Part shown: piece after piece, positions 1 through 62,014 of the stretch
How positions within the stretch are numbered: position 1 is the first letter of the stretch
How the letters are laid out: the number at the start of each line of letters is the position of its first letter
The notes under the pieces: model-generated
What the model was told of the DNA's origin: nothing
The model's input: only the letters and a program-made list of their open reading frames with translations
Database searches by the model: none
Assembly: GCA_031279415.1 (NCBI GenBank)
Contig: JAITIP010000040.1
Location: forward strand, 1 to 62,014
Length of the DNA stretch: 62,014 nucleotides
Direction: 5' to 3'
DNA from: Candidatus Endomicrobium procryptotermitis
GTDB taxonomy: Bacteria > Elusimicrobiota > Endomicrobiia > Endomicrobiales > Endomicrobiaceae
Made by a program: the position numbers and the translations under genes

Positions 1-586
1 TTAACGCCAATTTTTTTATCCAATCCGCAACTTCTTTTTGCGCATTTTTCGCGCCGTAACCAGAAAAAGCCGCACCTTTCAGGACGGTCGATTTCGGAAC
101 AAGCTTTGCCGTATCAGAAGCGCATTTTGATATTCCGCTGCCGCCATGAGTGCAAAACGGCACGACTGTTTTTCCAGACAAATCGTGTTCGGATAAAAAT
201 GTCGATACTGGCGGCGCTATTGTACTCCACCAATTAGGCGAGCCGACAAAAATAATGTCATATTCATTAATATTGTTTACTTTATTTTTTATAGGCGGTT
301 TGTATCCTTTATTTATTTCTTCTTTTGCCTGTTTTGTGGCGGTATTATAATCGTCCGGATACGGAGTGACAGTCTCTATTTCAAAAATATCCCCGTTAGT
401 TTCATTTTGTATATGTTTGGCTATTTCACGGGTGTTGCCGGATTTTGAATAATAAACTACAAGAACTTTTTTCATATTATTTTCCTTATCCTGTGCTTGA
501 GTTTGTGCAGCGGCAGGCTGTACGATAGCAGCGGCGCAAGCAAATAAGAACAGCGTTTTCACGGCTTTCAAAAATGTTTTTTGCAT
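1..586 (-). CDS. Exported flavodoxin (3' end cut by window edge)
   Basis: The product is a flavodoxin-fold FMN electron carrier with a Sec-type signal peptide, so it should act in the periplasm. The ATG at 586 follows an AGAGAGG Shine-Dalgarno. Residues 1-31 form a basic/hydrophobic leader ending in an Ala-rich stretch, and a second Met (about residue 38) would begin the cytoplasmic-length form. The mature part opens with KKVLVVYYSKSGNT, the phosphate-binding loop of flavodoxins, followed by a GSPNWW segment and a PFCTHGGSG segment typical of the WrbA/flavodoxin_4-like group. The frame is still open at position 1, so the last residues lie outside the window. It is transcribed divergently from the aldo/keto reductase operon, and both promoters carry the same MerR-type palindrome. 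Flavodoxin identity is firm from motifs; periplasmic location is inferred from the leader. Confidence 0.88.
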   Translation of the reverse strand, partial: MQKTFLKAVKTLFLFACAAAIVQPAAAQTQAQDKENNMKKVLVVYYSKSGNTREIAKHIQNETNGDIFEIETVTPYPDDYNTATKQAKEEINKGYKPPIKNKVNNINEYDIIFVGSPNWWSTIAPPVSTFLSEHDLSGKTVVPFCTHGGSGISKCASDTAKLVPKSTVLKGAAFSGYGAKNAQKEVADWIKKLAL

Positions 587-634
587 AGAGACCTCTCTTT
601 ATTAAAGTTTCCTTCAAACGAATATAGTTACTTA

Positions 635-665
635 TATATACAACTTAGAGTTAACTCTAAGTCAA
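635..665 (-). promoter_or_regulatory. MerR-type promoter with palindromic operator, flavodoxin gene
   Basis: On the minus strand a TTGACT -35 box (660-665) and a TATATA -10 box (635-640) are separated by 19 bp. The spacer is filled by the perfect 18-bp palindrome CTTAGAGTTAACTCTAAG at 644-661. Overlong 19-20 bp spacers bearing a dyad are the hallmark of promoters activated by MerR-family proteins through DNA distortion. Confidence 0.88.
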
Positions 666-758
666 GTACTTTTTTGATGGCGGATATTTTCATGCAATAC
701 TATTTATATAATTCTCGTTATTAATAGTTATCTGTAAATATCAATATATAAAAATCGC

Positions 759-789
759 TTGACTTAGAGTCGGCTCTAAGTATTATAAT
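759..789 (+). promoter_or_regulatory. MerR-type promoter with palindromic operator, AKR operon
   Basis: TTGACT (759-764), a 19-bp spacer and TATAAT (784-789) lie upstream of the aldo/keto reductase gene. The dyad CTTAGAGTCGGCTCTAAG occupies 763-780, with one mismatch to perfect symmetry. The predicted transcript would begin near 796, giving a leader of about 40 nt. Confidence 0.9.
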
Positions 790-835
790 AAGAAAACTTT
801 TTACCTGTTTAAAATCTAGTATCCGGGGGGAACGG

Positions 836-2110
836 ATGAAAAGGCGCGAGTTCATAGTTAATTCATTTTTAACTATAGGAGGCACTGCCGTATTGGGTAG
901 CTGCAGCATAGGAAATAATTCATCGGCAAAAAGAAAAAAAGAAGGACAAGTCGTAACGAGAAAGTTTCAAAATCTTGATATTCCTCTACTTTCTATGGGC
1001 TGCATGCGTCTGCCTACTGTTGACGGGCAAATCGACATGGTGCATTTTGAAAAAATGGCAGATTACGCTATGCGGCACGGCGTCAACTATTTCGACACCG
1101 CTTACATGTACCATCATGGGGAGTCGGAACTTGCAGTAGGAAAAGTGCTAAGCAACTACAAAAGAGAAAGTTTTTTTCTCGCGTCAAAAAACCCGCTCCG
1201 CTCTCTTACTTCTAAAGCTGATGTAAGAAGAATTTTTGAAGAACAGTTAAAAAAATGCCAGACCGATTATTTTGATTTTTATCTCGCCCATAACATTTCT
1301 GTTTTAACCGTAGATAATTACCGCAATTTTGACGTGTTTGAAGAACTCCTGAAATTCAAACAGGAAGGAAAAGTAAGGCATGTAGGTTTTTCCTATCACG
1401 GCTCATATGAACTTCTACAGGAAGTTGCCAACGAACATCCATGGGAATTTTGCCAGATACAGCTTAATTATCTAGATTGGAAACAATACCCTGAACTAAA
1501 ACCCGGTGAAACTCCCAGAACGCCTGAAGTATATAAAAATTATGACATTCTCACAAAAGCAAAAATACCGGTTCTGCCGATGACTCCCGTAAGAGGAGGC
1601 GCCTTAGCAAGACTTACCGGCTCTGCGAAAGCCGTTCTTGAAGACGAAGCGCCTGATGATACTCAGTCTTCTTTTGCTCTTCGATGGGTAGCCGGAAGAA
1701 AAAATAATTTTACAGTTTTAAGCGGCATGAGCAGTTTGCAGCAGCTTGAAGAAAATACAGCGACTTTTACCGATTACAGACCTTTTACCGAAAAAGAAGA
1801 AAAAATCGCACAAAAAATAGCCGGAATACTTCAAAAACACGGCGAAATAAACTGCACCACGTGTAATTACTGTCAGGACTGTCCGAGAGGTATAGCAATA
1901 CCCGTAATTTTCGACCTCTATAACGGTTATAAAGCAACCGGCGATAAAAACGCATTCTTACAGAAATACGATATGATTAAAGACAGACATAAAGCGGATA
2001 AATGCATAAAATGCGGACTTTGCAGCGCGCATTGTCCTCAGCTTCTTAACATTCCTCCTCTTTTAGAAATGGTCGATAATACCGTTAAAGATCTAAAAAA
2101 GGGGGCGTAA
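836..2110 (+). CDS. Tat-exported aldo/keto reductase with C-terminal ferredoxin domain
   Basis: This 424-residue protein joins an aldo/keto reductase TIM barrel to a C-terminal 4Fe-4S ferredoxin module (the COG1453 arrangement). The catalytic tetrad is visible as D87, Y92, K118 and H152. The ferredoxin Cys groups are C-x2-C-x2-C-x3-CP near residue 340 and again near 389. The N-terminus, MKRREFIVNSFLTIGG, has a twin-arginine motif, and LGSC at residues 20-23 forms a lipobox, so I read it as a Tat-exported lipoprotein. It leads an operon with a NapH/NapG-like fusion 5 nt downstream and then tatA and tatC. The Fe-S clusters suggest that electrons arrive from the partner ferredoxin protein rather than from NADPH. 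Substrate unknown; a carbonyl compound or quinone is an inference. The start follows a GGGGGGAACGG stretch. Confidence 0.9.
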   Translation: MKRREFIVNSFLTIGGTAVLGSCSIGNNSSAKRKKEGQVVTRKFQNLDIPLLSMGCMRLPTVDGQIDMVHFEKMADYAMRHGVNYFDTAYMYHHGESELAVGKVLSNYKRESFFLASKNPLRSLTSKADVRRIFEEQLKKCQTDYFDFYLAHNISVLTVDNYRNFDVFEELLKFKQEGKVRHVGFSYHGSYELLQEVANEHPWEFCQIQLNYLDWKQYPELKPGETPRTPEVYKNYDILTKAKIPVLPMTPVRGGALARLTGSAKAVLEDEAPDDTQSSFALRWVAGRKNNFTVLSGMSSLQQLEENTATFTDYRPFTEKEEKIAQKIAGILQKHGEINCTTCNYCQDCPRGIAIPVIFDLYNGYKATGDKNAFLQKYDMIKDRHKADKCIKCGLCSAHCPQLLNIPPLLEMVDNTVKDLKKGA

Positions 2111-2115
2111 CCGTC

Positions 2116-3387
2116 ATGAAAAAAAATATTCTTTATAAAATAAGAGTTATCATTGCAGTCTGCACGGGGATTTTGGCAATCGCCGCTTTTGCGGGGTTGT
2201 TCTATCCCATAAAAATATTCGACATGCAGGTGGGGGCTTTGTTGCAGAGAGTGTTCATAAATTTTTCGTTGACGGCTCTGATTTTGCTGTTTTTTATCGT
2301 AATTGTTACTTTTTTGTTCGGAAGAGTGTACTGTTCGACACTTTGTCCTTTAGGCTTATTTCAAGAATTTATAGGTTTATTTAAAAAGAAAAATTCTGGA
2401 AAGCAAAAAAATATGTTTTTTAAATATTTTATAGCTGCTGTAGTTTTTGGAACGCTGGCAGGCGGAACGGTTTACATACTCCGTTTAGCCGAACCGTACG
2501 CCTACTTCGGTTCGGCTTTCACTTTGTCCGCCGTGGGCATAATTGCAGTTACAACAATTATAATCGCAGTATTTATGAAGGACAGATTTTTTTGTACAAA
2601 TATCTGTCCGATAGGCACGGTACTGGGTTTAATTTCCAAATTTTCAGTAAAGAAAATATATTTGCAAAAAGATATTTGCATTTCATGTGGAATTTGTCAA
2701 AACATCTGTCCCTCAGGCTGCATTGACTCTAAAGAAAAAAGCGTTTCGAATGAGAGCTGTATAAAATGCTTGAAATGCCTTAATGTCTGCAATAAAAATG
2801 CAGTAAAATATGGGTGTGTTCCTAAAAAAGAAGTAAAGTTTGACATGAAAAGACGCGGTTTTATTTTAGCGGCTTCCGCTGTCGCTGTTTTTGCCGCGGC
2901 GGCAAAAATCGGAGCGGTAATAAAGAAAACCATATCCGAAAAATTCTCGGATGTGATTCTTCCGCCTGGCGCAATAAACGAAGAACGTTTTGCTAACAAA
3001 TGTTTAAATTGTAATCTCTGCGTAAAAATATGCCCGGCAAAAATTATAAAGAAAGCCGACAAGAATTATGGCTCGGTAAGCATAGATTACGGTAAAAATT
3101 TTTGTAAGTACGATTGTAAGAAATGTTCCGCCGCCTGTCCTGCGGGCGCATTGAAAAAACTTTCGCTTGAAGAAAAGAAAGTTTTAAGAATTGCAATGAT
3201 TGCTCCGCCTGTAGAAATTTTCAAAGAATTTGATGCATGCGTAAAGGCATGCCCGACTAATGCACTGACACTTACCGAAGGAAAACCGTCATTTGAAGCC
3301 ATGAAGTGCATAGGCTGCGGCGCTTGCGTAGTTTCTTCAGGTGGAAATATAAAAATTTACGGAACGAAAGAACAGAAAAGAGTATAA
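2116..3387 (+). CDS. NapH-NapG-like fusion: membrane polyferredoxin
   Basis: This 423-residue membrane Fe-S protein looks like two proteins joined. Residues 1-243 resemble NapH (quinol dehydrogenase membrane component): four to five hydrophobic helices, two C-x3-CP motifs (C73/C77 and C160/C164) and two ferredoxin clusters (C188-C198 and C215-C225). At residue 244 a new MKRRGF twin-arginine motif followed by an Ala-rich hydrophobic stretch looks like the start of a NapG/MauM ferredoxin. It is followed by Cys groups at 296-306, 330-341, 375-379 and 398-404. No nitrate reductase (napA) is present, so nitrate reduction is not implied. The gene lies 5 nt after the aldo/keto reductase-ferredoxin gene. 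I infer that it carries electrons from the quinone pool to that periplasmic enzyme and perhaps to the exported flavodoxin. Cluster count and polyferredoxin nature are certain; topology and partner are inferred. Confidence 0.82.
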   Translation: MKKNILYKIRVIIAVCTGILAIAAFAGLFYPIKIFDMQVGALLQRVFINFSLTALILLFFIVIVTFLFGRVYCSTLCPLGLFQEFIGLFKKKNSGKQKNMFFKYFIAAVVFGTLAGGTVYILRLAEPYAYFGSAFTLSAVGIIAVTTIIIAVFMKDRFFCTNICPIGTVLGLISKFSVKKIYLQKDICISCGICQNICPSGCIDSKEKSVSNESCIKCLKCLNVCNKNAVKYGCVPKKEVKFDMKRRGFILAASAVAVFAAAAKIGAVIKKTISEKFSDVILPPGAINEERFANKCLNCNLCVKICPAKIIKKADKNYGSVSIDYGKNFCKYDCKKCSAACPAGALKKLSLEEKKVLRIAMIAPPVEIFKEFDACVKACPTNALTLTEGKPSFEAMKCIGCGACVVSSGGNIKIYGTKEQKRV

Positions 3388-3533
3388 TAAGCATAAAGCT
3401 AATGCATTGAGTTTTGACAAGCGCAAGGCAGTTCGGAAGTACTATTGAGCTATTTTAATTTTTTTAACAATACTAACACTCGCTGCTTTCGGTTTTTAAA
3501 TTTTTTATCATTTAGTTACAAAGGAGAGCTGCT

Positions 3534-3761
3534 ATGTCTTTAGGAATCACCGAAATTATTTTGATTCTTCTTGTGATAGTCATTTTATTCGGCGGCAAAA
3601 AAATTCCGGAATTGGCAAGAGCCTTGGGAAAGGCTTCTCATGAATTTAAAAAAGCAAAAGAATCTATTGAGAACGAAGTCAATGAACTGAAAGAGGCGGC
3701 GGAAAACGAAGCGAAAAAACTTGAGGATTGCGCTTCAGATAAAAAAGATGCGTCAAAATAA
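3534..3761 (+). CDS. tatA: Twin-arginine translocase subunit TatA
   Basis: This 75-residue TatA/E-family pore component of the Tat protein export system has a short N-terminal membrane helix (about residues 5-20), then the [16 protein letters not shown] hinge and amphipathic helix. The family's Phe-Gly pair at the membrane interface is present. The charged Glu/Lys/Ala C-terminal tail is usual for TatA. A strong AAAGGAG Shine-Dalgarno lies 8 nt upstream of the ATG. A 146-nt gap separates it from the polyferredoxin gene; a TTGACA at 3414 has no good -10 at normal distance, so it may be read from the MerR-controlled promoter. The upstream reductase is itself a Tat substrate by sequence, which explains the linkage. 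Confidence 0.95.
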
Positions 3762-3763
3762 TA

Positions 3764-4504
3764 ATGGCTGATAAAGATGAAAGTTTAATACAGCATTTAA
3801 GCGCTTTAAGAAGGGTGCTGATAAGATGTTTTATCTGTATCGGCATTATGCTGCCCGTATGTTTTTTGGCGGCGCCAAAGGTACTGAATTTATTTATAAA
3901 AATAATATTGGGCAGCTCAAACATATCGTTGAACTATTTTGCGCCTATGGAAGTATTTGTACTTCAGATAAAAATCGCTTTATTTATGAGTTTAATCCTT
4001 TCTTTTCCCTATATAGTTAAAAACGTCTGGGATTTTATTCTTCCTGCTTTGTATAACAAAGAAAAAAGATTTATTAAATCAACAGTATTGTCTTCGACCA
4101 TTCTGTTTTGTTTCGGAATACTTTTTTGTTTTTTTGCGATTGTGCCTCTTATAATTAAGTTTGGCATAAGTTTTTCATCGCCGCATATGCAGGCGGTTTT
4201 CGGAGTATCAAATATCGTTACACTTTCTTTGAATCTCTCAATAGTTTTTGCAATAATGTTTCAGTTTCCTCTTGTCACTTATTCGCTGATAAAAGCGGAC
4301 ATTCTCTCTTATGAAAGTGTAAAATCCAAACGCTCTTATGTTCTTATAGGCATTTTAATTATTGCTGCTGTTCTTACACCTCCGGACATAATCAGCCAAA
4401 TCATGCTGACAGTGCCGACTTATATGTTATTTGAGTCAGGACTTTTATTTTCTCGAAAAATAAGACAACCAGAAAATAATAAAACAAAAGAATCTGAGCT
4501 TTGA
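3764..4504 (+). CDS. tatC: Twin-arginine translocase subunit TatC
   Basis: This 246-residue TatC recognises twin-arginine signal peptides. It starts with the family's cytoplasmic segment (DESLIQHLSALRRVLIRC, the HL-ELR-type motif), followed by six predicted transmembrane helices. It also shows the FAPMEVF periplasmic-loop motif and the TPPDIISQ segment near the last helices. The start codon lies 2 nt after the tatA stop and lacks its own Shine-Dalgarno, suggesting translational coupling. The stop codon falls inside the 40-bp perfect palindrome that forms the operon's terminator. No tatB-like gene is visible, so this would be a minimal TatAC system. Whether it is the only Tat system of the cell cannot be told from this window. 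Confidence 0.96.
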   Translation: MADKDESLIQHLSALRRVLIRCFICIGIMLPVCFLAAPKVLNLFIKIILGSSNISLNYFAPMEVFVLQIKIALFMSLILSFPYIVKNVWDFILPALYNKEKRFIKSTVLSSTILFCFGILFCFFAIVPLIIKFGISFSSPHMQAVFGVSNIVTLSLNLSIVFAIMFQFPLVTYSLIKADILSYESVKSKRSYVLIGILIIAAVLTPPDIISQIMLTVPTYMLFESGLLFSRKIRQPENNKTKESEL

Positions 4505-4525
4505 TATCAAAGCTCAGATTCTTTT
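4486..4525. terminator. Bidirectional terminator, perfect 40-bp palindrome
   Basis: Positions 4486-4505 and 4506-4525 are exact reverse complements. The stem starts with AAAAG and ends with CTTTT, giving a U-tract in either direction. It overlaps the tatC stop codon and lies 15 nt from the end of the convergent DUF1893 gene, so it can terminate both transcripts. Confidence 0.9.
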
Positions 4526-4539
4526 ATGTTTTCAATATT

Positions 4540-5028
4540 TTAATTTCCAAATCGTTCTTTTAATATTTTATACGCTTCTTCGGGATCGTCTGTATCGGCT
4601 ACAGACTTTTCCATCGGACATCTGTCGTCTTTAGTTATATTGACTATATAATCTACTATATTGTCAGCTGAATATTTGATATTATATTTTTCCAAAATAG
4701 GAATGGCTTCTTTAGAAAGAACTCCAGTATAAAGATTTTCCGCGCCTCCGTAAGCCAATATAAGAGAAGAAGCTTTTCCCGTAACTTTATCAAAGACATA
4801 AGTTCTTTTAAAATCACTGTTTTCAAGATGTTTAAATAGCGGTTTTATGCCGTTGTCATCATAAGTTTTTATACTGCCGTCATTATAAGCCACCACCAAA
4901 GCATGATTTTTCGACAGCTCTTTTATATCATTTAAAGACACGTCAGTTTTTTTTGCTGCACATCCGTAAAATATTGCCGCCGCAATCAGCAATACTGTTG
5001 AAATTTTTAAAAATTTTTGTTTCTTCAT
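4540..5028 (-). CDS. DUF1893-family lipoprotein
   Basis: This 162-residue protein has a lipoprotein signal (hydrophobic residues 8-21, then YGCA with Cys at 23) and a DUF1893 domain. Recognisable DUF1893 elements are NGIKPLF, a DKVTGKASSLIL segment, and the terminal CPMEKSV motif. The family is small, of unknown biochemical function, and usually cytoplasmic; an exported lipoprotein form is less usual. The start follows a GGGGGGA Shine-Dalgarno. Its promoter (5058-5088) has the same 18-bp palindrome in a 19-bp spacer as the flavodoxin and reductase promoters, so it should belong to the same MerR regulon. The Cys in CPME may be reactive, but that is inference. Confidence 0.8.
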   Translation of the reverse strand: MKKQKFLKISTVLLIAAAIFYGCAAKKTDVSLNDIKELSKNHALVVAYNDGSIKTYDDNGIKPLFKHLENSDFKRTYVFDKVTGKASSLILAYGGAENLYTGVLSKEAIPILEKYNIKYSADNIVDYIVNITKDDRCPMEKSVADTDDPEEAYKILKERFGN

Positions 5029-5057
5029 TATCCCCCCAATCTCTTTACACTTGTAAA

Positions 5058-5088
5058 AGTATACAGCTTAGAGTCAACTCTAAGTCAA
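5058..5088 (-). promoter_or_regulatory. MerR-type promoter with palindromic operator, DUF1893 gene
   Basis: Minus-strand TTGACT (5083-5088) and TATACT (5058-5063) are 19 bp apart. The dyad CTTAGAGTCAACTCTAAG lies at 5067-5084 with one mismatch. The organisation is the same as at 635-665 and 759-789. Confidence 0.9.
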
Positions 5089-5111
5089 GCTTTATTTTGC
5101 AAATTTGACAA

Positions 5112-5147
5112 ATTAGAGTTGACTCTAAGTTTAACTTTATTTATAAT
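5112..5147 (+). promoter_or_regulatory. merR promoter with operator overlapping the -35 box
   Basis: TTGACT (5119-5124), a normal 17-bp spacer and TATAAT (5142-5147) form the merR promoter. The same dyad, here ATTAGAGTTGACTCTAAG at 5112-5129, covers the -35 box instead of filling the spacer. This geometry predicts repression by the bound regulator, i.e. negative autoregulation, in contrast to activation at the three target promoters. Confidence 0.82.
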
Positions 5148-5178
5148 GAGCAAAATTATTAACATGCGGAGATAAAAA

Positions 5179-5658
5179 ATGCAGCAATACTACACTATTT
5201 CTGAAATTGCAAAAAAAATGGGATTAACCACGTACACTTTACGCTATTATGACAAGGAGGGGCTGCTTCCTTTTATAGACCGTTCCGAAGCAGGAATACG
5301 CAAATTCAAAAACGAAGATTTGGAATGGCTTGCGGTAATAAATTGTCTTAAAGAAACTGGGATGTCAGTAAAAGAAATCAGACAGTTTATCAAATGGTGT
5401 TTAGATGGAGAAAAAACATTCAAAAAGCGTCTGAATTTATTTTTAGAACAAAAGAAAAAAGTTAAAGAACAGATGGAAATTTTAAATAAACATATGGAAA
5501 AAATTGATTATAAAATATGGTATTATGAAACCGCAATATCTAAAGGAATAGAAGCAGCGCAAAAAGAAAACAAATGCTGCAAAGATATTAAAATAGGCTG
5601 GGTAAAAGACAAAAAAAACAAAAGCAATTCTAAAAAAATGTATAACTGCATGAAATAA
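5179..5658 (+). CDS. MerR-family regulator, AdhR/NmlR-like
   Basis: The N-terminal 70 residues form the winged-helix MerR DNA-binding domain (YYTISEIAKKMGLTTYTLRY, then YDKEGLLPF). It is followed by the INCLKETGMSVKEIRQF segment shared with the AdhR/NmlR subgroup, where the Cys in this position (C56 here) is the thiol that senses electrophiles such as aldehydes. A long coiled-coil dimerisation helix follows (about 80-125), then a basic tail with a CC pair near residue 132. It is 159 residues long. Four copies of one palindrome lie in the surrounding promoters, including its own, and I infer that this protein binds them. The ATG follows GCGGAGATAAAA. Aldehyde or quinone stress as inducer is a family-based inference. 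Confidence 0.88.
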   Translation: MQQYYTISEIAKKMGLTTYTLRYYDKEGLLPFIDRSEAGIRKFKNEDLEWLAVINCLKETGMSVKEIRQFIKWCLDGEKTFKKRLNLFLEQKKKVKEQMEILNKHMEKIDYKIWYYETAISKGIEAAQKENKCCKDIKIGWVKDKKNKSNSKKMYNCMK

Positions 5659-5808
5659 TCCATCTGCACAGCTGGCGGTAGATTTGGATACATATTTTGG
5701 CACTGTAGAAGGCATCTTTAAAAAAAGCCGATTTTCCAAATTTAATAAACAAAACAGCATAATTAAGTTTCTTAATACAATTTTCATATCATCAAATAAA
5801 AAAAATAG

Positions 5809-5814
5809 TATAAT
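5809..5814 (+). promoter_or_regulatory. -10 box placing the rmuC transcript start at or next to its ATG
   Basis: TATAAT ends 6 nt before the rmuC ATG, so transcription would begin at about the A of the start codon. There is no Shine-Dalgarno in the 20 nt before the ATG and no convincing -35 box. Confidence 0.45.
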
Positions 5815-5820
5815 AAGCGC

Positions 5821-6999
5821 ATGAATATAATTATGTTTATTATTGTTTTTCTTTTAGGCGCCGCCTGCGGAGCGGCTTTTTTTATTTTCAGATTCATTAA
5901 CATATCAAAAGATAATGCTGCTAAAGAACAAAAAATTAAAGATTTGTCTCAAGAAATTGAAAAACAAAGCAAAATTCAGGATTCTCTCAAAATAGAATTT
6001 GAAAATATCGCTTCCAAAATACTTGAAGATAAAAGTTCAAAATTTTCAGATATGAATAAGCGTGAACTTGACGGCATAGTTACGCCTTTCAAGGAAAAGA
6101 TAGATGAGTTTAGAAATAAAGTTGAAAGCATGCACATTTCCGAAAACCAGCAGAGGGCTGTTTTAAATGCCGAACTTGAAAGACTTATGGAACTTAACAG
6201 ACAAGTGAGCGAAGAAGCAAATAATCTTGCTGGCGCGCTAAAAGGAGAGAGCAAACTACAAGGTATATGGGGTGAATTAAATATTGAAAGGATTTTCGAG
6301 TCTGCCGGCATGATAAAAGGCATACATTATAATGCACAGCAATCCATTGGTATAGGAGAAAGCAGAAAAGTACCTGATTATACGGTAAATCTTCCAGAAG
6401 GTAAACATATAATAATAGACTCAAAAACTTCTCTTACCGCTTATGAAAAATATTATAATGCCGAAAACGAGCAGGAAAAGAAAGTTTTTTTAAAAGAGCA
6501 TATAATAAGCATAAAAAAACATATTGAAGAGCTTTCAAAGAAAAACTATCAGGATTTGCCGGCTTTAAATCAACCTGAATATGTACTTATGTTTGTTCCT
6601 ATAGACGCTGCAAGTGCGCTCGCCATAAAAAATTCTCCGGAAATTTTGGATTATGCTTTTGCCAAAAACGTGGTGACAGTTACTCCGTCAACACTTATGG
6701 CAACTATGAAAACTGTAGCATATATCTGGCGGCAGGAAAATCAGAAAAAAAATGTTTTGGAAATTGCCAAGCATGGAGGGATGCTTTACGATAAATTCGT
6801 TTCTTTTGCACAGATACTTATTGACGCTGACAAAAAAATATCCGAAGCCAAAACTAAAACTGAAGAGGCCGTAAAAAGACTTTCGGATTCCGAAAAAAAA
6901 GGCGACAGCCTTATAGAAAGAGTACAGAAACTTAAAGAACTCGGAGCTTCTGTAAAAAAAGATATGCCTAAAGAGCTGCTGGAAAAAAATAACGATTAA
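5821..6999 (+). CDS. rmuC: DNA recombination protein RmuC
   Basis: This 392-residue protein has an N-terminal membrane anchor (about residues 2-24), a long coiled coil (about 28-150) and the RmuC nuclease-like domain. The domain starts around LQGIWGELNIERIFESAGM and includes RKVPDYTVNLPEGKHIIIDSK, the conserved region with acidic and Lys residues of a PD-(D/E)XK-type fold. RmuC limits inversions at short inverted repeats and has been tied to genome and anti-plasmid defence in some bacteria. The -10 box lies directly upstream, so the mRNA may be leaderless. It stands alone between merR and a convergent membrane-protein gene and ends at a hairpin terminator. Identity is secure from the core motifs and length. 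Confidence 0.93.
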   Translation: MNIIMFIIVFLLGAACGAAFFIFRFINISKDNAAKEQKIKDLSQEIEKQSKIQDSLKIEFENIASKILEDKSSKFSDMNKRELDGIVTPFKEKIDEFRNKVESMHISENQQRAVLNAELERLMELNRQVSEEANNLAGALKGESKLQGIWGELNIERIFESAGMIKGIHYNAQQSIGIGESRKVPDYTVNLPEGKHIIIDSKTSLTAYEKYYNAENEQEKKVFLKEHIISIKKHIEELSKKNYQDLPALNQPEYVLMFVPIDAASALAIKNSPEILDYAFAKNVVTVTPSTLMATMKTVAYIWRQENQKKNVLEIAKHGGMLYDKFVSFAQILIDADKKISEAKTKTEEAVKRLSDSEKKGDSLIERVQKLKELGASVKKDMPKELLEKNND

Positions 7000-7013
7000 A
7001 GTTCTACGAAGAT

Positions 7014-7053
7014 AAAAAAAACGAAAGGTGTCAATCTCACCTTTCGTTTTTTT
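7014..7053. terminator. Bidirectional intrinsic terminator between rmuC and a convergent gene
   Basis: The stem CGAAAGGTG (7022-7030) pairs with CACCTTTCG (7038-7046) around a 7-nt loop. It is flanked by A-runs on the left and a T-run on the right, so it can act in both directions. Confidence 0.9.
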
Positions 7054-7067
7054 TGTATTTGCAAAGA

Positions 7068-7709
7068 TTACTCTTTAACATCCTCTGTTTCAGCCGGTGC
7101 CGAATAATCTACGGCGTCCAATTTTTTATATATTATTCCACCCGATATATAGATTATAGGCACTACTATAAGCATACCTAATCCCAGTGGAATCATTCCG
7201 ATGAGGACAAGCACAAAACAAACGATGATAAAAATAAGGCACGATACGAACTGCGGAGTCGTTATCTCCCAACTTCTTTTAAAAGCTTCAAAAATGCCAA
7301 TATCTTTTTTGTCCACTAGGATATAAGTCGCGGGAAAGAAAATGGTTAAAGCTAAAACTAGCGGAATTATAAACAAAATGCTTGCGATTATAAAAATTAT
7401 AGAAAGCAATATAGACATTATAAAAAATTTTAAATATAAGCTGAAATCATTTTTCAATAAACCCCATCCAGGAATTTCTCCGTTGAGCAGCGTAAGTACG
7501 GCTCTGATAATCGAAAGCATAATGTAAGAAGTTACTGCCCCGCTAATAATTGATGTTATCATAGAATGAAGGAAAAATGAAAGCTGCATCACTATTAATG
7601 ATGCAACAGTGGAAAGCAGCAGCAAACCTATAAGCAAAACCGGCGCTTTCTTAAAATTCTCCCAACTGCTTTTTAAAACCTCTTGAATGTCAAAAACTTT
7701 TGTTGCCAT
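7068..7709 (-). CDS. Polytopic membrane protein of unknown function
   Basis: This 213-residue protein has about five to six hydrophobic segments, an amphipathic N-terminus (VLKSSWENFKKAPVLL) and an FEAFKRSWEITTPQF segment between helices. The repeated SW-type amphipathic stretches before membrane helices resemble the broad group of uncharacterised membrane proteins annotated near DUF975 or the glycerophosphodiesterase membrane domain; I cannot assign a family firmly. An AAAAGGAG Shine-Dalgarno precedes the ATG, with a TATACT-like -10 element further upstream. It is monocistronic and convergent with rmuC. No enzymatic motif is visible. Confidence 0.7.
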   Translation of the reverse strand: MATKVFDIQEVLKSSWENFKKAPVLLIGLLLLSTVASLIVMQLSFFLHSMITSIISGAVTSYIMLSIIRAVLTLLNGEIPGWGLLKNDFSLYLKFFIMSILLSIIFIIASILFIIPLVLALTIFFPATYILVDKKDIGIFEAFKRSWEITTPQFVSCLIFIIVCFVLVLIGMIPLGLGMLIVVPIIYISGGIIYKKLDAVDYSAPAETEDVKE

Positions 7710-7882
7710 AATGAAAGCTCCTTTTTTTAGTATATTTTGTGATTTTACACAAAAATAAGTATTTTTACAAGAAATTTGATATTAAGCACGATGCATAATT
7801 TTGGCATTAAAGCTAATCGGCTGTATTGAAGAATTTACATTGGCATCAAAAAAGCATTGAGAATGGAAAATTTGTGTTTGCC

Positions 7883-8017
7883 ATGACAAAAAATGAAAAT
7901 AATAAAACAATCATTTTCTTGATACTGTTTTTGATTTCTTTGCTAATAGGTTTTTTGACATATTTTCTCTTCCTGCAAATCTTTTATGGATTGCCGTTTT
8001 GTTTTGCAGACTTATAA
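7883..8017 (+). CDS. Possible 44-residue membrane peptide (doubtful)
   Basis: Within the 358-nt gap 7710-8067 the only coding candidate is a 44-codon frame starting MTKNENNKT, followed by one long hydrophobic helix with aromatic residues. There is no clear Shine-Dalgarno and no -35/-10 pair in front, and an AT-rich gap can give such a frame by chance. I see no hairpin or repeat in the rest of the gap. Confidence 0.2.
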   Translation: MTKNENNKTIIFLILFLISLLIGFLTYFLFLQIFYGLPFCFADL

Positions 8018-8067
8018 TAATCATTTATATAGTCAACATCTTTAATATAAATCAATAACAAACCATG

Positions 8068-8283
8068 TTAAATCTTTTTTATATTGACGACTTCATATCC
8101 CACTTCTTCAACCGCATTGCAAAGCTTATCGTCCGCAGCAGATTCATCGACATCAACCAAAGCTTCTTTTGATTTCAGATTTACTTCCACATTGTTTACA
8201 CCGTTAAGAAATTTAAGAGCTTTTGTTACGGTGACGCTGCAATGTCCGCAGCTCATACCTTCAATTTTAATAACTTTTTTCAT
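8068..8283 (-). CDS. copZ: CopZ-like heavy-metal chaperone
   Basis: This 71-residue protein consists of one HMA domain, with metal-binding motif GMSCGHC at residues 9-15 and a beta-alpha-beta-beta-alpha-beta pattern ending EEVGYEVVNIKKI. It would carry Cu(I) to the ATPase encoded just upstream in the same direction. I chose the ATG at 8283 because a GAGGAT Shine-Dalgarno precedes it; the in-frame extension to 8349 lacks one and does not resemble the family. A gap of 187 nt separates it from the copA end, so a separate promoter is possible, though none is obvious. Confidence 0.9.
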   Translation of the reverse strand: MKKVIKIEGMSCGHCSVTVTKALKFLNGVNNVEVNLKSKEALVDVDESAADDKLCNAVEEVGYEVVNIKKI

Positions 8284-8470
8284 TTTTATCCTCATAAAAT
8301 ACAGACTAATGTCCAGCATATTAAAATGGTTCAATTCTACAACTGTCATTGTTAGGAGTCAAAGCCGCCTCGAAACAATCTATTTTATTACAAATTTTCC
8401 AGCTCCAAATCTGCATTCTCATTCTATTACTCTGTATGTCAGCACCGTTTCAAGCTGCCTTGTGCAAGAG

Positions 8471-10786
8471 CTAATTTTCCGTGTAGCAGTATCGTTCGTG
8501 AAGACTAATTTGCCGGACACTAGGACTAAAAAATCTTAACCTCAAAGCGTTAAAAACAACGGACACGGAACTAAAGCTCATTGCAGCGGCGGCAATCATC
8601 GGATTTAGCAAAATTCCAAATGAACCGTAAAGGATGCCGGCCGCAATAGGGATGCACGCAATATTGTAAATAAAAGCCCAAAAAAGATTTTGTTTGATAT
8701 TTCGTACAACGGCATGGCTGAGCTTTATCGCCACAGAAACATCGCTTAAATCATTTTTCATTAAGACTATGTCAGCCGACTCTATAGCTATATCCATACC
8801 TGCGCATATGGCTATACCCGCGTCGGCTTTTGCAAGAGCGGGTGCATCATTGATTCCATCTCCGATCATAGCAACTTTTCTGCCCTCCTTTTGCAGAGAG
8901 CTTATTATTTGTTCTTTTTCTTCAGGTAAAACTTCCGATATAATTTTATCAATGCCGGCTTGCCTGCCTATCGATTCTGCGGTCTTTGCATTATCTCCCG
9001 TAAGCATAATAACTTCAAGTCCCATCTGTTTAAACTCTCTGACGGCGTTTGTGCTTTCTTTTTTTAATTTGTCCGCCAAAGCAATTATTCCGATAAAAGT
9101 TCCATTTCGGAAAAAATATAAAGGCATTTTGCCCGCGGACACAAAACGTTCCCCTTCCTGCACATACTTTTCCGTATTGATTCCTATCCTTTCAATCATT
9201 TTACGGTTACCGCCGCAATATGTTATGCCGTCAACAATACCGCTTATGCCACAGCCTTGAGTGAATTTATAGTCTTTGGCTTCTTTTATTTCTATGTTCA
9301 GCTCCGAGGCTTTTTTTACGATTGCATCGGCAAGCGGGTGAGCCGACATTTTTTCAATCGAAGCCGCCGCTGACAACAGTTCAGCTTCGTCGACGCCGCA
9401 AGGCACAATATCCGTCACTGATGGCACGCCTTTTGTTATGGTTCCAGTTTTATCCAACACGACAGTATCTGTCATGCGCACGGTTTCCAAAACCGCCGCT
9501 GATTTAATCAAAATGCCGTCGGAAGCGCCCCTGCCTATTGCAACCATCACCGCCGTAGGAGCTGCAAGTCCCAAAGCGCACGGACATGATATAACCAAAA
9601 CACAAATGCCGATTGAAAGAGCAAATTCAAAGCTTTGCCCGTTAATCAGCCATATCAAGACGGAACAAAAAGCTATAAAAATTACGACTGGAACAAAAAT
9701 ATAACTTATTTTATCCGCAAGTCTTGCAATAGGAGCTTTTGAAGAGGAGGACTCATCTACAAGTCGGACTATTTTCGCAAGCAACGTATTATCGCCTATG
9801 GCAACGGCTTTCATTTTAAAATATCCGAACTTATTAATTGTTCCTGTTGTAACTTTATCGCCCACAGACTTATCTACAGGAAGGCTTTCACCGCTGATTG
9901 CAGACTCATCAACCGAGCCGTATCCTTCTTCAATAATGCCATCAACCGCAATAGCATCTCCGGCTTTAACAATCAAAATATTTCCGATTATGACATCTTC
10001 AACCAGTATTTTTTCTTCTCTGCCATTACGCATTACGATTGCAGTTTTCGGAGCGAGATTTATAAGTTTTGTTATAGCTTCAGACGTTTTGCCTTTTGCT
10101 TTGGCCTCAAAAAATTTTCCAAGAGTAATAAGCGTAAGTATCATAGCGGCAGATTCAAAATACAAATTCATGCTGAATTGATGTGCCAAATTCATATTTC
10201 CCGCGCTGATAACATATGCTATTTTATACACGGCATATATCCCATAGGTAAAAGACGCTCCGGAACCTAAAGCGATAAGCGAGTCCATATTCGGAGAAAG
10301 CTTAATCAGATTTTTAAATCCAGTTTGAAAATATCTATGATTGGCAAAAATAACCGGCAACACCAGCAGAAACTGGGTAAAAGCAAAAACCATAATATTT
10401 TGTTGCATGCCGACAAGAAAAGATGGCATAGGCATTGCCAGCATTTCTCCCATAGATATATAAAAAAGAAGCACAGTAAATATAGTTGATGTTATAAGAC
10501 GTTTTTTTATTGAATATATTTCACACGCCGCCATATCAATCGGCTGATTATTTCTTTTTTTCTTTATTTTTGCGTTTTGAAGCACAGCTCCATATCCGAT
10601 ATCTTCAACTTTTTTAATAATTTGTTCTATGCCTACGATTGAACTGTCAAAAGAAACAGTTAAGGTATTTTTTAAAAGATTAACATCTGCCTTTTTTATC
10701 CCTCCTATTTTTGAAATGGCTCTTTCTATACGTGCCGAACATGCCGAACACGTCATACCTGTGATATTAAAAGTTTTCTTTTCCAC
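8471..10786 (-). CDS. copA: Copper-exporting P1B-type ATPase
   Basis: This 771-residue ATPase has one N-terminal HMA domain (GMTCSACSARIE, residues 10-21), eight predicted membrane helices, the SCPCALG metal-transport motif, and DKTGTITKG with the phosphorylated Asp. HPLADAI and GDGINDAP are also present. The CPC motif and the two N-terminal CxxC cysteines indicate Cu(I) (possibly Ag(I)) efflux from the cytoplasm. A GTG start at 10786 follows a GAAGGAG Shine-Dalgarno. After the usual end (VVFNALRLRFF) the frame continues for about 18 more residues ending in CYTEN, a tail I do not recognise and which may reflect loss of the original stop. It works with the CopZ-like chaperone downstream. No copper-responsive regulator is visible next to it. 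Confidence 0.95.
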   Translation of the reverse strand: MEKKTFNITGMTCSACSARIERAISKIGGIKKADVNLLKNTLTVSFDSSIVGIEQIIKKVEDIGYGAVLQNAKIKKKRNNQPIDMAACEIYSIKKRLITSTIFTVLLFYISMGEMLAMPMPSFLVGMQQNIMVFAFTQFLLVLPVIFANHRYFQTGFKNLIKLSPNMDSLIALGSGASFTYGIYAVYKIAYVISAGNMNLAHQFSMNLYFESAAMILTLITLGKFFEAKAKGKTSEAITKLINLAPKTAIVMRNGREEKILVEDVIIGNILIVKAGDAIAVDGIIEEGYGSVDESAISGESLPVDKSVGDKVTTGTINKFGYFKMKAVAIGDNTLLAKIVRLVDESSSSKAPIARLADKISYIFVPVVIFIAFCSVLIWLINGQSFEFALSIGICVLVISCPCALGLAAPTAVMVAIGRGASDGILIKSAAVLETVRMTDTVVLDKTGTITKGVPSVTDIVPCGVDEAELLSAAASIEKMSAHPLADAIVKKASELNIEIKEAKDYKFTQGCGISGIVDGITYCGGNRKMIERIGINTEKYVQEGERFVSAGKMPLYFFRNGTFIGIIALADKLKKESTNAVREFKQMGLEVIMLTGDNAKTAESIGRQAGIDKIISEVLPEEKEQIISSLQKEGRKVAMIGDGINDAPALAKADAGIAICAGMDIAIESADIVLMKNDLSDVSVAIKLSHAVVRNIKQNLFWAFIYNIACIPIAAGILYGSFGILLNPMIAAAAMSFSSVSVVFNALRLRFFSPSVRQISLHERYCYTEN

Positions 10787-10932
10787 AAAACTCCTTCTTC
10801 CTCAGCTTCTATAATCTATAACATATCGGCAGATATCCACCTTTTAACTAGCATTGTATAAATCAGTTATCTTTTAGCAAACTTGCCCATATTAAAATAC
10901 TGCAAAATAACCAAATAAAAATACTTTTATAA

Positions 10933-12192
10933 TTATTTTTCAAACACGAATTCAAGACCGCCAATTCTTACCAAGTCGCCTTGTTTACAGCCCATTTTTT
11001 CAAGCTCATCTTCCAGACTCATTTTTTTCAGTATGTTTTGATAACGTCTCAGCGCTTCATCTTCTGAAAATTTTGTCATTTCAGTTAAAGTCTCGATTTT
11101 TTTGCCGCTTACTACAAAAACGCCGTCTTCAATATGTATTTTAAATTCAGGTTCATAAATATACTTTTTAACTGGAATAATTTCTATTTCTTCTTCTATG
11201 TTTGAATATAAAGGTTTGTTCAACATTTTTACAATCTCCGCTAAAAGTTTTTCCGTCCCTTCACCTGTCGCAGCGGAAATAGTTAAGAATTTTTTTATTT
11301 TTAAGTGTTTTTTAAAATTTTTTATATGTCTAAGCGAATCTGGAAGGTCAATTTTATTTAATACTATTAAGATATGTTTTTTTGCAAGGTATTTCGAATA
11401 TTTTTTAAGCTCATTATTTATTGTCTTATAATTCTCATATGGATCTCGGCCATCAAAACCACTTACATCAATTAGATGTATAAGAACTTTTGTCCTGCGT
11501 ATATGCCTTAAAAATTCAAGTCCGAGACCTTTTCCTTCGTGTGCGCCTTCAATAATTCCCGGTATATCGGCTGCGACAAAATGTTTCCCTTTATAATTTA
11601 CAACACCTAAATTAGGAACAAGAGTGGTGAACGGATAATCGGCTATTTTCGGTTTTGCAGCTGAAATTTGTGAAAGAAGCGTCGATTTTCCGGCATTTGG
11701 AAAGCCGACAAATCCTATGTCTGCAATAAGTCGCAATTCAAGATTTATTTCGACACTTTCACCCGGTTCTCCTTTTTCTGCAATTCTCGGAGCAGTATTT
11801 TTCGCAGTTTTAAAAGAAGCATTGCCTCTTCCTCCTCTTCCGCCTTTTACGATTAGAACTTTCTCACCGGCTGTTTTCAAATCCGCAAAAAGTTCGCTGT
11901 TTTTAAAAATAAGGGTTCCCAGAGGAATTTTGATTATTAAATCTTCGCCGTACTTACCATATTTGTCGCTCGGCTGTCCTTTATGACCGTCTTCAGCTTT
12001 AAATTTTGGTCTATAAGAAAGATCGAGAAGAGTGGTTTTATGCGGATCGGCTTCAAAATAAATATCTCCTCCTTTTCCTCCGTTGCCGCCGTTAGGACCT
12101 CCTAGAGGGACATACTTTTCTCTCCTAAAAGAAATACAGCCGTCGCCACCGCGACCGGCTGTAAGAAAAATATTTGCTTTGTCTATAAACAT
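10933..12192 (-). CDS. obg: Ribosome-associated GTPase Obg
   Basis: This 419-residue protein has the complete three-part layout. The glycine-rich Obg fold comes first (FIDKANIFLTAGRGGDGCI onward, to about 158). The G domain has GFPNAGKST (G1), DIPGIIEGAHEGKGLG (G3), NKIDL (G4) and SAATGEG (G5). A C-terminal OCT domain follows from about residue 340. Obg is an essential late 50S-assembly and stress GTPase. It is the third gene of the rplU-rpmA-obg operon, 8 nt after rpmA, an order conserved across many bacteria. Only a weak Shine-Dalgarno is seen, so translation may be coupled to rpmA. Confidence 0.97.
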   Translation of the reverse strand: MFIDKANIFLTAGRGGDGCISFRREKYVPLGGPNGGNGGKGGDIYFEADPHKTTLLDLSYRPKFKAEDGHKGQPSDKYGKYGEDLIIKIPLGTLIFKNSELFADLKTAGEKVLIVKGGRGGRGNASFKTAKNTAPRIAEKGEPGESVEINLELRLIADIGFVGFPNAGKSTLLSQISAAKPKIADYPFTTLVPNLGVVNYKGKHFVAADIPGIIEGAHEGKGLGLEFLRHIRRTKVLIHLIDVSGFDGRDPYENYKTINNELKKYSKYLAKKHILIVLNKIDLPDSLRHIKNFKKHLKIKKFLTISAATGEGTEKLLAEIVKMLNKPLYSNIEEEIEIIPVKKYIYEPEFKIHIEDGVFVVSGKKIETLTEMTKFSEDEALRRYQNILKKMSLEDELEKMGCKQGDLVRIGGLEFVFEK

Positions 12193-12200
12193 TTTTTAAT

Positions 12201-12452
12201 CTACGGAAGAATATTTATGTAACATCTGTCGCCTGATTTTCTTATAAATTTAACCGTTCCCGCGACTTTTGCAAAAATAGTATTGTCTTTACCCATTCCT
12301 GCATTGACACCGGGAAAAAATTTTGTTCCGCGCTGACGCACTATAATTGCGCCGGCAGAAGCTTTTTGGTCTCCGTATATTTTTACGCCTAGACGCTGAC
12401 CGTGCGAATCGCGGCCGTTATTAGAAGATCCTTGAGCCTTTACGTGTGCCAT
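12201..12452 (-). CDS. rpmA: 50S ribosomal protein L27
   Basis: This 83-residue L27 has the typical start ([20 protein letters not shown]) that reaches into the peptidyl-transferase centre, followed by [20 protein letters not shown] and [14 protein letters not shown]. There is no Firmicutes-type cleavable N-terminal extension, and no Prp protease gene between L21 and L27. Both fit a Gram-negative lineage. It lies 32 nt downstream of rplU with a GGAG-type Shine-Dalgarno. Confidence 0.98.
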
Positions 12453-12484
12453 TTTATGTCTCCTGATAAAATTACAATTACTTT

Positions 12485-12802
12485 CTAACTTGCTTTAATT
12501 TTCGTTATTTCCAGTTCCGTGATATACTGACGATGTCCCTGCATTTTTTTATAGCCTTTTTTAGGTTTTCTTTTAAATACCAAAACTTTTGGCGCTCTTT
12601 TCTGCGACACAACTTTTGCTATAACGCTTGCACCTTCGACTTTAGGTTTCCCAACAAAGGCTTTATCGCCGTCCGCAAGTATAAGTACCTCGTCAAGAAT
12701 CACTTCCTGCCCTACTTCCGCTTCTTTAAGTTTTTCTACTGACAAGATGTTTCCTTCTTCAACTCTGTACTGTTTCCCGCCTGTTTTAATGATTGCGTAC
12801 AT
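12485..12802 (-). CDS. rplU: 50S ribosomal protein L21
   Basis: This 105-residue L21 starts [17 protein letters not shown], with the central [15 protein letters not shown] segment and a C-terminal [14 protein letters not shown] motif typical of the family. It is the first gene of the rplU-rpmA-obg operon. An AAAGGAG Shine-Dalgarno lies upstream of the ATG, and a probable sigma-70 promoter (12829-12857) precedes it. Confidence 0.98.
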
Positions 12803-12828
12803 TTGACATACTCCTTTATAATCTGTAT

Positions 12829-12857
12829 AATCTACAAAAATTAAAAAAAAATGTCAA
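12829..12857 (-). promoter_or_regulatory. Probable promoter of the rplU-rpmA-obg operon
   Basis: On the minus strand a consensus TTGACA (12852-12857), a 17-bp A/T-only-rich spacer and TAGATT (12829-12834) precede rplU. A TTATAC further down would need a 21-bp spacer and is less likely. Confidence 0.5.
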
Positions 12858-12920
12858 CCAACATACGATAAAATTAAGCAGGTGCCCAGTTCGACAAGGC
12901 GCCTTTTATTAGGAGCAAAA

Positions 12921-14108
12921 ATGTATCTTTCAAAAAGAGTTCAGGCAATAAAGCCTTCACAGACTCTTATAATTGATGCAAAAGCAAAAACATTACGGCA
13001 GCAGGGAATAGACATAATAAGTTTTGCAGCGGGAGAACCGGATTTTGACACTCCAGACAATATTAAAGAAGCCGCAATAGCCGCAATAAACGAAGGGTAC
13101 ACAAAATATTGTCCTGTAGCTGGAAGCCCAGAACTGAAAAAAGCAGTTATAAATAAGTTCAAAAAAGACAATGGCTTGAATTATAATGCGGATGAGATAA
13201 TAGTATCCTGCGGGGCAAAACACTCTTTATATAATCTTTTCCAGTCAATTATAAATGACGGCGACGAAATAATTGTTGCCTCACCTTACTGGGTTTCGTA
13301 TACAGATATGATCATTGTCTCCGGCGGAAATCCCATAATAATAAATACTGATGACAAAAGCAGTTTCAAAATGACGCCGCAGTCAGTAGAAAAAGCTATA
13401 ACTTCAAAAACAAAAGCAATAATCATAAACTCTCCTTCAAATCCCACAGGTGCGATATACAATTTTGAAGAATTGAAAGCGATTTCTGAAATATGTTTAA
13501 AACATAAAATACTTATCATATCAGATGATATTTATGAAAAACTCATATATGGCACGGCAAAATTCATTTCTGCAGCATCGATTTCTCAACAAGTAAAGGA
13601 AATAACCATAATTATAAACGGGGTTTCAAAAGCGTTTTCTATGACAGGATGGAGAATCGGTTATACTGCTGGCAATAAAGAGATTATTTCAGCAATGGCA
13701 AAAATACAAAGTCAGTCAACGTCAAATCCTACGTCCATTTCTCTTAAAGCAGCAGTTGAAGCTTTGAACGGAAATCAGTATGCCGTTGAAATGATGAGAG
13801 CAGAATTTGAAAAAAGAAGAGATTATATAGTTGAGCGGTTAAATAAAATAGAAGGGATATCATGTATAAAACCCAATGGCGCTTTTTACGTTTTCCCGAA
13901 CATTTCCGGGCTTATCGGTAAAACTTTAGGCGGTAAAACCATAAAAAACGATTTGGAGTTTGCTGATTATCTGCTTGAAAAAGCCAAAATTGCCGTTGTT
14001 CCGGGATCGGCTTTCGGAGCGGAAGGATATTTGCGTCTTTCTTATGCAGCTTCAATAAAAATGATTGAAGAAGGAATGAACAGATTGGAATCGGTTTTAA
14101 AAATTTAG
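12921..14108 (+). CDS. Class I pyridoxal-phosphate aminotransferase (aspartate type)
   Basis: This is a 395-residue fold-type I aminotransferase. It shows FAAGEPDFDTPDNI near the N-terminus, INSPSNPTGAIY, SDDIYEKLIY, the PLP-lysine motif NGVSKAFSMTGWRIGY and the C-terminal LRLSYAAS with the substrate-carboxylate Arg. These match the Thermus-type aspartate aminotransferase subgroup (I-gamma), which converts aspartate and 2-oxoglutarate to oxaloacetate and glutamate; some members also use prephenate. The ATG at 12921 is preceded by AGGAG at the right spacing, so the 13-codon upstream extension is rejected. It is transcribed divergently from rplU. The 251-nt gap after it (14109-14359) holds no clear terminator, only a lone TTGACA-N16-TATCAT pair at 14256-14283. 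Confidence 0.9.
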   Translation: MYLSKRVQAIKPSQTLIIDAKAKTLRQQGIDIISFAAGEPDFDTPDNIKEAAIAAINEGYTKYCPVAGSPELKKAVINKFKKDNGLNYNADEIIVSCGAKHSLYNLFQSIINDGDEIIVASPYWVSYTDMIIVSGGNPIIINTDDKSSFKMTPQSVEKAITSKTKAIIINSPSNPTGAIYNFEELKAISEICLKHKILIISDDIYEKLIYGTAKFISAASISQQVKEITIIINGVSKAFSMTGWRIGYTAGNKEIISAMAKIQSQSTSNPTSISLKAAVEALNGNQYAVEMMRAEFEKRRDYIVERLNKIEGISCIKPNGAFYVFPNISGLIGKTLGGKTIKNDLEFADYLLEKAKIAVVPGSAFGAEGYLRLSYAASIKMIEEGMNRLESVLKI

Positions 14109-14359
14109 AAGCTTGGAAACAGAAACATGGGAACTAAATAATGGCAGCGGATACCAAGACAGAGATGACAGACAAGAGAAATATATTTTTCTACGGTTTG
14201 AGACAAGCCAAGCAGGAAGCAAACTTTTTTAAATATGCTTATAATTTTGTGTGAATTGACAATTCTTACATACGACATATCATAAAATGAACAATTTACA
14301 AATAAAAAAGTTAATCCAAGTGAACAGTCAAATCTGGTTCTAAGCTTTTGGTCATTTTT

Positions 14360-14662
14360 TTAATTATTGTCATCAAATCTTTCACCTATAAAAAACAATA
14401 TTCTTCCAGCGGCAAAATAAATGAGAAAATATTTTCCCATTTCAACAGTCGGAGTTGCCAGTGAATGCCAGAACAAATCTACTATCGCGGCAATCGGAGA
14501 CATGAAAAAAGTCAAAAGACCTGCAAGAATCGAAATTTTTATGTTCCCTATAAAATAATATGCCAGCCAGAATATGTACCATCTTACGATGATATATGCG
14601 GCGATTCCCATTCCCGTAACGCCAACAATTTTAAAAAATGCTCTCAATAAAACTCTTATCAT
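14360..14662 (-). CDS. Small three-helix membrane protein, unknown
   Basis: This 100-residue protein has a basic N-terminus and about three hydrophobic segments (roughly 10-38, 40-62 and 76-92) with many aromatic residues. It ends in a hydrophilic ERFDDNN tail. An AAGGAG-like Shine-Dalgarno lies in the 12-nt gap after the SIR2-like gene, so the two are likely co-transcribed. I recognise no family. Pairing of a small membrane protein with a SIR2-domain protein resembles some abortive-infection modules, but nothing in the sequence proves that role. Confidence 0.6.
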   Translation of the reverse strand: MIRVLLRAFFKIVGVTGMGIAAYIIVRWYIFWLAYYFIGNIKISILAGLLTFFMSPIAAIVDLFWHSLATPTVEMGKYFLIYFAAGRILFFIGERFDDNN

Positions 14663-14674
14663 CTTTTTGCTCCT

Positions 14675-15811
14675 TTAATCTACGGAAAAATATTTATATG
14701 TAAATTCTTTAAAACTACATTCATATTTTATCACTTTATTAAAGTATGTCCCAAATTTCGCAAAAATGTCCCTGCCGCAAGTTTTATTTATATTGACTAC
14801 AAAAATTTCTGTATTTTTTCCCATCGCTTTTCTGTAATTGTACGCTCTCGTAAGTATATAAGTGAAATATCTGTCAGCTTCAGGAAGAGAATAACCTATG
14901 AAACACCATTTGTCCGCTTCCATTAAAAGTTTCTCAAGCCGCATCCATATCTGCACAAGATGCTTATTTTCATAAATTCTATTATAACTTGGGTATATAA
15001 TATAAGGTTCAAGATTTGAAAGCCCGCAATTATAACATTTCGTGTTTTGAAGGATATCAGCAACTTTATTTTGCCTTGTGAGTTTTGAAAAAACATTGCC
15101 GCAGGAACGGCAAAACAGCCAGTTTACTGAACCATGAGGACGCAAAAGGTAAACTTTTCTCTTTCTCGGTTTTGCAAACCAAAGCTTCCGTCCAGCTTCC
15201 AGCGTATAATTTCCAAGCTCTATGCCATAATCCAAATCAAACGATTTGGTCTCATCTTTTTTATGCATTGAAAGTAAAACTCTGTCCAAACATATGTCAT
15301 AGTTAAAATTAACGAACGAAAAGTTTATGTTTTCATAGTCATAATTGCCATAAATTTTAATCCCCATTTCGGTATAAGGACTTTTCGGCTGTTTTTTGCC
15401 GTCGATAAAGTTTTCGACTTTATGCTCTTCAAGCGTTGAATCTATTCTTGTGGCATACATTATGCCTCTTATCAAATCAGCATAATAAGCTCTGATTTTT
15501 TTAATATCTATGTTTCCTATATTTTCTCTTTTGTCAAGCGCAGTTTCCAAAATATTAAAAAGACTTTCAAGGCTGAGAGTTTTGCAGGCATCTTTGGCAA
15601 AAACCGAGTTTACGAGTTCATTTATATTTGATGAAATTCTAGTGTACTCTTTAAAAGTAACCGAATCTTTTTTATCCGGAGGAAAGGAAAAATTTCCTTT
15701 TACTATTTTATCCAAAATTTCGTTCTGTACCGCAATGCCGTCATCTTTGCTTGCACCTGCTCCCATGATAAAAACGGTTTTCTTATCAGCCGATACGGTA
15801 AAATTATCCAT
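14675..15811 (-). CDS. SIR2-like NAD-binding domain protein with zinc ribbon
   Basis: This 378-residue protein begins with a Rossmann-like glycine loop (VFIMGAGASKDDGI, residues 13-26), the mark of SIR2-like domains. A treble-clef or zinc-ribbon pattern occurs in the middle (C-x2-C then C-x2-C about 30 residues later). Near the end WCFIGYSLPEADRYF resembles the GYSL-D/E segment of bacterial SIR2-like NAD-binding proteins. Such proteins include NADases of anti-phage systems as well as uncharacterised stand-alone ones; a deacetylase role is less likely because the active-site HG motif of sirtuins occurs only as RPHGSVNW, in a divergent context. AAAAGG precedes the ATG. It is followed at 12 nt by a small membrane protein gene. 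Confidence 0.75.
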   Translation of the reverse strand: MDNFTVSADKKTVFIMGAGASKDDGIAVQNEILDKIVKGNFSFPPDKKDSVTFKEYTRISSNINELVNSVFAKDACKTLSLESLFNILETALDKRENIGNIDIKKIRAYYADLIRGIMYATRIDSTLEEHKVENFIDGKKQPKSPYTEMGIKIYGNYDYENINFSFVNFNYDICLDRVLLSMHKKDETKSFDLDYGIELGNYTLEAGRKLWFAKPRKRKVYLLRPHGSVNWLFCRSCGNVFSKLTRQNKVADILQNTKCYNCGLSNLEPYIIYPSYNRIYENKHLVQIWMRLEKLLMEADKWCFIGYSLPEADRYFTYILTRAYNYRKAMGKNTEIFVVNINKTCGRDIFAKFGTYFNKVIKYECSFKEFTYKYFSVD

Positions 15812-15977
15812 TTTGAATACCTTTTTAGAAGCTGAGTAATGACAAAAACAGAAGCTTGAAAGTCGGCAACAACAAGCAACCTTTCCGAGTTAATGTCAAG
15901 ATTTTGCGATTAAAACGCACAAGATAAACAAGTTTTCTTTTATTGCTGTTGTTTAATTTGCCGTCTGAAGAAAGGGG

Positions 15978-18900
15978 CTATTCGTTAAAATACTCTATTA
16001 TTATATTAGCTTTATACACTGATTTTATAGCATTTCTGAAATCGGCAATGAAATACAGTCTTATTTTCTTATTGCCCTGCAGAGATCCGTAATCGGCATA
16101 ATTGTATCTAAATCCCCTTTTGTCCATAAACTTTATTTCGTCGCTGCCTTTGTGAAGACCCGTATTATTGTCAAAAGCGCTTATATCTCTTAAAAATTTC
16201 CATGGATCTTGCCAGTCTGTAAATACATCAGAATCCTCAATCGATGAAGGAGCTGGACGCCATCTTATAGGAAGCATTTCTAAAGAATTGTATTTTAAAT
16301 TTACCAATCCTGAATTGGTAGTGCTGGTAATTTCTCCAGCATAAGTAAGATCTGAAACTGTAAAAGAAGATTTATTATCGGTATAGACCTGAACACCCCA
16401 GTTGTTTCCTTCAACATTATTTAGAGCAATTTCAATGTACTGCAAAGAGACCGCATTTTCTTCTTTATACTTTGCATTGTCCCAAGTTATGGATGAAACG
16501 GACAAACCGTCGGAACGATTTGCCAGTTCCAACGACAGGTTAGCCAAAGGAGCAGCTTTTTTCCATAAAATCGAATCTACAAACACTTCAATCCCCCACT
16601 CGCTTTGAGAACTGCCGGCATTATGCCTCATGATAAAAGGAAGCGTAACAAAACCTAAATTGTTTTTCGTTATTAATGAGCTTGAATCGCTCTTTAAAGG
16701 TATTGACACACTTTGCCAGTCTGTTGAGGATTGAACAAAACCTAACTCCGATAAAGTAAACCAGACCTGCCCCCCTATAGTTTCAAAACCTATTTCAAAA
16801 TTTTCAGCAGCCGCAGAAGGCGACGAAATCCTAAGGCTGACCTCTATTTTCCCGCCATAATAAGAAGACATATTGTACATACCGTCGGCAAAACTAAAAC
16901 CCCAGCCGCCCCAGCCTGAATCAGTTCTTTTAGCCGACATATAATTTTCTCCTTCAAACGAACCGCTGAAGGAAGTATAAGGCGTAAAACTAATAGTTCC
17001 TCCCCACGACTCCTGCTCAAGATTGTCTTGATACTCGTTTCCGCCAACTACGCCTCCCAAAAAATTATCGGAATAAATGCTGTAAACATCTTGTTTTGTA
17101 TTAGAACTGAGATACGGGGAATATGACAAGTCTGTAGAAGTGTATTTAAAATCGGAAAAATTATCGGTTTGCACCATTGTGCCGGGTGGTATCATCATAC
17201 TGCCGCCGTTAGGCACAGCAGGAACAGTAGCCGATGTCCTTTTAAAAAAATTGACAGTTTTATAGTTTTCTTTATCCGGATTGTAAGCTATAAAAGTCCT
17301 CACTCCGCTTTTATTAGTAACAAGAAAAGACGGCTCATTAGCGTAATAGTTTGTGTCGACGGTTCCCATGGCGTTAAAAAAATGTATGAAGTGATAAGAA
17401 AAGCTCATGCTGCTTCCATCGTCTCCAATGCCGGTATTAAAAGTATCAGGAAAATTTACAACTAGATTTGCACTATTCCAATCCGTCAGAGCCTTAGGTG
17501 CGTCAAAAAGAGATTCAAAACGAAGCCAAATATCTCTCCAAAGATTGTTTCTTCCGCTGGAAGTATCTCGACCCGACCAATATTCATTGTAAAAATTCTG
17601 TGCATAATTTGTATCATATCCCAAATACAACATAGACGGCGTAAGAGGCAAAACCTGAATACCCATTACTGTCTGCGTAATTTTAGGGTCCCACCACAAG
17701 CTCCAGTTAAATTTGCTGTCAAAAAGCATGCCAACACTTTTGTGATTGAAATCTAACGTTGTCCAAATATCGCCTTCTATATTAAAATAGTAATTTTTCG
17801 TAGCTTCATATTGCGTTGTATATCCGTAAACGCCTAAATTTATTAAAGTCTGGTTATTTGTCACGATACCCCATAAATATATGCCTGCCCAAGCATTCAT
17901 AGCTTCTGAAGTTGATTCTTCATCATTGCCAAACCATGCGTCTGCGCCGCCTCTGCCGTTTGCCCAAGAGTGTCCTTCATACACATCAAAATTCCTTAAA
18001 AATGGAAAACTTGTGTCATCTCTGAGAGGATTGGCAAATTCCTTGATAAGCAAATCCACCATCCCTTTATACTGTGAACTTTCTGCAAAAGAAGGATCAT
18101 ATATTGCAAGTATTGCGGAAGCGTAAACAAAATATCCATAATGAAAATGATGATCGTTAAACTTACTTGCGCCGAAATCAGCTACATTTCCGGGCGTTGA
18201 GCCTATTATTCCGCCCCATGCTGAATCATACCCAAAATATTTTTTTGCATTTGTCCCGGAATACCAAGTTGAAAGTTCAGTTTTTAATCTATTTATCATA
18301 GAATCACGGTTAGCAAAATCGCCATTTTGATGAAAAACCGAAATTAAGTTTGCCGCTCTTGCAACAGCTTTTCCGTGATAATATGTGTTTGAATCGCCTT
18401 TCCACCCATTTTCTATGCGCGCTTGCGAGGGGTCAAAATCTTTATCGTAATTCAGATACTCCTGCAGTTTTGACTCGGCAGAAGCAGGAACTTCATAAGT
18501 TAAAAACGGCACAATACCATTAAAATTGTGTTTTGTTTGAAAAGAACTTCCAGGATATGCTTTCAACGTTCCTCTTATTGACGAATATTGATTAATTTGG
18601 CTGCCTAAAGAACTTGACAAATTTTTATAATGATGAGGATATAATGCAAAAATAGTTTGATTTGAAACAAAACTACCACCGCTTCGTTTAACATCAAAAG
18701 TGAAATTAAAATTTGTTGTAAGTGTAGCGTCGTTATTATATGTCCAGCTTACTTGCGTGTCCGTAACAAAATTATAAGCGTAATTATAATATTGCTGAAA
18801 AAGAGCAAAAGCTCCCGTGTCATCAGCAGTAGCAGACGGCGATTTTAAAAGAGCTATGGACAAGTATCTGTCGCTTTCATTTACGGCTGAAGCTGGGAAA

Positions 18901-19883
18901 GTTACGTTTACATAAGTCGTTTTCCATTGTCCCCACTGATATTTGCTTATATGAAATGTTGACCCACTCGGAGCATATACTCCGAAATACTGATATGTTT
19001 CGCCGTTTGTATTTATAAAATTTGCGGAATCACTTTGGTTTACGCGCATTTTTAACATTAAACTATCAGCAGATACGCTCATGCTTGCTCCCGAAGGATT
19101 CACATTAGTCATAGTACCGTTATTGCTAATATAACAAGTAAGGTCGCCGGCGTTTTCCGTAAATTTAGCGCGGAGCCTAGGAGTAATATTTGGAGAAAAA
19201 TAATTGTAAGTAAATGCAAAACCCTTTCCGAAAGTCGTAGTGACTTTATTTGCGGAATTATTTCTGTCTTCCAAAACAGTTGTTACTGACCAATCTGAAT
19301 AATCTTTTATTTTTATTTTATCTGCCCAAATAACCGTTGCATCGGCTATTCCCGCTTCCCCTGTAATAGTTGAGCCTTGAACCGCCAAAGGCAAAAGATT
19401 TTGCACATACATTTCATTTGCACCGTTTACCCCTATTAATTGACCGCCTAAAGAATACCCTAAACCAGCTCCTCCCCATGCAGACGGCGGCTCACTGTCC
19501 CAGCCGTAAGGAAATCTTGAATCATAAATCATCAACATAGGCGTAAGAGCTACTCTGTTGCCTATATTTGAGGCATTGGTACCGGTATCATCACGAGGGT
19601 CAGTAAAAAGCGACGTGTACCATTTATTTGTAGGATATGGAGAAAGTGAAGAAAAAGATGAATCAAGCCTTGCGGCAGGCATTACAGAAGTATAATTTTT
19701 TAAGCTTGCCGCGCCTCCTGGAGATGGTTTAAAAAAATTTCCAGGAAAAGACTTCAACATTATAGTTTTACTGCCATTAGAAGAACCCGTATAACCAGGA
19801 CGCGGTCCTGCCTCTACAGACAAGGCAAATGCAGAAAACAAGAATACTAAAAACAGATACAATGATTTAAGAAAATACTTCAC
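15978..19883 (-). CDS. Secreted GH81 endo-beta-1,3-glucanase with C-terminal binding modules
   Basis: This 1301-residue protein has a Sec signal peptide (residues 1-25, ending SVEAG). The N-terminal two thirds match glycoside hydrolase family 81. PYPTNKWYTSLF comes near residue 85, DHHFHYGYFVYASAILA near 576, and GHSWANG with GNDEESTSEAMNAW near 635-660, which contains the catalytic Glu region. GH81 enzymes cleave beta-1,3-glucans such as laminarin, callose, curdlan or fungal wall glucan. After about residue 930 a beta-rich region, with a GGWGFSFADGMYNMSSYYGG stretch, looks like one or two carbohydrate-binding modules. The final 150 residues are unassigned. The GTG start at 19883 follows AAGGAT. 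The gene is isolated, with 273 nt of AT-rich spacer upstream. The size is well above the usual 700-800 residues of the catalytic unit. Confidence 0.9.
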   Translation of the reverse strand: MKYFLKSLYLFLVFLFSAFALSVEAGPRPGYTGSSNGSKTIMLKSFPGNFFKPSPGGAASLKNYTSVMPAARLDSSFSSLSPYPTNKWYTSLFTDPRDDTGTNASNIGNRVALTPMLMIYDSRFPYGWDSEPPSAWGGAGLGYSLGGQLIGVNGANEMYVQNLLPLAVQGSTITGEAGIADATVIWADKIKIKDYSDWSVTTVLEDRNNSANKVTTTFGKGFAFTYNYFSPNITPRLRAKFTENAGDLTCYISNNGTMTNVNPSGASMSVSADSLMLKMRVNQSDSANFINTNGETYQYFGVYAPSGSTFHISKYQWGQWKTTYVNVTFPASAVNESDRYLSIALLKSPSATADDTGAFALFQQYYNYAYNFVTDTQVSWTYNNDATLTTNFNFTFDVKRSGGSFVSNQTIFALYPHHYKNLSSSLGSQINQYSSIRGTLKAYPGSSFQTKHNFNGIVPFLTYEVPASAESKLQEYLNYDKDFDPSQARIENGWKGDSNTYYHGKAVARAANLISVFHQNGDFANRDSMINRLKTELSTWYSGTNAKKYFGYDSAWGGIIGSTPGNVADFGASKFNDHHFHYGYFVYASAILAIYDPSFAESSQYKGMVDLLIKEFANPLRDDTSFPFLRNFDVYEGHSWANGRGGADAWFGNDEESTSEAMNAWAGIYLWGIVTNNQTLINLGVYGYTTQYEATKNYYFNIEGDIWTTLDFNHKSVGMLFDSKFNWSLWWDPKITQTVMGIQVLPLTPSMLYLGYDTNYAQNFYNEYWSGRDTSSGRNNLWRDIWLRFESLFDAPKALTDWNSANLVVNFPDTFNTGIGDDGSSMSFSYHFIHFFNAMGTVDTNYYANEPSFLVTNKSGVRTFIAYNPDKENYKTVNFFKRTSATVPAVPNGGSMMIPPGTMVQTDNFSDFKYTSTDLSYSPYLSSNTKQDVYSIYSDNFLGGVVGGNEYQDNLEQESWGGTISFTPYTSFSGSFEGENYMSAKRTDSGWGGWGFSFADGMYNMSSYYGGKIEVSLRISSPSAAAENFEIGFETIGGQVWFTLSELGFVQSSTDWQSVSIPLKSDSSSLITKNNLGFVTLPFIMRHNAGSSQSEWGIEVFVDSILWKKAAPLANLSLELANRSDGLSVSSITWDNAKYKEENAVSLQYIEIALNNVEGNNWGVQVYTDNKSSFTVSDLTYAGEITSTTNSGLVNLKYNSLEMLPIRWRPAPSSIEDSDVFTDWQDPWKFLRDISAFDNNTGLHKGSDEIKFMDKRGFRYNYADYGSLQGNKKIRLYFIADFRNAIKSVYKANIIIEYFNE

Positions 19884-20157
19884 AAAATTAATCCTTCACG
19901 GAAAATCAGCCTAATTTTCTAGATATATTAATAGCGAAATATTAAGAAAATTAAACAAATATCTTTTTATATTTTTACATAACATATTTATTTTTGTTAA
20001 TTATAAATTTCCACTATATTTTACCATATTTTATTTAAGATATGGATATATAACGCACTATTTCCAACACTACTATTTATAGGCCTATATTATTTTACTA
20101 TAATTGTCTGTTAAGATTCAGTCCTATATTTGAACTAAAACCTCAAACGGACAGCGA

Positions 20158-21585
20158 TTATTCAAATATAATCTGGTAATCTTCCCTATCTATATCGGTA
20201 TTAGATTTGATTTCAACATCTAGTTTAAAAAGCTCTTTAAGCCGGGATTTGCGTTCGTTAAAATATTCCACAACATCAGGATTAAGCTTTATTTTGATTT
20301 TTCCGTGGTGCATATCGACGTTCATCTGTTCTATATCATCGCAAACGTTTATAAAAACAGATTCTTTAGAAAGGACAAGCCCCAACCCGCGGCATGTCGG
20401 GCACGTATCTCCAAGAAGGGAAAACAAAGATTCTCTCTTGCGCTCTCTTGTCATTTCAATAAGTCCGAGTCTTGTTATAGGCCATATTTTTGTTTTTGCT
20501 TTATCTCCTTTTGTCGCCGTGCGTAAAGCGTTGAGAACTTTTTGCCTGTTAGCCGCTTTTTTCATGTCGATGAAATCTATCACTATAATTCCGCCGATAT
20601 TTCTCAGTCTTAACTGCCTTGCAATCTCTTCGGCCGCTTCAAGATTTGTAATCGTGGCGGTGTCTTCATGCGAAGCTCTGGCTGTAAATTTGCCACTGTT
20701 GACATCTATGGCGCAGAGCGATTCGGCTTCTTGTATTATAAGATATCCGCCGGACTTCAATCTTGCTTTATTCGAATGTAGCCTTTTAATCTCCTCTTCA
20801 ATTCCATAGGATTTAAAAATAGATTGGCTGCCATTGTAAAGAACTATTCTGTCCGTCAGTTCAGGAGAAATAACTTTAACAAACTCCGCAACATCTTTAA
20901 GTTCCTTTTGGGAATCTATATGCATTAAAATCACATCTTCTGTAAAATAGTCTCTGACCGTTTGAAAAACAACACCTAAATCTTTATGTATCAGACTCAT
21001 CGGTTTTGCATCTTCAAACCTGCGCACTATCAAAGCCCACATACGCGTAAGATATTTTATCTCTCTTTTTATTTCTTCTTCGGCCGCGTCTTCAGCTTCC
21101 GTTCGGACTATGATCCCGCCTGGAATATCCACTTTAAAATCTGCAACTATTCTTTTAAGCCTGTCATACTCTTTTTTATCGTCAATATTTTTCGATATGC
21201 CTATATTGTTGCTAAATGGCATATACACCAAAAGTCTTCCAGGAAGCGAAATATCCATTGTCACTTTAGACCCTTTAGTGCTTATAGGCTCTTTGTAAAC
21301 CTGAACCATTATGTCTTGTCCAGGCTTAATCATTTGTCCGATATTTTTTTCATTTTTCTGAGCTACGATATCGTCGACTCCCAGATAAGCACTTTTGCCA
21401 AAACCTATATCGACAAAAGCGGAATTTAAAGCCGGAACTATGTTTTGGACTCTGCCTTTATATATGTTATTGAGGATTTTTTCCGACTCACGCCTTTCGA
21501 TAAATAAATCAAAAAGTCTTCCATCTTCAAGCACCGCTACTTTTGTTTCTTCAAGAGTCCTGTTTACTACTATTTCTTTTTTCAC
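20158..21585 (-). CDS. rng: Ribonuclease G (RNase E/G family)
   Basis: This 475-residue endoribonuclease is close to the length of RNase G and lacks the long scaffold tail of RNase E. It has the N-terminal S1-containing segment (IYKGRVQNIVPALNSAFVDI), the 5'-sensor region, and the DNase-I-like catalytic part with AIDVNSGKFT and IVIDFIDMKK carrying the Mg-binding Asp residues. The Zn-link CPTCRGLG follows near residue 403. It processes 16S rRNA and mRNA 5' regions. The GTG start at 21585 follows an AGGAATA Shine-Dalgarno. It lies 8 nt after the SGNH gene and behind the fused radical SAM gene, an rng neighbourhood seen in many bacteria. Confidence 0.95.
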   Translation of the reverse strand: MKKEIVVNRTLEETKVAVLEDGRLFDLFIERRESEKILNNIYKGRVQNIVPALNSAFVDIGFGKSAYLGVDDIVAQKNEKNIGQMIKPGQDIMVQVYKEPISTKGSKVTMDISLPGRLLVYMPFSNNIGISKNIDDKKEYDRLKRIVADFKVDIPGGIIVRTEAEDAAEEEIKREIKYLTRMWALIVRRFEDAKPMSLIHKDLGVVFQTVRDYFTEDVILMHIDSQKELKDVAEFVKVISPELTDRIVLYNGSQSIFKSYGIEEEIKRLHSNKARLKSGGYLIIQEAESLCAIDVNSGKFTARASHEDTATITNLEAAEEIARQLRLRNIGGIIVIDFIDMKKAANRQKVLNALRTATKGDKAKTKIWPITRLGLIEMTRERKRESLFSLLGDTCPTCRGLGLVLSKESVFINVCDDIEQMNVDMHHGKIKIKLNPDVVEYFNERKSRLKELFKLDVEIKSNTDIDREDYQIIFE

Positions 21586-21593
21586 TATTATTC

Positions 21594-22865
21594 CTACTTT
21601 TTTATCTTATTTATTGCTTCCATTACATTCTTAGCCGTTTGCGCATATATCGACGTTTCCTGAGAAACATCCACATTTTTTAAAACGGATTTGTTATCTA
21701 CAAACACAATACCGCCAGAAGAAAGTGCATCTCTTAAAAATTCTCCGGTTTTAGCGGAAAGCGGATAGTCTGCTACCAAAAGCCTCACGTTTTTATTTTT
21801 GCACAATTCGTCAATTTTTTTTATATCGCTTATTATCCATTCGTTTATCATGCGCATTTTTATGTTATAATCGGTTGTATTGATGGCTGTTATCGAGTTG
21901 ATTTCGGGTATGAATTCGCCAATATAACTTTTCATGACTTTTGTAAAGTAAAGAATCTCGGATATGATTATGCCATCATAAGACATATACATTACAGATA
22001 AACCTTTATAACATTGATTTGTTTTGTCAAAAGGATTTATTAAAATTCCCTCTTCAAACATTTTCAAAGCTTCGTTTACTCTTGAATTACCTGCATCCAT
22101 CAGATACAAAGAGCCGAGCGTATAATAAAGTCTGGAATCTAAAGGTTTAATTCTCAGCATTTCTTTAATAAGCATCTCGGCTTCTTTATATTTCTTCTCA
22201 TTTATAAAATCCCAGACAAGTTTATATCTGGCGTCGAAAGAAGCGCCAATGTCGATATTGGTCACAATATCTTCAGAAAGAACCAGAAAAGAAGGTATTA
22301 TTTTAGGAGCATACCCATCTACTTTTTTGGGAGAAGAGCCTGCTATGGAACGATAAGCGGTGCAAAAAGCGTAATAGAGAGAAGCTTTATTGGAATGTGC
22401 CGCAGGAGAAGCATACATACTTGCCACTTCATTATTTAATTTTTTTACGGAATCAACATCGTTTTCATTTATAAAAGCATCCTGCGCAGTGTAAATGCCT
22501 TTACCTTTCAAGTATTCGGTAAACCCGTTGAGATTATAATAATTAGCCTCACCGACCATAATTACTATGAATTCCGTATTGCTGTTTGATTTTGAAAGAA
22601 TATCACTTATAAGTTTCAGGCACTGGGCAGTATTCATATCAAAAAACGAATAATTATATACCGAAACTTTATTGGCTCCATATTCCCTATCAAGCAAAAT
22701 CTGCAAGGTCTCTGAATAGATAGAACTTCCTCTATTTCCCAGAACAATTGAATCGCCTATGCAAAATATATCTGTTTTTCTCTGTTTTGTTGCTCCATAA
22801 ACACTACAAAAAAAAATAACTATAAGCGCACATAAAAGTAAAACATTAAAAGCGCTACGGCTCAT
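21594..22865 (-). CDS. SGNH-hydrolase-like protein with TPR segment, membrane-anchored
   Basis: This protein of about 423 residues has an N-terminal hydrophobic signal/anchor, then FCIGDSIVLGN, the GDS block of SGNH/GDSL hydrolases, and VIMVGEANYYN resembling the block III Gly-Asn region. A central TPR-like pair covers about residues 220-275 (KYKEAEMLIKEMLRIKP, RLYYTLGSLY). The C-terminal region contains RLLVADYPLSAKTGEF. I prefer the ATG at 22865 because a GCGGGG stretch precedes it and the signal sequence begins there; it overlaps the upstream gene by 11 nt. A cell-envelope esterase or O-acetyl-handling role would suit the fold, but the catalytic His/Asp pair is not obvious. It sits between the radical SAM gene and rng. 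Confidence 0.68.
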   Translation of the reverse strand: MSRSAFNVLLLCALIVIFFCSVYGATKQRKTDIFCIGDSIVLGNRGSSIYSETLQILLDREYGANKVSVYNYSFFDMNTAQCLKLISDILSKSNSNTEFIVIMVGEANYYNLNGFTEYLKGKGIYTAQDAFINENDVDSVKKLNNEVASMYASPAAHSNKASLYYAFCTAYRSIAGSSPKKVDGYAPKIIPSFLVLSEDIVTNIDIGASFDARYKLVWDFINEKKYKEAEMLIKEMLRIKPLDSRLYYTLGSLYLMDAGNSRVNEALKMFEEGILINPFDKTNQCYKGLSVMYMSYDGIIISEILYFTKVMKSYIGEFIPEINSITAINTTDYNIKMRMINEWIISDIKKIDELCKNKNVRLLVADYPLSAKTGEFLRDALSSGGIVFVDNKSVLKNVDVSQETSIYAQTAKNVMEAINKIKK

Positions 22866-25311
22866 AAATTTCCCCGCTGGATACCTCGATATATAATTGT
22901 ATTTTTTCAATATTATATATTCTAACATAATTTTTTTGGTTTTCTAATAGTTTTTTCAAAATCATCTCAGGTTTCACGGTTTTACCGTTTCCAAATCTCA
23001 ACTGCATTGTTAATCCTTCTTTACTTATGTCAAACCGTTTTATAAGCGGCTTTGCGTCAATTTCCGTAATTTTTCCTTTTTTGTTTTTTTCAACCATTAT
23101 CGAGTTACAGCTCATAAAGTCGTATATTTTTTCACGTGAAATATCGATATTTTTTATCGAAAACTCGGCAATATTGGCCAGCACGTCTATTGAAGGAAAT
23201 GACAGAGGAACCCTTTTTGCATCCAAAATTTTAAAACCGCGCGGGAGAATATCAGTAAATCCGCTGATAACTTCATCCCTGCTGACTTTTTCAGTAAAAT
23301 AAAGTTCCATATATTCGCATAAACTTTCATAGCCAACGGAAAGCGGAGGACCATAAGAAGATTTTACCTGAGGGCTAAAACCCGCTGTATAAGCCACCGG
23401 CAAACCTGAACGCCTTGCAGCTCTTCTGAAAACTTCTATCTGTTCTAGATGCGAAATAAATCTTGCCGAGCCTTTTTTCGAAAAACGCAAACGCATACGC
23501 ATAATGGGCGGCAAAACCAAATTTTTGGGTTCTTCATAATTTTCCGGAAGCAGACACTGCGATTTGTCAAACTCATCGGACGAAATATCTGTGGTTTCAT
23601 TTATTCCTTTTATGTAATCTGCATACAAGCTTTGTTTCGATACCAGAAAGTTCAGATGATCCCAAGGGAAAACTTCGTTTCTATTTCTTTCCCTGTATAC
23701 GTAAAAATCAATATCCAATCCGCTTTCCACAACCGCTTCATTCCATATATCACTTCTAAACTTGTCAGACCATTGGTCAAAACGGGCACCCTTCTGCCAT
23801 GCTTTATATATCACACAGGAAACGCGTCTATCGCCTTTTGCCAAAAAAGCTTCCAGTACGCTTGCAAGATGATTATGCGCTTTTATTTTAGCCGGCATGA
23901 GTTTGCTTAAATAATCTATTTTTTCTTTTATTCTTTTCGGTGCAACCATCGGCACCCATTGAAAAGCCGTCTGCGCTTTTGGCACAAAAGGAGAAACCGT
24001 AATGTTAAAATCAAGCCCTTTTGCTTCTTTTTTAATCAAACGCACCAAAGTATTTATTCCTGCTAAATCTTCATCGGTTTCCGTAGGAAGCCCTATCATA
24101 AAATAAAGTTTTATGACTTTCCAGCCCATAGCGTTCGCCGAAAGAAGAGTTTTTATAATCCGCTTTTCCGGCAGATACTTTCCGATTACATTTCTTAGCC
24201 TATCGGTTCCGGCTTCCGGAGCAAAAGTCAGAGTAGGCCTTTTACTACGATTAATATATTGTGCGACTTTTAACGAATGTTCATTGCAGCGCAGCGAAGG
24301 CAATGATATTCTTAAATTCGAAGCACCGTATAATTTATTCGTTTCGATAAGCAGTTTATCCAGATTTTTGTAATCGCTGCAGGAAAGAGACGAAAAAGCA
24401 ACTTCTTCATAACCGGTATACGACAACCCGTATTTAACCGCTTCCAAAAGTTTTTCAAGCGGCCGCGAACGCCACGGTCTGTAATATTTTGACGCCTGAC
24501 AAAACCGGCACCGTCCAGGACATCCTCGCGCAACTTCTATGTTTAATCTGTCATGCACCGTTTCTACAAAAGGCACTATCTTTTTTTGAGGAAAATATGC
24601 GTCTTCAAGCCGTAAAACGCTTTTATTTATCACAGCCTTTATGTCTGGACTTATCGGCGTAACGGATTTTATCGTCATATCTTCATTGTATTCGACATTA
24701 TAAAGCGAAGGAACGTACACTCCTTTGATTTCCGAAAGTTTTTTAAGTCTTTCTTGCCTTGGGAATCCATACGTTTTTTTCCATACATCAATGACAGCCG
24801 GCATTGCGGGTTCGCCGTCTCCTATTACAAAAGCATCGAAAAAATCGGCAAAAGGTTCTGGATTTGTTAAAGCGGGACCACCTCCCAAAATTAAAGGTTC
24901 TTCCTCTTTTCTGTCTTTGGAAAAAACAGATATTTGAGCCAAATCAAGCATGTTGACAATATTTGCAGCAACAAGTTCGCATTGAACGGTAAAACCGACG
25001 ATGTCAAAACTTTTCAAATCGCTTTGCGATTCCAATGAAAAAAGCATGAAATTTCTTTCACGCAAAATATGTTCCAAATCCATGTCCGCAGCAAAACATC
25101 TTTCGCAGCGGGCGAGCTTTTTTTCATTAATTAAATGGTAGAGAATTTCAATGCCAAGATTGGAAGCGCCGACTTCGTAAATGTCAGGAAAGCACAGACA
25201 AACAGAAAAATCAGCAGACATATCTGCCTGATACGAATTTAATTCTCCATTAATATATCTTGAAGGCTTTTGTACAAGAGCCAGTATCTCATCAATTTGA
25301 GCGTTTCTCAT
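22855..25311 (-). CDS. Radical SAM protein (TIGR03960) fused to DUF2344 (TIGR03936)
   Basis: This 818-residue fusion starts with a B12-binding-like Rossmann region (about 20-190), then a radical SAM core with the AdoMet cluster motif ARGCPGRCRFC (near 261-270). The C-terminal DUF2344 domain begins near residue 600 (MRMRLRFSKKGSARFISHL). In many bacteria the two parts are separate neighbours encoded just before rng. Here they form one polypeptide, two genes ahead of rng. The reaction is unknown; the long-standing association with rng and ribosomal genes suggests an RNA or ribosome-linked modification. No Shine-Dalgarno is clear upstream of the ATG. Confidence 0.9.
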   Translation of the reverse strand: MRNAQIDEILALVQKPSRYINGELNSYQADMSADFSVCLCFPDIYEVGASNLGIEILYHLINEKKLARCERCFAADMDLEHILRERNFMLFSLESQSDLKSFDIVGFTVQCELVAANIVNMLDLAQISVFSKDRKEEEPLILGGGPALTNPEPFADFFDAFVIGDGEPAMPAVIDVWKKTYGFPRQERLKKLSEIKGVYVPSLYNVEYNEDMTIKSVTPISPDIKAVINKSVLRLEDAYFPQKKIVPFVETVHDRLNIEVARGCPGRCRFCQASKYYRPWRSRPLEKLLEAVKYGLSYTGYEEVAFSSLSCSDYKNLDKLLIETNKLYGASNLRISLPSLRCNEHSLKVAQYINRSKRPTLTFAPEAGTDRLRNVIGKYLPEKRIIKTLLSANAMGWKVIKLYFMIGLPTETDEDLAGINTLVRLIKKEAKGLDFNITVSPFVPKAQTAFQWVPMVAPKRIKEKIDYLSKLMPAKIKAHNHLASVLEAFLAKGDRRVSCVIYKAWQKGARFDQWSDKFRSDIWNEAVVESGLDIDFYVYRERNRNEVFPWDHLNFLVSKQSLYADYIKGINETTDISSDEFDKSQCLLPENYEEPKNLVLPPIMRMRLRFSKKGSARFISHLEQIEVFRRAARRSGLPVAYTAGFSPQVKSSYGPPLSVGYESLCEYMELYFTEKVSRDEVISGFTDILPRGFKILDAKRVPLSFPSIDVLANIAEFSIKNIDISREKIYDFMSCNSIMVEKNKKGKITEIDAKPLIKRFDISKEGLTMQLRFGNGKTVKPEMILKKLLENQKNYVRIYNIEKIQLYIEVSSGEIYEP

Positions 25312-25367
25312 TAATTGTAACCATTTTCTTATTTTATGCGGTAAGTAAAAAATTGGACATTAAATAT

Positions 25368-28300
25368 TTATTTTATGGGTATTACCAATCCGACTTCGGC
25401 GGGACTTCTATAAACCGAAGAATTCATTTTATTTTCATTGTATATACCGTTAAGCCATTTTTCCCCTTCTTCTTTTGACAAGAACTCAACGATACCTTTG
25501 GTGTTTTCTGCAATTCTCACTTTATAATCTAAGAAATTACTTATTCTTTTCGGCGTCCATTGAATTATCCATGTTTCCGATATATTTTCCAAAGATGCAC
25601 AGCTGCCTAAAGCATCGTCAACGGACTGAACAGTCGCAGCTGTAAATTTTTCGGACATTATAGCGTCGTATTCTTTTGCATTCTCTTTTGAAGCTCCGTT
25701 TTGTTTTAAGAAATTGACCATAACTTCGTTACCAGCGGCATAATCGAGCGCAGTAAAGCCCGTTTTTTTTTCCTGAGCGTTTACATCGGCTCCATTATCG
25801 ATTAAATATCTGGCAATATCTATATTCCCTTTCATAACGGCCGTCATCAAAGGCATTTTGCCATTTCTTCCTGCTTTATTGACGTCGGCGCTGTTCTTAA
25901 TTAAAAATTCGACCATATCAAAATTGTCTTTCAAAACTGCAAGATTTAAAGCGGTTCCGTAATAACCGGCAATATCTATATTTGCGCCGTTGCTCAGCAA
26001 AAGCTTAACTGCATCGATATTCCCATTTGTGACACCTATCATCAGTGCTGTACCCCCGTTGTTTTTTACTATATCGGCACCGGCTCCATTTGCCATAAGC
26101 AACATGGAAGCTTCTATATTGCCGGCATAAACGGCAAGCATTAAAGCTGTACAGCCATTTTTATTTTTCAGATTTACGATGGCTTTGCATTCTATAAGTG
26201 CGTTGAGTATCTCGGTTTGATTTTTACCATATCTGGCGGCAAACATAAGAGCAGTCCAACCTTCTTTAGTCATCGAATTCACGTTAGAACCCGCCAGCTT
26301 CTTTACCATTTCGATCTTACCCTGATATGAAGCAATCATAAGCGGCGTCCAGCCTTTATTGTTTTTTGTATTAATATCGGCACCTTTTTCAATCAAAACA
26401 TCAACCATATCGCTCTTTCCATTATATACGGCTGCTGCTAAAGCCGAAAAACCGTTATTGTCTTTTGCGTTTATGTCAATCCCTTTTTCAATCAATAAGT
26501 AAACTGTATCTTTATTTTCCGCTTCGGCAGCCCACATTAAAGCGTTCTCATGAGATTTATTTTTATCGTTTATTTTTGCACCTGCGTTTATCAGTTCATT
26601 TATTATTTTTTCATTTCCTGTTCTAGCCGCATGCATAAGCGGGGTAGAACCAAGCGCATCTTTTTTGTTTATGTCTGCACCTCTGAAAATAAGAATATGC
26701 ACTTCAGCAGCCCTGTTTTCAATTATTGCCGCAGATAGAGGAGTAATTCCTTTTTTATTGGTAATGTTTATATTAGCATTATTATTTAACAGCAGATTTA
26801 TCATTTCTATACTACCGCTGCGGACAGCTATAAGTAAAGCCGAAGATCCGTCTTTTGCAACGTCGTCAATTTTCGCTTTATTGGCAATAAGCATTTCGAC
26901 AATTTCCATATTACCTTTAGACACAGCAATCATCAAAGGTGTAATTCCTAAATCCGTTTTTTCGTCCACATTTATTTTAGTTTGGCTTGACAATACGATT
27001 TCACGGACTTTTTCGACGTCATTTTCATAAACCGCAGACAAAAGCGGCATTTTTATGTTGTCTATGCCTTCACCATATTTTATACCGGCAAGAACGCCTT
27101 TCGTATTGTCGGCAGCTTCTGCTTTAAGAATTTTTTCAAGTTCTTTGTAGCCGTTTTCTTTGGCATATGCCAAAACTTTTTTTCCTTTACTGTCTTTAAA
27201 ATTTATATCGGCTCCGTATTTAATCAATTTCTTAACCGTGCTTATCCTGTTATTTTTTACGGCAAAAAACAAAGCCGTCATACTTTCGTTATTTCTCTCG
27301 TCAACTGCAGCTCCTTTCGAATGTAAAAGAGATACCAGCGTGTCATATCCTTCCGCAGCGGCAAACATCATAGGCGTATTATTCGTTTTCTCTTCTTTTG
27401 TGTTAATGTTTGCGCCTTCCGATATTAAAAGTTTAGCGATTTCGGGTTGTTTATTTTCAACTGCTTCAATAAGAGCGGTCTGTCCATCATTATTTTTGAG
27501 TTCCGTTTCCGCTCCATTTTCCATAAGTATTTCTATATACTCTCTGTTTCCAGCATATGATGCAAGCATTAAAGGAGTCCAGCCCATGTTATTTCTAGCA
27601 TTGACTTCGGCCTTTTTGTATATAAGGTCAAGAAAAATGTCTGAAGATTTGCAGTATCTTGCCGCATACATCAAAGCGTTCCATCCTTTCGAATCTTTAA
27701 TATTTACGTTTAAACTTTTACTTATAATTTTGCGGGCTTCTTTATCGTATCCATTTCTTAAAGCAAGCATAAGAGCCGTTATTCCGTTATTGTTTCTTAT
27801 ATCCGTATCAGCTCCGGCATTAATAATAAACTCGGCCAACTCATAATGCTTATTGTCCAAAGCTATTATAAGAGCTGTAAAATTTAAATCATTTTTTGCA
27901 TTTATTTCGGCGCCTTTATCTATAAGAAGGCTTATTATTTCGCGATCGCCTTTCTCGGATGCAAACATCAAAGCAGTCCACTTATTTTCATTTTTTACGT
28001 TTACATCGGCACCTGCTTCTATGAGCAGTTTCGCCGTAGACAAATTTCCGCTTTTAATCGCAATCATTAACGGCGTCCAATAAGAATTGTTTTTTGCGTT
28101 TACATCGGCACTGTCATCTATTAAAAGTTCCGTTATGAAATCGTTTCCGTTTCTGGCTGCAAACATCAAAGCAGTCCAGCCGCTATTTTGTTTTGCTTCG
28201 GTTTGTGCGCCGTTATCTATAAGCATTTTTACTATATCTTTATGTCCTTTTTCCGCGGCATGTATAAGAGGAGTCTCACCCGTATAATTTCTGGCGTTGA

Positions 28301-28745
28301 CATCTGCCCTTCTGTCTATTAAAAACCTCACCATGCTGCTATTGCCGGAATGTGCGGCAAACAATAAAGCCGTCCAACCTTCATTTTCTTTAGCGTCAAT
28401 ATCCGCGCCTGCATCTGCAAGCAAAACGGCTATGTTTTTATTACCGCTTTCAACCGCAGCCATCAGAGCCGTAAGTCCTTTATAGCTTTTTACATTGACA
28501 TCCGCATTCTTTTCCAAAAGTGCTCTGACGACAGCGACATCGCCTTTTTTTGAAGCAAGCATTAAAGGCGTATAACCGTCGGTATCATCTCTCAAATTTA
28601 TATCAATATTTTCTCCAAAATTTATTAACTCAATCGCCGCCGAAGAATTGCCGAGAATAATCGCTTCAGTAATTTCGTCCGCAGCAGCATTTCCAGCATA
28701 TGCATAAACAACAAAAAACAAGGCAAATAATAACTTTCTTTTCAT
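25368..28745 (-). CDS. Secreted giant ankyrin-repeat protein (about 29 repeats)
   Basis: The protein of about 1125 residues starts with a signal peptide (MKRKLLFALFFVVYAYAG, cleavage near NAAA). It is then almost entirely 33-residue ankyrin repeats; I count about 29 units of the form GWTPLMLASKKG...LLEKGADVN, with an imperfect spacer near residues 560-590. The last 100 residues are not ankyrin and include a WIIQWTPKRISNFLDYK stretch. The ATG at 28745 follows GAGAGG, which the 26-codon longer frame lacks. The repeat domain should form a long solenoid for protein binding in the periplasm or outside the cell. In host-associated bacteria such proteins are often suspected effectors, but no secretion signal beyond Sec is seen. 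Long antisense frames over this gene result from its repeat composition. Confidence 0.92.
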   Translation of the reverse strand: MKRKLLFALFFVVYAYAGNAAADEITEAIILGNSSAAIELINFGENIDINLRDDTDGYTPLMLASKKGDVAVVRALLEKNADVNVKSYKGLTALMAAVESGNKNIAVLLADAGADIDAKENEGWTALLFAAHSGNSSMVRFLIDRRADVNARNYTGETPLIHAAEKGHKDIVKMLIDNGAQTEAKQNSGWTALMFAARNGNDFITELLIDDSADVNAKNNSYWTPLMIAIKSGNLSTAKLLIEAGADVNVKNENKWTALMFASEKGDREIISLLIDKGAEINAKNDLNFTALIIALDNKHYELAEFIINAGADTDIRNNNGITALMLALRNGYDKEARKIISKSLNVNIKDSKGWNALMYAARYCKSSDIFLDLIYKKAEVNARNNMGWTPLMLASYAGNREYIEILMENGAETELKNNDGQTALIEAVENKQPEIAKLLISEGANINTKEEKTNNTPMMFAAAEGYDTLVSLLHSKGAAVDERNNESMTALFFAVKNNRISTVKKLIKYGADINFKDSKGKKVLAYAKENGYKELEKILKAEAADNTKGVLAGIKYGEGIDNIKMPLLSAVYENDVEKVREIVLSSQTKINVDEKTDLGITPLMIAVSKGNMEIVEMLIANKAKIDDVAKDGSSALLIAVRSGSIEMINLLLNNNANINITNKKGITPLSAAIIENRAAEVHILIFRGADINKKDALGSTPLMHAARTGNEKIINELINAGAKINDKNKSHENALMWAAEAENKDTVYLLIEKGIDINAKDNNGFSALAAAVYNGKSDMVDVLIEKGADINTKNNKGWTPLMIASYQGKIEMVKKLAGSNVNSMTKEGWTALMFAARYGKNQTEILNALIECKAIVNLKNKNGCTALMLAVYAGNIEASMLLMANGAGADIVKNNGGTALMIGVTNGNIDAVKLLLSNGANIDIAGYYGTALNLAVLKDNFDMVEFLIKNSADVNKAGRNGKMPLMTAVMKGNIDIARYLIDNGADVNAQEKKTGFTALDYAAGNEVMVNFLKQNGASKENAKEYDAIMSEKFTAATVQSVDDALGSCASLENISETWIIQWTPKRISNFLDYKVRIAENTKGIVEFLSKEEGEKWLNGIYNENKMNSSVYRSPAEVGLVIPIK

Positions 28746-28828
28746 TTTCAACCTCTCACATATATAATTATCAATTATTATTATAGCAAACAAATGCGTA
28801 TTGTTTAATGGGAAGCTGAACAACGGAT

Positions 28829-29587
28829 TTAATCGCGCGCTAAAGCAATCACATACACCTTTGACGCTCCTGACTCTTTAAGAACTTTTGCGCAGGCAGA
28901 TGCCGTTGCAGAAGTAGTAACAATATCATCCACAAGCAAAACATTCTTCTTTTTTATCAAATTATGATTTTTTACAACAAAAGAATTCTTGATATTTTCG
29001 GTTCTTTCTTTTTTGGAAAGTTTAAATTGTGGTTTTGTTATTTTGCTTCTTAAAAGAATTTTTTCAGATACCGGTTTTGAGATGCTTTTACCGACTTCCA
29101 AAGCAAGCAGCGCTGCCTGATTATATCCTCTTTTTATCCTTCTGACAATATTTAATGGTACGGGAATCACGATGTCGGTATCATTAAAAAAGTCGTTTTG
29201 TTTTAAAACTTCGATCACGCCTTGTGCTAGATCTGCAGCCAAAAATATTCTATCAAAATATTTGAATTTCAATATCAATCTTCTGACGGAATTTTTATAT
29301 AAATAAGCCGCTCTCATTTTGTCAAAATGAAACTCTTTAGGGTTGTGCCGGCATACATAACAATGCTCACCTCCGTCTTCTAAAGGTAAACCGCATTTAT
29401 GGCAGATAAAGCCTTTTATTTTATCTAGACTATTTCTACAGCCATCGCAGACTCTTTCTTTTGAAACAGCAGACATCAACTTTCCACAACACGAGCAGGT
29501 AACCGGATAAAAAAAGGCCAAAATTCTTAACAATAAATTTTTTATATCGTTTATCAAATTTTCTCCGCAGGTTAAAACAAATTCCAC
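28829..29587 (-). CDS. comF: ComF-family phosphoribosyltransferase-like protein
   Basis: This protein of about 250 residues has an N-terminal zinc-binding part (CSCCGKLM, CDGC, CHKCGLP and CYVCR, i.e. paired CxxC motifs). The C-terminal phosphoribosyltransferase domain carries the PRPP-loop motif NVLLVDDIVTTSATASAC. ComF proteins take part in DNA uptake and processing in competent bacteria and are widely conserved elsewhere. The frame opens with a GTG at 29587, but a TTG at 29557 preceded by GCGGAG is an attractive alternative start. It lies between the ankyrin gene and a DUF1254 lipoprotein gene in the same orientation. Confidence 0.88.
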   Translation of the reverse strand: MEFVLTCGENLINDIKNLLLRILAFFYPVTCSCCGKLMSAVSKERVCDGCRNSLDKIKGFICHKCGLPLEDGGEHCYVCRHNPKEFHFDKMRAAYLYKNSVRRLILKFKYFDRIFLAADLAQGVIEVLKQNDFFNDTDIVIPVPLNIVRRIKRGYNQAALLALEVGKSISKPVSEKILLRSKITKPQFKLSKKERTENIKNSFVVKNHNLIKKKNVLLVDDIVTTSATASACAKVLKESGASKVYVIALARD

Positions 29588-29604
29588 ACGTGCTGCTTTT
29601 CAGG

Positions 29605-31017
29605 TTATTCTGTTTTATTTACTACAGATGGTGCCTTCCAGCTGCCGTCAAGAAGATTATCTTTCGGCCAATAACATCTAAGCGCTACAGAAAACTCTTC
29701 TTCACCGCAAGGAAGCCAATTACTTTGTTTATCTTTGCCCGGATTATCTTTCTGAATATAAATTTCAAGAGAGCCGTCTTTATTGAATCTCAGGTTATCT
29801 TTACTGCCCAATGAAAACCTTTTTATTGAATTTTTGACTAAATAACCGGAACCATTGTACAAAGAAACACTCCATAAAGCGTTTGCGGGAGGGATTTCAT
29901 CTTTTTTAAAACTTAAAACATATTTTTTCGAAAAATCATATTTTTCATTGTCTGAATCGGCATAAGAATATATGCAGACAATGTCATCATTAAGACTTGC
30001 CCCGAAATTTAAATATGCGGTTTTAGCTCTAAGAGTATAATCAACTTTATAACTGCCGAAAGCAAGATTATAGTTCCAACCTTTTTCCGCTCCTTCCATT
30101 TTTATGCTTTCTATATTATCTTTCAGCCACCTCGGTATCTCTTTAAAAGCTTCCTGCGTGTCAAAGTCAAATGTTGAAAGATCGAATCTCATTCCCGGAG
30201 CTACGCCAATATCCAATATTTTATCTAAAATTTGTTCATCTTGTGAATAAGGCGGATTTTTAAGCATTAAATTATTAAAAGTATTAAAAAAATCACTTAT
30301 ATTCATGGAAAAAACCTGTTCCAAAGGAACTTTTACAGATAAAGTATCATCTGCTACACCTTTAGGAGCGTCATATTTTTTATCGTAAGAACTTAAAGGG
30401 TACACCTTTATCGCATTTTGAATCTTTTCTACATCCATTTCGTCTTGTGCATTTTTCACCTGTATTACGCCTGTCACTAATACCATGTTAGTATTAGATC
30501 TGTATTCTTCAAAACCTTCGGGAAGAGTGCCTTCCCAGTGTGTTCCCATAACGGCAAATTTATAAGCATTAGTTCCATTTGTGCGTCTTCCAGATGAAGC
30601 TAAAACATCAGTCCAAGCATTTATGATTGTAAAAAGAGTGTAACGGTTTGAGGTATCGGGAATTTCAAATAATATCGGTTCTTTCGACAAGTCCAGCCAT
30701 GCTGCAGAATAAAAAATATCAGAGAGCGGCCTTGTAAAATTCTTAAATTTATCATCGGCAAAAGAATGGAAATGCCTTATTTGATTAACTGGAAGATTTT
30801 CAGTGTCGGACAAAGGATTTGTCATATATCTTTTTGTGATTTCAGCTAAAACCATCGGAAATCCATAGACATAAGCTTCTTTGGCAATCTGTACCATCTG
30901 CATTCTTTTCATAGCTATATTGTCTGGTTGCGATTGAGCAGCCTCTTTACCGCATCCAAACAAAAATGCCGAAATGCAAAATATAAAAGCGGTAAAATAT
31001 AAAACTGCATTTTTCAT
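29605..31017 (-). CDS. DUF1254/DUF1214 lipoprotein
   Basis: This 470-residue lipoprotein (FLFGC at about residues 17-21) has a DUF1254 domain at the N-terminal side (AYVYGFPMVLAEITKRY, then FHSFADDKFKNFTRPLSD). A DUF1214 domain follows at the C-terminal side (ANALWSVSLYNGSGYLVKN and DNPGKDKQSNWLPC). Proteins of this pair are widespread exported proteins without an agreed function. GGAGG precedes the ATG at 31017; the longer frame beginning at 31068 runs into the xth stop region and lacks a signal. It is in the same orientation as xth and comF but is probably an independent unit. Confidence 0.85.
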   Translation of the reverse strand: MKNAVLYFTAFIFCISAFLFGCGKEAAQSQPDNIAMKRMQMVQIAKEAYVYGFPMVLAEITKRYMTNPLSDTENLPVNQIRHFHSFADDKFKNFTRPLSDIFYSAAWLDLSKEPILFEIPDTSNRYTLFTIINAWTDVLASSGRRTNGTNAYKFAVMGTHWEGTLPEGFEEYRSNTNMVLVTGVIQVKNAQDEMDVEKIQNAIKVYPLSSYDKKYDAPKGVADDTLSVKVPLEQVFSMNISDFFNTFNNLMLKNPPYSQDEQILDKILDIGVAPGMRFDLSTFDFDTQEAFKEIPRWLKDNIESIKMEGAEKGWNYNLAFGSYKVDYTLRAKTAYLNFGASLNDDIVCIYSYADSDNEKYDFSKKYVLSFKKDEIPPANALWSVSLYNGSGYLVKNSIKRFSLGSKDNLRFNKDGSLEIYIQKDNPGKDKQSNWLPCGEEEFSVALRCYWPKDNLLDGSWKAPSVVNKTE

Positions 31018-31040
31018 AATATCCTCCGCAAAATAAATAA

Positions 31041-31796
31041 CTAAAAAATCGTGATACTTATCGGACAATGATCTGATCCTTGTACAGAACTGAGAATGTC
31101 AGCCATTTTTAAATATTTGAGTGCGCTTTTGGAAACGTAAAAGTAATCTATTCTCCAGCCGACGTTTCTAGTGCGTGCAGCTGTTTTATAATCCCACCAT
31201 GTATAATTTTCTGCTTCTCTGTTAAAATGCCTGAAAGAATCGACAAAACCCGACTGTTCAAGATCGTCAAGTTTTTTTCTTTCGATTGGCATAAACCCTG
31301 ACACACCTTCATTTTGTTTCGGCCTTGCCAGATCTATCTCATGATGAGCTGTATTATAATCTCCACAGATAATTACATTTTTTTTGCCGTATTTTCTCAA
31401 ATATTTGATAAAGTAATCGTAAAAATCTAATTTGTAGTCTAGCCTTTCTTTTGAAGCTCCACCATTAGGAAAATAAATATTAAACAGAACAAAATTATCA
31501 AATTCGAGTTTTAAAACTCTGCCCTCAGAGTCAAACTTTTCATTTTCAATACTTGTCTCTATGGATAACGGTTTTATTTTTGACCATGCCGCAACTCCGC
31601 TGTAGCCTTTTTTTTGTGCGCAAGAACAGTAAAAATTATATCCTTCCGCTTCGGCAAGTTCTTTTGGAAACTGCTCTTTTTCGGCTTTCGTTTCCTGAAG
31701 GCATACGATGTCCGCGTTTTCACTTTTGAACCATTTTGCAAAATCTTTTTTGTAAACGGCTCTTACTCCGTTGACGTTCCACGATATTATTTTCAT
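31041..31796 (-). CDS. xth: Exodeoxyribonuclease III
   Basis: This 251-residue member of the exonuclease III / AP-endonuclease family acts in base-excision repair. It starts MKIISWNVNGVRAV, contains LQETKAEKEQFP (metal-binding Glu) and CGDYNTAHHEIDLARPK (catalytic Asp-Asn), and ends with RIDYFYVSK and GSDHCPISI (catalytic Asp-His). Length and motifs are complete. No strong Shine-Dalgarno is seen. The 231-nt gap upstream (31797-32027) holds no recognisable gene or hairpin. Confidence 0.96.
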   Translation of the reverse strand: MKIISWNVNGVRAVYKKDFAKWFKSENADIVCLQETKAEKEQFPKELAEAEGYNFYCSCAQKKGYSGVAAWSKIKPLSIETSIENEKFDSEGRVLKLEFDNFVLFNIYFPNGGASKERLDYKLDFYDYFIKYLRKYGKKNVIICGDYNTAHHEIDLARPKQNEGVSGFMPIERKKLDDLEQSGFVDSFRHFNREAENYTWWDYKTAARTRNVGWRIDYFYVSKSALKYLKMADILSSVQGSDHCPISITIF

Positions 31797-32027
31797 TTAC
31801 AGATACAGACCTTTTAAAAAATCCTGCTTTAAATCCTTTTTATTTTGTCTTTGTGATAATATTTTTCAGCAGTTTCAACATTTCTGGGCATCTCGTTTCC
31901 TTTCATCTTTATATGCAAGACAAAAAATACAGGAATTATCTGGACAGCCTAAAGTGGACTGAAATATCAGACTGTCCGCTTCACCAAGAGGTTTTATTGC
32001 CGTACTCCCTTTGTAATTAAGAAGTAT

Positions 32028-32462
32028 TTATTTCTCTTCCGATTCCAATACGAATTTAGCCTCTTTAATATTAATTTCAACCTGTTTAGCGCTTTCGGAA
32101 TCGTTTAATGCTTTATATAAATTAAGAGACTCTTCAAACATTTCAAGAGACTCCTTTATTTTTGACTTATTGCCTTTTTTCTCCGCTTCGGTAAAAACAA
32201 TCAAAGCGAGATTGTTTTTTATTTTAGCAAGAAGTTTTTTATTATTGGGCTTTATTTTTTTTAAAGCTTTTTCGTATTCCTTAGCGGCTCTTGAAAAATT
32301 TCCAACGGCTATATATTTTTCCGATTTTGAAACATACCATGCAGACAAAACTCTATCGGCTGAGTTATTGATTAAACCTATTATGTCTATGAGAATTCCC
32401 GAAATGACAAGCCCGGCGATAAATCCCACAATTATGGTTACGGCAGGCTTGTTTTTTTTCAT
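32028..32462 (-). CDS. Membrane-anchored TPR protein, small
   Basis: This 144-residue protein has an N-terminal membrane helix (about 8-30), followed by helical repeats resembling TPR units (KYIAVGNFSRAAKEYEKALKKIKP; IKESLEMFEESLNLYKAL). It starts 1 nt from the end of the surface-repeat gene 32464-32922, so the two are co-transcribed. No catalytic motif is seen. A scaffolding or envelope-assembly role is the usual guess for such proteins. Confidence 0.7.
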   Translation of the reverse strand: MKKNKPAVTIIVGFIAGLVISGILIDIIGLINNSADRVLSAWYVSKSEKYIAVGNFSRAAKEYEKALKKIKPNNKKLLAKIKNNLALIVFTEAEKKGNKSKIKESLEMFEESLNLYKALNDSESAKQVEINIKEAKFVLESEEK

Positions 32463-32463
32463 T

Positions 32464-32922
32464 TTAAAATTTCGCGTTTAGGATAACCATAAAAGGAATG
32501 GACGAATTTTTAATGAAATTTGCGATGCCTAATTGAACTCCGTAAATGTCATCAGTCTTATTTACGATTCCGAGCTGAAGACCTTTAACGGATTTTGATT
32601 TATTAAAAATACCAATCTGCACTCCAGCAATATGCCCTTCGTTAAAATTTACGAAGCCACATTCGAACCCGCGCAAAGCTTTTGACCAATTTACAATTGC
32701 TACTTGAGCACCTATTATGTTTTCTGTTCTTCCATAGATAAAATTCCATGCCAGCCCTATTACTTTAGGCGTGTCAGACCCTAGACCAAACTCCAAGACG
32801 CTGACTGAATCGTCAGAAGGTAATGCAGTTTTCTCCCAAAGAGACAATTTAAAAGGAGCTTCGGCCATAGAAATGCATGAAAACATTACAACCACACATA
32901 CCGACAGCAATATTTTTCTCAT
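32464..32922 (-). CDS. Secreted surface-repeat protein (LA_2272-like), copy 1
   Basis: This 152-residue protein has a signal peptide (about 1-20) and tandem units of about 15-22 residues built on G-hydrophobic-Q-hydrophobic-G-hydrophobic-x-N. Examples are IAGVQIGIFN, VKGLQLGIVN and IYGVQLGIAN. This pattern is that of the LA_2272-type surface repeat and predicts short beta strands in a barrel or solenoid. It ends FMVILNAKF, nearly the same end as its neighbour (VPVMVILNVKFEI), showing that the two are tandem paralogues. The function is unknown. A TAGGAGG-type Shine-Dalgarno is present. Both copies carry an LSLWEK/LSVWGK segment near the N-terminus. Confidence 0.75.
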   Translation of the reverse strand: MRKILLSVCVVVMFSCISMAEAPFKLSLWEKTALPSDDSVSVLEFGLGSDTPKVIGLAWNFIYGRTENIIGAQVAIVNWSKALRGFECGFVNFNEGHIAGVQIGIFNKSKSVKGLQLGIVNKTDDIYGVQLGIANFIKNSSIPFMVILNAKF

Positions 32923-32990
32923 AGCAAACCTCCTCTATCTTTTGTTTTCAGATATTTACATCTGTTTTTATTTATTGGCTTTTTAAGTTT

Positions 32991-33557
32991 CTATATTTCA
33001 AATTTAACATTAAGGATGACCATTACGGGCACATAGGAATTTCTCATAATATTAATAAGTCCGAGCTGTACGCCTTTTGCGTCTCTTGCCGTGTTAATCA
33101 ACCCAATCTGCAAGCCTCTGAAAACGGTTGCAGAGTTTATAAGACCAATCTGCACTCCGTTCATCTCTTCGGCAACTTTGTTAAAAATAACGCCAATCTG
33201 CAATCCGCGAAAAAATTTTGCCCTGTTAACTGCACCAATCTGCATACCGCTAAAATCTCCATCGTGATTAGTAAGATTCGAAATCCCCATCTGAAGTCCG
33301 ATAAATTTACGAGACCTTGTAACAAATGCAGTCTGCAAACCTATCATATTGTCTGATTTTGAAAATAAAATATTGTACTGAATGCCTTTTAGTACAGGAG
33401 AATATGACGCAAGCCCCAATTCAACTCCATAAACATCTCCTACCGGAGGCAGAGCTATCTTTTTTCCCCACACAGAAAGTTTTAATGGTGTAAATGCTGC
33501 AAAAGCGCTGACGGAAAACATCGCAATAACTGTCACTGCTAATAAACATCTTTTCAT
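32991..33557 (-). CDS. Secreted surface-repeat protein (LA_2272-like), copy 2
   Basis: This 188-residue paralogue of the downstream gene has a signal peptide ending near SAFA, then the LSVWGKKIALPP segment and six or seven repeats such as FRGLQIGVIF, MNGVQIGLIN, FRGLQIGLIN and AKGVQLGLIN. It has about two more repeats than copy 1. The end, MVILNVKFEI, has the alternating pattern and terminal aromatic expected of an outer-membrane beta strand. Transcription runs toward copy 1 with a 68-nt gap. Function unknown; outer-membrane or surface location is inferred. Confidence 0.75.
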   Translation of the reverse strand: MKRCLLAVTVIAMFSVSAFAAFTPLKLSVWGKKIALPPVGDVYGVELGLASYSPVLKGIQYNILFSKSDNMIGLQTAFVTRSRKFIGLQMGISNLTNHDGDFSGMQIGAVNRAKFFRGLQIGVIFNKVAEEMNGVQIGLINSATVFRGLQIGLINTARDAKGVQLGLINIMRNSYVPVMVILNVKFEI

Positions 33558-33580
33558 TGTAAAACGTCCTCCTTTTTACT

Positions 33581-34156
33581 TTACTTCAAAAACAACTTTA
33601 TGTCATTTCTTAATTTATCTATTCCATTTCTCTTTTTCGCACTTACGGCAAATACATCTTTTTTATCTATTTCAAAATATTCGGATATTTTATTTTCAAC
33701 CTCAGGCATATTGACTTGCGGAATTTTGTCGCATTTGTTTGCTACGATTTTAAAATCGATTCCATTATCTTTAAGCCAATAAGCCATGTCATAATCCAGT
33801 TCGGTCGGTCCGACAAAAGCATCAACTATTATGTAAACAGCTTTTTTTGTTTTTCTTTCAACTATACAGTCTTCTATCATTTTCTGCCAGTGTCTTTTTT
33901 CTTTAGGGCTGACTCTGGCAAAACCGTATCCGGGAAGATCTATTATCCATTTTCCCGTTGAAACGTCATATACGTTAATCGTTCTTGTTCTTCCTGGAGT
34001 TTTTGACGTATACGCAAGTTTTTTCTGCGAACATAAAGCGTTTATAGTGCTGCTTTTTCCCACATTTGAACGACCACAAAAAATAACTTCTGCAATATTT
34101 TTAGGAAGAGTTTCGGCTTCTGTCACTGCCATGAAAAAAGCCATTTTTTCAAGCAT
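33581..34156 (-). CDS. engB: Ribosome-biogenesis GTP-binding protein EngB (YsxC/YihA)
   Basis: This 191-residue single-domain GTPase needed for 50S assembly has the complete motif set: FCGRSNVGKSSTINAL (G1), TPGRTRTIN (G2), DLPGYGFARVSP (G3), NKCDKI (G4) and SAKKRNGID (G5). It overlaps the upstream Bax-inhibitor-like gene by 1 nt (TAATG), indicating translational coupling. Identity is certain from motifs and length. Confidence 0.97.
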   Translation of the reverse strand: MLEKMAFFMAVTEAETLPKNIAEVIFCGRSNVGKSSTINALCSQKKLAYTSKTPGRTRTINVYDVSTGKWIIDLPGYGFARVSPKEKRHWQKMIEDCIVERKTKKAVYIIVDAFVGPTELDYDMAYWLKDNGIDFKIVANKCDKIPQVNMPEVENKISEYFEIDKKDVFAVSAKKRNGIDKLRNDIKLFLK

Positions 34157-34863
34157 TAATTTCTCATTTTCGCCAGCAGCCTCAGCAATTCAAGATAAAG
34201 CCATATCAGCGTCACCATAAGCGCAAACGCTCCATACCATTCCATATATTTTGGCGCTCCGACTCTGGCTCCGTTTTCAATCAAATCAAAATCGATAATA
34301 AGATTAAAAGCCGCAATTGAAACTACAAACACGCTTATACATATTCCCAACAGAGAAGAGTCATGTATATAAGGAAAATTCGTTCCCGCAAACGTATTCA
34401 TAAGCAAATCTATTATATATACGAAAAATATCGCCAAAGTAGCCATAATTACGCCTTTTTTAAATCTTGGCGTAGCTCTTAACACGCCGCTTTTGTATGC
34501 CGCAAGCATACAGAACAAAACGGCGATTGTCAAAAGTATGGCATTGATTACAATGCCGGGATACATTCTTTCAAAATACAATGAAAGAGCTCCCAAAATC
34601 AAACCTTCGGAAATCGCATAAAACGGCGAAAGAAACGGAGATGCTACTTTCTTAAATGCCATTATAAGAACCAAAATTACCCCTGTTATGATAAGCGGAA
34701 ATATTAAAGGCACAGTAATATGCGGATGCGTCCATGAAAAAACTGCGCTCACTCCTAACAGCAACCACAAAATTATACTTTTGTTAATCGTTCCTGAAAC
34801 GGTCATCCCTTCCGAGATTCCCTGATTTCTAAATACTTCTTCCTTTAAAAGCGGATTTGCCAT
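34156..34863 (-). CDS. Bax inhibitor-1/YccA-like membrane protein
   Basis: This 235-residue protein has about seven transmembrane helices. The start MANPLLKEEVFRNQG with MTVSGTINKS and the end YMEWYGAFALMVTLIWLYLE match the bacterial Bax-inhibitor-1-like family (COG4760/PF12811). The family forms pH-sensitive Ca leak channels in characterised relatives; the role in most bacteria is unknown. It sits between the Nudix gene and engB in one run of genes, overlapping engB by 1 nt. Confidence 0.88.
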   Translation of the reverse strand: MANPLLKEEVFRNQGISEGMTVSGTINKSIILWLLLGVSAVFSWTHPHITVPLIFPLIITGVILVLIMAFKKVASPFLSPFYAISEGLILGALSLYFERMYPGIVINAILLTIAVLFCMLAAYKSGVLRATPRFKKGVIMATLAIFFVYIIDLLMNTFAGTNFPYIHDSSLLGICISVFVVSIAAFNLIIDFDLIENGARVGAPKYMEWYGAFALMVTLIWLYLELLRLLAKMRN

Positions 34864-34883
34864 TTTTGCCTCCCGGGCTGTTT

Positions 34884-35327
34884 TTAAATATGCCCTTTTA
34901 TTTTTCTATACGACTTTGTTATGATATTTTTCTGATTTACAAAGTAAAGAAGTTCCACTGCCCGTTCTATAGACGCCCATTCTAATTGCGCTATTTCTTT
35001 CCTATCGTAATTTAAAGGCTGCGAAAAAGTTTGTGCAAGAAAATAAATTGAATGTTTTTCTGTCGTCATGCCTTTTGTCTCGGGACGAGTGCCTTCAATT
35101 ATATAAATGTCTTCTTCTTTAAATCCTTCTACAAAATTCATATCTTTAATTCCGGTTTCTTCAAAAATTTCTCTTTTCGCTGCATGTAATCCTGTTGTAT
35201 CGCTTTCTTCAATATGCCCTTTCGGGAATCCCCATTTATCGCTTCTTTTTGATTTAACAAGCAGAAAAAGAGGTTCTTCATTTTCTATCTTATATATTAC
35301 TGCACCATAAGAGTATTCTTTCAGCAT
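34884..35327 (-). CDS. Nudix hydrolase, Ap4A-hydrolase-like
   Basis: This 147-residue protein has a complete Nudix box (G-x5-E-x7-REIFEETGI, residues about 37-59, with catalytic Glu in REIFEETG). The N-terminal YGAVIYKI and the WGFPKGHIE lead-in are typical of bis(5'-nucleosyl)-tetraphosphatases that split Ap4A. The substrate remains a family-level inference. It is the gene ahead of the Bax-inhibitor-like gene, with a 20-nt gap holding CCCGGGAGG, a good Shine-Dalgarno for the latter. Confidence 0.9.
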   Translation of the reverse strand: MLKEYSYGAVIYKIENEEPLFLLVKSKRSDKWGFPKGHIEESDTTGLHAAKREIFEETGIKDMNFVEGFKEEDIYIIEGTRPETKGMTTEKHSIYFLAQTFSQPLNYDRKEIAQLEWASIERAVELLYFVNQKNIITKSYRKIKGHI

Positions 35328-35341
35328 TGTATCCTCTAATT

Positions 35342-36163
35342 TTAATTTCTAAATATATTGAAAGAAAAACCCAAAGCGACATAAATAAGAGTCTCGATGT
35401 CTTCAGTCCAGCTATGAGCCGTGATTCTAGCATTTTCAAAATAAACTTTATAGCCGAATTCTGTAGTAAACCACGGACCAGTTTTCAAAAACAGCTTGTT
35501 TTCCCATCTAAAATCTTCTCCATCTTTAAAAGTTTCATATATTCTGGCTTCAGAAACAAATTTTGCATCTTTATGAAAAAGTAAATCATAATTGGCAACA
35601 ACTTCCGCTCCAGAATTTCTTTTATTGCCGTTTATAGAGTCATCAATCTGTTTGAGCGCTACACCTGCTCTCAACTTAAGAGCATTGATATTGTTCGAAA
35701 AAACTGTAAAGTTAAAGCCGGCAGACTCTATATAGCTTACGGGATCCATAAACTTATTATTTTGCGACTGCACGTAAAATGAAACATACGGCTGCAGCAA
35801 TTTATAAATTTTATAGGTATAAACAGCGTTAAATTCAAAATGATCAATGCTTATCTCAGAGTTCTTTTTCGTCTCGCTTTCACCATATTCTTCTTTAAAA
35901 GTAATAAGCCAGTTTGATTTATAAGAATCGCGTTCAGCGCTTAAAAACAATTTAGCCTGCCACATTCTTGAAAAGCTTTCTTTCCCCGTCCAATTTTTGC
36001 TTACCGCCGTTTGATTATATGCCCAAATTAAAATTCCAGAAGTTTTCCAATTTACTTGCGCCGTCACAGGTTTTTGTTCGTCATTTGCATTGCTCTCATC
36101 CTGTGAATACAAAGCCGCAGACACTGAAATGCAAAACACTACTGCAAATAATAATCTTTTCAC
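35342..36163 (-). CDS. Predicted outer-membrane beta-barrel protein
   Basis: This 273-residue protein has a signal peptide (MKRLLFAVVFCISVSAALYS). Its sequence alternates in polar/hydrophobic fashion with many aromatic residues (WLITFKEEYGE, FTVFSNNINALKLRAGVAL, WFTTEFGYKVYFENARI). It ends ALGFSFNIFRN, close to the aromatic-ended last strand of outer-membrane barrels. It resembles DUF3078/DUF481-type barrels. No enzymatic motif is seen. It lies between the PPM phosphatase and the Nudix gene, with no overlap to either. Confidence 0.7.
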   Translation of the reverse strand: MKRLLFAVVFCISVSAALYSQDESNANDEQKPVTAQVNWKTSGILIWAYNQTAVSKNWTGKESFSRMWQAKLFLSAERDSYKSNWLITFKEEYGESETKKNSEISIDHFEFNAVYTYKIYKLLQPYVSFYVQSQNNKFMDPVSYIESAGFNFTVFSNNINALKLRAGVALKQIDDSINGNKRNSGAEVVANYDLLFHKDAKFVSEARIYETFKDGEDFRWENKLFLKTGPWFTTEFGYKVYFENARITAHSWTEDIETLIYVALGFSFNIFRN

Positions 36164-36185
36164 TTAACTTAAACTTTTGCCCTTT

Positions 36186-37325
36186 TTATATTTCTTCTTT
36201 TGACACTATTTTATCCGCTTTTATAAGCTCGTTACTTATTTTATATATTATTTTTTCTCTAGGCAATATCCCCATCTGTTTAAACATTACATCCCCGTGA
36301 CCTTTGTTTACCGACATTCCTTCAATAAAATGTATTATATCCGATTCGTTTAAAAGATTTGCAAGCTTTGCAGGCGGTGTCTGTGCTTTTTGAAGAATTT
36401 CTTTGTCATTTATAATATTAAAACACTGATTTAAAGTTATCGCGCCTTCGGAAGCAAAGTCTAGACCTTCTATTTCATATTCTGGAGGAATGAAATCCAT
36501 AAAAAAAGACGCGTCAATTTTAGCCTTCTTGCCGCTCACTCTGCAAAAAATGTCCATTGTTGTTGAGCCACACACGGCTTTTTTCCCTTCAAAAGAAAGA
36601 AGCTTTTCAACGGCTTTTTCATCATCTGTTTTTAACAGCGGCGGTCCAGAAAAAACGCAAAATGCGTTCGACTGTCTAGCCGAAAGAATTACTGTGGTCA
36701 TGTCATCATCAAAGGATCCTGAAATTTCACGCGCTTTTAACGTAAGCATTTTTGGCATATCCGCAAGCATAACTTTATGAAGGTTAAAATTTAGAATGTC
36801 TAAAGCTCCTTTCGCACCTAAGACTCCGGACGATCCCATTCCGGCCTGCGTTATGCCGTCAGAAACAAAACATAGAGCGTCATTTTCTTTTAAACTGAAG
36901 TTTGCTTCATGAAAACTTCCAACGCGGTCATATTTTACCGAAGACCATTTTCCTCCATCTTCAAGCATAAACGGCATAGGCATTTCATAAGCGGCCGCAA
37001 TAACTTTTCCATCGGGAAACAGAACCGCTGCAGACAGCGCACAATAAAAACTGTCCGATGTCTTTGACTTTTCCATTTCGGAAGATATGCGTTCGAATAT
37101 TTTTCTCAGCGACAGGCCACTTAAAGACAAATTTTTTACCCTTTCGCAGCACATACCAGCAGCAATATTTGCTTTAATTCCCGAACCTATACCGTCGCAT
37201 AAAATCGCAAGGGTATAAGTGGATTTTCTTAAAATTCCGAAAATGTCTCCGCAGACGCTTTGATTGTTTTTTGATATTGCAAAAACATAATCGTCAAAAT
37301 AAAGTCGTTTATTGTTCATCATCAT
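36186..37325 (-). CDS. SpoIIE/PPM-type serine phosphatase paired with hydrogenase sensor
   Basis: This 379-residue protein has a PPM/SpoIIE-type phosphatase domain in the first 220 residues: LCDGIGSGIKAN (metal-binding Asp-Gly), FVSDGITQ (Asp) and FDDDMTTVIL (Asp pair). A C-terminal region of about 150 residues has no family I recognise. It starts inside the last 17 nt of the sensory hydrogenase gene (ATG triplet in tandem), so the two are translationally coupled. Phosphatases of this type are known neighbours of PAS-containing [FeFe] hydrogenases. The inferred role is to turn the hydrogenase's H2 or redox signal into dephosphorylation of an anti-sigma-antagonist-type target. The target is not in the window. 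Confidence 0.85.
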   Translation of the reverse strand: MMMNNKRLYFDDYVFAISKNNQSVCGDIFGILRKSTYTLAILCDGIGSGIKANIAAGMCCERVKNLSLSGLSLRKIFERISSEMEKSKTSDSFYCALSAAVLFPDGKVIAAAYEMPMPFMLEDGGKWSSVKYDRVGSFHEANFSLKENDALCFVSDGITQAGMGSSGVLGAKGALDILNFNLHKVMLADMPKMLTLKAREISGSFDDDMTTVILSARQSNAFCVFSGPPLLKTDDEKAVEKLLSFEGKKAVCGSTTMDIFCRVSGKKAKIDASFFMDFIPPEYEIEGLDFASEGAITLNQCFNIINDKEILQKAQTPPAKLANLLNESDIIHFIEGMSVNKGHGDVMFKQMGILPREKIIYKISNELIKADKIVSKEEI

Positions 37326-39027
37326 TTTCCAAAATTTTAAGAAGCTGGTTTAAAAGTTCTTCGCTTTTAGCCGTGCTTTCTCCCAGAAAAAGCGCCATTT
37401 TTTTTGCGCTATCAATCTGATGTTCAAGAAGTTCTTTAGCTTTAAGAAGAGTTTGTTTTTTTATTTCGTTGAGCCTTTCTTTATCGCGGGAAGTTTTCGT
37501 TATGTTTATAAAAATTCCTATATATTGCTTATCATCTTTCACAAAATATACTATCTGCCTGCATTTAATGCCGTAAGCATCATAAGAAACGACACTGATT
37601 CTGCTTGGCTCTTTAGAGCTTGCCAACATGTAAAATTCCGAAGGGTCAAAAAGCGCAGAAATATGTTTTCCTATAAGAGCTTCTGAAGTTAGAAACATTC
37701 TTTTAAAAGCGTCATTCATAGACAAAATATTAAAATTATTATCGGTAATTATTATGCCATTCGGGCTTGTTTCAAATATTTTGTCGGCTTTTACTTCCGC
37801 CGCTTTTCTCATAAAAGGAATGCACATTTCGGGTTCGGCCGTTTTATCAAGTACAGCGACAGCTTTGTCGCGGCAGCTGTCATATCCGCAGGCACCGCAG
37901 TTAAGTTCGTCTTCTCTTGTAAATTTACCTGTCTTTTCCAAAACTTTCCTTATTTCTTCTTCGGAATATCTTATGTGTTTTACGTTATAGTTCGGTAAAA
38001 AATTAATTTTCAGCGATTTAACATCAACTTCCGGCGTTTTCCCAGATACTTTTGCCATTGAAGCGTAATTTATTATGTCTTTTCTTTTTTCGAATATATT
38101 TTTATCGTTTCCAATCCCCGGCCCGTTTATGCATCCATTATCACAAAATAGAGGCTCAATTAAAACACCATCAGAACAATCTATATCATCAACGGCGTTT
38201 TTTAAATCTTCAAAGCCACTGACATGAAAAATTTGTTTGTCCAAACCGTCGTTTTCAATCGAAGCGGTTTTCAAAAGCCCGCCAGGAAGCGGAAAAAATC
38301 TCGATTTTCCGGGAACCTCTTCATCAAAGCAGCCGTCCTCAAGAGACAAAAGATTTATGCCATTGTCTGCAAAAAGCTCTTTAAGCTCGGCAAAAGTTAA
38401 AGCGTATTCGACAGAACCTTTGGCGTTTTCCCAAAGAATTTCACTTTTTTTTGCAACGCATGGACCAGCAAAAATTATTTTTACCTCTTCTCCGAATTTT
38501 TTCTTTATCTTTTTCGCATGCGCTATCATCGGAGAAACGACATTTATAAGATTTGCGGTATTGTCTTGCCTGTACATTGTCACATAATTTACAGCGGCCG
38601 GACATGCTGTGCATATTTTTGTTTTATTATCTTTAGCGGCGCGTTTTGCCGTGGCTATCGCCGTATCGTAAGCGCCTATCGCAGTTTCTGCAACGTGACA
38701 AAAGCCAAGTTTTTTTAATGCCGTAGGAATCTTTCTTATTTCAGTACCGTCAAAAGCGCAGACAAACGACGGTGCCAGTGTTATGGCAATTTTCAATTTA
38801 TTTTTCCTGCTTTCTTCAAGCAGCATTTCAACATTTGAAACGTCGTTTCTAAAAGTTTTCGCACCCTGCGGACACTCTCTTATACACGTTCCGCAGACTA
38901 TGCATCTTTCATTGTTTACATTTGCCTGTGAACCGGAAAAACTTATCGCTTTTACGGGACATACCCTTATGCACCTGTAACAGTCTTTACATTTCGCCGA
39001 CAAAGTATATACAATTTTTTCAGCCAT
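37309..39027 (-). CDS. hydS: Sensory [FeFe] hydrogenase HydS with Fes and PAS domains
   Basis: This 572-residue protein has two N-terminal 4Fe-4S clusters (Cys 13-23 and 42-52) and an H-cluster domain with L1 CTACP at 139-143, L2 GPCVAKK at 188-194 and L3 FCDNGCINGPG at 294-304. A Fes 4Fe-4S domain follows (CGACGYDSC at 377-385 plus C402), then a PAS domain (about 412-520) and a coiled tail. In L1 the proton-relay Cys of catalytic enzymes (TSCCP) is Ala, as in Thermotoga HydS. In L3 the usual Met is Leu. These changes, with the PAS domain and the coupled PPM phosphatase, mark a sensor rather than a bulk H2 producer. An AAGGTGATAAA Shine-Dalgarno precedes the ATG. It senses H2 or redox state by inference. 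Confidence 0.92.
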   Translation of the reverse strand: MAEKIVYTLSAKCKDCYRCIRVCPVKAISFSGSQANVNNERCIVCGTCIRECPQGAKTFRNDVSNVEMLLEESRKNKLKIAITLAPSFVCAFDGTEIRKIPTALKKLGFCHVAETAIGAYDTAIATAKRAAKDNKTKICTACPAAVNYVTMYRQDNTANLINVVSPMIAHAKKIKKKFGEEVKIIFAGPCVAKKSEILWENAKGSVEYALTFAELKELFADNGINLLSLEDGCFDEEVPGKSRFFPLPGGLLKTASIENDGLDKQIFHVSGFEDLKNAVDDIDCSDGVLIEPLFCDNGCINGPGIGNDKNIFEKRKDIINYASMAKVSGKTPEVDVKSLKINFLPNYNVKHIRYSEEEIRKVLEKTGKFTREDELNCGACGYDSCRDKAVAVLDKTAEPEMCIPFMRKAAEVKADKIFETSPNGIIITDNNFNILSMNDAFKRMFLTSEALIGKHISALFDPSEFYMLASSKEPSRISVVSYDAYGIKCRQIVYFVKDDKQYIGIFINITKTSRDKERLNEIKKQTLLKAKELLEHQIDSAKKMALFLGESTAKSEELLNQLLKILENDDEQ

Positions 39028-39031
39028 TTTA

Positions 39032-39559
39032 TCACCTTAAATCGAATTCTTTTAAGATTTCGTAACGGTTTATGCCTGGCCGCAGAACGCTGTTGACCAG
39101 AACGACTTTTTTCACCGTAAATCTTCCGAATTCTTTTTCTTTGATAAAACTTTCCGACAAATATTTATCCAGCAGGCTTTCCCTAACACAGTTATTTCTA
39201 AACCGCACCAAAGTTATATGTGCGATGTACTCATTCTGCGAATTGTCCATGCTCAAAGCCATTTTTTTTAAAGAAAACGTTTTGTCTTTGACACCCGCCC
39301 ATAAAACATCTGCATATTTACTGCGCGAAAAAAAATTGACGCCTTTAACTACAGCTTCAAATTTTCTTATACCTTCAATTGCATTCTCAACAATTTTCAG
39401 ACATTCTTCGCAATCTTTTTTGCCAAAATATTTGACTGTAATATGCATTTTTGCGCACATAACAGCTTTAACTTTAAAATATTCTGCCGCAGTTTTTGAA
39501 AACGCATATATTTTCTCCGCAATATCTGAGGAAATAAATACTGCGGCAAACAATCTCAT
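39032..39559 (-). CDS. thpR: RNA 2',3'-cyclic phosphodiesterase
   Basis: This 175-residue protein of the 2H phosphoesterase family has both His motifs: HITVKYFG near residue 39 and HITLVRF near residue 113. RLFAAVFIS is the usual N-terminus. It opens 2',3'-cyclic phosphates on RNA ends. It overlaps cinA by 4 nt (ATGA), an arrangement also common in other genomes where thpR follows cinA. Confidence 0.94.
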   Translation of the reverse strand: MRLFAAVFISSDIAEKIYAFSKTAAEYFKVKAVMCAKMHITVKYFGKKDCEECLKIVENAIEGIRKFEAVVKGVNFFSRSKYADVLWAGVKDKTFSLKKMALSMDNSQNEYIAHITLVRFRNNCVRESLLDKYLSESFIKEKEFGRFTVKKVVLVNSVLRPGINRYEILKEFDLR

Positions 39560-40878
39560 CTCTTTTTGCCTTTTGAGATACGTGCAGACGTCTTTTTTGC
39601 ATCTTTATCATTTAAAATTTTGCGGCGCAGTACATCAAGAGCAGTATTTGCCGCACGTTCTCTGATGTCTTTTCTGTTCCCTGAAAAGTTATATTTAAAA
39701 ATCTGTGTCCCTTTTTTTGAAGCGATTGCAATAAAAACAAGCCCGATGGGCTTTTCTTTTGTCGCTCCGCCGGGTCCTGCTATACCGGTAACCGAAACGG
39801 CATAATCGCAATCCGAAACACGCAGCGTCCCTTCCGCCATTTCTTTAGCCGTTTCTTCACTTACTGCACCAAAATCTCTAAGCGTTTCTTCTTTAATTCC
39901 GAGCAGTTTCATCTTTGATTCATTTGAATAAGTTACCGCTGAACTTTTGAAATATGCCGAACTGCCAGACGTGTCGGTAATCTTTTTTGAAACAAGCCCA
40001 CCCGTACAGGATTCAGCAAAAGAAACTGTTTTTTTGTTTTCTATCAAAAGTCTGCCTACCGAATCGGCAAGCTCGTCGTTTCCGGAGCCGAAAATATTGT
40101 CTCCGAGTACTTTTTCAAGCTCAAATTTCAGATTACCTGAAATATCATCAACAAGCATTTCATCGGTTCCAGAAACCGCATATTTTACAGTTATAATGCT
40201 TCCACTTGCCAGAATTCCAAACTCTATGGCTCCGTTTTCACCGAACCCCACCGCTTCCATAACGGGCTTTATCAGTTCTTCGACAAGAGATTCAGCAAGC
40301 CCGAAAATGTGTAAAGACTCGTTTTTTCTTATTCCTGAATGATAGCTTTTGAAAAAAGGTTCCGCGTTTTCGTCAAACATAGGCCGCATTTCTCTAGGCG
40401 GGCCAGGAAGCAAAAATATCGTCTTTCTTATTTTCTTTTCACCTTCTTTATATTCAAAATGAAGCAGTTGTCCGGGAGCCGTGCCAAAACGGTTCTCCAA
40501 AACTTTGGCTCCCCTGATAATATTTGCCTGCCTCTCATTGATTTTAGGAATTTCAAAAATCGAATGTTTTACAAAAAACTCTTTTATAGAATTTAAAACG
40601 TTTTCATCGATATATGTTTCCATGCCAAGTGTCTGCGCAACACTTTCTACAGTTATATCGTCAAAAGTAGGTCCCAACCCACCAGTGACGATAATTATGC
40701 TGCTTCTTTCACAGGCTATTTTAAGTTCCTTACAAAGTTCGGCTTTTCTGTCTCCGACGGTTGTTATAAACGACAAATGAAGCCCCAAAAACAAAAGCTT
40801 TGAACCTATATATGCGGCAGTGGTATTTATTTTACCGGTCAATAATTCGTTTCCAGTACAGATGAGTTCGATTTTCAT
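39556..40878 (-). CDS. cinA: CinA-family protein (nicotinamide-nucleotide amidohydrolase)
   Basis: This protein of about 440 residues has an N-terminal MoaB-like domain (ELICTGNELLTGKINTTAA, TGGLGPTFDDIT, LPGPPREMRPMF). The C-terminal PncC-type NMN deamidase domain has SFAESCTGGLVSKKITDT and VTGIAGPGG. It recycles NAD breakdown products and is linked to competence operons. I start it at the ATG 40878 (MKIELICTGN); a TTG at 40893 overlapping the upstream stop codon is the alternative. It is the second gene of DUF3467-cinA-thpR. Confidence 0.95.
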   Translation of the reverse strand: MKIELICTGNELLTGKINTTAAYIGSKLLFLGLHLSFITTVGDRKAELCKELKIACERSSIIIVTGGLGPTFDDITVESVAQTLGMETYIDENVLNSIKEFFVKHSIFEIPKINERQANIIRGAKVLENRFGTAPGQLLHFEYKEGEKKIRKTIFLLPGPPREMRPMFDENAEPFFKSYHSGIRKNESLHIFGLAESLVEELIKPVMEAVGFGENGAIEFGILASGSIITVKYAVSGTDEMLVDDISGNLKFELEKVLGDNIFGSGNDELADSVGRLLIENKKTVSFAESCTGGLVSKKITDTSGSSAYFKSSAVTYSNESKMKLLGIKEETLRDFGAVSEETAKEMAEGTLRVSDCDYAVSVTGIAGPGGATKEKPIGLVFIAIASKKGTQIFKYNFSGNRKDIRERAANTALDVLRRKILNDKDAKKTSARISKGKKR

Positions 40879-40889
40879 GATTTTGACAC

Positions 40890-41189
40890 TCAATTATAAT
40901 ATTCGGACTTAGAGCCGCTGACATCTCTGACGGTTGTTTTGACCTCTCCAAACTTAGCTTCATATTTTGTAATATTGTCCTGCAAAGCCGCTATCATCTT
41001 TTTTACATGTCCAGGAGAAGTAATAATCCTGCTTCTGACTTTCGCTTTGCGGTTTTGCGGCTGAAAGAAAATAAAATCAATAACAAACTCACTTTCGGAA
41101 TGCGTTATCAAAGCCAGATTCGAATAAATCCCGTTTGAAGTCTGCTCGTCTATTTCTATTTCTATTTCCCCGTCTTTTTTCTTTTCCAT
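40890..41189 (-). CDS. DUF3467 protein
   Basis: This 99-residue protein matches DUF3467: YSNLALITHSESEFVIDFIF, then RIITSPGHVKKMIAALQDNI and KYEAKFG. The family is small, widespread and of unknown function. The ATG at 41189 is chosen because GGAGGA lies 8 nt upstream; the ATG at 41204 overlaps that Shine-Dalgarno. It is the first gene of a run with cinA and thpR. In the upstream gap, GGCACAAA near 41290 and TTTGTGC near 41336 form a long-range inverted repeat of unknown meaning. Confidence 0.85.
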   Translation of the reverse strand: MEKKKDGEIEIEIDEQTSNGIYSNLALITHSESEFVIDFIFFQPQNRKAKVRSRIITSPGHVKKMIAALQDNITKYEAKFGEVKTTVRDVSGSKSEYYN

Positions 41190-41373
41190 AATTTTTTCCT
41201 CCATATTTTTAATTTTGTGATTAACAAAAAATTTTTATATATGCCAAATATAAACTTCTAACTCTCCAGCCTATCCCCTAAATAATAAAGGCACAAACCG
41301 GACTTGTATTATAAAAGGAATCATAAATACATGAATTTGTGCTTTACGGTCAAGTTAAAACCTTTATTGTTTT

Positions 41374-42438
41374 TTACAAGTTTATCATTTTTATTATCTG
41401 CGAAATATTGGCTTTTACTTTTTTAGGCTTAACGGCATTTGATACGGCAGTGTCCGGATCTTTGAGACCATGCCCCGTAAGAATACACACCGTTTTTACT
41501 GGAAGAGTGGTTTTAAAATATCCCCGTCTTATGTATTTAATAAGTCCCGCAAGCGACGAAGCCGAAGCGGGCTCGCAAAAAACGCCTTCATTTATAGCAA
41601 TCATCGAATAAGCTTCGAGTATTTCTTCATCGGTAACGGAATCTATAATACCTTTAGATTCATCTCTTGCTTCTTCGGCAGTTTTCCAAGAAGCAGGATT
41701 TCCTATTCTTATAGCAGTAGCTATTGTTTCAGGTTTTTCAACGGGACTGCCTTTGACTATCGGTGCTGCTCCCGCAGCTTGAAAACCCATCATTTTCGGA
41801 AGTGCATATTGTTTTGGAAAAAGTCCATTATATTCTTTGTATCCTTTCCAGTAAGCTGTAATATTTCCAGCGTTTCCAACTGGCATAAACTGATAATCGG
41901 GCGATTGCCCGAGCGTTTCGCATATCTCGAAAGCAGCCGTCTTCTGTCCTTCTATTCTAAAAGGATTTATCGAATTTACAAGCGTAAGTGGATATTTTTC
42001 GCTAAGCTCTTTTACGAGATTTAACGCTTCGTCAAAATTTCCGTCAACTTCCAAAACTTCAGCGCCATGCATAACAGCCTGAGAAAGTTTTCCCAAAGCT
42101 ATTTTCCCTTCGGGAATTAAAACTATGCATTTTATCGCCGCTCTTGCAGCATATGCCGCAGCTGATGCAGAAGTATTTCCTGTTGAAGCACATATAACGG
42201 CTTTGCTTCCTTCTTCAACTGCTTTGGAAACAGCCATCGTCATTCCCCTGTCTTTGAAGGAACCTGTAGGGTTCATGCCTTCAAATTTAAAATATATTTC
42301 GCCGTTAAATCCAAGTTTTTTCGACAGATTTTTTGCGGGAATAAGCGGAGTGCTTCCTTCTTGAAGTGAAATTACTGGAGTTTTTTCGTTAACCGGCAAA
42401 AATTTTCTATACTTTTCTATCAAACCTTTGTAGTGCAT
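41374..42438 (-). CDS. thrC: Threonine synthase
   Basis: This is a 354-residue fold-type II PLP enzyme. It has [14 protein letters not shown], then the PLP-lysine motif GSFKDRGM (residues about 61-68), [18 protein letters not shown], the phosphate-binding GNAGN, and a C-terminal [12 protein letters not shown]. The last motif separates threonine synthase from threonine dehydratase. It converts O-phosphohomoserine to threonine. It is the short (class I-like) bacterial form. Monocistronic as far as visible; the other thr genes are not in the window. Confidence 0.95.
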
Positions 42439-42520
42439 TTTCGCAGTCCTTTATGTAAATTTTTATTGATGTTCAAATTGTATTATTTTAAACCGTTAAA
42501 ATCAAACAGTTGTAAAAATG

Positions 42521-43327
42521 TTATCTCTCTATGATTTTGGAAATATTAACTGAAAGGATTTTTCGTTTGCTTTCCTGTGGTATGTTTAAATTATAGATAA
42601 ACTCTACTTCATCTTTTGGCATCTGCATAGGAAAATCAGAACCATAGATAATTCTGTCAAAACCGTGTTTTTCAAAAAATTTGTCCAAAAGCTCTCTTTT
42701 CATCGCTCTTATGCTGTCTGAAGTGTCAAAATAGATATTTCTGCCGGCAAGTTTATCCAAAACTTCTTCCCATATCATAAATCCGCCCATATGTGCTCCG
42801 ATTATTTTCATTTCTGGAAATTTGCCGAGCAGTTTTATTATTCTGTTAGGAGAAGATTTAATTTCGCCAGGAGAACTGAGTTCAATTCCGCAGTGAAATA
42901 TTACAGGAAGATTAAATTTCTGAAGTTTTTCATAAAGAACAAAGGCTTTTTTATCATCGACATAAAAATTCTGAAATTCCGGCTGCAGCTTAATTCCGAA
43001 AGCATTGTCTTTTATTCTTTTTATTTCTTCGTTAAGAGCATGCGTTCCTGCAAACTCATGAAAAAAGGGGTGCATTGAAGCAAAAGGAATAAACCTTTCA
43101 TTCTTTATCGAAAAAAGCCAGTTATTTATTGAGATTACTTGATCTGGACGAGATGCTACAGAAGAAATAACGCTTTTGCTTATTGTAGCCGCGTCCATAT
43201 ATTTCAAGAGATTATCGGCTATCGGCAAATCAATCATCTTATGATTAAAAGCGCGTTCAAGATACTCTTTCGCTTTTTGAGCCACTTTTTCAGGCCAGAT
43301 ATGACAATGCGAATCTATTATTTCCAT
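42521..43327 (-). CDS. Amidohydrolase-2-type metal-dependent hydrolase
   Basis: This 268-residue TIM-barrel hydrolase has DSHCHIWP at residues 5-12 (metal ligands), VIFHCG near 140, IIGAHMGG near 175 and YGSDFPM near 228. This is the layout of the amidohydrolase-2/ACMSD-like family. The substrate cannot be read from the sequence; members are decarboxylases or hydrolases of small organic acids. It starts 1 nt after pta, so the two are co-transcribed, perhaps only by position. Confidence 0.85.
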   Translation of the reverse strand: MEIIDSHCHIWPEKVAQKAKEYLERAFNHKMIDLPIADNLLKYMDAATISKSVISSVASRPDQVISINNWLFSIKNERFIPFASMHPFFHEFAGTHALNEEIKRIKDNAFGIKLQPEFQNFYVDDKKAFVLYEKLQKFNLPVIFHCGIELSSPGEIKSSPNRIIKLLGKFPEMKIIGAHMGGFMIWEEVLDKLAGRNIYFDTSDSIRAMKRELLDKFFEKHGFDRIIYGSDFPMQMPKDEVEFIYNLNIPQESKRKILSVNISKIIER

Positions 43328-43328
43328 T

Positions 43329-44333
43329 TTATTTCTGAAGAAGCATTATTGCGCTTACCATATATATATCATCGGCATTACAGCCCCTGCTTAAATCGCT
43401 CACAGGCAAAGCAAGTCCCTGAATTATCGGGCCTAGAGCCTGAAATCCGCCGAGCCTTTCAGCCATTTTGTAACCTATGTTTCCTGCATTTAAATCAGGA
43501 AATATAAATATATTCGTTTTGCCCGCGACTTTAGAATCTGGCGCTTTTCTTTTTGCCACGTCTTCTATAACCGCTGTGTCAAACTGCAATTCGCCGTCAA
43601 TATTTACGCTTTTATCGTTTTCAAAAAGTTCTTTTGTCAGTTCTACGGCTTCCATTATTTTATCTAAAATTTTATGTTTTGCGCTGCCTTTTGTGGAAAA
43701 GGAAAGAAAAGCTGTATTAATCGTTTTTTCTGGAAAAAGCTTTTTATAGTTGTATATTGTGGCATTGGCTATATCTTTAAGTCCTAAAGAAGAAGGGTCA
43801 GGATTTACGCCGCAGTCAGCAAATAGTACTGGTTCTTTTACGATTTTATGATTTTCTGGAGGTATCATAAGAAAGAAAGAAGATATAAGCCTTATTCCTT
43901 CCATTGTTCCTATAGTGTGAAGAGAGGCTCTTAAAACATCAGCGGTATCGTAAACGGCTCCGCAGACGCATGCATCGCATTTTTTGCTTTTAAGATACAT
44001 CATTGAGAAATAAAGAGGAGTTTTTAAAAGATTCAGCGCTTCTTGTTGATTCATACCTTTTTTTACACGCGCAACGACAAAATCCTCTATAACTTTTTCA
44101 TCGATTAAAGCACTGTCTATGTGCACGAGTTCTATACCGGAAAGATTTACGCCTGCGGACTCCGCAGCATCTTCAACGGATTTTAAATCCGATATCGGCA
44201 AAACGACGGAAGCTATTGCATCTTTAACCAACATCTGTGCAGCTTTCAAAACTCTGGCATCTGTACTTTCAGGCAAAATTACTTTTCCTTTTACTTTTGA
44301 CGCCATATCCAGAATATGTTTTCTTATGTCCAT
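43329..44333 (-). CDS. pta: Phosphate acetyltransferase
   Basis: This 334-residue protein of the short Pta form (no N-terminal DRTGG/AAA-like part) starts KVKGKVILPESTDARVLKAA. It contains GAVYDTADVLRASLHTIGT, FADCGVNPDPSS and the C-terminal NIFIFPDLNAGNIGYKMAER, the classical Pta signature. It interconverts acetyl-CoA and acetyl phosphate, giving ATP through acetate kinase in fermenting cells; ackA is not in this window. A GGGAGATTATT Shine-Dalgarno precedes the ATG. The neighbouring amidohydrolase is 1 nt downstream. Confidence 0.95.
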   Translation of the reverse strand: MDIRKHILDMASKVKGKVILPESTDARVLKAAQMLVKDAIASVVLPISDLKSVEDAAESAGVNLSGIELVHIDSALIDEKVIEDFVVARVKKGMNQQEALNLLKTPLYFSMMYLKSKKCDACVCGAVYDTADVLRASLHTIGTMEGIRLISSFFLMIPPENHKIVKEPVLFADCGVNPDPSSLGLKDIANATIYNYKKLFPEKTINTAFLSFSTKGSAKHKILDKIMEAVELTKELFENDKSVNIDGELQFDTAVIEDVAKRKAPDSKVAGKTNIFIFPDLNAGNIGYKMAERLGGFQALGPIIQGLALPVSDLSRGCNADDIYMVSAIMLLQK

Positions 44334-44494
44334 AATAATCTCCCGTTTTTTGATTTTTAAAAAGGTGTTTTAATTCTATCATATTTTTGAGCTTTTGTAA
44401 GAACAAGACGTAATCTATTTTTATTATTAGTTTCTATTTCTTTAATTTTATTTACTGTTGTAAGCACCTTGTATATCTCCCTTCATCGTCTTTG

Positions 44495-44523
44495 TTGACT
44501 AAACAAGCTCATTAATGTAGAAT
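44495..44523 (+). promoter_or_regulatory. Sigma-70 promoter for the coiled-coil lipoprotein-GDT1 operon
   Basis: TTGACT (44495-44500), a 17-bp spacer and TAGAAT (44518-44523) form a near-consensus promoter. The predicted start is near 44530, about 10 nt ahead of the lipoprotein ATG, so the leader is very short and has no Shine-Dalgarno. Confidence 0.75.
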
Positions 44524-44539
44524 TTATAAAAGTTCAATT

Positions 44540-44971
44540 ATGAAAAAGATAATCATTTTGTTATCATTTTTTGGATTTTATATTTTTTGTGGCTGCGTTT
44601 CAAAATTAAAATATAAAGATATAGTTTTTAAGTTGGAACAGGGTAATTTATCTCAATCTAGGCTTAGGCAAGAAAATGATAAATTATCTGCTGAGGTAAA
44701 AAATTTAGAATACAGAAATGCATATCTTCAATCAGTTATAGAAGGATATGAAGAGAGAATTAAAACTCTTGAAAAATACATAAAATCTTCAAAAAAAATT
44801 CAAAATAAAATGATTATGAAAATTTCTGTAGCCAGGCAAAAACTTAAAGAAAAGCTAAACATAAAAGAGTTAGAGCTGGAAGCTTTGCGCGAACAAAATT
44901 ACAAGCTTATTAATCGCCTTGAGTCACAATCTGCCAATCAGACTCCACAAAAGGAAATATCTCAAAAATAA
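44540..44971 (+). CDS. Coiled-coil lipoprotein
   Basis: This 143-residue lipoprotein has hydrophobic residues 3-15, then the lipobox FCGC with Cys19. Almost all of the mature part is charged heptad-like helix (KLEQGNLSQSRLRQENDKLS, KNLEYRNAYLQSVIEG and EELNIKELELEAL-type runs), so a dimeric coiled coil is predicted. No known family. The stop codon is directly followed by the ATG of the GDT1-like gene, so the two are coupled. It could be an envelope spacer or a partner of the nearby transporter; that is speculation. Confidence 0.72.
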   Translation: MKKIIILLSFFGFYIFCGCVSKLKYKDIVFKLEQGNLSQSRLRQENDKLSAEVKNLEYRNAYLQSVIEGYEERIKTLEKYIKSSKKIQNKMIMKISVARQKLKEKLNIKELELEALREQNYKLINRLESQSANQTPQKEISQK

Positions 44972-45640
44972 ATGGAATCTCTCTTAATCTCTTTCTTTCT
45001 GATATTTATTGCCGAGATGGGTGACAAAACGCAGCTTATGGCGTTGGCCTTTACTGTGAGATTTAATGCTTTACAGGTAATTCTTGCAATTTCGGCAGCA
45101 ACAATTCTAAACAATTTAATAGCGGTAACTGCTGGAAGTTTATTGTCCGGCGTTTTTTCTTTGTCAATAATAAAAATTATAGCTTATGTGCTTTTTATTC
45201 TTTTCGGATTTTGGACATTGTACGGAAATGTCGAAGAAAAAGAAAGCAAAGGAAAAAAAATTTTCATAAATCCGTTTTTTACTGTCGCAGCATTTTTTTT
45301 TATATCGGAGTTTGGCGATAAAACACAGATAGCCGCCATGACTCTTACTATGAATTACCTCGCTCCTTTCTATGTTTTGGCCGGAGCTTCTGCCGGTATG
45401 ATTTGTGCCAATCTTATAGCAATAGCGATAGGAGTGTTTTTAGGTAAAAAAGTTTCCGCAGAAACGATGAGATGGGTTTCCGCTTTACTTTTTATTTTTT
45501 TTGGCCTAGCGGGTTTTTGGAGCATTTTAAATACTGCAGGTTTTTTGAATGCTTTAATGTACGAAATAATACTTGTTTTTGCGGTGTCGCTAATCGTTTT
45601 TACGATAATAAAGATAAATAAAAAAAAGAATAAATTCTAA
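44972..45640 (+). CDS. GDT1/UPF0016-family divalent cation exporter
   Basis: This 222-residue, six-helix membrane protein has the duplicated signature EMGDKTQL (residues about 14-21) and EFGDKTQI (about 112-119), which define the GDT1/TMEM165 (MneA/Mnx) family of Mn(II)/Ca(II) exporters. It starts on the base after the lipoprotein stop codon. Mn or Ca export is the family-level function; the ion is not decided here. No Mn riboswitch (yybP-ykoY) is visible upstream, and the leader is only about 10 nt. Confidence 0.92.
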   Translation: MESLLISFFLIFIAEMGDKTQLMALAFTVRFNALQVILAISAATILNNLIAVTAGSLLSGVFSLSIIKIIAYVLFILFGFWTLYGNVEEKESKGKKIFINPFFTVAAFFFISEFGDKTQIAAMTLTMNYLAPFYVLAGASAGMICANLIAIAIGVFLGKKVSAETMRWVSALLFIFFGLAGFWSILNTAGFLNALMYEIILVFAVSLIVFTIIKINKKKNKF

Positions 45641-45733
45641 ATCAGGCAGCGATTTGTCTCCATGTTCCATCTGCCCTGTATGTGAGAGATGAATTTAAGA
45701 AATTTATACAGAAAATGTCTTATTATAAAAATC

Positions 45734-46618
45734 ATGAATGAAATAAAAAAATTTCCTTATACTGATATTTTAGGCTGGTCTGTTTCACGCTTTGACAGGT
45801 TTTCAAACTGTAAAAGGCAATATTTTTATGATTATTACGCAAAATATGATAAAGACATCCCTTTTGCAAAATTGCAATTTTTGAAATCTCTCACGTCAAA
45901 AGCGCTTGAAACCGGAAATATAGTTCACGATATAATAAGAGATGCGCTCCAGAGGTTTCAAAAAAGTTCAAAACCTATAAATAAAGATAAATTTTTTAAA
46001 TATTCTTATAATCTTGCTGAACGTTACTGCAATGCAAAGACTTTTTTTGAAAGTTATTACAATAATGAAATAGTTACCGTGCAGGAAATTTACAATAAGG
46101 TTAAACTGATTCTTGAAAATTTTATTGAAAGCGGTCGTTTTGCGTGGATTGAAAAATATGCCGTTACAGAAAGTTCCAGTTGGGTTATTGAACCTGCGGG
46201 TTTTGGTGAAACCCGTATAAACGGTTATAAGGCTTTTTGTAAAGTGGATTTTTTGTTTCCCATCGGAGATAAAATTTGGATCATGGACTGGAAAACCGGC
46301 AAACCCGATGAGAATAAGCATTCTAAACAACTTACGGGCTATTCTCTTTGGGCAAGCTATCATTTCTCAAAGCCCGCATCCGATATTGAGCCGTTAATCG
46401 TGTATCTCTCTCCCGTCTACAGCGAAAAAAGTGTTAAAATAGATGATGAAAAAATCAAATCTTTTGCCAATCTTGTCGAGTCTGAAACCAAAGAAATGTA
46501 TGCTTTCCTCTCTAATATAGAAAAGAACATACCAAATGATAAAAAAGAATTTCCTTTAACCGAGTCAACCTTCTTTTGCAAATATTGCAGTTATAGGGAA
46601 ATTTGTAAAGGCCGCTAG
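45734..46618 (+). CDS. Stand-alone Cas4/AddB-like PD-(D/E)XK nuclease with Fe-S cysteines
   Basis: This 294-residue protein matches the PDDEXK_1 domain found in Cas4, AddB and RecB. An early Cys (FSNCKRQYFYDYY) comes first, then GNIVHDIIRDAL with its conserved His and KVDFLFPIGDKIWIMDWKTGKP with the Asp and D-x-K active site. The Q-LTGYSLWA motif follows, and the terminal FFCKYCSYREIC supplies three more Cys for a 4Fe-4S cluster. There is no helicase domain and no cas or add gene beside it. I prefer the ATG at 45734, where similarity to the family begins; the ATG at 45689 is possible and neither has a strong Shine-Dalgarno. It lies downstream of the cation exporter in the same direction. Confidence 0.85.
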   Translation: MNEIKKFPYTDILGWSVSRFDRFSNCKRQYFYDYYAKYDKDIPFAKLQFLKSLTSKALETGNIVHDIIRDALQRFQKSSKPINKDKFFKYSYNLAERYCNAKTFFESYYNNEIVTVQEIYNKVKLILENFIESGRFAWIEKYAVTESSSWVIEPAGFGETRINGYKAFCKVDFLFPIGDKIWIMDWKTGKPDENKHSKQLTGYSLWASYHFSKPASDIEPLIVYLSPVYSEKSVKIDDEKIKSFANLVESETKEMYAFLSNIEKNIPNDKKEFPLTESTFFCKYCSYREICKGR

Positions 46619-46985
46619 AATCTTAAGAGTAGCTGAAAATAAACTTTTTTCTCTTATATTTTAAAAATTATTTCGGAGGCAATATAGAAAAAAACAGCAG
46701 TTTCGGCTGTGCCCGAAATAGTTTTCGCAAAACGGAATAAAGCCGGCAGAATGAGCATGACCATTTCCAACACACTTTTCATAAAAGAAAACGTCAAATC
46801 ATGCCGATATGCATAAAACTCTTGTAACCAATATACTTGATGATTACTATAAAACGTTCGGGGGTTTAGTTATTTTTGTAGTAAACAATGACAGCAAAAT
46901 TCTTTTTTACTTTATTGTTTAGAATTCATTTTAATTTATATAGTTTTTTAGTATAATCAATAAAATTTGCTTTTTTGGGGGGAGT
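46619..46985 (+). other. 367-nt gap without a clear gene
   Basis: The gap holds a small hairpin (TTTCGG-loop-CCGAAA near 46702-46720) with only a weak T-run and a GGAGG at 46674 not followed by a start codon. A short open stretch (about 42 codons, reading KKTAVSAVPEIVFAKRNKAG) without a usual start may be a gene remnant. A TATAAT at 46952-46957 without a good -35 is the likely -10 of the XRE-cupin gene. Confidence 0.4.
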
Positions 46986-47537
46986 ATGTCAGATACATTA
47001 AAACAAATTGGAGTCAGGATAAAGGCCATAAGGGAAATATCGGATTTATCGACCTCCGATTTTGCAAAAAGCCTTAATCTTGATACCGAAACCTATCTTA
47101 AATACGAGAACGGCGAAGCCGACATTCCTATTAGTGTTTTATCCGCAATTTCAAATACGTATAAAGTTGAGATGACGGCAATATTAACCGGCAATGAGCC
47201 CAGACTTTCACGAATTAATGTCGTAAAAGAAGGCAAAGGTTTGAGCATTGAAAGAAGAAAAGAGTATAAATATCAGGATTTGGCATTTAATTTCATACAT
47301 AAAAAGGCAGAAGTTTTCCTTGTTACCGTTGAACCAAGCAAAGAACCGCCTAAACATGCCTATTCACATCCCGGTCAGGAATTCAATTATATTCTTGAAG
47401 GCAGATTGAAAGTTATTTTTGAAGCAAGAGAATATATCCTTGAGGCCGGCGATTCGGTTTATTTTGATTCAGGATACAATCACACAATGTGCGCTGTTGG
47501 AGATAAATCTGTAAAATTTTTAGCAATAGTGCTTTAA
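46986..47537 (+). CDS. XRE-cupin transcriptional regulator
   Basis: This 183-residue protein has an N-terminal helix-turn-helix of the XRE/Cro type (residues about 6-62, IGVRIKAIREISDLSTSDFA). A C-terminal cupin-2 barrel follows (about 110-180) with the metal/ligand-binding pattern HAYSHPGQEFNYILEGRLKV and YFDSGYNHTM. Such regulators often sense the small molecule handled by the adjacent enzyme. GGGGGGAG precedes the ATG. The acyl-CoA synthetase gene begins 16 nt after its stop, a pairing repeated in many anaerobes, so it probably controls this operon in response to an acyl or carboxylic ligand. Confidence 0.9.
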   Translation: MSDTLKQIGVRIKAIREISDLSTSDFAKSLNLDTETYLKYENGEADIPISVLSAISNTYKVEMTAILTGNEPRLSRINVVKEGKGLSIERRKEYKYQDLAFNFIHKKAEVFLVTVEPSKEPPKHAYSHPGQEFNYILEGRLKVIFEAREYILEAGDSVYFDSGYNHTMCAVGDKSVKFLAIVL

Positions 47538-47553
47538 TTAAAAGAGGTAAATA

Positions 47554-49212
47554 ATGTTAGTAGATAAATATACAAAACAGAATTATGAGTCTTATGAAGA
47601 TTTTATAAAAAACTGCAGGATAACCGTTCCCGATGATTTTAATTTTGGCTTTGATATTGTTGATGAGATTGCAAATTCTCAGCCTGATAAAAAAGCGATG
47701 GTTTGGTGTAATGAAGAAGGCGATGAAAGAATTTTTACGTTTGCGGATATAAAAAGAAAAAGCAATCAAACGGCAAATTTCTTTAAGTCGTTAGGTATAA
47801 AAAAAGGTGATGCGGTAATGCTTATGTTAAAAAGGCGCTATGAATATTGGTTTTGCATTGTCGCTCTGCATAAAATAGGAGCAATCGCCATACCGGCGAC
47901 ACATCTTTTAACTGTAAAAGATGTTAAATACAGAGTAAAAGCTGCAAATATAAAAATGATTTTTGCCACTGCAGATAAAAGAATTATCGATGTTGTTAAC
48001 GAAGCCAAAAACGAACTTCAGGAACTCGAATATACAGCTGCAGTAAATGGTCATGCAGACGGCTGGCTTGACTATGGCGTAGAAATTGAAAAGTTTTCAG
48101 ATATATTCGACAGGCCTCAAGTCGAACACGCCGTAAATAAAAATGATATTTTACTTTTATATTTTACTTCAGGCACTACTGGTATGCCGAAAATGGTATA
48201 TCATGATTTTTCGTACCCGCTCGGGCACATACTTACAGCAAAATTTTGGCAGAATCTTGATAATGACAGCATTCATTTAACTGTTGCGGATACTGGCTGG
48301 GCAAAAGCTTCATGGGGAAAAATTTACGGACAGTGGATAAGCGGAGCCTGTCTGTTTACTTATGATTATGAGAGATTCCATGTTAAAGAATTGCTTGGCG
48401 TTATAGCAAAATACAGAGTTACGTCTTTTTGCGCTCCGCCAACAGTTTACAGACATATTATAAAAGAAGATATTTCAAAATATGATTTATCAAAATTGAA
48501 ATATGCTGAAACTGCTGGAGAACCTTTGAATCCAGAAGTTTTTTATCAATTTAAAAAAATGACGGGACTTGAGATAAAAGAAGGTTTTGGACAGACGGAA
48601 ACTGTCGTATTTGCCGCTACGTTTCCATGGATGGCTCCAAAGCCGGGTTCAATGGGTAAGCCCGTAGCAGGGTGGGATGTAGATATTGTGGATGACGACA
48701 ATAATATTTGTGAACCTGGACAGGAGGGACATCTAGTAATAAGAACTAATAAAGAAAAGCCCGTAGGATTGTTTTGCGGTTATTATAATGATGAAATGCT
48801 GACGAGAAACGTATGGAGCAATGGAATTTATGATACAGGCGACATTGCCTACAAAGATGAAGACGGTTATCTTTGGTTTGTAGGCCGTTCGGATGACGTT
48901 ATAAAAAGTTCCGGATATAGAATCGGACCTTTCGAAGTTGAAAGCGCTTTAATTGAACATCCATCAGTACTGGAATGCGCCGTTACGGGAGTGCCCGATG
49001 AAGAAAGAGGCGCCATAGTTAAAGCTACGGTAATATTGGCAAAAGGCTATCAGCCGAGTCAAGAACTTATAATAGAACTTCAAGAACATGTCAAAAAAAC
49101 AACAGCTCCTTATAAATACCCGAGAATTATAGAGTTTGTAAAAGAATTGCCGAAAACCATAAGCGGAAAAATAAGAAGGGTAGAAATCCGAGAAAATGAT
49201 GAAAACAAATAA
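47554..49212 (+). CDS. AMP-forming acyl-CoA synthetase (acetyl/medium-chain type)
   Basis: This 552-residue ANL-superfamily ligase has the P-loop [13 protein letters not shown] (about residues 205-217), [20 protein letters not shown], the hinge region [20 protein letters not shown] and the C-terminal catalytic lysine motif [14 protein letters not shown]. It activates a carboxylate to an acyl-AMP and then an acyl-CoA. The relatives I recognise are the Acs-like proteins encoded next to XRE-cupin regulators in gut anaerobes, whose substrate is often unassigned (acetate, propionate or longer acids). An AAAGAGGT Shine-Dalgarno precedes the ATG. Confidence 0.9.
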
Positions 49213-49425
49213 GAACGGCAGAAGACTAAAAGCTTATAAAGTTTCAATGGCAAAAAAGACAGAAATATAAAGACAGGAGTTGAGAGGCTGATAATATGAG
49301 AAACTGGGTAACTACAGCACCTCATCTGTCATCAATTCTGCTTGTTAATGCGCAGAATTGGAAGCTTGAGAATTTTGGTAAAATGACAAATTTTCCCATG
49401 TTAGACATAAAGCTGTTGCCTTTGC

Positions 49426-50526
49426 TCAACTTCTTGGTTTTCCGTCTTCCGCCTTCGTTTTTGAAAAAATAATGCAGGTTAGAATTAATGCCGTTATACC
49501 GCCAGTGAGTTTGCCGCAGAGTACGGCCAATATCATATCTTTATCGACGCTTGCGGTAAAACCTAAATGGTCTCCCAAAGCAAAGCCTGCACTTACTGCA
49601 AATGCCGAATTTAAAATTTTGCCTCTGTCGTCCATATCGTTAAATAAAGCCGCCATTGCCACAGTGTTTGCCAAAGCTGCAAAAAAACCAGCGGCAGATT
49701 TATCGTTTATCTTTAATTTGCTGCCCGCTTTCTCAAATGTTTTAGCAAATATTTTAGTCAGTATGTGGACAAGACTTAATGCTCCCGCAAGAATTATGAC
49801 TATTGCTCCTATCACCGCAAAAGCATCTTTAATAGGATACATTCCTTTAATAAGTGCAAATCCCGTAGTTGCTTCTATTGCCGCTATAACTAAAGATAGG
49901 CTTAGAAAAGCGCCGACGATTTTGCCTAAAAACAGGAATATTTTAACTGTTGCGTTTTGCGCAAAAATTAAACCTGCAGCGACCGCTGTAGAAAATAGCA
50001 TGGCGGGCACAAGATTTTTAAGCATAAACAAAATACCGAACCCTGCAACTGTTCCGCCGGCTATACAGCCGAAGGGGATAGTGATTATTCCAGCTAAAAT
50101 TCCTTTTGCGACCAGCGGTCTGCTGTTTTTGTCTGCGGAACTTAACAAAAAAGGTATTAAAAAAGATATTGTTATGCCTAGCATTGATCCGAGAATTAAC
50201 CCTGAAAAGTTTGCCGCCTGATTATCTTTTGTAAGGGAAAAGGCCAATGTGTACGCTCCGGTATCACTGCCGAGAACTGTTCCTGCAAACATGGACGGGT
50301 CTGAACCAAAAAATAAATATAACGGATTGATAAGCGGATATAATATTTTTCCGAGCGCAGGCGCAATGCATAAAGCGCCTGCCATATACATTGCAAGCGT
50401 GCCCATCGCGGAAAAAGCCTGCCTGTATTTAATACCGAGCCCGATTTTATTTCCGAAAGCGTAATCTATACCGGCAGCGGCCATAAACGCCGTCATGATA
50501 TAGAGAATAATATCGTTTATATTCAT
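49426..50526 (-). CDS. eutH: EutH-family ethanolamine permease
   Basis: This 366-residue membrane protein has about ten helices and EutH hallmarks: MTAFMAAAGIDYAFGNKIGLG at the start, FAGTVLGSDTGAYTLA, and near the end LFNDMDDRGKILNSAF with ALGDHLGFTA. EutH moves ethanolamine into the cell. No ethanolamine ammonia-lyase or eut shell gene is present. It begins 15 nt after the ABC ATPase of the DUF1989/carboxylase operon and runs in the same direction, so it is the last gene of that operon by position. It may bring in ethanolamine as another nitrogen source or another small amine; which is not decided. An inverted repeat at 49333-49360 lies downstream but lacks a T-run. Confidence 0.9.
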   Translation of the reverse strand: MNINDIILYIMTAFMAAAGIDYAFGNKIGLGIKYRQAFSAMGTLAMYMAGALCIAPALGKILYPLINPLYLFFGSDPSMFAGTVLGSDTGAYTLAFSLTKDNQAANFSGLILGSMLGITISFLIPFLLSSADKNSRPLVAKGILAGIITIPFGCIAGGTVAGFGILFMLKNLVPAMLFSTAVAAGLIFAQNATVKIFLFLGKIVGAFLSLSLVIAAIEATTGFALIKGMYPIKDAFAVIGAIVIILAGALSLVHILTKIFAKTFEKAGSKLKINDKSAAGFFAALANTVAMAALFNDMDDRGKILNSAFAVSAGFALGDHLGFTASVDKDMILAVLCGKLTGGITALILTCIIFSKTKAEDGKPRS

Positions 50527-50541
50527 TTATTGTCCAAGCCG

Positions 50542-51345
50542 CTAATTGTCGTCGTGTGAAATTAAAGCACTTATACTTTTGCGCAATTCTATGAATTTGG
50601 CGTCGTCTTTAATATCCAAATTCCGTTCATAAGGAAGATAAACCGCAATGTCGGCTTTTATTCTTCCCGGCTGCACATCCATAACATAAATTCTCTGGGA
50701 AAGAAAAACCGCTTCTTCTATATCGTGAGTAACAAAAATAACCGTTGTGCGTTCCTCTTGCCATATTCGCCGCATTAAAAGCTGCATGGAAGCTTTGGTC
50801 TGCGGGTCTAGAGCGCCGAAAGGTTCATCCATAAGCAAAACTTCGGGACTGTTTGCCAGAGCTCTTGCTATGGCGACACGCTGTTTCATTCCTCCAGACA
50901 ATTCTTTAGGATAAGAATTTCTGAAATTTAAAAGACCAACTCTGGTAAGATATTTGTCTGTTATTTTTTTTCTTTCTTCTTTTGGCATTTTTTTTATTTT
51001 AAGCCCGAATTCAATATTTTTTTCTACTGTCAGCCAAGGAAACAGAGTATAACCTTGAAAAACCATTCCTCTGTCCGCTCCGGGGCCTTCAAGAATCTTA
51101 TCATTTAAAACTATTCTGCCGCTTGTTTTGTCGTTGAGTCCGCCTATAATTCTTAGAAGCGTAGATTTGCCGCAGCCGGAAGGTCCTACAATGCTGACAA
51201 ACTCGTTTGTCAGAATTTCGATATTAATATCCTCTAAAGCCGTAACAGAATGTTTTTTACTTTCATATTTTTTTTCAATATGTCGTGCATAAATTTTTGA
51301 AGTCGCCACGCGCCCTTTTAAAATATTTGCGTTTATGCCGGTCAT
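50542..51345 (-). CDS. NitT/TauT-type ABC transporter ATPase
   Basis: This 267-residue ABC ATPase has Walker A GPSGCGKST, the Q-loop GMVFQGYTLFPWL, signature LSGGMKQRVAIARAL, Walker B VLLMDEPFGALDP and the His switch FVTHD. The sequence is of the nitrate/sulfonate/taurine class. Its ATG overlaps the permease stop by 4 nt (ATGA). With the permease and binding protein it forms an importer that in related operons accompanies urea/guanidine carboxylase, so urea, guanidine or a related compound is the likely cargo. Confidence 0.93.
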   Translation of the reverse strand: MTGINANILKGRVATSKIYARHIEKKYESKKHSVTALEDINIEILTNEFVSIVGPSGCGKSTLLRIIGGLNDKTSGRIVLNDKILEGPGADRGMVFQGYTLFPWLTVEKNIEFGLKIKKMPKEERKKITDKYLTRVGLLNFRNSYPKELSGGMKQRVAIARALANSPEVLLMDEPFGALDPQTKASMQLLMRRIWQEERTTVIFVTHDIEEAVFLSQRIYVMDVQPGRIKADIAVYLPYERNLDIKDDAKFIELRKSISALISHDDN

Positions 51346-52136
51346 TTATCCCCCCATTCGACCCAGCGGAAAGATTTTTTGGTTATAAAAGCAAAAGCTC
51401 TGTCGGTGACAATGCCCAAAATTCCTATTATTAGAATTCCCGAAAAGATGGCTTCTGTTTTTAGAACTCTCTGTGCTTTAAGTATCGCGTAGCCGAGACC
51501 TGAATTTGCCGCGACAAGTTCCGCTACCACAAGATAGGTCCACGCCCACCCTACCATCATACGCATGGTTTCAAAAAGTTTCGGCATAATTGCAGGAACG
51601 ATGACTTTCATAATTACCTGCATTCTTCCCGCTCCCAAAGTGTATGCTGCATTTATTAAATCTTCAGGGATAGAACGCACGTTATCTGCTGTCATTGGGA
51701 TAATCTGAAAAAGCGTCCCAAGAAATATCACGGCAACTTTTGCTTCTTCTCCTATCCCGACCCAAACCATTACAAGCGGAATAAAAGCCGGCACTGGCAT
51801 ATAGCGTACAAATTCGCAGACTGACTGTATAAAACTTTCAAATATTTTAAATGTTCCGCATAAAATACCGAGAGGCACGCCGAATATAACAGCTATAAAA
51901 AATCCTGTCATGATTCTAAAAACGCTTATGCTCATATTGTTCCACAGCGTACCGTCGGCGATGCTTTTGAATATATAGTCTGCTACCGCTTGCGGTGTAG
52001 GAAGTATTGTAGCTTTCACCATTCCGCTCATGCTGAAAAATGCCCATGTGCCGAACAATATTACAAATGCAGACAGAGCCGCGATAAGGTAAGCTCTTTT
52101 ATTTATATCTTTTCTTATTTTAAACAGACCCTGCAT
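51342..52136 (-). CDS. NitT/TauT-type ABC transporter permease
   Basis: This is a six-helix inner-membrane permease of about 264 residues with the EAA-type loop near AAYTLGAGRMQVIMKVIVPAI. It belongs to the nitrate/sulfonate/taurine class. I start it at the ATG 52136 because AAGGCGG lies just upstream; the ATG six codons earlier has no Shine-Dalgarno. It overlaps the ATPase gene by 4 nt and follows the binding-protein gene by 33 nt. Confidence 0.92.
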   Translation of the reverse strand: MQGLFKIRKDINKRAYLIAALSAFVILFGTWAFFSMSGMVKATILPTPQAVADYIFKSIADGTLWNNMSISVFRIMTGFFIAVIFGVPLGILCGTFKIFESFIQSVCEFVRYMPVPAFIPLVMVWVGIGEEAKVAVIFLGTLFQIIPMTADNVRSIPEDLINAAYTLGAGRMQVIMKVIVPAIMPKLFETMRMMVGWAWTYLVVAELVAANSGLGYAILKAQRVLKTEAIFSGILIIGILGIVTDRAFAFITKKSFRWVEWGDK

Positions 52137-52169
52137 AAAACCGCCTTTTTTCATTTTGCATACATTTAA

Positions 52170-53246
52170 TTATTTTAAACTTGTATTTGGTCCTTCTGTT
52201 ACAGGTCTGGTTTTTGCCAAAGCTTCGATAAATGACGGGTCAAACATGGCTGTGAAATAATCTTTGTCTTCTGGAACATCATCTATAAGATTTACGCTTT
52301 TTAGAAAGAGCGCATTTTGGTATGCGTTATAAGGGCCATATAGATAATCGTCTTTTTTATCGGTCATTTCCGAAATCATATCTTTTAGCCCATAGATACG
52401 GCCTCCTGCCATAATTTCTTTCATTGTCTGCGTGTCAACGTCTGCGGGAACCCTCATATACTCGATACTCTTATCAGGATTCTGTTTATAGAAATCGATA
52501 GCGTCAAGAAAAGCGTTTATCACTCCGGCAACGATCTGTGGATTTTTTTTGATAAGTTCGTCAGTGGCAACTGTGACGTCTTGTATAAGTCCCGGGTTTT
52601 GATTCGAAGCATACAGAAGTTTTATTCCTTTGTCAGACAATGCTATGCTTAAAGCTGGTTCCCACAATCCTGCAGCGTCAACCGCTCCAGATATGATTGC
52701 AGGAGCTGAATCACCTACACTTATGTTTACGAGATTGATGTCGGCTTCTTTCAAACCGACAGTTTCAAGAGCTTTAAGCAAAAAGAAATGTTCTATAGTA
52801 CCGTATTCTGTGGCTACTTTCTTTCCTTTTAAATCAATAAGCGAATTGATTCCCCTGTCGCTTCTTGCGACAATGCCGTCTGCACCGTTAGAAAAATCGT
52901 TTATAGCAACGATTTTAAACTTTGTACCTTTAATATACGGTGCTGGCGCATCCGGAAGCGCTATGCAAAGCATGTCAAGGTTGCCGCTGTTAAAGGCCTG
53001 AAGCGAATCAGAATAAACAGGAAACCATACGAGTTCAACGTTAACGCCATTTTTCTTAAAATAGTCTTCGCCCTGTGCGATGTAATACACAAACCAGCCT
53101 GGAAAAGCGCTGATTCCGAGCTTAATCTTTTTTGAAGAAATGCCGTTTGATGTTTCCTGCGGGCTTTTTGAACAACCTGTCAAAAATCCCGACGTAACAA
53201 CAGACATTAAAAACAATGCCACAAAAGCATAAAATAGCTTTTTCAT
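52170..53246 (-). CDS. ABC transporter substrate-binding lipoprotein (NMT1/SsuA-like)
   Basis: This 358-residue lipoprotein (LTGC, Cys at about residue 25) has an NMT1/SsuA-type periplasmic binding fold. It shows KIKLGISAFPGWFVYYIAQG, then SDSLQAFNSGNLDMLCIALP, DGIVARSDRGINSLIDLKGK and VDAAGLWEPALS. AGGAGGAAGAG precedes the ATG. The WEP motif and the operon context match the binding proteins encoded with urea carboxylase and DUF1989 genes. The ligand is inferred to be urea, guanidine or a derivative, not shown. Confidence 0.92.
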   Translation of the reverse strand: MKKLFYAFVALFLMSVVTSGFLTGCSKSPQETSNGISSKKIKLGISAFPGWFVYYIAQGEDYFKKNGVNVELVWFPVYSDSLQAFNSGNLDMLCIALPDAPAPYIKGTKFKIVAINDFSNGADGIVARSDRGINSLIDLKGKKVATEYGTIEHFFLLKALETVGLKEADINLVNISVGDSAPAIISGAVDAAGLWEPALSIALSDKGIKLLYASNQNPGLIQDVTVATDELIKKNPQIVAGVINAFLDAIDFYKQNPDKSIEYMRVPADVDTQTMKEIMAGGRIYGLKDMISEMTDKKDDYLYGPYNAYQNALFLKSVNLIDDVPEDKDYFTAMFDPSFIEALAKTRPVTEGPNTSLK

Positions 53247-53298
53247 TTTCTCTTCCTCCTTTTTTAATTGTGCGTTTTATTGAGCGTATATTCAGCCT

Positions 53299-53658
53299 TT
53301 ATAAAATCGCACTATCTTTTCTTTCTCCGGTGCGTATACGGTAAGCGTCTTCACAGGGAATCACAAAAATTTTCCCATCGCCATGAGTGTCGCTTTTGTT
53401 GGCTTTTATTATGACATCGATGACCGTCTGAACGTCACAGTCTCTCACGTACATGTCTATCAGCGTTTTCGCGTGCATTTGTGGCGCATTTATCTCTTTA
53501 TGTTCTTCGCCTATATCGTTTATGACTACCGACGTCGGCGCACCTCTCCCCTTTCCAAAAACAGTATAATTGCTCAACGCGAAAAACCCTTTTTGCGAAA
53601 GAAGATTTTTCGTTTCATAACTTTTACATGGCCTTATTATTGCTATGATTTCTTTCAT
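53299..53658 (-). CDS. NifI2-like PII signalling protein
   Basis: This 119-residue PII protein starts MKEIIAIIRPCKSYETKNLL. It has a T-loop region without the uridylylated Tyr of GlnB, and the C-terminal HGDGKIFVIPCEDAYRIRTG B/C-loop motif. It is longer in the T-loop than NifI1 and resembles NifI2, the second PII of nifHI1I2DK operons. NifI1 and NifI2 form a complex that responds to 2-oxoglutarate and ATP/ADP and blocks nitrogenase. Here the pair lies between allophanate hydrolase and the ABC importer, so it may gate the transporter or the carboxylase according to nitrogen status. GGACGG precedes the ATG. Confidence 0.85.
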   Translation of the reverse strand: MKEIIAIIRPCKSYETKNLLSQKGFFALSNYTVFGKGRGAPTSVVINDIGEEHKEINAPQMHAKTLIDMYVRDCDVQTVIDVIIKANKSDTHGDGKIFVIPCEDAYRIRTGERKDSAIL

Positions 53659-53683
53659 AAGTTTCCGTCCTGTTTTTACGGCT

Positions 53684-54010
53684 TTAAAGAGTATTGCTTG
53701 CCGTACTTATCGTTATTACGGACTCGACCGGAGTAATAAAAATTTTCCCATCGCCGAAAGAACCTTTTTTTCCAGTTTTTGCTGTATCGATTATGATTTT
53801 TTGTATTTTTGCCACGTTTTCGTCTTCAACGACAATCATAATAAGTTCTTTTGGGATTTCGTCGTAATAAATATCGCCGACTTTTATTCCACGTTGTTTG
53901 CCTCGTCCGAGAATGCTCACTCTTGTTGCCGCAGAAAAACCGGCTTTGCTCAAGTTTGCCAGCACGTCGGAAGCTTTTTCCGGCCGCACTATCAGTTTTA
54001 CCATTTTCAT
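53684..54010 (-). CDS. NifI1-like PII signalling protein
   Basis: This 108-residue PII protein starts MKMVKLIVRPEKASDVLANL. It has the NifI1-type T-loop GRGKQRGIKVGDIYYDEIPK and the nucleotide-binding GSFGDGKIFITPVESV. The C-terminus ISTASNTL departs from the usual RTGE ending of the family: the RTG residues that help bind nucleotide phosphate are replaced, which may change its ligand response. It overlaps the allophanate hydrolase stop by 4 nt and has a good GGAGG. The NifI2-like gene follows after 25 nt. Confidence 0.87.
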   Translation of the reverse strand: MKMVKLIVRPEKASDVLANLSKAGFSAATRVSILGRGKQRGIKVGDIYYDEIPKELIMIVVEDENVAKIQKIIIDTAKTGKKGSFGDGKIFITPVESVITISTASNTL

Positions 54011-55761
54011 TTTGTTTTCCTCCGTTTTGTTTTTATAAATTCTTTCCAGCCGCCATAAGAAGTTATGTCCTTTGCACCTTTAAGCGCATACGGTTCGCAT
54101 AAAAAACCTTCTGCGGTTTCTCCGTTTATAAGATTTATTTTACCGAAAACCATTGGTGATAAAGTCTTGCACACAAGTTCTGCAAAACTTTCCTGCGGAA
54201 TGCTCCATAATTGCGTTATAATGGATTTTCCGCCGCGTTTGACTTTTACGATTCCCGGCTTTTGCGGCATGGTGTTTAAAGCAAACATTCTGTACTCTTC
54301 GGCAGTTTTTGTTTTTTTTATAAATGCACCGCCAATATCCGTTAAGATGCTATTTAATGGCATACCTTTCATATGAACCCCGTGAACAGCTACGGTAACT
54401 TCTCGTTTCTTGAGATTTTCGATTAATTCTGCCATTGCAATAAGATAGCTTTCTTTATCGGCAAGAGAAAAAACCGTTATACCGAACGGTATGCAAATGC
54501 CATTTTCTTCTGCGCAGGTTTTGCCGAAAGGTATGGCTATTGCGGCAAGGTCAAGCAAATTACAGTGACTTGTGTATAATCCCATTTTATTATTTGTCTC
54601 GATGGGGTTTTCTCTTACTTGTTTTCTTGTCCATGTTCCACCTGTCGTAGGAAGAATAAGTACGCCTTCCTTAAGAATTTTCTTTACTCTACATTTGTAC
54701 GCTTTTAAATTGTGAATTACGTTAAAAAGTTCCGAAGCGCTAAATTGTGGGGATTTTCCGGATTCGAGTATTTTTTTCGTAACCAAAAAAATTTTCTTTT
54801 CATGTTTTTCTATAAACTTTCCCAAAGCCGACCATCTTTCAGTTATATATGCACCGCCGTATAAAACTTCTGCGGCCTTTCTGAACAAATTTGTATCTAT
54901 ATAATGTATGGGAATGCCTAAACTCTTTACGGATTTTTCAAAATCTTTCCAACAGGCAGCGTAATCATTTGCAAAATCTCCAAAAAATTCAAGATTGTTT
55001 TTTGGCAGACATAAATATTTCGGTTTTTGTGAAAAAATACGATGTGTTTCTCTTGACCATTTGTCCATACTTTCGTATTTGCGTGCAGCATTGTCCACAG
55101 AAACGCAGTCTTCGAAGTTATTTGCAAAGACGCTTACGCAGTCAAGAGTTTCGCAGGCCGGAACAACTCCTTTAACCGACCATGCTCCAAACGACGGCTT
55201 AAAACCGGTTATGCCGTTTAACATGGCAGGCACCCGACCCGACCCGGCAGTATCTGTGCCGAGAGCAAATGCGGAATGTCCGCGCGCAACGCATACGGCA
55301 GAACCAGAGCTTGATCCACCACTTATATATTCGCCGCATAATGCGTTATGTACCTCGCCGTAAGGCGAACGTGTTCCGACCAATCCTGTGGCAAACTGGT
55401 CCATGTTCGTTTTTCCTACGGGTATTGCACCTTGAGAAATAAGATTTTCAACAACTGCGGCGCTTTCTTTTGGAATATATGAATATGCGGGACATGCTGC
55501 TGTTGTCGAAACGCCGGCAAGATCTATATTGTCTTTTATCGCAAAAGGTATTCCCCACAAGGGATATTTGTCGAAGTTAGATTTTTTAAGACGTTTGAGA
55601 TAAGGTCGTATAAATTTCATATCAGGTTTGCATATCCATATATTCATTTTTTTATCTGCATTGGCGCGTTTAATAATGCTTTCTATTACCCGACTCGGAG
55701 TAAGATGCCCATATGCGTATTGTTGTCTGAGCCATTTTATAGAAATTTTTTGAGGTAACAT
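54007..55761 (-). CDS. atzF: Allophanate hydrolase
   Basis: This protein of about 584 residues has an amidase-signature domain (residues about 10-440) with the Ser-cisSer-Lys triad: GKTNMDQFATG for Lys and ISGGSSSGSAV for the two Ser. The C-terminal domain (about 450-584) is seen in AtzF/DUR1,2 allophanate hydrolases (VAVHGVHMKGMPLN, FCEPYALKGAKDIT). It splits allophanate to ammonia and CO2, the last step of urea or guanidine carboxylation pathways. I choose the ATG at 55761, 7 nt after AGGA; the ATG two codons earlier is too close. It is directly downstream of the carboxylase gene. Confidence 0.95.
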   Translation of the reverse strand: MLPQKISIKWLRQQYAYGHLTPSRVIESIIKRANADKKMNIWICKPDMKFIRPYLKRLKKSNFDKYPLWGIPFAIKDNIDLAGVSTTAACPAYSYIPKESAAVVENLISQGAIPVGKTNMDQFATGLVGTRSPYGEVHNALCGEYISGGSSSGSAVCVARGHSAFALGTDTAGSGRVPAMLNGITGFKPSFGAWSVKGVVPACETLDCVSVFANNFEDCVSVDNAARKYESMDKWSRETHRIFSQKPKYLCLPKNNLEFFGDFANDYAACWKDFEKSVKSLGIPIHYIDTNLFRKAAEVLYGGAYITERWSALGKFIEKHEKKIFLVTKKILESGKSPQFSASELFNVIHNLKAYKCRVKKILKEGVLILPTTGGTWTRKQVRENPIETNNKMGLYTSHCNLLDLAAIAIPFGKTCAEENGICIPFGITVFSLADKESYLIAMAELIENLKKREVTVAVHGVHMKGMPLNSILTDIGGAFIKKTKTAEEYRMFALNTMPQKPGIVKVKRGGKSIITQLWSIPQESFAELVCKTLSPMVFGKINLINGETAEGFLCEPYALKGAKDITSYGGWKEFIKTKRRKTK

Positions 55762-55792
55762 TTTCATTTCCTTTTATAATTTAGACGGCAAA

Positions 55793-58700
55793 CTATTTTA
55801 TTGTCGCCAAAAGCTGTCCGGCGTTAACCTGCTGGCCGGTAGAGACGTATATTTTTTCTATAGTGCCGGATTTGGTCGCAATTTGAGAAAGTTCCATTTT
55901 CATGCTTTCTTCAAGAATAACGGTTTCACCTTTTTTAACGCTTTGCCCTTCTTCAACCGCTATTTTCCATATCACTCCGCTCATTGCTGCGCGCACGGCC
56001 GACATGCCTTTTGGAACGGTTTCTTCACCGGTTCCAATGGCACAGTCATTTTCGGAAATAAATTTATCGACTCCATGCAGTTTCCATCGGAGCTTTTCAT
56101 CTTCAAACGCGGACTGCTGCTTATCTTTAAATATTTTTATGCTGTCTTTAATTGAATCGAGCCATTTTAAATATTTGTTTAAGTTAAACGACGTTTTTTC
56201 GATTTCAAGTTCAAATCTGCCTCTTAAAAAATCTTCTCTGATATCAAGAAGTTTTTCAGCAGACACAGGATAAAAACGTATCTGGTCAAAAAAATCAAGT
56301 GCCCAAGGTTTTTTATTGGAAAACGTTTTTGTATTTCTTTCCAAAGCGTTCCAGACTTGTATGGTTCTGCCAAAAAGCTGGTAACCGCCGGGACCTTCCA
56401 TTCCGTATATTCCCAAATACGCTCCACCTATACCCACTGCGTTTTCGGGTGTCCACGTTCTTGCTGGATTGTATTTTGTCGTAACAAGCCTATGCCGAGG
56501 ATCAACCGAGACCGCAACCGGAGCTCCCAAATACACATCGCCTAAACCCAAAACCAGATAAGTCGCGTCAAATATGATTTTTTTTACGTCTTCAACCGTT
56601 TCCAAACCGTTGATCCTTCTTATAAACTCTATATTGCTTGGACACCATGGAGCATCTGTTCTGACATTTTTATGGTATCTCTCTACGGCGAGTTCGGCAG
56701 CTGGGTCATTCCATGAAAGCGGCATTCTTACTATTCTTGAAGGAAGTTCTGCATTCCCGCTGTTTTTAAGCGAATGTTCTAACTCTATGACTTTTTTCAA
56801 TGCGTCTTCTAAAGATATTTTTGTTGTGTCAAAATGAATTTGCAGGCTTCTTACTCCGGGCGTAACTTCTATTACCGGCAAGTTTGATTCCGAAACGGCT
56901 TTCATAAGATTGTGAACTTTAAAACGCAGAACAATATCCAAAACCATTTCGCCGTATTCGACAAGGAGGTATCTGTCTCCTGCGCAGCGCACAGTAAGCT
57001 TAGGTGACGAATTTTCTCTTATAAGTATCGGATAGTTAGAATAGATTTCTTCGGATAAACTGTAAACAGAAGAAATATCGGTATCTTTTATGTCATATTT
57101 TTCAATATCGGAAAAAAATTTTTCATGGTTGTCTCTTAATTCCTGCGCCTGTTTTAGTGTCAGCAGTTTAAACACTATTTCGTCTCCCGGGTGAAGTTGA
57201 CCCAATTTCCACAGTTCTGCCGCTGCAACAGTTACAGGACAGACAAAACCGCCCAAACTAGGTCCATCAGGACCAAGTAAAATCGGCATGTCTCCTGTCA
57301 AATCCAAAGTTCCTACAGCATAGGCCGTGTCGTGAATATTTGAAGGGTGGAGTCCCGCTTCCCCGCCGTCAGAACGCGCCCATTGCGGCACGGGACCTAT
57401 CAAACGCACACCGGTGCGCGAACTGTTAAAGTGTACTTTCCATTTTGACTTTTTTAAAGTATCCAAAAATGAACTTTTTAAAAATTCACCGTCGCAATGT
57501 GGCCCGCATATAACGCCTATTTCCCATTTGTTGTCGAACTTTTTCGGTTTTTTTTTGATTTTAATATTTGTTCCTGTTTCATCGGTGTTTATCATAAGAA
57601 CGTCACCGCTTCTTAAAGCCCTTCCAGAATATCCGCCGAACTTTCCGAGTGTAAAAGTCGAACGGCTGTTTAAAACTTTAGCTATATCAAAACCGCCTCT
57701 TACAAGCAGGTAAGCACGCATTCCTTTCTGCGCTTGTGCAAATTCGAGAATTTGTCCCATCTGAGCGTTTACCGCTGTATAGGTTTCGACGGTTTTTCCA
57801 TCAAGTTTTGCGTTCATGTCTGCGCCAGTAATGCAGAAAACAGAGCTGCTTCTGAACTTGTATATCCCGCCTCTTAAAGTGAGTTCAAGTCCACAGGCAT
57901 CGTCGGGATTTCCCAAAATTTTATTTCCTAGCCTGAAAGAAAACATATCCATAGGCCCGCATGGCGGAACGCCTACGTTCCAATATCCCGTTATGCCAGG
58001 ATAATCCTGAACGGTGGTTTGTATTCCTCCATCTATAACTTCAAGAGCGTTTTCCTTAGGAAAAAAGTTTTTAAGCACGGATGTCGAAAGTAAAGCGTTT
58101 TCATAATAATCCTGAAATGTAAGCGAACGCAAGTAATTTATATTCGTAACTACGCCGTATATTTTTATCTGAGAAAGAGCTTCCCTGAGTTTTTTAAGAG
58201 CGTCGTTTCTGTCTAATCCTTTTACTATGACTTTTGCAAGCATAGGGTCGTAAAGCGGCGAAACTGTAAGATTGTCGCACACCCATGTTTCAATACGTGT
58301 GTTTTCGGGGATAATTACTTTCGTGATCTTTCCACAGGAAGGATGGAAATCTGCTAACGGATCTTCGGCATAAATTCTTGCCTCTATGCTTGTTCCTTCG
58401 GGATATTTATCTTTGATTTCATTAAGTTCTCCCGCTGCTTCTTTTATCATCAATTCGACAATATCTGTTGCGGTAACTTCTTCGGTTATGCCGTGTTCAA
58501 CCTGAAGTCTTGTGTTTACTTCCAGAAAATAAAAATTTTTGTCATAGGTATCGTAAAGAAATTCTACCGTTCCGGCATTTACATATCCCACTTGTCCAGC
58601 AAGTTTTTTTGCGGCGGCATAAAGATTGTTTCTGGTTTCAATGCTTATTTTAGGAGCCGGAGTTTCTTCGATTACTTTTTGATTTCTTCTTTGAACGGAA

Positions 58701-59383
58701 CAATCGCGTTCTCCTAAAGTTACTATCTTTCCGCTTTTTAAGCCGAAAATCTGTACTTCTATATGTCTTGCGTTTTTTATATATTTTTCCAGAAAGACGC
58801 CGCCATTTTTAAAGTTGGAAGAGGCAAGTCGCATAACTTCATCGAAATTTTTGCAAAGCTGTGTTTCGTCGCGGCAAATTTTCATACCTATACCACCTCC
58901 GCCGGCTGTGCTTTTAAGCATGACGGGATAGCCTATTTTTAAAGCCGCTTTTTTCGCTTCCTCAATATTGTCTACCAACCCGCTTCCTTCCAAAAGCGGA
59001 ACTCCCACTTTTTTTGCTATTTCTCTTGCCGAATGTTTAAGCCCGAACAATCTCATCTGCTCGGGAGCGGGTCCTATAAAAACAATTCCGTTTCTTTCAC
59101 ATTCTTCAGCAAAGTCCGCGTTTTCACTCAAAAAGCCGTATCCCGGATGAATCGCTTCGCATTGTGTCTCTTTCGCTGTTTTTAATATAAGATTTGCGTT
59201 CAGATAAGTTTCTTTTAAGCCGCCTTCGCCTATGCATACAGTTTCGTCAGCGTTCTGTACGTGCAGGCTGTCTATGTCGGCCTTTGTATACAACGACACA
59301 GATTTAATGCCCATTTTTTTAAGCGTTCTTTCTATTCTAACAGCGATTATTCCTCTGTTTGCAATAAGAATTTTTTTAAACAT
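55793..59383 (-). CDS. Urea/guanidine carboxylase, biotin-dependent
   Basis: This single-chain carboxylase has about 1196 residues. It comprises a biotin carboxylase domain (1-445: KILIANRGIIAVR, GGGGIGMK, HIEVQIFG, LQVEH), a KipA-like carboxyltransferase half (from about 455, VIDGGIQTTVQDYPG), a KipI-like half (from about 760, RYLLVEYGEMVLDI) and a biotin domain with EESMKMELS, biotinyl Lys near 1162. Its closest named family is urea carboxylase. Enzymes of this family encoded with two DUF1989 proteins have been shown to prefer guanidine, giving carboxyguanidine. With DUF1989 genes upstream and allophanate hydrolase downstream I favour guanidine, but urea is not excluded. The ATG at 59383 sits 6 nt after GGAG; longer starts are poorer. 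The biotin motif has Ser where most have Ala (EAMKM). Confidence 0.92.
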   Translation of the reverse strand: MFKKILIANRGIIAVRIERTLKKMGIKSVSLYTKADIDSLHVQNADETVCIGEGGLKETYLNANLILKTAKETQCEAIHPGYGFLSENADFAEECERNGIVFIGPAPEQMRLFGLKHSAREIAKKVGVPLLEGSGLVDNIEEAKKAALKIGYPVMLKSTAGGGGIGMKICRDETQLCKNFDEVMRLASSNFKNGGVFLEKYIKNARHIEVQIFGLKSGKIVTLGERDCSVQRRNQKVIEETPAPKISIETRNNLYAAAKKLAGQVGYVNAGTVEFLYDTYDKNFYFLEVNTRLQVEHGITEEVTATDIVELMIKEAAGELNEIKDKYPEGTSIEARIYAEDPLADFHPSCGKITKVIIPENTRIETWVCDNLTVSPLYDPMLAKVIVKGLDRNDALKKLREALSQIKIYGVVTNINYLRSLTFQDYYENALLSTSVLKNFFPKENALEVIDGGIQTTVQDYPGITGYWNVGVPPCGPMDMFSFRLGNKILGNPDDACGLELTLRGGIYKFRSSSVFCITGADMNAKLDGKTVETYTAVNAQMGQILEFAQAQKGMRAYLLVRGGFDIAKVLNSRSTFTLGKFGGYSGRALRSGDVLMINTDETGTNIKIKKKPKKFDNKWEIGVICGPHCDGEFLKSSFLDTLKKSKWKVHFNSSRTGVRLIGPVPQWARSDGGEAGLHPSNIHDTAYAVGTLDLTGDMPILLGPDGPSLGGFVCPVTVAAAELWKLGQLHPGDEIVFKLLTLKQAQELRDNHEKFFSDIEKYDIKDTDISSVYSLSEEIYSNYPILIRENSSPKLTVRCAGDRYLLVEYGEMVLDIVLRFKVHNLMKAVSESNLPVIEVTPGVRSLQIHFDTTKISLEDALKKVIELEHSLKNSGNAELPSRIVRMPLSWNDPAAELAVERYHKNVRTDAPWCPSNIEFIRRINGLETVEDVKKIIFDATYLVLGLGDVYLGAPVAVSVDPRHRLVTTKYNPARTWTPENAVGIGGAYLGIYGMEGPGGYQLFGRTIQVWNALERNTKTFSNKKPWALDFFDQIRFYPVSAEKLLDIREDFLRGRFELEIEKTSFNLNKYLKWLDSIKDSIKIFKDKQQSAFEDEKLRWKLHGVDKFISENDCAIGTGEETVPKGMSAVRAAMSGVIWKIAVEEGQSVKKGETVILEESMKMELSQIATKSGTIEKIYVSTGQQVNAGQLLATIK

Positions 59384-59433
59384 CATTATCTCCAAATTTG
59401 TCATTGCTGTACTTTTTGATTACAGCAGATTTT

Positions 59434-60075
59434 TCAGTCCCACAGATGAACTTTTATTTCCGTAGGATTAAATCCGGCGCATGGATTATTAATCTGAGGA
59501 CAGTTGCTTATAAGAAGCATAATGTCCATAAGCGCTTCCATTTCTATGTAACAGCCTGCGTAAGAAGGGCTTTTGCCAAACCAAAGTTTTCCGTCAGAAG
59601 TCACGGGGACATTTGTCAATGCGTTTATGTTTGCGCCTATGTCGCGTTTAGAATATCTTTCATCATCCGATATTTGAAGCATGAAAGTGTCGCGGCAGTT
59701 GTGCATATAATCTTTTTCATGCGCATATCTTACGGTATTGCTTTGCGAAGAACATGCGCCGCCTAAAGTGTCATGCATCCTGCAAATGTCGGCGGTAATT
59801 TTAAGCATTGCTTTTCCGGCTTCGGAATATAAAATGGTTCCGGATGTAAGATAAATATTTTTTTGAGCGGTAACAGTTTTTGCCGCGCTGTAATGGTCAT
59901 ATGTATTGGCTGCGTCAAGAAAAAAGACATCGACACCCTGTTCTCCTTTTACGTCGGTTATGCGAAAAGTCTGTCCTTTATTTATCCGTTTAAACAATCC
60001 GCTGCCGGCTTCTATGATGATGTTAAATACGGCATCTTCTTCTATTTTTGTACTTTCTTTTTTTATAGACGGCAT
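59434..60075 (-). CDS. DUF1989 protein, carboxyguanidine deiminase-like subunit (copy B)
   Basis: This 213-residue DUF1989 protein is of the shorter urea-carboxylase-associated class. It has GVDVFFLDAANTYDHYSAAKT, CRMHDTLGGACSSQSNTVRY, KDYMHNCRDTFM, NINALTNVPVT and the terminal NCPQINNPCAGFNPT. Conserved Cys and His (HDTLGGAC, HNC, NCPQ) are candidate zinc and active-site residues. In guanidine-degrading bacteria two different DUF1989 proteins form the heteromeric carboxyguanidine deiminase (CgdAB) that yields allophanate. It is closely related to the gene at 60971-61627, including 73 identical consecutive bases. Compared with that copy it reads RMHDT and NINALTN for GRHDT and NINFFMN. GGAGG precedes the ATG. 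Confidence 0.9.
   Translation of the reverse strand: MPSIKKESTKIEEDAVFNIIIEAGSGLFKRINKGQTFRITDVKGEQGVDVFFLDAANTYDHYSAAKTVTAQKNIYLTSGTILYSEAGKAMLKITADICRMHDTLGGACSSQSNTVRYAHEKDYMHNCRDTFMLQISDDERYSKRDIGANINALTNVPVTSDGKLWFGKSPSYAGCYIEMEALMDIMLLISNCPQINNPCAGFNPTEIKVHLWD
59691..59763. repeat. 73-bp exact repeat shared by two DUF1989 genes (copy 1)
   Basis: This stretch, starting CGCGGCAGTTGTGCATATAA on the plus strand, is identical to 61240-61312. It encodes the segment around SNTVRYAHEKDYMHNCRDTF in both paralogues. Confidence 0.95.
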
Positions 60076-60091
60076 AAAAATCCTCCATTTT

Positions 60092-60811
60092 TTATTCTTC
60101 CTTCAACGCATAATAATCCCAAGTGTTTTCAAAAGCTCTTTTATTTTCAGGATATTTATTTACGCAAATATCGTCAGCTCCTACAGTAACGGATTTGTAA
60201 ACGTCAAGTTTTACCTGAACAGAAGGATATTTTGAACTTGTATCTAACGGGTTGGGCGTATTCGATAAGATAAGCAAAATCGACATCTCCGTTCTTATCA
60301 TTATGTAGTCATCAGCTTTCGAATGATTTGCAGCATATATCATATTTCCTTTATCGTCGCAGTAAACTTTTGAAAAAAGGTTTACATTAGGCATAATATC
60401 TCTTATTCCCAATCCGTTTCTTACAAGTTCTATAGCAAAATTGTCGTAGCCATTTCTGTAATAGTCATTGCCGTTTTGCTGGTATGTGGTTTTTCCGTAT
60501 TTTTCTTCAGTAAGATTCTTGTCACTGCAGCCTGATATAGTATCAATCCAGCTTGTAGAATCGGCGATTATGCTTGCCATAGCGCGTCCATTATCACTCA
60601 TCATTATGTCGCCTTTGGTAAGAAAGGCAATGTGCTGGGCTTTTAAAGTGTCAGGCATATTGTACCTTTCGCTTAAATCATCAGCATTATACATTAGTAA
60701 AGATACGTTAGCTCCGTCCTCAAGCGTCGTAAATCGTAAAATTTTTCCTTTGCTTATAACGGCAGACCATTTTTCTCCGCTTTTAAAAGTTTTAGAAAAT
60801 AATGATTTCAC
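60092..60811 (-). CDS. DUF1989 protein, carboxyguanidine deiminase-like subunit (long class)
   Basis: This DUF1989 protein of about 239 residues belongs to the longer class: KSGEKWSAVISKGKILRFTT, GANVSLLMYNADDLSERYNM, DTLKAQHIAFLTKGDIMMSD, then NFAIELVRNGLGIRDIMPNV and a terminal NKYPENKRAFENT. It should pair with the shorter class to form one enzyme. A GTG start at 60811 is preferred because GGAGG lies 8 nt upstream; the ATG at 60826 overlaps that Shine-Dalgarno. It is followed by the second short-class gene after 16 nt. A 159-nt gap separates it from the first short-class gene. Confidence 0.9.
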   Translation of the reverse strand: MKSLFSKTFKSGEKWSAVISKGKILRFTTLEDGANVSLLMYNADDLSERYNMPDTLKAQHIAFLTKGDIMMSDNGRAMASIIADSTSWIDTISGCSDKNLTEEKYGKTTYQQNGNDYYRNGYDNFAIELVRNGLGIRDIMPNVNLFSKVYCDDKGNMIYAANHSKADDYIMIRTEMSILLILSNTPNPLDTSSKYPSVQVKLDVYKSVTVGADDICVNKYPENKRAFENTWDYYALKEE

Positions 60812-60970
60812 GGGAAATACCTCCATGAATATGAAATTAAAGTTTTAATGTGATAAAAAATAAACAGTTATAACAAAAAGAGGATAAGGAAAGGTTGTAG
60901 TTCATCTATGCGAGCGGCTTTATACCTGCACATTTTGCTGATACTGCTCAAACTCTCGAGAAAATTTCTT

Positions 60971-61627
60971 CTACACATCTGTTTCCTCCCATATGGCAAT
61001 TTTTACGGGAGTAGGATTATACGCGTTGCATGGATTGTTAAGCTGTGGACAGCTGCTTAAAAGAAGCATTACATCGGTCACGGCTTTCATCTCTACGTAT
61101 GCACCTGCATACGAAACTCCGTCCTCAAAACAAAGTTGTCCCTGTGCAGTTACCGGAACGTTCATAAAAAAATTTATATTTGCGGCCAAATCTCGTTTTG
61201 AATATTGTTTTACGTTCGATATACAATGCATGAAAGTATCGCGGCAGTTGTGCATATAATCTTTTTCATGCGCATATCTTACGGTATTGCTTTGCGAAGA
61301 ACATGCGCCGCCCAGAGTGTCGTGCCTGCCGCATGTGTCGGCTGTTATTTTCAAAAGCTGTTTTCCGGATTCTGCAAGTAAAATCGAACCTGTGGTAAGA
61401 TAAATATTTTTTTGTGCGGCAATGGTTTTAACGGCACTGTAATGGTCGCTTGGATCTGCGACATCATAAAAAAGTGTATCCGCCGCCTGATTTCCCTGCA
61501 GGTCAGTAATGCGGACAGTCTGTCCTTTTTTTATTAATCCGAACCACCCATCGCCAGATGTAATAACTTTATTAAATATCGACTCTTCTTCTTTTTTTTC
61601 GCTTTCCATTTTTATAAAAATTGACAT
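60971..61627 (-). CDS. DUF1989 protein, carboxyguanidine deiminase-like subunit (copy A)
   Basis: This 218-residue DUF1989 protein is the first gene of the operon. It has GNQAADTLFYDVADPSDHYS, CGRHDTLGGACSSQSNTVRY, NINFFMNVPVT and SCPQLNNPCNAYNPTPVKI. It keeps the family residues more faithfully (GRHDTLGGAC, NINFFMNVP) than its paralogue at 59434-60075. I start it at the ATG 61627, 8 nt after AAGGAAG; the ATG at 61633 is too close to the Shine-Dalgarno, and the frame's upstream part runs through a hairpin. The presence of two short-class copies and one long-class copy is unusual. Confidence 0.9.
   Translation of the reverse strand: MSIFIKMESEKKEEESIFNKVITSGDGWFGLIKKGQTVRITDLQGNQAADTLFYDVADPSDHYSAVKTIAAQKNIYLTTGSILLAESGKQLLKITADTCGRHDTLGGACSSQSNTVRYAHEKDYMHNCRDTFMHCISNVKQYSKRDLAANINFFMNVPVTAQGQLCFEDGVSYAGAYVEMKAVTDVMLLLSSCPQLNNPCNAYNPTPVKIAIWEETDV
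61240..61312. repeat. 73-bp exact repeat shared by two DUF1989 genes (copy 2)
   Basis: Identical to 59691-59763, about 1.5 kb away in the same orientation. Flanking sequence is similar but not identical, so it lies within a longer duplicated gene. Confidence 0.95.
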
Positions 61628-61645
61628 TTTCATCACTTCCTTTTC

Positions 61646-61691
61646 AAAAAATAAAGACGCTGAAGAAAAAACAAATTTCTTCAGCGTCTTT
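61646..61691 (-). terminator. Terminator-like hairpin in the leader of the DUF1989 operon
   Basis: A perfect 16-bp stem (61653-61668 with 61676-61691) and a 7-nt loop are followed on the minus strand by ATTTTTT. It lies about 20 nt upstream of the first DUF1989 start codon and reads in the operon's direction. It could end an upstream transcript or act as an attenuator. I see no competing anti-terminator stem and no ykkC-type guanidine aptamer before it. Confidence 0.8.
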
Positions 61692-61718
61692 GCTGTCATC
61701 TTTTATTAAGTTTTTTCT

Positions 61719-61747
61719 AGCCTAGCAATTTTTAAATTTTTTGTCAA
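61719..61747 (-). promoter_or_regulatory. Possible promoter of the DUF1989/carboxylase operon
   Basis: Consensus TTGACA (61742-61747) is followed by a 17-bp A/T-rich spacer and a poor -10, TAGGCT (61719-61724). A transcript from here would begin about 20 nt ahead of the hairpin. Confidence 0.4.
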
Positions 61748-61785
61748 TAGTATATATTTTTAAAAATATTATAGAATTAACAAGA

Positions 61786-62014
61786 ATGAAAAAAAGTGAA
61801 GTAGTGATGGGCAGCAGCAAAAAGAGGGCGGACATAGTGGTATATGAAAAGGAGCGTGTTGGACAGGCATATATAATAGTGGAATTAAAGGGTCCGGCAA
61901 ATCCGCCGTTTGCGGGTGATATAGATGATGAGGTAATACTGGTCAATAGTGTGACAGCCAAAAACAGCGGAGGGAAAAAGCAAAGAAAGGTAAGCAGGGA
62001 TATACTATTTATAG
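61786..62014 (+). pseudogene. Restriction-type nuclease fragment, 3' end outside window
   Basis: The reading frame (open from 61726, first ATG at 61786) contains MGSSKKRADIVVYEKE, then GQAYIIVELKGP. This is the pattern D...E-x-K of the N-terminal nuclease domain of type I restriction (HSDR_N-like) proteins. Family members normally have about 30-60 more residues before this point, and none are here; no Shine-Dalgarno precedes the ATG. After ELKGP the sequence no longer resembles the family (no GIEQLKSY-type continuation), so it may be truncated at both ends or frameshifted. G+C is about 46 percent in this stretch, well above the neighbouring genes. I call it a probable remnant; an intact but divergent gene continuing past the window is possible. 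Confidence 0.4.

Follow-up and report, generated by a model that had tools for sequence, protein, structure and literature searches.

A NifI1/NifI2-type PII protein pair beside an ABC importer in the guanidine operon of an Endomicrobium genome

The stretch of DNA analysed here (the window, 62,014 nucleotides) has its nearest relatives among Endomicrobium MAGs (Endomicrobiaceae, Elusimicrobiota). At the end of the window lies one co-directional run of minus-strand genes: three DUF1989 genes, carboxylase, allophanate hydrolase, PII-1, PII-2, the importer genes and a EutH-like gene. Its features, in the direction of reading, are:

61653..61691, minus strand: terminator-like hairpin in the operon leader, candidate attenuator (16-pair stem and T tract; leader z-score -4.4)
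60971..61699, minus strand: third DUF1989 gene, UAAP2-like (homology to UAAP2-annotated genes; likely true start near 61627-61633)
60092..60826, minus strand: DUF1989, UAAP1, probable carboxyguanidine deiminase subunit (TIGR03425 278.6 bits, above cut-off)
59434..60075, minus strand: DUF1989, UAAP2-like, probable carboxyguanidine deiminase subunit (TIGR03424 251.7 bits, below its 284.7 cut-off)
55793..59404, minus strand: guanidine carboxylase, annotated as urea carboxylase (TIGR02712 1711 bits; Asp701, Asp956)
54007..55767, minus strand: allophanate hydrolase (TIGR02713 582.8 bits, above cut-off)
53684..54010, minus strand: PII-1, NifI1-type PII protein, 108 aa (Pfam P-II 80.6 bits; best PDB match 9p1x_H; NifI1-type clade 100/98)
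53299..53658, minus strand: PII-2, NifI2-type PII protein, 119 aa (Pfam P-II 64.1 bits; family profile best on 9p1x_G; NifI2-type clade 100/97)
52170..53246, minus strand: ABC importer substrate-binding protein, SsuA/NMT1 type (TIGR01728 172.9 bits; TIGR03427 109.6 bits)
51342..52154, minus strand: ABC importer permease (PF00528; ntrB TIGR01183 103 bits)
50542..51345, minus strand: ABC importer ATPase, NrtD/TauB type (closest solved chains CmpD and NrtD; pair-linked ATPase clade 100/99)
51292..51321, minus strand: ATPase N-terminal segment LKGRVATSKI, residues 9-18, candidate docking segment (VA.SKI-type motif)
49426..50526, minus strand: EutH-like membrane protein, last gene of the run (PF04346 382.7 bits; same position in L046/L077)

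Both PII frames are intact (53299-54010), and PII-1 precedes PII-2, which is the NifI1-NifI2 order. The start of PII-1 overlaps the end of the allophanate hydrolase gene by four bases, and 25 bases separate PII-1 from PII-2. The pair is flanked by allophanate hydrolase and the ABC importer and not by nifH and nifD, as the original prediction had it when it placed a NifI1/NifI2-like pair outside any nitrogenase operon.

The DUF1989 genes, which we take to encode carboxyguanidine deiminase subunits, share the operon with allophanate hydrolase, the combination that marks the guanidine carboxylase pathway. Asp701 of the carboxylase stands where the Kluyveromyces urea carboxylase has Asn1330, and Asp956 is the second signature residue. 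Asp at the equivalents of K. lactis positions 1330 and 1584 separates guanidine from urea carboxylases (PMC11410670); these equivalents are TIGR02712 positions 701 and 956. In the pair-linked carboxylases of nine other loci Asp is present at 701 in all nine and at 956 in all eight that cover the position. Because the Asp701/Asp956 carboxylase stands together with the DUF1989 genes, the operon is, by its gene content, a guanidine operon, and this context points to guanidine as the probable cargo of the importer. Like the described operons of this pathway, it combines a carboxylase with these residues and an ABC importer with allophanate hydrolase and the DUF1989 genes for the deiminase, whereas the NifI-type pair, the third DUF1989 gene and the EutH-like gene are additions of the window. 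The EutH-like gene, a relative of ethanolamine permease, is also kept in the guanidine run of a sister genome.

A guanidine riboswitch is common, not universal, upstream of such operons. None was found at gathering scores in the window or in 13 related loci, and a relaxed threshold returned only unrelated small RNAs in the operon leader. The leader does contain the strong terminator-like hairpin, which lies between a promoter-like TTGACA, directly behind it, and the probable start codon, and which matched no Rfam family. The same hairpin occupies the same place in a sister operon (L078, 2094-2129, plus strand), where a T-A pair is replaced by C-G in a compensatory change, and it can be regarded as a candidate attenuator.

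The scores of PII-1 and PII-2 are far above the Pfam P-II cut-off (25 bits), and these matches, together with those to PDB structures, rule out chance or spurious frames. As a single sequence PII-1 matches chain H of 9p1x best (91.8 bits; runner-up 61), and so does the profile of the importer-linked PII-1 family (117 vs 85 bits). The single PII-2 sequence is closer to GlnK1 (64 vs 49 bits), but the profile of its family has 9p1x chain G as its best match (115 vs 96 bits), and this profile together with the tree described below settles PII-2 as NifI2-type. Because 9p1x also contains a nitrogenase alpha chain, its chains H and G are read as NifI1 and NifI2 of a nitrogenase complex. AlphaFold models (mean pLDDT 78.9 and 83.6) give the PII fold for both proteins, with uncertain T-loops, and match PII structures at a Foldseek E of about 1e-10, which adds little beyond the fold.

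PII-1 retains R9, T29, Q39, G41, the equivalent of K58 (K54) and GDGK. All of these but T29 take part in 2-oxoglutarate binding elsewhere among PII proteins. PII-2 is without the Q39 residue, as is usual for NifI2, and retains GDGK and RIRTGE. It does not have the long T-loop of NifI2: importer-linked PII-2 proteins measure 112-120 aa, nif-linked ones about 124-132 aa. It could be argued that the two proteins are degenerate remnants without function, given that PII-1 lacks RIRTGE, that the T-loop of PII-2 is about 9 residues shorter than in NifI2 of sister genomes and that its B-loop is altered (SDTHGDGK). However, the frames are intact in the copies examined, pairing and order are strict, PII-1 identity within the family is 79-82% and RIRTGE is normally absent from NifI1; loss of function is hardly credible. 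The ending of PII-1 had also been regarded as deviating from a usual RTGE, which was mistaken: the canonical nif-linked NifI1 proteins collected for comparison end in ...TISSG.. or TISSAKKEL, and ...TISTASNTL in the window is therefore not odd.

In a tree of 88 PII proteins PII-1 falls inside the NifI1-type clade (100/98) and PII-2 inside the NifI2-type clade (100/97), with GlnB/GlnK outside both. The pair is not beside amtB either. The tree and the profile matches thus bear out the predicted NifI1/NifI2-type identity, and the placement among ordinary GlnK proteins that would have spoken against it was not obtained. Each clade contains a nitrogenase-linked and an importer-linked branch. In the NifI1-type clade their supports are 99/91 and 96/86 (13 of the 14 importer-linked rows, L091 being basal), and in the NifI2-type clade 98/94 and 97/90 (all 13 rows); in an extended tree 18 importer-linked PII-2 proteins fall on one side (97/94). 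The two clades split alike, and therefore the pair diverged as a unit. On this phylogenetic evidence the importer-linked pair is a sister branch of the nitrogenase-linked NifI1/NifI2 and not nitrogenase NifI itself.

Is the pair then a fragment of a nif cluster that was recently relocated? Two sister genomes (G005 and G018) carry the guanidine-operon pair in addition to a canonical nifH-nifI1-nifI2-nifD-nifK cluster. Their guanidine-operon PII-1 is 78-82% identical to that of the window, and their nif-cluster NifI1 55%. With both pairs kept in two sister genomes and a deep split in the tree, recent relocation is excluded, and this second way in which the original prediction could have failed falls away.

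The genome of the window (2.0 Mb) has no canonical nif set. Its five PII genes are one fused to Amt, one beside Amt, one GlnB-like, PII-1 and PII-2; the fusion (L001, 1465-3138, minus strand) is an ammonium transporter with a C-terminal PII domain in one 557-aa frame. NifH- and NifDK-like genes are present on a separate contig, C43, which has no PII gene. The pair might be a displaced NifI that controls this nitrogenase-like enzyme, of the methylthio-alkane reductase type, in trans, and the lack of a PII gene alongside would fit. Yet the same branch occurs in genomes without a nitrogenase-like protein, the nif cluster of the sister genomes has a canonical NifI pair of its own, and the enzyme encoded on C43 resembles methylthio-alkane reductase much more than nitrogenase, all of which makes control in trans very unlikely. 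The NifD-like protein tested from C43 reaches 424.7 bits against 9fmg and about 128 bits against MoFe nitrogenase, and by this measure resembles methylthio-alkane reductase. The C43 cluster (L011, L012) contains two NifD-like genes, NifB-like, O-acetylhomoserine sulfhydrylase-like and cysteine synthase-like genes and NMT1-type importers, the neighbours being named by reading their sequences.

A scan of one genome per species gave a best 80 loci, 13 of which are importer-linked, while nearly all the others are nif or nif-like. The 13 belong to two Endomicrobium, Treponema ruminis, Candidatus Treponema equi, Ruminiclostridium hungatei, Enterococcus florum, E. pallens, E. raffinosus and five Lachnospiraceae or other Clostridia. 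Searches of further genomes (341 Elusimicrobiota, 397 Lachnospiraceae, 244 of the Treponema order, 391 of the clostridial class and 105 Enterococcaceae) added importer-linked L215-L219 and the more distant L221. The importer-linked loci number 19, the window counted, and the branch is found in at least three phyla; it is uncommon, with three of the 341 Elusimicrobiota genomes carrying it. In all 18 loci whose contig continues, the importer ATPase gene follows downstream of the pair on the same strand, and any genes in between belong to the importer. Many of the genome records are MAGs. By its place in this series the pair is one member of an importer-linked branch and not a local oddity.

The pair occurs independently of nitrogenase and of the carboxylase. 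No PF00148 protein, and with it no nitrogenase-like gene, is found in eight of the 11 other pair-bearing genomes tested. The guanidine pathway is present in 13 of the 19 loci and absent from six (L081, L082, L088, L091, L093 and L218), and in the genomes of these six no CT_C_D protein is found anywhere, hence no urea or guanidine carboxylase. Four of them (those behind L081, L082, L088 and L091) lack both PF00148 and CT_C_D proteins. The neighbours in pathway-free loci are agmatinase-family and nitrilase-like genes or histidine breakdown genes, as named by reading the sequences, and it is a guess that other nitrogen-rich substrates are imported there. On the other hand, guanidine operons with the same kind of importer but without the pair exist in Paenibacillus, Azospirillum and Cupriavidus, so the pair is not essential to them.

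These distributions bear on the possible targets. PII proteins bind BCCP of acetyl-CoA carboxylase in some other bacteria, and the pair could in the same way bind the guanidine carboxylase, which is a biotin enzyme, and stop the use of ATP when nitrogen is plentiful. Most of the importer-linked loci, those with the guanidine pathway, would allow this. The divergence of the pair correlates with that of the carboxylase (r 0.89, 9 loci) and with that of the ATPase (r 0.79, 18 loci), although such correlations are expected for any operon and cannot name importer or carboxylase as the target. Because six pair-bearing genomes with an importer have no such carboxylase, the importer is favoured; in several loci, moreover, the carboxylase sits away from the pair, beyond the importer. 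Control of the carboxylase in place of uptake is in our view unlikely, though the pair might serve both. The original prediction had offered recruitment for the control of guanidine/urea uptake or of the carboxylase: the former is now the likely role, and the latter has lost ground.

Among solved structures the window ATPase has its closest relatives in CmpD and NrtD, the NrtD chain being that of 8wm7, the NrtBCD-PII entry. A VA.SKI-type motif is present at the N-terminus of 17 of 18 pair-linked ATPases and of none of 15 unlinked homologues. The pair-linked ATPases form one clade (100/99), and because of this the motif could stem from ancestry alone; it was considered as a functional mark and demoted to a candidate, so that LKGRVATSKI is a candidate docking segment for the pair. 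Gene linkage does not prove contact between pair and importer. PII partners are of many kinds and linkage by itself names none of them, which leaves room for a pair acting through a transcription factor, a kinase or the EutH-like membrane protein, its adjacency to the importer being operon bookkeeping. No regulator was seen to be common to the 19 loci, but the importer ATPase is, and EutH is found in the Endomicrobiaceae copies only; action through another partner is accordingly rather improbable.

Our preferred reading, to which we give a probability of about 70%, is that the importer-linked NifI1/NifI2 branch forms a heteromer which senses 2-oxoglutarate and ATP and inhibits the ABC importer when nitrogen is plentiful. 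PII-1 and PII-2 would assemble into a PII trimer of mixed composition that responds to 2-oxoglutarate and to ATP/ADP. The 9p1x entry holds 12 NifI1-type and 6 NifI2-type chains, which suggests a 2:1 mixed trimer, and by analogy we infer a similar trimer for the importer-linked pair. With nitrogen plentiful and 2-oxoglutarate low, the trimer would bind to the importer from the cytoplasm, with the ATPase as its most likely contact, and guanidine uptake would stop; with nitrogen short, 2-oxoglutarate and MgATP would release it, and the resumed uptake would supply guanidine to carboxylase, deiminase and allophanate hydrolase. The scheme has precedents. NifI1,2 block the NifH site on NifDK, and 2-oxoglutarate with MgATP reverses the block (PMC9765008). 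Synechocystis PII binds NrtC, NrtD and UrtE (PMC6603209), and the PII-NrtBCD complex has been solved (PDB 8wm7).

The likeness to known systems is partial in each case. The NifI1/NifI2 of methanogens, clostridia and deltaproteobacteria, which switch nitrogenase off, are of the same two subfamilies in the same gene order, and each family profile finds the corresponding subunit of 9p1x; the window pair differs in lying outside a nif operon, in its linkage to an importer, in its sister-branch position, in the shorter PII-2 and in its occurrence without nitrogenase. With cyanobacterial PII-NrtBCD and PII-UrtE it would have in common that PII controls an ABC importer which takes up a nitrogen source, but there one GlnB-type homotrimer serves many targets, whereas the window encodes a dedicated NifI-type pair alongside the importer. 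As in GlnK-AmtB, a PII gene shares an operon with a nitrogen transporter gene, but the PII clade and the transporter type are different, and the Amt-linked GlnK genes of this genome are elsewhere.

NifI1/NifI2 have been described as nitrogenase regulators, and the open-access literature searched gave no earlier account of NifI-type proteins next to importers, which is weak evidence of novelty. Probably these sensors serve a second purpose, that of braking the uptake of nitrogen-rich food molecules. If this branch does brake ABC importers, NifI is too narrow a name for the family, the presence of a NifI-like gene alone does not mark nitrogen fixation, and guanidine uptake is under a post-translational switch in gut bacteria such as Treponema ruminis and Enterococcus raffinosus. 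The importer-linked pair is also a fresh test bed for target choice by mixed PII trimers. More speculatively, and with doubt prevailing, NifI1 and NifI2 may together be a portable brake of general use that responds to nitrogen status. On this view the two-part brake branched early, one line serving nitrogenase, a second the ABC importers of nitrogen-rich compounds and a third, in some Elusimicrobiota, nitrate assimilation; nitrogenase switch-off may then be derived from an older control of importers, and the docking site of the importer branch may be a dedicated segment at the N-terminus of the ATPase.

NifI-type genes were also seen in further settings. In an Enterococcaceae genome (G1422) a distant NifI-type pair (L221, 9786-10442, plus strand) lies beside a different ABC importer and PucR-like and aminotransferase-like genes; because its ATPase is without the N-terminal motif, it may represent a separate recruitment. 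In other Elusimicrobiota (L223, 8746-11062, minus strand; L224, 8992-12642, minus strand) NifI-type proteins occur in a third context: a cluster for nitrate/nitrite assimilation, whose genes resemble those of nitrite reductase, nitrate transporter and molybdopterin reductase, is flanked by a NifI1-like and a NifI2-like gene.
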